Below, piece after piece: positions 1-16,879 of a stretch of 16,879 nt of DNA. The translations under genes and the position numbers were made by a program. Position 1 is the stretch's first letter. Every line of letters begins with the position of its first letter. Origin of the DNA: an uncultured archaeon (GTDB lineage Archaea; Thermoproteota; Nitrososphaeria; Nitrososphaerales; CALBXV01); NCBI GenBank assembly GCA_937890045.1, contig CALBXV010000547.1, positions 1 to 16,879 of the forward strand, read 5' to 3'. Under the pieces are notes generated by a model. It saw nothing but the letters and a program-made list of their open reading frames with translations. It made no database searches and had not been told where the DNA came from.

Positions 1-485
1 TGAATATGCATAAGTTTAAATCTGGTAAAGGAAAAGCCTTTTCTTATTTTAGTATAGTTGCAAAAAATTATTTGATTCTACATAATAATAACAATTATAA
101 GAAAATGAAAACTCATACAAAGATGGAAGTACTTGATTTTGGTAGAAACTATACTAGTGAACCAGATACTATACAGGGGGTTGGTTTACATGAAGAATTT
201 GTTAGTAGGTTATTAGAGTATTGGGATAATAATATTACAAATATATTCAAAAGGCAAAAGGATATTAATGTGGCTGATGCTGTATTAGAGTTATTCAGAA
301 GGTCTAAAAATGTAGAAAATTTTAATAAGAAAGCACTTTATGTTTTAATAAGAGAAATGACTGGTTCAAATACTCAACATATTACAAGAGTAGTTAATGT
401 AATGAAAAAGTATTATAAAAGTTTATTTCTTGAATTTTTATCTACTGGCGATTTAGATACCGCAAATACTGGTTCTATATTTTAA
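1..485 (+). CDS. 55: Late-transcription sigma factor, T4 gp55-like (5' end outside window)
   Basis: The reading frame is open to the left edge (the codon before the ATG at 6 is AAT), so that ATG is probably internal and the gene is cut by the window. The first visible residues, HKFKSGKGKAFSYFSIVAKN followed by YLI, look like the sigma region 2 segment that gp55-type phage sigma factors use to bind core RNA polymerase and melt the -10 region. The last third (about residues 105-140, with ALYVLIREMTG and HITRVVNVMKKYY) looks like a helix-turn-helix. T4 gp55 is about 185 residues; 159 remain here, which fits a modest loss at the N-terminus. In T4 this protein recognises the single late promoter element TATAAATA together with gp33 and the gp45 clamp. 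The hydrophobic/acidic C-terminus (SLFLEFLSTGDLD) could bind a clamp, but that is inference. A diverged sigma70-family protein of other specificity is the alternative. Confidence 0.75.
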   Translation, partial: NMHKFKSGKGKAFSYFSIVAKNYLILHNNNNYKKMKTHTKMEVLDFGRNYTSEPDTIQGVGLHEEFVSRLLEYWDNNITNIFKRQKDINVADAVLELFRRSKNVENFNKKALYVLIREMTGSNTQHITRVVNVMKKYYKSLFLEFLSTGDLDTANTGSIF

Positions 486-488
486 CGC

Positions 489-527
489 AAAAAAAAAGGG
501 GATTCATAATCCCCTTTTTTGTTTTTT
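489..527. terminator. Bidirectional Rho-independent terminator between convergent genes
   Basis: A perfect 13-bp stem runs from A492-T504 to A508-T520 around a 3-base CAT loop. GGGGATT pairs with AATCCCC, flanked by six A/T pairs. T-runs follow on the plus strand, and the A-run before the stem gives a U-tract on the minus strand. It lies between the end of the sigma factor gene (485) and the end of the minus-strand gene (540), so it can stop both transcripts. Confidence 0.92.
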
Positions 528-539
528 ATTCCTTAAGGC

Positions 540-761
540 CTATTTACGGAATAAACCCACTAACACTAATAAGGCAACTAATCCAGCGAAACCTGATTCG
601 CCAAATGTACCTATAATTGATGTCAGGTTACCAATAACATTTACGCCAAAGACGCCACTTCCGAACAATACTTCGCCAACGGCTCCTATTGCTACGAAAG
701 ATATCATTAGATGAACTAAGTCATCTAACCAACCTTTGACCATTGCTACGACTTCCTTCAT
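540..761 (-). CDS. Small two-helix membrane protein, function unknown
   Basis: This 73-residue protein is the only gene read from the minus strand. It has two hydrophobic segments, roughly residues 15-35 (LVHLMISFVAIGAVGEVLF) and 57-71 (GFAGLVALLVLVGLF). They are joined by a Gly/Asn/Ser-rich stretch, and the protein ends in FRK. A good Shine-Dalgarno sequence (CGGGAG) lies 7 bases before the ATG. It converges on the sigma factor gene and shares its terminator. The size and two membrane spans would fit a holin or another lysis or membrane accessory protein. However, no endolysin lies next to it, and small Gly-rich membrane proteins also occur as minor virion components. I do not recognise the family securely and give no function. 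Confidence 0.7.
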   Translation of the reverse strand: MKEVVAMVKGWLDDLVHLMISFVAIGAVGEVLFGSGVFGVNVIGNLTSIIGTFGESGFAGLVALLVLVGLFRK

Positions 762-783
762 GGTTAATCTCCCGTTAATTAAA

Positions 784-805
784 CAAAAAAGGGACTTCCA
801 CCCTT
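784..805 (-). terminator. Terminator-like hairpin in the leader of the minus-strand gene
   Basis: Read on the minus strand, AAGGG (805-801) pairs with CCCTT (793-789) around a 7-base loop and runs straight into a T-tract (TTTTTTGTTT). The stem is only 5 bp, so it would be weak. It lies upstream of the minus-strand gene. It could therefore attenuate transcripts entering that gene, stop antisense reading from the 894-901 region, or simply be a structured leader. Confidence 0.35.
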
Positions 806-891
806 AGTAGTTTATCTACCAATAATAACTATTATATATATTTAGTAAAAAACTTTCTTATATATGTATATAACCCATTTTTGAGTTTTAC

Positions 892-902
892 AATATTTAT
901 AA
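892..902 (+). promoter_or_regulatory. Candidate late promoter element AATATTTATAA (site A)
   Basis: The 11-mer ends 36 bases before the ATG at 939. The same AATATTTATA core occurs before the genes at 13727 and 16569 at nearly the same distance. Its complement contains TATAAATA, the T4 late consensus, so a minus-strand reading toward the gene at 761 is also possible. The constant spacing to plus-strand starts favours plus-strand use. No -35 element is needed for gp55-type promoters. Confidence 0.5.
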
Positions 903-938
903 CTGAGTTATAACATCTTATTTAAAGGAAATTCGATT

Positions 939-1334
939 ATGAGTAATGAATATGAAATTTTTAAAGGAAAGAATTTATCTTCTTTATTTAAAGACATTTA
1001 TGATAATTCTCAAGAAAATAGAAGGCAATTAGAAGTATTAACCAAAGAAATAGTACAGTTTATCAAAGATGGTGATACAGCAGTACAAATAATTCCTATG
1101 GTTAAAGAGTATCTTGAAATAAATGTTAAAAATGATGAACAATTAGTTAAGTTAGCTGCAATTGTACAGAAGATAGTTGCTGCTGAAAATAGGGGAACAA
1201 GTGATAGTGAATTTGGATTATCAGATTCAGAAAAGGAACAACTTATGACAAGTCTTGATACTACAGTAAAAGATTTACAAAAACGATCAGATGAAATTAA
1301 CTTAGATGTGGATGAGTTATCAGAGGTAAATTAA
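939..1334 (+). CDS. Unknown helical protein, first gene of the baseplate operon
   Basis: This protein has 131 residues. The sequence is rich in Glu, Lys, Asp, Ile and Leu and has long stretches that should be helical, such as SQENRRQLEVLTKEIVQFI and a Lys/Glu/Asp-rich C-terminal third with heptad-like spacing (DTTVKDLQKRSDEINLDVDE). There is no signal peptide, membrane span or catalytic motif. It starts at an ATG after AAAGGA and ends one base before the hub/spike gene, so the two are translated together. Placement suggests a tail or baseplate assembly factor or a small virion protein. That is inference only, since I do not recognise a family with a known role. Confidence 0.8.
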   Translation: MSNEYEIFKGKNLSSLFKDIYDNSQENRRQLEVLTKEIVQFIKDGDTAVQIIPMVKEYLEINVKNDEQLVKLAAIVQKIVAAENRGTSDSEFGLSDSEKEQLMTSLDTTVKDLQKRSDEINLDVDELSEVN

Positions 1335-1335
1335 T

Positions 1336-2577
1336 ATGTCGGATGGATATTTTGGACAAACAGGTGAGAGAACTAATTACAAAGCGCCTGGTGCAGGAGT
1401 TGCAAGTGTAACTGATGTAACAAGTGTTCTTTCAGAAGATATTGAAGCAGCTCGTAGAACAAAATTTTATGAATTAGAAGCTGCAGAAGTTTTAGATATT
1501 ATTTTTAGTGAAGATGATTTAAAAAGAAATAAATTAATTACTGATGAGGGGAAACCTAAATTTAGTTTTATTGGTGCAGTAAAAGTACGAAAAGTATATA
1601 GTCAACAAGGTAAAGATGAAAAAGAATGTTTGTGGGCTAAACCAATAGAACCGAATATTAAACAAATTCCCGAAGTTGGAGAATTTGTTATAGTTGGTAA
1701 TTATTTAAAGCAATTATATTACAAACAAAAAATAAATCTTTTAGGTAGTGTTAATAATAATATTTGGCCAGGTAGAAGTAACATTGGTGGTTTGGGAAGT
1801 AATGGACAATCAAATACTGAAGGTTCAGTAGAAACTAGTGCAACTGGTACTCCTGGACAGGATAAGAAAAAAACTGAATTTAATATTGCTCCAACTTGGG
1901 ATATAAGACAGTTAGAACCTGCACCTGGAGATACTATTATCAATGGAAGATTCGGACAGTCTATTAGATTTGGTAGTGCTGATCCAAAAGGTGAAGAACC
2001 AAGTCCTAATATATTATTGAGAGTTGGTCAATTAACAGATGCATCGAAATTCGAAAAACAGGATATTGTAGATGATTTAGTTGAGACACCTAATAAACCA
2101 GTTAATGAAGATATAGATGCTGATGGTTCTTCTCTATGGATGACAACGGATGAGGAAGTAGATTTGGGTTTTGCTGCAACGGATGGTTTTACTACAGAAG
2201 TTCCAGTTTTAGATGGTAAACAAATTATATTAAATTCTGATAGGATAGTTTTTAATGCAAAAAATGATGGGGAGTTATATTGTTTCGCAGGAAAAAATAT
2301 AAATTTAATTTCTAATACATCAGCAGTTATAGAAACAGCAGAAATTTATTTAGGAAGTCCAGATGCAAGTGAACCAATTGTTAAGGGGCAGGTGTTACAT
2401 GATTTATTGGTGGAGTTGATTGATGCTATTAATGGAATACATACCATACCAACACCAGCTGGACCTACAGGTCCGTTAAATGCTTCTCAAACTACAGGTG
2501 GAGTTTTGGGAACATCCTTAGCAAAAATAAAAGGTAAAGTAAAAGATATTTTGAGTGCACAAAATTATACTATTTAA
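1336..2577 (+). CDS. Baseplate hub/spike protein, gp5/gpV-like, without lysozyme domain
   Basis: The protein has 413 residues and is likely the central hub and membrane-puncturing spike of the baseplate. Residues about 75-145 (FSFIGAVKVRKVYSQ, VGEFVIVGNYLKQLYYKQKI) read as an OB-fold of the gp5/gpV/VgrG type. Residues 196-240 (GDTIINGRFGQSIRFGS, NILLRVGQ) fit a second beta segment. Residues 290-345 (GKQIILNSDRIVFNAK, GKNINLISNTSAVIETAEIY) have the alternating hydrophobic pattern of the intertwined beta-helix of spike proteins. A helical segment (VLHDLLVELIDAINGI) and a Pro/Gly-rich tail follow. T4 gp5 is 575 residues and carries a lysozyme domain between OB-fold and beta-helix. Here that space is a short Gly/Ser/Thr linker (146-180), so peptidoglycan cutting must come from elsewhere if it is needed. 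AGAGG precedes the ATG. Confidence 0.75.
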   Translation: MSDGYFGQTGERTNYKAPGAGVASVTDVTSVLSEDIEAARRTKFYELEAAEVLDIIFSEDDLKRNKLITDEGKPKFSFIGAVKVRKVYSQQGKDEKECLWAKPIEPNIKQIPEVGEFVIVGNYLKQLYYKQKINLLGSVNNNIWPGRSNIGGLGSNGQSNTEGSVETSATGTPGQDKKKTEFNIAPTWDIRQLEPAPGDTIINGRFGQSIRFGSADPKGEEPSPNILLRVGQLTDASKFEKQDIVDDLVETPNKPVNEDIDADGSSLWMTTDEEVDLGFAATDGFTTEVPVLDGKQIILNSDRIVFNAKNDGELYCFAGKNINLISNTSAVIETAEIYLGSPDASEPIVKGQVLHDLLVELIDAINGIHTIPTPAGPTGPLNASQTTGGVLGTSLAKIKGKVKDILSAQNYTI

Positions 2578-2578
2578 T

Positions 2579-3064
2579 ATGGGCTGGAATACGTTTAAAA
2601 AAACTTATAAAGCAAGTTGGGAAACTTTTGAGAGTGGTGAAGATGCTGCTACGTTAATAGTTGACCAATATCATATAGCAATTATGACAGCATTAGGATC
2701 TCAAGGGGTAGCGGCTGGTGGAAAATATCTTTCTGGTAATAAAGCAGGTTTATTAAATATGTTAAAACCAGCTTTTAATGCTACTTTAAATGGACAACAA
2801 ACGATATTTAAAATAGGACAACAATTACAAATGGGATTAATGATGTATTGGATACCAGGTACTGTATTATCAAATGCAGCAGTTATTGCTTCTCCTGGTG
2901 CTCCGCCTGTTTGGGTGGATTATCCATCTAATCCTGGGAGGCCTGATATAGATACATTTTTAAATGATTTAGTTATGGCATTTGATACTCATTTGTTGGG
3001 AGTTACTGGAGCTATTCCAAGTGCGCCACCAGTACCATTTGTAGGATATAAAGTTTTAGCTTAG
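2579..3064 (+). CDS. Unknown protein next to the hub gene
   Basis: This protein has 161 residues from the ATG at 2579, which lies one base after the hub gene's stop. A GTG at 2555 in the same frame would overlap the hub gene and lacks a ribosome binding site. The ATG also has no clear one, so translational coupling is likely. The start MGWNTFKKTYKASWETFESG is polar; the middle (residues 25-105) is rich in Ala, Gly, Leu and Met and moderately hydrophobic. The C-terminus is Pro-rich (IPSAPPVPFVGYKVLA). Its segment FLNDLVMAFDTHL plus the Pro-rich tail resembles in pattern the end of the preceding spike protein (LLVELIDAINGIHTIPTP), which may hint at related trimerising ends. The function is unknown; the gene neighbourhood suggests a hub-associated virion part. 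Confidence 0.75.
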   Translation: MGWNTFKKTYKASWETFESGEDAATLIVDQYHIAIMTALGSQGVAAGGKYLSGNKAGLLNMLKPAFNATLNGQQTIFKIGQQLQMGLMMYWIPGTVLSNAAVIASPGAPPVWVDYPSNPGRPDIDTFLNDLVMAFDTHLLGVTGAIPSAPPVPFVGYKVLA

Positions 3065-3082
3065 AAAGAAAAGGGGTCAATT

Positions 3083-3544
3083 ATGACAAAAAGTGAATTA
3101 ATGAAAATAATAACTGAAATAGTTAGGAAAGAAGTTCAAAAAGAAGTAAATAGGATATTTATTAAAGAGAATAAACCTATTGTTTCAAAATCAAAATCAA
3201 AAGTAATTTCAAAACCGATTAAAAAGAAAGAGGAAAAACTTTCTAAGAATCCTGTTTTGAATAAAATTTTAAATGAAACAAAGGGTGGAATTCCAGGAGA
3301 AACTGGATATGAACCATATCCAACTATGACTGGAGAAACATTTGATACAAATAGAATGGCTGCATTAGTAGGGAACGGAGATACAACTGTAGCTGGTAAT
3401 GAAGAAACAAAGAGACAGATTGCGGCAGTTCAAACAGTTAAAGAGGCTGGAGTATCAGTTGATGATGTTGGTGAGGGTGTTATGAATGCATTGACAAGAG
3501 ATTATAGTGGTGTTATGAAAGCTTTAAATAATAAAGGAAAATAA
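3083..3544 (+). CDS. Unknown protein with basic coiled-coil N-terminus
   Basis: This protein has 153 residues. The first 30 (MTKSELMKIITEIVRKEVQK onward) form an amphipathic helix likely to be a coiled coil. A Lys/Ser-rich, probably disordered segment follows (about 35-60). A conserved-looking motif comes next (NPVLNKILNETKGGIPGET, residues 56-74), then a more ordered C-terminal half ending in basic residues. There is no signal peptide or catalytic motif. GGGG precedes the ATG, and the gene lies four bases before the gp25 gene. I recognise the general type as one found beside gp25 in T4-like phages but know no role. An assembly adaptor of the baseplate is a guess. Confidence 0.75.
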   Translation: MTKSELMKIITEIVRKEVQKEVNRIFIKENKPIVSKSKSKVISKPIKKKEEKLSKNPVLNKILNETKGGIPGETGYEPYPTMTGETFDTNRMAALVGNGDTTVAGNEETKRQIAAVQTVKEAGVSVDDVGEGVMNALTRDYSGVMKALNNKGK

Positions 3545-3547
3545 TAA

Positions 3548-3967
3548 ATGGGTGTATTAGCAAATGATTTAAATCCAGATACTTGGATAGGTTTAACTTT
3601 TCCACTTGGTAGGTCTGAGGGAGTTGGGTTTTTCAATCAAAGTAAAACTCTTGTTGAACAATCTTTAAGTAATTTAGAAAACCTTTTGAAAACTATTCCT
3701 GGTGAAAGAGTTCAACAACCTTTGTTTGGATCTAAATTACATCATATATTATTTGAACAAATTGATGGTGATATAGAAGAAGAAGTAAAAAGTGCAATAG
3801 ATGATGCAGTGTCAATATGGCTACCTTATATAACTATTGCTGATGTATCAGTTAATCAGGATATGACAAACCCTAATATGATTAGTGTACGAATTAAATT
3901 TAGTACAACTTTAGATCCTGAAAATTTAGATACATTGACATTACCTTTTAATACTACCCCAGGTTAG
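3548..3967 (+). CDS. 25: Baseplate wedge subunit, gp25-like (gpW/gp25 family)
   Basis: This 139-residue protein is close to T4 gp25 (132 residues). It carries the family signature near residues 52-65: GERVQQPLFGSKLH, containing the conserved Glu-Arg pair (E53, R54) and the following FGS. An acidic helix (EEEVKSAIDDAVSIWLP) and a C-terminal beta strand pair (MISVRIKFST) follow, as in the family. In T4-like and other contractile systems gp25 sits at the inner baseplate, joins the gp6 ring to the hub and provides the strand that starts sheath polymerisation. It is followed within 10 bases by gp6, the usual neighbour order. Confidence 0.93.
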   Translation: MGVLANDLNPDTWIGLTFPLGRSEGVGFFNQSKTLVEQSLSNLENLLKTIPGERVQQPLFGSKLHHILFEQIDGDIEEEVKSAIDDAVSIWLPYITIADVSVNQDMTNPNMISVRIKFSTTLDPENLDTLTLPFNTTPG

Positions 3968-3977
3968 GAGATAGAAT

Positions 3978-5999
3978 ATGCCGGTTAAGGATATTAAAAA
4001 AGAAGTAAGATATTTAAATAAAGATTTTGCTACATTTCGAAATGATTTAATAGAATTTTCAAAAGTTTATTTTCCAGATACATATAGTGATTTTAATGAA
4101 TCATCTCCAGGTATGATGTTTATTGAAATGGCTTCTTATGTGGGAGATGTTCTTTCATATTACATAGATAATCAATTTAAAGAATCGTTGTTAGCATATG
4201 CTGAAGAAAGAAAAACTATTTATGAAATAGTTCAATCTTTAGGATACAAACCAAAATTATCAGCACCATCAGTTACTAAAGCAGATGTTTTTCAAATAGT
4301 ACCAGCAACTGGAACAGGAGATGCTGTACAACCTGATATGACTTATGCTTTAACTATTGATGATGGAATGAGAATAGAATCCCAAACAAATAATGTTATA
4401 TTTAGAACTTTAGATGATGTTAATTTTAAATTTTCTGGTTCTTTTGATCCAATGACAGTTGATATTTATGAAACAAGTACTGTTACTAACTTACCGACTT
4501 ATTATTTGTTAAAGAAGAAGGCAACATTGGTTAGTGGAAAAATTGCTACAGAATATTTTGATATGGCATCTGCTCAAAAATATTCTAAGATTACTTTAGC
4601 AAATTCAAACGTTATGGATATTATAAATGTAACTGATAGTGATAGTAATAAATGGTATGAAGTAGATGTTTTAGCACAAGATACTATATTTGAACAAGCA
4701 GAAAATACTACTACATCTGATCCAGATTTAGCACAATATAATGATACTGCTCCGTATTTATTAAAATTAAGAAAAGTAACTCGTCGATTTATATCAAGAA
4801 TTAATAAAGATAATAAAACTGAATTAAGATTTGGGGCTGGAGTATCGGATAGTCCAGATGAAGAGATTATTCCAAATCCAGATAGTATAGGATCAACTTT
4901 ACCGGGCGGTGATAATAAATTTGATGCTGCATTTGATCCAACTAATTTTCTTAAAACTAAAACTTATGGTCAGGCACCTTCTAATACTACTTTGAAGGTA
5001 GTATATTCTTATGGTGGTAGTGTAAGTGATAATGTTGCAGCAGGTGAAATTAGAAATCTTTCTGAGGTGTCTTTTACTATTGATGAAGGATCATTGGATA
5101 GTGCTACTTTATCTACAGTAAAAAGTTCAGTAGCAGTAAATAATCCAGACCCCGCAACAGGTGGAAAGAGTTCAGAGAGTTTAATTGAAATGAAAAATAA
5201 TGCACTTGCTCATTTTCAAGCACAAGCTCGATGTGTAACTAAGGAAGATTATATTAGTAGAATTTATACATTGCCAGCAAAATTTGGTAATGTTGCAAAA
5301 GCATATGTTGTGCAAGATGAACAATTAGAGGCATCTACTGATGCAGTTAAAGAAAAAACTAAAGGTAGTAATTTAGTTAAGAAGGGAGTTATTAAGGAAA
5401 ATTTAACTCCAGAAGAGGAAGATCAACTTGCTATTAAAGCTGGAAAATCTACTCGGATTCCAAATCCATTAGCACTAAATGCATATCTGTTAGGATATAA
5501 TGCAAATAAAAAATTGGTTGCTTTAAATTATGCTGTTAAAGAAAATATACAAACTTATCTTGGGCAATTTAGAATGGTAACAGATGCAATTAATTTAAAG
5601 GATGCTTGGATTATTAATATTGGTGTTAAATTCAATGTTCTTACTGCTAAGGGATTTAATAAACATGAGATAGTATTGAGATGTATCGAAAAGGTAAAAG
5701 ATTATTTTAATACTGATAACTGGCAAATTAATCAACCAATTATATTAGCTGATTTAGTTTATCAAATGTCTTTGATTGATGGGGTATCTGCAGTAGTTCC
5801 ACCAACACAAGATAATCCTAATTCTCTTCCAATAATAATTGAAAATAAATGGAAAAGCGCAGACGGATATTCTGGTAATATTTATGATATAAATGAAGCA
5901 ACAAAGGATGGGGTTATTTATCCTTCTATGGATCCAAGTTGTTTTGAATTAAAATATCCTGACCTTGATATTCAAGGTAGAGCATTAGGAGATATGTAA
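3978..5999 (+). CDS. 6: Baseplate wedge subunit, gp6-like (baseplate J family)
   Basis: The protein has 673 residues, against 660 for T4 gp6. The N-terminus (DFATFRNDLIEFSKVYFPDT, then FNESSPGMMFIEMASYVGDV) is typical of gp6. Around residues 408-430 it has HFQAQARCVTKEDYISRIY, the 'V-T-x-x-D-Y' segment shared with baseplate J proteins. The C-terminal part (KDAWIINIGVKFNVLTAKG to LADLVYQMSLIDGVSAVVPP) matches the dimerising end of the family. gp6 forms the continuous inner ring that holds the wedges together and clasps gp25 and the hub. The Shine-Dalgarno TAGGAG overlaps the stop of the gp25 gene, so the two are coupled. A Lys/Glu-rich insertion lies at about residues 455-500. Confidence 0.93.
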   Translation: MPVKDIKKEVRYLNKDFATFRNDLIEFSKVYFPDTYSDFNESSPGMMFIEMASYVGDVLSYYIDNQFKESLLAYAEERKTIYEIVQSLGYKPKLSAPSVTKADVFQIVPATGTGDAVQPDMTYALTIDDGMRIESQTNNVIFRTLDDVNFKFSGSFDPMTVDIYETSTVTNLPTYYLLKKKATLVSGKIATEYFDMASAQKYSKITLANSNVMDIINVTDSDSNKWYEVDVLAQDTIFEQAENTTTSDPDLAQYNDTAPYLLKLRKVTRRFISRINKDNKTELRFGAGVSDSPDEEIIPNPDSIGSTLPGGDNKFDAAFDPTNFLKTKTYGQAPSNTTLKVVYSYGGSVSDNVAAGEIRNLSEVSFTIDEGSLDSATLSTVKSSVAVNNPDPATGGKSSESLIEMKNNALAHFQAQARCVTKEDYISRIYTLPAKFGNVAKAYVVQDEQLEASTDAVKEKTKGSNLVKKGVIKENLTPEEEDQLAIKAGKSTRIPNPLALNAYLLGYNANKKLVALNYAVKENIQTYLGQFRMVTDAINLKDAWIINIGVKFNVLTAKGFNKHEIVLRCIEKVKDYFNTDNWQINQPIILADLVYQMSLIDGVSAVVPPTQDNPNSLPIIIENKWKSADGYSGNIYDINEATKDGVIYPSMDPSCFELKYPDLDIQGRALGDM

Positions 6000-7129
6000 T
6001 GTATTATTTTGAGTACGCAGAAAAAGATACAACTTTATATCAGGGTGAAGCAACCCAAAGTGTTAATACAGGGCTTGATGAAATTCTTGAAATAAGAAAA
6101 GATATGAATAGTGCTGGAACAGTTGTTAATGTTACTAGAGCTTTGGTTAAATTTGACTTGGGTTATATATCAGCATCTATTCAAAGAGGTTTAATTCCTA
6201 CTTCTGCAAATTATTATTTAAATTTATATGATGCTAATCCACAACAGTTAGCAACATCTCAAAGTTTATATGCATACCCAGTAAGTCAGAGTTGGGTTAT
6301 GGGTCAGGGAACTTATAGTGATGTTCCATTTACAAAGGAAGGTGCAAGTTGGAGATATAGAGATGGAGAGGGTGTTGCAACTCAATGGGTAAGTGGTTCT
6401 AATGATTCTGGAGGTACTTGGTATAGTGGTAGTGGATACGAAGCTTCTCAGTCATTAAATATTGATACTATAGATATTAGAATGAAGGTAAATGATATTG
6501 TAAATAAGTGGTTATCTGGTACAGTTGCAAATGAAGGATTTATGTTAAAGAGAAGTGGAAGTATTGGTAATACAGATTCTAATGCACCAGAAGGTAGTAC
6601 AGATAAATTAGGACATTTAAGTTTTTTCTCAAGGGATACTCATACAATATATCCACCAAAATTAGAGGTAGAGTGGGATGATTCAAGTTGGACTACGGGT
6701 TCTTTAACACCATTAACTGGATCTGATTTGCAAGATGCAGTAATTTATATGAAGGGGTTAAGGCCAGAATATAAAGAAAATACAAAACATAGATTTAATT
6801 TTGTGGGAAGGACTAGATTTCCAAGAAAAATATATTCTACAACATCCCAAAATCTTACAGTAAAGTATTTACCGAGTGGAAGTACAACGGATATAGATGG
6901 TACATATTATTCTGTTAGGGATGCCTTTACTGAAGATGTAATTGTTCCATTTGGTACAGGTTCAATTGTTAGTTGTGATTCAAACGGTAATTATTTTAAT
7001 TTATGGTTGTCATCATTTCAACCAGAAAGAGATTATAGAATTCTTTTTCAAGTGGTGAGCGGAAGTAATACTACAGATGAATTAGATATGATATTTGATG
7101 ATAGCTGGGAATTTAAAGTGAAGAGATAA
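5999..7129 (+). CDS. DNRLRE-domain structural protein of the baseplate region
   Basis: This protein has 376 residues. Residues about 5-226 have the layout of a DNRLRE (CBM96-like) beta-sandwich: a start with D..LYQGE and N.GLDEILEI, RALVKFDLGYI at 47-57, and a W-containing middle (SQSWVMGQGTYSDVPF, then GASWRYRD). It ends with VNDIVNKWLSG, GFMLKR, GHLSFFSRD and PPKLEVEWDD. In bacteria this domain type occurs on secreted surface and polysaccharide-binding proteins. A second beta-rich, Ig-like part covers about 255-376. The ATG overlaps the gp6 stop (TAATG) and has TAGGAG 7 bases upstream, so it is coupled to gp6. T4 has no such protein here; a peripheral baseplate or carbohydrate-contacting role is inferred. 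Confidence 0.75.
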   Translation: MYYFEYAEKDTTLYQGEATQSVNTGLDEILEIRKDMNSAGTVVNVTRALVKFDLGYISASIQRGLIPTSANYYLNLYDANPQQLATSQSLYAYPVSQSWVMGQGTYSDVPFTKEGASWRYRDGEGVATQWVSGSNDSGGTWYSGSGYEASQSLNIDTIDIRMKVNDIVNKWLSGTVANEGFMLKRSGSIGNTDSNAPEGSTDKLGHLSFFSRDTHTIYPPKLEVEWDDSSWTTGSLTPLTGSDLQDAVIYMKGLRPEYKENTKHRFNFVGRTRFPRKIYSTTSQNLTVKYLPSGSTTDIDGTYYSVRDAFTEDVIVPFGTGSIVSCDSNGNYFNLWLSSFQPERDYRILFQVVSGSNTTDELDMIFDDSWEFKVKR

Positions 7130-7130
7130 A

Positions 7131-8717
7131 ATGCCATATACTAAAGAAGAATTAGATAGTAATGAACATTATCAAGATATAATTTCAGCAAATAGAAGAT
7201 CTTATGACGAACAAGTAGAAAGAGAATTTGTTGCTATGAGAGCTACTGGGTCTCGTGCAAATTCAACACCAACTTTAAGAAATGAGGATGGTTCTATTAT
7301 TTTATATGAAGATCCAGATGATGGTAGTGGTTTAAATAGACCAAATCAATTTGTTGCTGTTGAAGCGACACAACCAGCAATAAGAAAAAAATTATTGAAT
7401 AGTGTTGTAGATAGAACTATAACAGAATTAAGTGTTAATATTGATGAGGGTAGTGGATTAAGTATAGAAGAACTTTTTGCAGAATATGATAGATTAAAAG
7501 ATGATATATCACCAACTGGGACTTTATTATCTCATAGTTATTTAATTGAAGTAAGTAGAACTTATGTGTCTGGAGAAGATCCAGAAATAGTTGCACTTAA
7601 AGAAGCATTAGCTACTCAAATAATGCAATTGCAAGATGCACAAACTGCATTACAAGAGGTTCAACAACAATTACAAGCTGAATTGGCAAATGCACAAGCA
7701 GCTGCGACAGGTGGTACTACAACAACAACTACAACTACAGTTCCAGCAACTGATCAAGAAGCTTACACTACTTATGTAACTGAGATGGAAGGTTATGCTA
7801 ATACAAAAAGACCATATACATATGATGAGTGGGTACAATTTGATAAACCTGCCGCTTCAGCTGGATGGGATAAACTTTTGATTATTGATCATCCCCATGA
7901 AATGATTGATGATCCATATACACATACATTTTCTTCAACTCGTGATAAAATTCATGAGATAATAAGAGTTGCAGCGCAAGGTGATGATTCACTTACTTAT
8001 CTATGGCATTGGAAAGCATCAGGTGAACAAGGAGATTATCAAATTTTTACACCAATATCCGAACAATATGAACAAATGGCTTTATCAGATGGTGAGAATG
8101 CAGGATTGGATCTTGATGGTGCAAGTATTATTGATGCAACACACCACAGGAGTGGTTTTGGGTTTATGCTACTAGATGGAATTACTATGGAAAATTTTTA
8201 TGTAAAGTGTAAGGTAAGTGATAGGTCTGGAGAAGCTTGGTCTGATACAGTTGAATTTAGAATTACTCCATCCGCACAAGCAACATCTACTGCAGGTGCA
8301 GCTGCCCAGGATAGAGGTGGTGGTAGTGGATGTTTTGTTGGTGGAACTCAAATTCAAATGAATGAAGGAGTAAAATTTATTGAAGATATTAAAGTGGGTG
8401 ATGTTGTAAAATCATTTGATGTAGGAATAAGTTCAATTATTGATTCTGAAGTAACAAAAACATATGTTCATAGTGATAGATACTATATGATTTTAAATGG
8501 AACTATTAAAACTACTTCAATTCATCCATTTTATACAGATGGCAAGTGGGTAGAAGCTGGAGACTTGTCAGTTGGAAATAAAATACTTCATGTAGATGGG
8601 TTAGAACATACGATAGAGACAATTGAATTAAGTGATGAATCAGTAATAGTATATAATCTTGAAGTAGATGGAACTCATAATTATTTTGCAGAAGGATATT
8701 TGGTTCATAATAAATAA
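7131..8717 (+). CDS. Baseplate-region protein with C-terminal Hint (intein-like) domain
   Basis: This protein has 528 residues in four parts. Residues 1-150 are an unknown domain, and 150-193 are a Gln/Ala-rich coiled coil (LQEVQQQLQAELANAQ). An eight-Thr linker (196-203) follows. Residues about 245-380 are beta-rich and end in FYVKCKVSDRSGEAWSDTVE, like a PKD or Ig-type domain. After a GGGSG hinge, residues 401-528 are a Hint domain: Cys401 in CFVGGTQI, the TTSIHPF block (Thr462, His465), and VYNLEVDGTHNYFAEGYLVH with terminal His526-Asn527. The only residue after Asn527 is Lys528, so there is no C-extein. Cleavage before Cys401 is chemically possible by family precedent, but splicing is not. 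The first three parts are not recognised as a named baseplate protein. It follows the DNRLRE gene by one base. Confidence 0.8.
   Translation: MPYTKEELDSNEHYQDIISANRRSYDEQVEREFVAMRATGSRANSTPTLRNEDGSIILYEDPDDGSGLNRPNQFVAVEATQPAIRKKLLNSVVDRTITELSVNIDEGSGLSIEELFAEYDRLKDDISPTGTLLSHSYLIEVSRTYVSGEDPEIVALKEALATQIMQLQDAQTALQEVQQQLQAELANAQAAATGGTTTTTTTTVPATDQEAYTTYVTEMEGYANTKRPYTYDEWVQFDKPAASAGWDKLLIIDHPHEMIDDPYTHTFSSTRDKIHEIIRVAAQGDDSLTYLWHWKASGEQGDYQIFTPISEQYEQMALSDGENAGLDLDGASIIDATHHRSGFGFMLLDGITMENFYVKCKVSDRSGEAWSDTVEFRITPSAQATSTAGAAAQDRGGGSGCFVGGTQIQMNEGVKFIEDIKVGDVVKSFDVGISSIIDSEVTKTYVHSDRYYMILNGTIKTTSIHPFYTDGKWVEAGDLSVGNKILHVDGLEHTIETIELSDESVIVYNLEVDGTHNYFAEGYLVHNK
8331..8714 (+). other. Hint domain segment within the preceding gene
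   Basis: This segment codes residues 401-528 of the gene at 7131. It has the features of a minimal Hint fold: a first-position Cys followed by VGGTQI, an IEDIKVGDVV strand, a T-x-x-H block (462-465) and a C-terminal YFAEGYLVHN. About 127 residues from Cys to Asn fits an endonuclease-free mini-intein or bacterial intein-like domain. No homing endonuclease motif is present. The residue after Asn is Lys rather than Cys, Ser or Thr. Confidence 0.85.
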
Positions 8718-8783
8718 TCTAAATGAAATTATTCATATTTAAATTAAAAAACAAAAGAATATTATTACAGAAAGGATAGGAAA

Positions 8784-11700
8784 GTGGCATTAAAACATAT
8801 TCTAAATAGATTAAATCCTAGAGATGCTGAGATAATACATTCTCCTGTTCCAGTACCAGTACATGATTTTGGAAAACGGGGAGATTATGTTGAACTTCAT
8901 GTTTATGATGTAAATGATAATTATTTGGATTCCAGTATTATTGAAGATTTTATGGATGGTGATCAATTAAAACTTAAACCTGGAAATGATTTAAGAGATA
9001 TGGGATTTTCGGAAGGAAGGTATATAGTAGATTATAATTTTTTAAGAAGAGTTGGTGGTACAGAAGAAACAGTTTTAGTTAATGCAGATAAGTCAATATA
9101 TAAGGGAGAGTATTATGTAACAGATGAAGATAAAATTTATAAGGGTACTGAACCTGTAATTGGTCAGGGTGATGGTGGAAATGTGGATCAACCCGTTGAA
9201 GTTTTTGTAGAGGATTATAAATTTTTTATTCAAGAAATATCACCTTCAAGAAGAGAAGTTAGATTAGCACCATTAGATATTCAAGATAATGAATATTTAA
9301 AAGAATTTGAAAACCTTGCAGTTACAGAAGTTAGGTATGAACCAATTGAAAGAAGTTTATTTGGTAGTATAGCTTTAAATCCAGGTGGGCAATCTGGAGC
9401 AGTTCCAACATTAGGTGCTGATACTCAATGGAAAGCAACCTTGCATAATGATGATGGTGGATTTATTGAAGAAATGGTAGGTGGAACTATTACTATAAAT
9501 GATGCTTTTCTTGTTAGATATAAGGAAGAAGTTAGTTGGATACCGAATCCAAATGCTGGAACATCAACAGTTGCACCCGCAGGTGATACTATTCCTGCAG
9601 TAAAACAAATTCAAGATCCAGAAGTTCTTCCTAAGAAGAAACAATTAAAACGTGTGAAAGAAAATAAAAGGAAAAATTTAAAAAGATTAGAGGAAAGCAT
9701 TACATCTAATTTACCAAAAGGGAAAAAGAATACTATTGATAGGGGTGAAGATAGAGCTAGTTCTGGTGGTGGCGGTGGTGGCGCTGCTGGAGGTCCTCCA
9801 GATGATATATTAATGAGTGTAAAATATGAGGTTATATGGGAAACAACTGATATTCCACAATTTGCTCGCACGCTTGATGATAGTGGTGCACCTGGTTCAC
9901 GAGGTGGTGCTGGTGCTGGTGGCGGTGGTGGTGCCGGCCGTGGTCGACGTGGAAGAACTAGTGGTGCTGGTGCTGGTGGCGGTGGTGGTGCCGGCCGTGG
10001 TCGACGTGGAAGAACTAGTGGTGCTGAAACAAGACAGCCCACACCAAAAACCAAAAGAAAAAGAAAAAAAGAAAAAGTTGAAGAAGAAACTTTAATAGTT
10101 AAAAAGCCTGGTGGTAAGAAAGTAACTCCACCAACAGAAATAAAGGATGAGGTAAAAATAGTAAAAGGAAATGTAGAAAAGAAAAAGAAGAAAAAGAAGA
10201 AACTACCAGCAAAACTTCCAGGAAGGCCCAAAGCTCCAACTCAAATAAAACAAATAACATATGTTCCAATTTATAAAGATTTTACTGCTATAGTAACAAA
10301 GGTTATTGATAAGAATACAATAGAGTTAGATAAATCATATATACAATCAGCTGCATCGGTTGGTAATTTAGATGGTGCATATATGGGATCTAAACCAAGA
10401 CAAAAAGTATCTTTTTATGTTGATTATAAAACGGCTACTAAATCAGATATGCGTACATTATTGAATTTTGGCGATAACATAATGTCTTTAGCAACAAATT
10501 GGAAATATGATAAGGATAGTATTGTTAATTGGCCACATTCAATAATATATAAATTATACGAATCGTTACCAGATGATATTAGTGTGTTTGATAAATGTAC
10601 AGTTGTTAAAGAAATGTTATCTTCAGTTGAAGAGGAAGTATTTCTTGTTCCATTTGTAGATGAAAAAATAGATGCTATTTTTCTCAGGTCTCCAAATTTT
10701 GATAGTAAGGATGGAGAATCTTTAAAACCTGCGATAAGAAGCAGACCAACTGATTATGAAACTAAGTTAGATATATTAAGTGGTGATGGAAGTGTATCTC
10801 AAAGTTTAATAAATGAATTTATAAGTCAAAGTGTAGATAGTGTAGATTTAAGTATTGATTATTCCCAGCATGAAAATTATGTACATTTTGGATCTGCAGA
10901 AAAAAGATTAAAAAACTTTAAATATAAGTTACAACAAATAGAATCTTATGTAGAACAGAGTTCTTCTTTAGAATCAATAAGTGGAGCTCGTGCTGATATA
11001 GGTAAATGGGAAATGAAACAACGGAAGTTTATTAATGAATTTGATGGATATGAAAAATATCTTTATGAAAAGAGTTCATCTTATTCTACAAGTTCTAATG
11101 GTGAATTTTTTGATGGTGCTTGGCCAAAGGAAAGTGGAACAGGGACAGTCGCAGATCCTTATGTAGTTTATCATAGTACTTCTTCAAAATCATCAAATTG
11201 GTTTACTACAACAGCAAACACAGCATCTTTATATGATGTTAATAATCCAAATAGGTTAGTAAATTTATTGCCTCAACATATAAGAGATAATGATGAAAAT
11301 AGTACTTTTTTAGATTTTATGGATATGATAGGTCATCATTTTGATATTGTATGGTCTTATATAAGAAGTTTAACTGATGTACATTCGAGGGATGATAAGT
11401 TAACAGAGGGAGTTTCAAAGGATTTACTTTATGATGTTGCAAAGTCTCTTGGGTTAAAGTTATTTGATGGAAAAGATTTAGTACCACTTAGTAGATATGC
11501 TTTAGGCAAGGAAGTTACTGGTTCTAAGGCAACAACTCCTGTATATTCAGAAGTACCAGAAAGAGATATATCGAGAGAAATATGGAAGAGATTATTAAAT
11601 AATTTACCATTTTTCTTAAAAAATAAAGGTACGGTTAGAGCATTAAAAGCAATAATAAATTGTTATGGTATTCCATCAACTATTTTAAGAGTTAGAGAAT

Positions 11701-13616
11701 TCGGTGGACCAGATTTACCTGGAACTGCAACTTCTTATTCTATAACAAAGAAATTCACAAAAGCATTAAATTTTAGAGCTGGTCAATATATTGCAGCTGC
11801 TTGGCAAAATGATTCAAGAACTGGTAGAAGGCCAGATACAGTAGAACTTAGATTTAGAAGTTTGGGAAGTGATGGAACAACTGATAGAACATTAGTTAGA
11901 GATAAAGCTGGTGGTTGGGCATTAATGTTATTAGATAATGCTTCTGTTGATAATATTGGTAGGGTTGCATTTAGATTGTCTGGTTCTGATGGATATAAAA
12001 CTGTATCATCCTCAGCATATTCTGTATTTGATGGTGATTTTTGGTCTGTTATGTTAACGAGAATGTCTGCAAGTGATGCGCAATTATCAAGTGATGCAAT
12101 AGATCAGAGTATAAAATATACTCTTTATACAAAAAAATATGATTCTGGAAGAAGTAAAATTTTCTTAAATGACCAAATATCAATGACTGTACCTGGCAAT
12201 GCTAATGTTGCATCTCAATCATATAATGCTGCATTTACTGGAAGTTCTGGTGCAGGAAAACTTATACTTGGTGGATTGGGATCTGGTGCTGTTGGATCAC
12301 AACTTACAGGTTCAATGATGGAATTTAGATTGTGGGGAACATCATTAAATGAAAGTGCATTTGATAATCATGTTGCATCACCGAAGTCATATAATGGAAA
12401 TCATGCCTCATCATCTTGGACTGATTTAATATTAAGATATTCTTTTGATGATAATATAGATTTAAGTTCTGATCCAAATATTAGAGATATAACTCCTGAC
12501 CAAACATATGAGTCTAGTGGTAGCGCAAAAGGGTATACTGCTTTTAATAAAGCATCATCTTTTAGTTCAGTAGTAGATGAAGAAAAAATGTTTGTTCCAA
12601 ATGTTGGTCCAAATAGGAGAATATCTAATAAGGTAAGAATTGAATCTAGCAGTTTAGCTAATGGTCAATTGAGTATGCAAAAAAGGTCTGAATTAAGTTC
12701 ATATGATTTTGCTCCAGTTGATTCAAATAAACTTGGAATATATTTTGCACCAACCGATGTAGTAAATGAAGATATTATTCGTTCTGTAGCTAATTTAGAT
12801 TTTAATCAATATTTGGGTGATCCAAGAGATAAAACTAAATATACTTATAGAGGACTTGAAAAGATAAGGGGTACTTATTGGCAAAAATGGAATAGTCCAG
12901 CAAATTTTTGGGCATATATGAGAATGATTAGATTTTATGATCAAACTATTTTTGACCAATTGAAAGCTTTAGTTCCAGCTCGTTCTAAACCAACTTTCGG
13001 TACGGTTATTGAACCTAATATATTTGAAAGACCAAAAGATCCTTCTCTACAAAGAGATCCAACTTATGAAGATTTATCATTCAGGGCTACAATTAATTTA
13101 ACTAGTTATGGACCAGCAGCTGCTTTAAGTATGAGTGCAGAAAATCCTTATTATGAAGGATCTGCGTCTGCTGATATATTTGATGAACCAAATTTGAGTG
13201 TTATTGATTCAATTGATGGAAAACATGGATTTGGTAGTTTATATGCAACCGCTTCTGTTACAGTTGGGGGTCCAGATTATGTATTTATAGAAGGTGCACA
13301 ACCATTTATATCGGAATCAAGACTTTCTGAACATAATAGAGAAAGAGTATTTTATTATTCTTCTTCTTTGAGTCAATCGTTGCATAGTACTTATGGATTT
13401 TTACCTTATGCATATTCTTCTTCTGAGTTTAGATCAAGAGGGGATACAAAATATTACCAATCATCTACTTTAGCTAATTTGTTTTTTGAAGGATGTACGC
13501 AAACTTTTAATACAACACCAGATGGTGGGCCAGTTATAGAGACAACCATTGTTAAACCAACAAGACTTGTTGTACAGGAACCTGGTGAATCTAGACTTAA
13601 AACTGAGCTTGGCTAA
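8784..13616 (+). CDS. Giant tail/baseplate structural protein with LamG-like domain
   Basis: This protein has 1,610 residues and starts at GTG after AAAGGATAGG. Residues 1-180 are a beta-rich domain with FFIQEISPSRREVRLAPL near the end. Residues about 240-480 are a long low-complexity linker: Lys/Arg clusters (284-305), Gly runs, two identical 19-residue Gly/Arg repeats (375-412) and eight consecutive Lys (466-473). Around 840-975 lies a helical segment like tail protein I (FLDFMDMIGHHFDIVWSYI; FFLKNKGTVRALKAIINCYG; IPSTILRVREFGG). Residues about 985-1220 read as a LamG/concanavalin-type beta-sandwich (MMEFRLWGTSLNE; LILRYSFDD). The part after 1338 includes LVPARSKPTFGTVIEPNIFE, a conserved-looking tail. 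It probably ties the wedge to outer fibres, in the place held by gp7-gp10 in T4. That role is inferred from order and domains. A 66-base gap without features precedes it. Confidence 0.8.
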   Translation: MALKHILNRLNPRDAEIIHSPVPVPVHDFGKRGDYVELHVYDVNDNYLDSSIIEDFMDGDQLKLKPGNDLRDMGFSEGRYIVDYNFLRRVGGTEETVLVNADKSIYKGEYYVTDEDKIYKGTEPVIGQGDGGNVDQPVEVFVEDYKFFIQEISPSRREVRLAPLDIQDNEYLKEFENLAVTEVRYEPIERSLFGSIALNPGGQSGAVPTLGADTQWKATLHNDDGGFIEEMVGGTITINDAFLVRYKEEVSWIPNPNAGTSTVAPAGDTIPAVKQIQDPEVLPKKKQLKRVKENKRKNLKRLEESITSNLPKGKKNTIDRGEDRASSGGGGGGAAGGPPDDILMSVKYEVIWETTDIPQFARTLDDSGAPGSRGGAGAGGGGGAGRGRRGRTSGAGAGGGGGAGRGRRGRTSGAETRQPTPKTKRKRKKEKVEEETLIVKKPGGKKVTPPTEIKDEVKIVKGNVEKKKKKKKKLPAKLPGRPKAPTQIKQITYVPIYKDFTAIVTKVIDKNTIELDKSYIQSAASVGNLDGAYMGSKPRQKVSFYVDYKTATKSDMRTLLNFGDNIMSLATNWKYDKDSIVNWPHSIIYKLYESLPDDISVFDKCTVVKEMLSSVEEEVFLVPFVDEKIDAIFLRSPNFDSKDGESLKPAIRSRPTDYETKLDILSGDGSVSQSLINEFISQSVDSVDLSIDYSQHENYVHFGSAEKRLKNFKYKLQQIESYVEQSSSLESISGARADIGKWEMKQRKFINEFDGYEKYLYEKSSSYSTSSNGEFFDGAWPKESGTGTVADPYVVYHSTSSKSSNWFTTTANTASLYDVNNPNRLVNLLPQHIRDNDENSTFLDFMDMIGHHFDIVWSYIRSLTDVHSRDDKLTEGVSKDLLYDVAKSLGLKLFDGKDLVPLSRYALGKEVTGSKATTPVYSEVPERDISREIWKRLLNNLPFFLKNKGTVRALKAIINCYGIPSTILRVREFGGPDLPGTATSYSITKKFTKALNFRAGQYIAAAWQNDSRTGRRPDTVELRFRSLGSDGTTDRTLVRDKAGGWALMLLDNASVDNIGRVAFRLSGSDGYKTVSSSAYSVFDGDFWSVMLTRMSASDAQLSSDAIDQSIKYTLYTKKYDSGRSKIFLNDQISMTVPGNANVASQSYNAAFTGSSGAGKLILGGLGSGAVGSQLTGSMMEFRLWGTSLNESAFDNHVASPKSYNGNHASSSWTDLILRYSFDDNIDLSSDPNIRDITPDQTYESSGSAKGYTAFNKASSFSSVVDEEKMFVPNVGPNRRISNKVRIESSSLANGQLSMQKRSELSSYDFAPVDSNKLGIYFAPTDVVNEDIIRSVANLDFNQYLGDPRDKTKYTYRGLEKIRGTYWQKWNSPANFWAYMRMIRFYDQTIFDQLKALVPARSKPTFGTVIEPNIFERPKDPSLQRDPTYEDLSFRATINLTSYGPAAALSMSAENPYYEGSASADIFDEPNLSVIDSIDGKHGFGSLYATASVTVGGPDYVFIEGAQPFISESRLSEHNRERVFYYSSSLSQSLHSTYGFLPYAYSSSEFRSRGDTKYYQSSTLANLFFEGCTQTFNTTPDGGPVIETTIVKPTRLVVQEPGESRLKTELG
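9906..10025 (+). repeat. Two identical 57-bp tandem repeats (Gly/Arg coding)
   Basis: Copy 1 is 9906-9962 and copy 2 is 9963-10019; they match base for base. The first 6 bases of a third copy (GGTGCT) follow at 10020-10025. Each codes 19 residues, GAGAGGGGGAGRGRRGRTS, in frame in the giant tail protein. The units are far richer in G and C than the surrounding genes and use codons such as GGC, GCC, CGT and CGA that are rare around them. The complete identity implies recent duplication. Confidence 0.95.
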
Positions 13617-13726
13617 TTGTGAATAAAAAATTAATAAATGACTATTTATATATGAAAAACACCATCTTTAAAAAATTCAATTCTAATATTTATATATAGT
13701 GAACATATTTAAAAGGAGACTAAGAT
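13617..13726 (+). promoter_or_regulatory. Intergenic region with candidate late promoter elements (site B)
   Basis: This 110-base AT-rich gap separates the giant gene from the next unit. AATATTTATA lies at 13685-13694, ending 32 bases before the ATG at 13727. A related TATTTATATAT core lies at 13643-13653. AAGGAG at 13713-13718 is a strong ribosome binding site. No GC-rich terminator hairpin is present, so read-through from the giant gene is possible. Confidence 0.5.
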
Positions 13727-14359
13727 ATGGGTTATCTTGATAATACTACAACGACAGTAGACGCAATTCTCACAAAAAAGGGCAGAGAACTTTTAGCTAG
13801 GGGTGAGAATGAATTTAATATAACAAAATTTGCCTTATCAGATGATGAGATAGATTATACATTGTGGGATGTAACACATCCAGATGGAACAAATTCGTAT
13901 GGGGCAGTAATTGAAAATATGCCAGTATTGGAAGCATTTCCTGATGAAAACCAGGTAATGAGATATAAATTAGTATCTCTACCTAAAGATACTGCTAAAC
14001 TTCCAATTATTGAAGTTCCGCAGTCATCTATATTATTCAAAAATGCTGGTGTAGTTCAACCTATTACTCCAACAACAAGAAATGGAAGTGATGCTAAGTT
14101 AGGATATTCTATAATTCTTCATAATTCTGATGCTGCTGATTTAGTGGTTGCTCAGGGTGGAGAAGTAGTAAGTACAGGTGCTACAACTCCTGTATTTCTT
14201 AGTGATACAGAACGAAAGAAGAGTATTACAGTTGTTGGTTCATCTTTTAATTTGATTTCAAGGTCAACATCTTCAACAATAGTAACTCAGGCAACTATTC
14301 ATGGAAATGAAACTGGTGCTACTATTACAATTCCTGTTACAGTTAATGCAAATTCATAA
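13727..14359 (+). CDS. Conserved-type virion structural protein, function unknown
   Basis: This protein has 210 residues. The N-terminal half has a compact, conserved-looking run of motifs: ILTKKGRELLARGENEFNI, TKFALSDDEIDYTLWDVTHP, NSYGAVIENMPVLEAFPDE. From memory, these are typical of proteins encoded in tail regions of uncultured marine phages. The C-terminal half (about 120-210) is Ser/Thr/Val-rich with alternating hydrophobic residues (KSITVVGSSFNLISR, GATITIPVTVNA), like an Ig-type beta-sandwich. There is no signal peptide or enzyme motif. It leads the second plus-strand unit with a strong AAGGAG site, and the next gene's ribosome binding site overlaps its stop codon. It is probably a tail or fibre component; this is inference. 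Confidence 0.75.
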   Translation: MGYLDNTTTTVDAILTKKGRELLARGENEFNITKFALSDDEIDYTLWDVTHPDGTNSYGAVIENMPVLEAFPDENQVMRYKLVSLPKDTAKLPIIEVPQSSILFKNAGVVQPITPTTRNGSDAKLGYSIILHNSDAADLVVAQGGEVVSTGATTPVFLSDTERKKSITVVGSSFNLISRSTSSTIVTQATIHGNETGATITIPVTVNANS

Positions 14360-14370
14360 GGAGTTGAAAA

Positions 14371-15435
14371 ATGGCTGAAATTTATACAAGGTTTGATAAA
14401 GAATTTGATGTAATTAAAAACCAAAGACAAACAGTTTCTTCTGGATTGTGGTCGAGTGGAGTTGGAACATTATCTACTTTTTACACATCCTCAGTTCAGA
14501 GTGGAAGTAGTGGGCAGTATTATACGGATTCTTACAAATCAAATCCGCAAACAGATAGCGAAGCTGAAGTTCAGCTTTCTATTGCTTATGGACATATAGC
14601 TGGTAGTGGTTCATATGGAATAACTAAAAACTTTCCTACTAAAGCTATTTATGCACAATATAGAAATCTACTTTTATCACCAACTGATACTAAATTTACT
14701 TTTGCTGGATCTAATGATAGTAATGATATATTTGCAATAGCAGTTCAAAGATCAAGACTTCGTGAAAAGATGGATCCAGGCAATTGGGAATTGTGGATTA
14801 GTGGTAGCGATGTCAACGCCGGCGGCACGGATGATGGTTCAGTAATTAAGTTAATGGATGATAGTGGTGCTACAACTAATCCTGCTGTAAACCAGGGTGG
14901 TAGAGTATTTAATGTAGTTAGTGGTTCTATTAAGAGTGGTACTGCAGTAACTAAATTTACTGTAGATGAACAACCTGGTGGTGGATATGGATTATTTTAT
15001 CCTGATTTAGGGATTATAGTTCTAAGGCCTGATATGCTTAGAGCATCAGGTTCATTATCCAGAGTAGTTGCTTCTAGTCCATGGCCAACATCTTCTGGTG
15101 TTAATGATATGAATCATTTAACTTTATATAATCATATATCGGCTTCAGTAGGAGCTGGCTATTTTGTTGCTCGTAGAGAAGAAATTTTGAATACAACTCA
15201 TTATTTTGCAAGAGCTACAAATAGAAAATTTAACTTTAGTACTAATCCCACTTTCTTTACAGCGTCTGATGGTTCGTTAACGAATCCATCATTCTTTAGA
15301 GATCCCAAAACATATATAACTACTGTTGGTCTTTATAATCATAATAATGAACTTTTAGCAGTTGCAAAACTCAGTAGACCATTACTCAAATCTTTCTCTC
15401 GAGAGGCTATTATAAAAGTTAGATTAGATTTTTAA
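14371..15435 (+). CDS. Virion structural protein, paralogue of the next gene
   Basis: The protein has 354 residues and is rich in Ser, Gly, Thr, Asn and Tyr, as in fibre-type virion proteins. Its last 40 residues (from Tyr315: YITTVGLYNHNNELLAVAKL and onward to KVRLDF) align without gaps to those of the following gene, with about 15 identities. Other shared blocks are REKMDPG (GERINPG in the neighbour), FYPDLGIIVL (FYDFGLVVF) and KFNFSTNPT (EFNATTNIS). A loop near residues 145-155 (SDVNAGGTDDG) is coded by an unusually GC-rich patch. AAGGAG at 14358-14363 overlaps the previous stop. No function is known to me; it probably decorates or extends the baseplate or fibres. Confidence 0.75.
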   Translation: MAEIYTRFDKEFDVIKNQRQTVSSGLWSSGVGTLSTFYTSSVQSGSSGQYYTDSYKSNPQTDSEAEVQLSIAYGHIAGSGSYGITKNFPTKAIYAQYRNLLLSPTDTKFTFAGSNDSNDIFAIAVQRSRLREKMDPGNWELWISGSDVNAGGTDDGSVIKLMDDSGATTNPAVNQGGRVFNVVSGSIKSGTAVTKFTVDEQPGGGYGLFYPDLGIIVLRPDMLRASGSLSRVVASSPWPTSSGVNDMNHLTLYNHISASVGAGYFVARREEILNTTHYFARATNRKFNFSTNPTFFTASDGSLTNPSFFRDPKTYITTVGLYNHNNELLAVAKLSRPLLKSFSREAIIKVRLDF

Positions 15436-15452
15436 CATAGAGGGGTACACAA

Positions 15453-16517
15453 GTGTCTTTTTTTAAGAATATTGGACCCGACGATGTTTCTAAAAAACCT
15501 TTTAAAGTCTTTAAGACATTTACTGTTAGTCATGCTGATAGTTCAAGTGCTTTTATAGGAGTAGAAGGAATAACTGGTAGTCTTTATAAGTTTACACCTT
15601 CAACGGCTCCAGTTAGAGCATATTCATCTTCGGTATATCCATACTCATCTTCATATTATAGTGAACCACTTTTCTACCAAATAAGACATATGTTTTATGG
15701 TGGAACTGGTTCTATAAAATTAAGTGAACCTATAAATACTTTTGGTCCAAATGAGACTGATAAAATGTATAGGGTTTTGCATGATAAAAAGTGTAATGTT
15801 ATATCTGTTCCTCAACAATATTATGGTGAAAGAATAAATCCAGGTTCAATAAAACTTACAGATAATTCCAGTGATCAGACTTTAGATATAAGAGATGATG
15901 GTGATGGAAATCTTTATGATTTTGATTATTCTGCAAGTTATGCTGCTTTTAGAAGTGGTGGATTTGATGGAGCTAACCCAGAAACGGGTAGTGTATTAGG
16001 AAATGCTTTTTATGATTTTGGATTAGTTGTATTTACTAATACTGGTTCTATTTATCAAAATGTAGGTTTGGGTGGATATCATAAAAATGATGGTGCAAAT
16101 GGATGGGAATTAGAATTTAAATCGGTACATGAAATAACTGAATATGAATATACTTGTACTGTAGAGCCTGGGGAATTTAATGCTACAACAAATATAAGTG
16201 CTACTGAGGGATATAGTGGTAGTACAACAATTGTTGAAGGAGTTCCATCTATTTATAATTTTTTTCCTCCTGGAGATAATCCAGCACAAAGAGGAGATTT
16301 TTCACAATTTAGTGTAGGTTCGGGATCTTTTAATTCATCTTATCAAGCAACGGAAAATTATATTGGAGAGGTAACACATTCAGAATGGTCTCCTTATGTA
16401 ACTACTATAGGTTTGTATGATAATTTCAATCGTCTTTTGATGATTGGTAAATTAGCAAAGCCAGTTAAAAATGATAAAGATATGTTGTTAAAATTTGTTA
16501 TTAGATTAGATGTTTAG
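15453..16517 (+). CDS. Virion structural protein, paralogue of the preceding gene
   Basis: This protein has 354 residues, the same length as its neighbour, and starts at GTG with AGAGGGG just upstream. The Tyr/Ser-rich N-terminal region (YSSSVYPYSSSYYSEPLFYQ) is followed by the shared blocks (YYGERINPGSIKLTD, GNAFYDFGLVVFTNTGS, TCTVEPGEFNATTNIS). The C-terminal 40 residues (YVTTIGLYDNFNRLLMIGKL to VIRLDV) are also shared. A DDGDGNLYD segment at about residue 150 is acidic and could bind a metal ion, though this is only a possibility. Divergence from the neighbour is high, so the duplication is old. It ends the second unit, 51 bases before the secreted-protein gene. Confidence 0.75.
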   Translation: MSFFKNIGPDDVSKKPFKVFKTFTVSHADSSSAFIGVEGITGSLYKFTPSTAPVRAYSSSVYPYSSSYYSEPLFYQIRHMFYGGTGSIKLSEPINTFGPNETDKMYRVLHDKKCNVISVPQQYYGERINPGSIKLTDNSSDQTLDIRDDGDGNLYDFDYSASYAAFRSGGFDGANPETGSVLGNAFYDFGLVVFTNTGSIYQNVGLGGYHKNDGANGWELEFKSVHEITEYEYTCTVEPGEFNATTNISATEGYSGSTTIVEGVPSIYNFFPPGDNPAQRGDFSQFSVGSGSFNSSYQATENYIGEVTHSEWSPYVTTIGLYDNFNRLLMIGKLAKPVKNDKDMLLKFVIRLDV

Positions 16518-16527
16518 TAGTATATAT

Positions 16528-16538
16528 AATATTTATAA
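16528..16538 (+). promoter_or_regulatory. Candidate late promoter element AATATTTATAA (site C)
   Basis: The 11-mer is identical to site A. It ends 30 bases before the ATG at 16569 and follows a TATATAT run. The gap (16518-16568) has no terminator hairpin. CGGAGAT at 16559-16565 serves as ribosome binding site of the next gene. Confidence 0.5.
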
Positions 16539-16568
16539 TTGTAGGAAACTGTTTACTCGGAGATAAAA

Positions 16569-16879
16569 ATGAAAAAAATATTGGTTGGATTGTTGTTATC
16601 AACATCCTTTTTATTTGGACAAATAGAAGGAGTATTTGTAAACTTTTTTAAGTACTCAACAGTTTATGCTGGATTTAATTTAGTATCACCAATGTATCAA
16701 GAAGATAGATATAGATTATCAATGATAGATGAGGATGGTAATGAAAATTGGTTAAGTGGTGAGTTAGCAGTACATAAAGAAGAAAGAGAATTAAAAGCTG
16801 ATTATGATATAGCTTTTGGTATAAGAAAAATAGCACGATTTAATTATGAACCAAAACGGGGTGTTAAAAACGCTGGAGT
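16569..16879 (+). CDS. Secreted or outer-membrane-type protein with signal peptide (3' end outside window)
   Basis: The frame is open from the ATG to the right edge: 103 codons with no stop. The first 18 residues, MKKILVGLLLSTSFLFGQ, form a classic Sec signal peptide, with two Lys, a hydrophobic core and a likely cut after FG. There is no lipobox Cys. The mature part begins IEGVFVNFFKYSTVYAGF, with alternating hydrophobic and aromatic residues, and continues through a charged stretch to DYDIAFGIRKIARFNYEPKR. The strand-like pattern would fit a beta-barrel or other exported protein. Ribosome binding site and promoter-like motif lie upstream. I do not recognise it with certainty. A phage protein made for export would act in the host envelope, for example in exclusion or lysis, but this is inference. 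Confidence 0.75.
   Translation, partial: MKKILVGLLLSTSFLFGQIEGVFVNFFKYSTVYAGFNLVSPMYQEDRYRLSMIDEDGNENWLSGELAVHKEERELKADYDIAFGIRKIARFNYEPKRGVKNAG

What the first reader, a model, noticed from the sequence alone, without database searches (positions are those of the whole stretch)
8331..8717. Hint domain at the very end of a baseplate-region protein, with no C-extein
Cys401, the T-x-x-H block (462-465) and the terminal His526-Asn527 are all present, so the catalytic set looks intact. The protein stops one residue later (Lys528), so normal splicing cannot occur. A Gly-rich hinge (GGGSG) directly precedes Cys401, and an Ig/PKD-like domain precedes that. By precedent from Hedgehog-type Hint and bacterial intein-like domains, the protein could cleave itself before Cys401, or pass the upstream part as a thioester to another nucleophile. 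This could be a maturation or covalent cross-linking step in baseplate assembly. The function is inferred.
Basis: partly seen in the sequence, partly recalled or inferred. Interest (0 to 1): 0.75.

Follow-up and report, generated by a model that had tools for sequence, protein, structure and literature searches.

The report
Self-cutting tail on phage baseplate-region protein
A phage protein encoded among baseplate genes ends in a small intein-like domain that looks able to cut itself off, and close copies of this domain sit at the ends of several unrelated phage proteins, so it looks like a mobile self-processing add-on whose job is not yet known.

Summary
Window 8331-8717 encodes a complete Hint fold (PF07591, E 7e-22; AlphaFold2 pLDDT 89.9; closest solved sequence the C. 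thermocellum bacterial intein-like domain 2lwy) ending His-Asn-Lys-stop. It is best described as an A-type bacterial intein-like (BIL) domain with no C-flank. (2) It moves: the Hint plus 51 bp downstream is 89.5% identical in DNA to a related phage where it ends another protein; the synonymous difference is 0.20 against 0.49-0.61 in seven other comparisons, and a scar of that phage's next gene remains. (3) It looks active: in 38 non-redundant terminal Hints only six of 128 columns never vary, five being the predicted catalytic residues. Most likely it cleaves before Cys401, leaving a ~400-residue protein; passing the thioester to an amine is possible (a Tetrahymena BIL does this), and Lys at +1 is enriched. 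No activity, virion location or partner was shown. Novelty: new variant of a known kind.

The parts
7131..8717 (+). Host protein, 528 aa: N-terminal helical part, a long helix (about 151-193), a beta-rich part (about 227-380, Ig-like by inference), Gly-rich linker, Hint
   Evidence: ORF; secondary structure from a low-confidence model; relatives without Hint
8271..8330 (+). Linker rich in Ala/Gly/Ser ending RGGGSG, at the place where Hint-less relatives end
   Evidence: Alignment A5 of 14 rows
8331..8714 (+). Hint domain, residues 401-528, A-type BIL-like; predicted catalytic residues Cys401, Thr462, His465, His526, Asn527; +1 residue Lys528
   Evidence: Pfam, NCBIfam, PDB sequence and fold matches; invariance in 38 non-redundant terminal Hints
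8327..8765 (+). DNA segment shared at 89.5% with L010 9888-10326: from the Gly(-1) codon through the Hint and 51 bp past the Lys codon (stop codon included)
   Evidence: blastn
8723..8779 (+). Scar after the Hint stop: a frame of 18 codons (MKLFIFKLKNKRILLQKG-stop) resembling the start (MELFMSKLKNKRIIYWGGNQ) of the gene that follows the Hint in L010; no gene is claimed here
   Evidence: Sequences
8784..13616 (+). Next gene, 1610 aa; in L010-L012 its counterpart is two ORFs, the first of which ends in the Hint
   Evidence: blastp

Best explanation
The C-terminal 128 residues are an A-type bacterial intein-like (BIL) Hint domain that was added by recombination to the natural C-terminus of an accessory virion-type protein. 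Proposed action: the domain folds, Cys401 attacks the Gly400-Cys401 bond helped by Thr462 and His465 (N-S acyl shift), and Asn527 cyclises helped by His526. With no nucleophile of the usual kind at +1 and no C-flank to join, the main outcome is release of residues 1-400, with a C-terminus like that of the Hint-less relatives. So it is a self-removing C-terminal module; the thioester may sometimes be taken by an amine. Shown: fold, residue set, add-on position, mobility, conservation. Inferred: the chemistry, its timing, its product and any benefit to the phage.
For: Fold and family: PF07591 6.9e-22; AlphaFold2 pLDDT 89.9, pTM 0.82; best PDB sequence match 2lwy, a BIL, at 4.7e-25, then Tetrahymena BIL2 at about 7e-18; best intein by name (DnaX, 7cfv) at 7e-10; Foldseek 2lwy 2.0e-11 and 6y75 2.9e-11. 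Residues under selection: 237 of 259 proteins held have a Hint match (the lists were capped at 120 of 287 and 120 of 158). In 139 the last match ends within 30 residues of the C-terminus; 5 of these were dropped as incomplete. The other 134 give 38 rows at under 90% identity (mean pairwise 52%) with six invariant columns of 128: C1, E18, T62, H65, H126, N127; chance that all five catalytic columns fall in that set 2.3e-8, shared ancestry not corrected. dN/dS of the window Hint against 8 others 0.12-0.43. The residue before Cys1 is Gly in 93 of 134. Product end: the 13 Hint-less relatives aligned (of 21) all end in the short variable tail after the last conserved strand, 5 of them in GGS. Same add-on pattern in gene 13727: two Hint-bearing relatives run on past the point where three Hint-less ones end. 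Precedent: BILs lack the +1 nucleophile and give mainly cleaved products (PMC4031507, PMC7664689; passages).
Confidence: 0.55

Rival explanations
1. Conjugation: the Hint passes residues 1-400 as an acyl group from Cys401 to an amine of another molecule (another virion protein, or the host envelope), fixing a surface domain by an isopeptide bond.
For: Tetrahymena BIL2 is the best or second-best solved match; it is reported to form an isopeptide bond to Lys and to conjugate a ubiquitin-like domain to other proteins (PMC8616854, passage). The parts before the Hint in relatives include PKD and InlB-like domains, many 'PKD' entries, and collagen-like repeats read by eye. Linkers often end in Gly (93 of 134).
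Against: No acceptor or partner is identified; hydrolysis is the simpler fate; the Hint is on different genes in different phages, so no constant partner is seen.
Confidence: 0.2
2. Lys+1 splicing: Lys528 (or the short tail after Asn) is joined to Gly400 by BIL-type aminolysis or through its side-chain amine, so the Hint excises itself and leaves Gly-Lys(-tail).
For: A-type BILs can splice by attack of the freed amine (PMC4031507, passage). Lys at +1 is enriched in terminal Hints, 27 of 38 against 8 of 31; tails of 1-30 residues follow Asn.
Against: In the window a single free Lys would have to stay in the site after Asn cyclisation; 11 of 38 non-redundant copies have another residue at +1.
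Confidence: 0.1
3. Neutral mobile module: the Hint spreads between phage genes by recombination because it removes itself and does little harm, like a mini-intein without endonuclease, with no role for the phage.
For: Young DNA shared with L010 amid old flanks; the Hint tree needs 13 changes of host-gene label over 11 groups; Hint-less relatives are common, and the syntenic blocks of three named phage records have none.
Against: At a C-terminus there is little need for self-removal; the frequent Gly(-1) and the frequent PKD-type hosts suggest a function; purifying selection also needs explaining.
Confidence: 0.1
4. Catalytically silent Hint kept as a stable all-beta end domain.
For: Degenerate Hints exist: the last Hints of P0053, P0149, P0151, P0159 and P0187, all in proteins with more than one Hint, have no aligned Cys1 or His-Asn.
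Against: All five catalytic columns are invariant in 38 non-redundant complete terminal copies while most columns vary.
Confidence: 0.05

Closest known systems
A-type bacterial intein-like (BIL) domains, e.g. C. thermocellum BIL (PDB 2lwy)
   Same: Closest solved sequence (E 4.7e-25) and Foldseek's first match; Cys1, TxxH, His-Asn; no Cys/Ser/Thr at +1; in accessory proteins
   Different: Here nothing follows the domain but one Lys; carried by phage virion-type genes and moved between them
Tetrahymena BIL2 of the BUBL1 locus (PDB 6y75, 6tmm)
   Same: Second-best match by sequence, first by VIA Z; reported to conjugate an upstream domain to Lys amines (passage)
   Different: Flanked on both sides by ubiquitin-like domains; zinc control reported there, not tested here; eukaryotic
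PT-HINT of polymorphic toxins (Pfam PF07591)
   Same: Best Pfam family, above cut-off
   Different: In most of the entries with polymorphic-toxin or RHS names a C-flank of roughly 80-140 residues follows the Hint; here one residue follows
Hedgehog C-terminal autoprocessing domain (PDB 1at0)
   Different: No sterol-recognition region after the Hint; keeps His-Asn; weaker match than BILs
Phage inteins
   Same: Same fold
   Different: In loci L032-L048, 16 of 17 have Cys or Ser after the final Asn and a long C-flank, L033 having Arg (their host proteins were not annotated here); the window has Lys and then the stop

Membership tests
A-type BIL domain | Hint fold with closest similarity to known BILs | tested here: met
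   Closest by sequence and Foldseek; by VIA Z tied with inteins
A-type BIL domain | Conserved C-terminal His-Asn | tested here: met
   His526-Asn527; invariant in 38 of 38 non-redundant complete terminal copies
A-type BIL domain | No nucleophilic Cys/Ser/Thr at +1 | tested here: met
   Lys528
A-type BIL domain | Cleavage and/or splicing activity | not testable with these tools
   No experiment
PT-HINT | PF07591 above curated cut-off | tested here: met
   78.6 bits against 27.7
PT-HINT of polymorphic toxins | Toxin domain after the Hint | tested here: not met
   One residue follows
Canonical (class 1) intein | C-extein beginning with Cys, Ser or Thr | tested here: not met
   Lys then stop
Canonical (class 1) intein | Insertion inside a host protein whose two halves are rejoined | tested here: not met
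   Added after the natural C-terminus
Hedgehog (Hog) domain | Sterol- or adduct-recognition region after the Hint | tested here: not met
   Protein ends with the Hint

The most novel reading that the evidence does not exclude
Phages carry a mobile C-terminal conjugation cassette: a BIL Hint that hops between virion genes and, once fused after a surface domain of PKD/Ig type, hands that domain as a thioester to amines on the virion or the host surface (with the frequent +1 Lys taking part), giving ATP-free covalent decoration or attachment. A narrower form: in L009-L012 the Hint lies at the break of a gene that is one piece in the window, so it might join the two halves in trans.
Probability: 0.15. 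Interest if true: 0.88.

Novelty: new variant of a known kind. Interest (0 to 1): 0.6.

Why it matters
BIL domains have known cleavage and ligation chemistry but, as far as I recall, few clear biological roles. A family of terminal BILs on phage virion-type proteins, mobile and with an invariant catalytic set, offers small testable proteins. If they conjugate, phages have an ATP-free way to make covalent links on a particle; if they only cleave, there is a self-removing C-terminal module that recombination adds to structural genes. Either way names such as 'polymorphic toxin-type HINT' (P0115) or 'intein/homing endonuclease' (P0134) given to such proteins mislead.

Tried and rejected
Toxin reading: rejected, since nothing follows the Hint but Lys. 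A C-extein after the stop: the 66 bp to the next gene hold only the short scar frame; 4 promoter-like sites against 4.2 in shuffles and no terminator-like site (window 8200-8900). A second Hint in the window: the profile found none in the other ORFs of 60 aa or more. Own genome: not held. Of 13 records searched by handle 11 have a Hint; the two without (G001, G002) are 10,322 bases long, and L003, in G002, ends inside gene 7131, so their lack says nothing. Structure: residues 1-400 and the Hint were modelled apart; the 1-400 model is poor and was not searched. No coordinates were inspected, so active-site geometry was not measured. Alignment A2 was discarded because the last strand of Hint-less relatives was spread over the Hint. 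History: the protein tree puts the window Hint near L009 and the double-Hint proteins, whereas DNA with its downstream flank is nearest L010; the donor is not settled and the Hint may be a mosaic. Literature: ten searches of the open-licence library listed no paper that by title or abstract describes terminal Hint domains on phage virion proteins; only listings were seen, save passages of PMC3556154, PMC5259590, PMC5526547 (phage papers: inteins in enzymes, or none), PMC7765530, PMC4031507, PMC3482391, PMC8616854, PMC7664689 and PMC9086364. Subscription papers and preprints are not covered. The script stopped on an error after the Hint comparisons; the gene comparisons were redone. The search scored only the 7995 candidates sharing most words.

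Full report
1. The observation. The ORF at 7131-8717 (+) encodes 528 aa ending VHNK-stop. Residues 408-526 match Pfam PT-HINT (6.9e-22) and 507-527 the NCBIfam intein C-terminal model. A 528-aa protein differing at one residue is in the database (P0002: 13 member sequences, 3 contigs). Neighbours include a gp25-like protein and a baseplate wedge family.

3. An add-on. Of 67 proteins found with the whole protein as query, 21 (P0003-P0023, 367-404 aa) are the same kind of protein without a Hint, at 42-81% identity; that each ends at a true stop was not checked. Thirteen were aligned: all end in the short variable tail after the last conserved strand, where ours runs on through RGGGSG into Cys401; five end in GGS. 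In gene 13727 the same is seen: the window protein and two others stop within 16 residues after a conserved VN, while P0033 and P0062 run on through a linker into a Hint.

4. A mobile module. Window 8327-8765 and L010 9888-10326 share 89.5% of their DNA; the left edge is the Gly(-1) codon and the right edge lies 51 bp past the Lys codon. The uncorrected synonymous difference in the Hint is 0.20, but 0.49-0.61 in seven other comparisons between the same two sequences. In L010 the Hint ends a protein related to the first 257 residues of the window's next gene (8784), and the following ORF is related to that gene's residues 494-1608. Part of the 51 bp, and a little beyond, reads as a scar of that ORF's start (KLKNKR shared). 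Among 140 Hints at 62% identity or more to the window's (database proteins and locus ORFs together, some counted in both), host parts fall into 13 clusters: PKD proteins 57, gene 13727 28, a double-Hint protein 20, 8784 N-part 10, a 105-residue protein 10, P0143 type 5, the window's protein 3 (one protein), fibre-like 2, and five single ones (P0061, P0148 and three MGCF proteins with almost no host part). Not all are terminal: the P0143 type, P0061, P0148 and the MGCF proteins have more than 100 residues after this Hint. On a tree of 44 Hints the 11 labels need 13 changes against a minimum of 10; gene 13727, 8784-N and PKD Hints are each scattered. More distant copies end a tail assembly protein of phrog_32 (lambda gpI type; Pfam Lambda_tail_I below its cut-off) just before a 1852-aa ORF (L024), other proteins of viral contigs (L026-L030), and proteins of Erwinia, Dickeya and Alcaligenes phages annotated as virion structural or tail protein, with collagen-like repeats by eye in the two that I translated. 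The stretches of about 25.8 kb around the syntenic baseplate gene of Microcystis phage Mel-JY01, an uncultured 484-kb phage and Flavobacterium phage immuto hold no Hint (0 of 3).

5. Signs of activity. Of 259 proteins held (the best 120 of 287 and 120 of 158, the 67, and a few translated here; the lists overlap), 237 have a Hint match. In 139 the last match ends within 30 residues of the C-terminus; five were dropped as incomplete, being the last Hints of proteins with several Hints. The remaining 134 give 38 at under 90% identity (mean pairwise 52%). Only C1, E18, T62, H65, H126, N127 never vary among 128 columns; five of these are the predicted catalytic residues (2.3e-8 by hypergeometric count; relatedness not corrected). 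Most rows are metagenomic and their phage origin is not shown; a few bear cellular names. dN/dS in eight comparisons is 0.12-0.43. The residue before Cys1 is Gly in 93 of 134. After Asn, Lys stands in 115 of 134 (27 of 38 non-redundant), against 8 of 31 non-redundant non-terminal Hints (Fisher 2.6e-4); Cys/Ser/Thr stands there in 1 of 38 and 8 of 31.

6. How it most likely works. BILs lack the +1 nucleophile, give mainly cleaved products, and type A can splice by aminolysis (PMC4031507, PMC7765530, PMC7664689; passages; PMC7765530 says that type A cannot ligate its flanks, against PMC4031507). With no C-flank, the likely product is residues 1-400 freed from the Hint. Tetrahymena BIL2 instead makes isopeptide bonds to Lys and conjugates its upstream domain to other proteins (PMC8616854, passage); with PKD-type and similar domains before the phage Hints, transfer to an amine is a real option. 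The chemistry in this protein is inferred, not shown.

7. Known and new. The domain belongs with A-type BILs by the features that could be tested; it is not a toxin Hint, canonical intein or Hedgehog domain in architecture (membership table). New here, as far as the ten paper searches reach, is a mobile family of terminal BILs at the ends of phage virion-type genes, with Lys enriched at +1.

8. Limits. Contigs are fragments, so copies per genome are unknown. Host proteins are called virion-type by neighbourhood, profile or annotation, not by proteomics. The donor of the window's Hint is unsettled because protein tree and DNA flank disagree.

Noticed in passing
window 8723-8779: Scar frame after the Hint stop resembling the start of the gene that follows the Hint in L010 (KLKNKR shared).
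   Followed up: yes
L010 7543-14291, L012 1919-8688, L009 8297-12485: The window's single 1610-aa gene 8784 is two ORFs here, the first ending in a Hint after PKD (L009) or InlB-like (L010) domains. In L009 a 195-aa ORF with a PKD-like part lies between.
   Followed up: partly
window 9755-10200: Gly/Arg- and Lys-rich stretch of gene 8784 with 57-nt repeats, inside the part (residues 257-494) that has no counterpart in the split L010 genes.
   Followed up: no
L024 2201-3385, L025 7023-8207: Tail assembly protein of phrog_32 with a terminal Hint (HNK plus 15 aa), in L024 directly before a 1852-aa ORF.
   Followed up: partly
L031 8228-10633: Protein with weak tape-measure matches and a Hint (HNK-P) about 80 residues before its end; could bear on C-terminal tape-measure processing.
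   Followed up: no
P0024-P0032, L004 9101-10861: Double-Hint proteins in contigs without the window's genes; the first Hint has Thr in place of Cys1, the second is intact.
   Followed up: no
P0042, P0060: Proteins made almost only of Hints in a row, one junction reading VHNK-CF, so that Lys alone separates two Hints.
   Followed up: no
window 5999-7129: Matches the NCBIfam DNRLRE domain model above its cut-off (37.6 against 34 bits).
   Followed up: no
Hint column 18 (window residue 418): Glu is as invariant as the catalytic residues in 38 non-redundant terminal Hints; its role is not explained.
   Followed up: no
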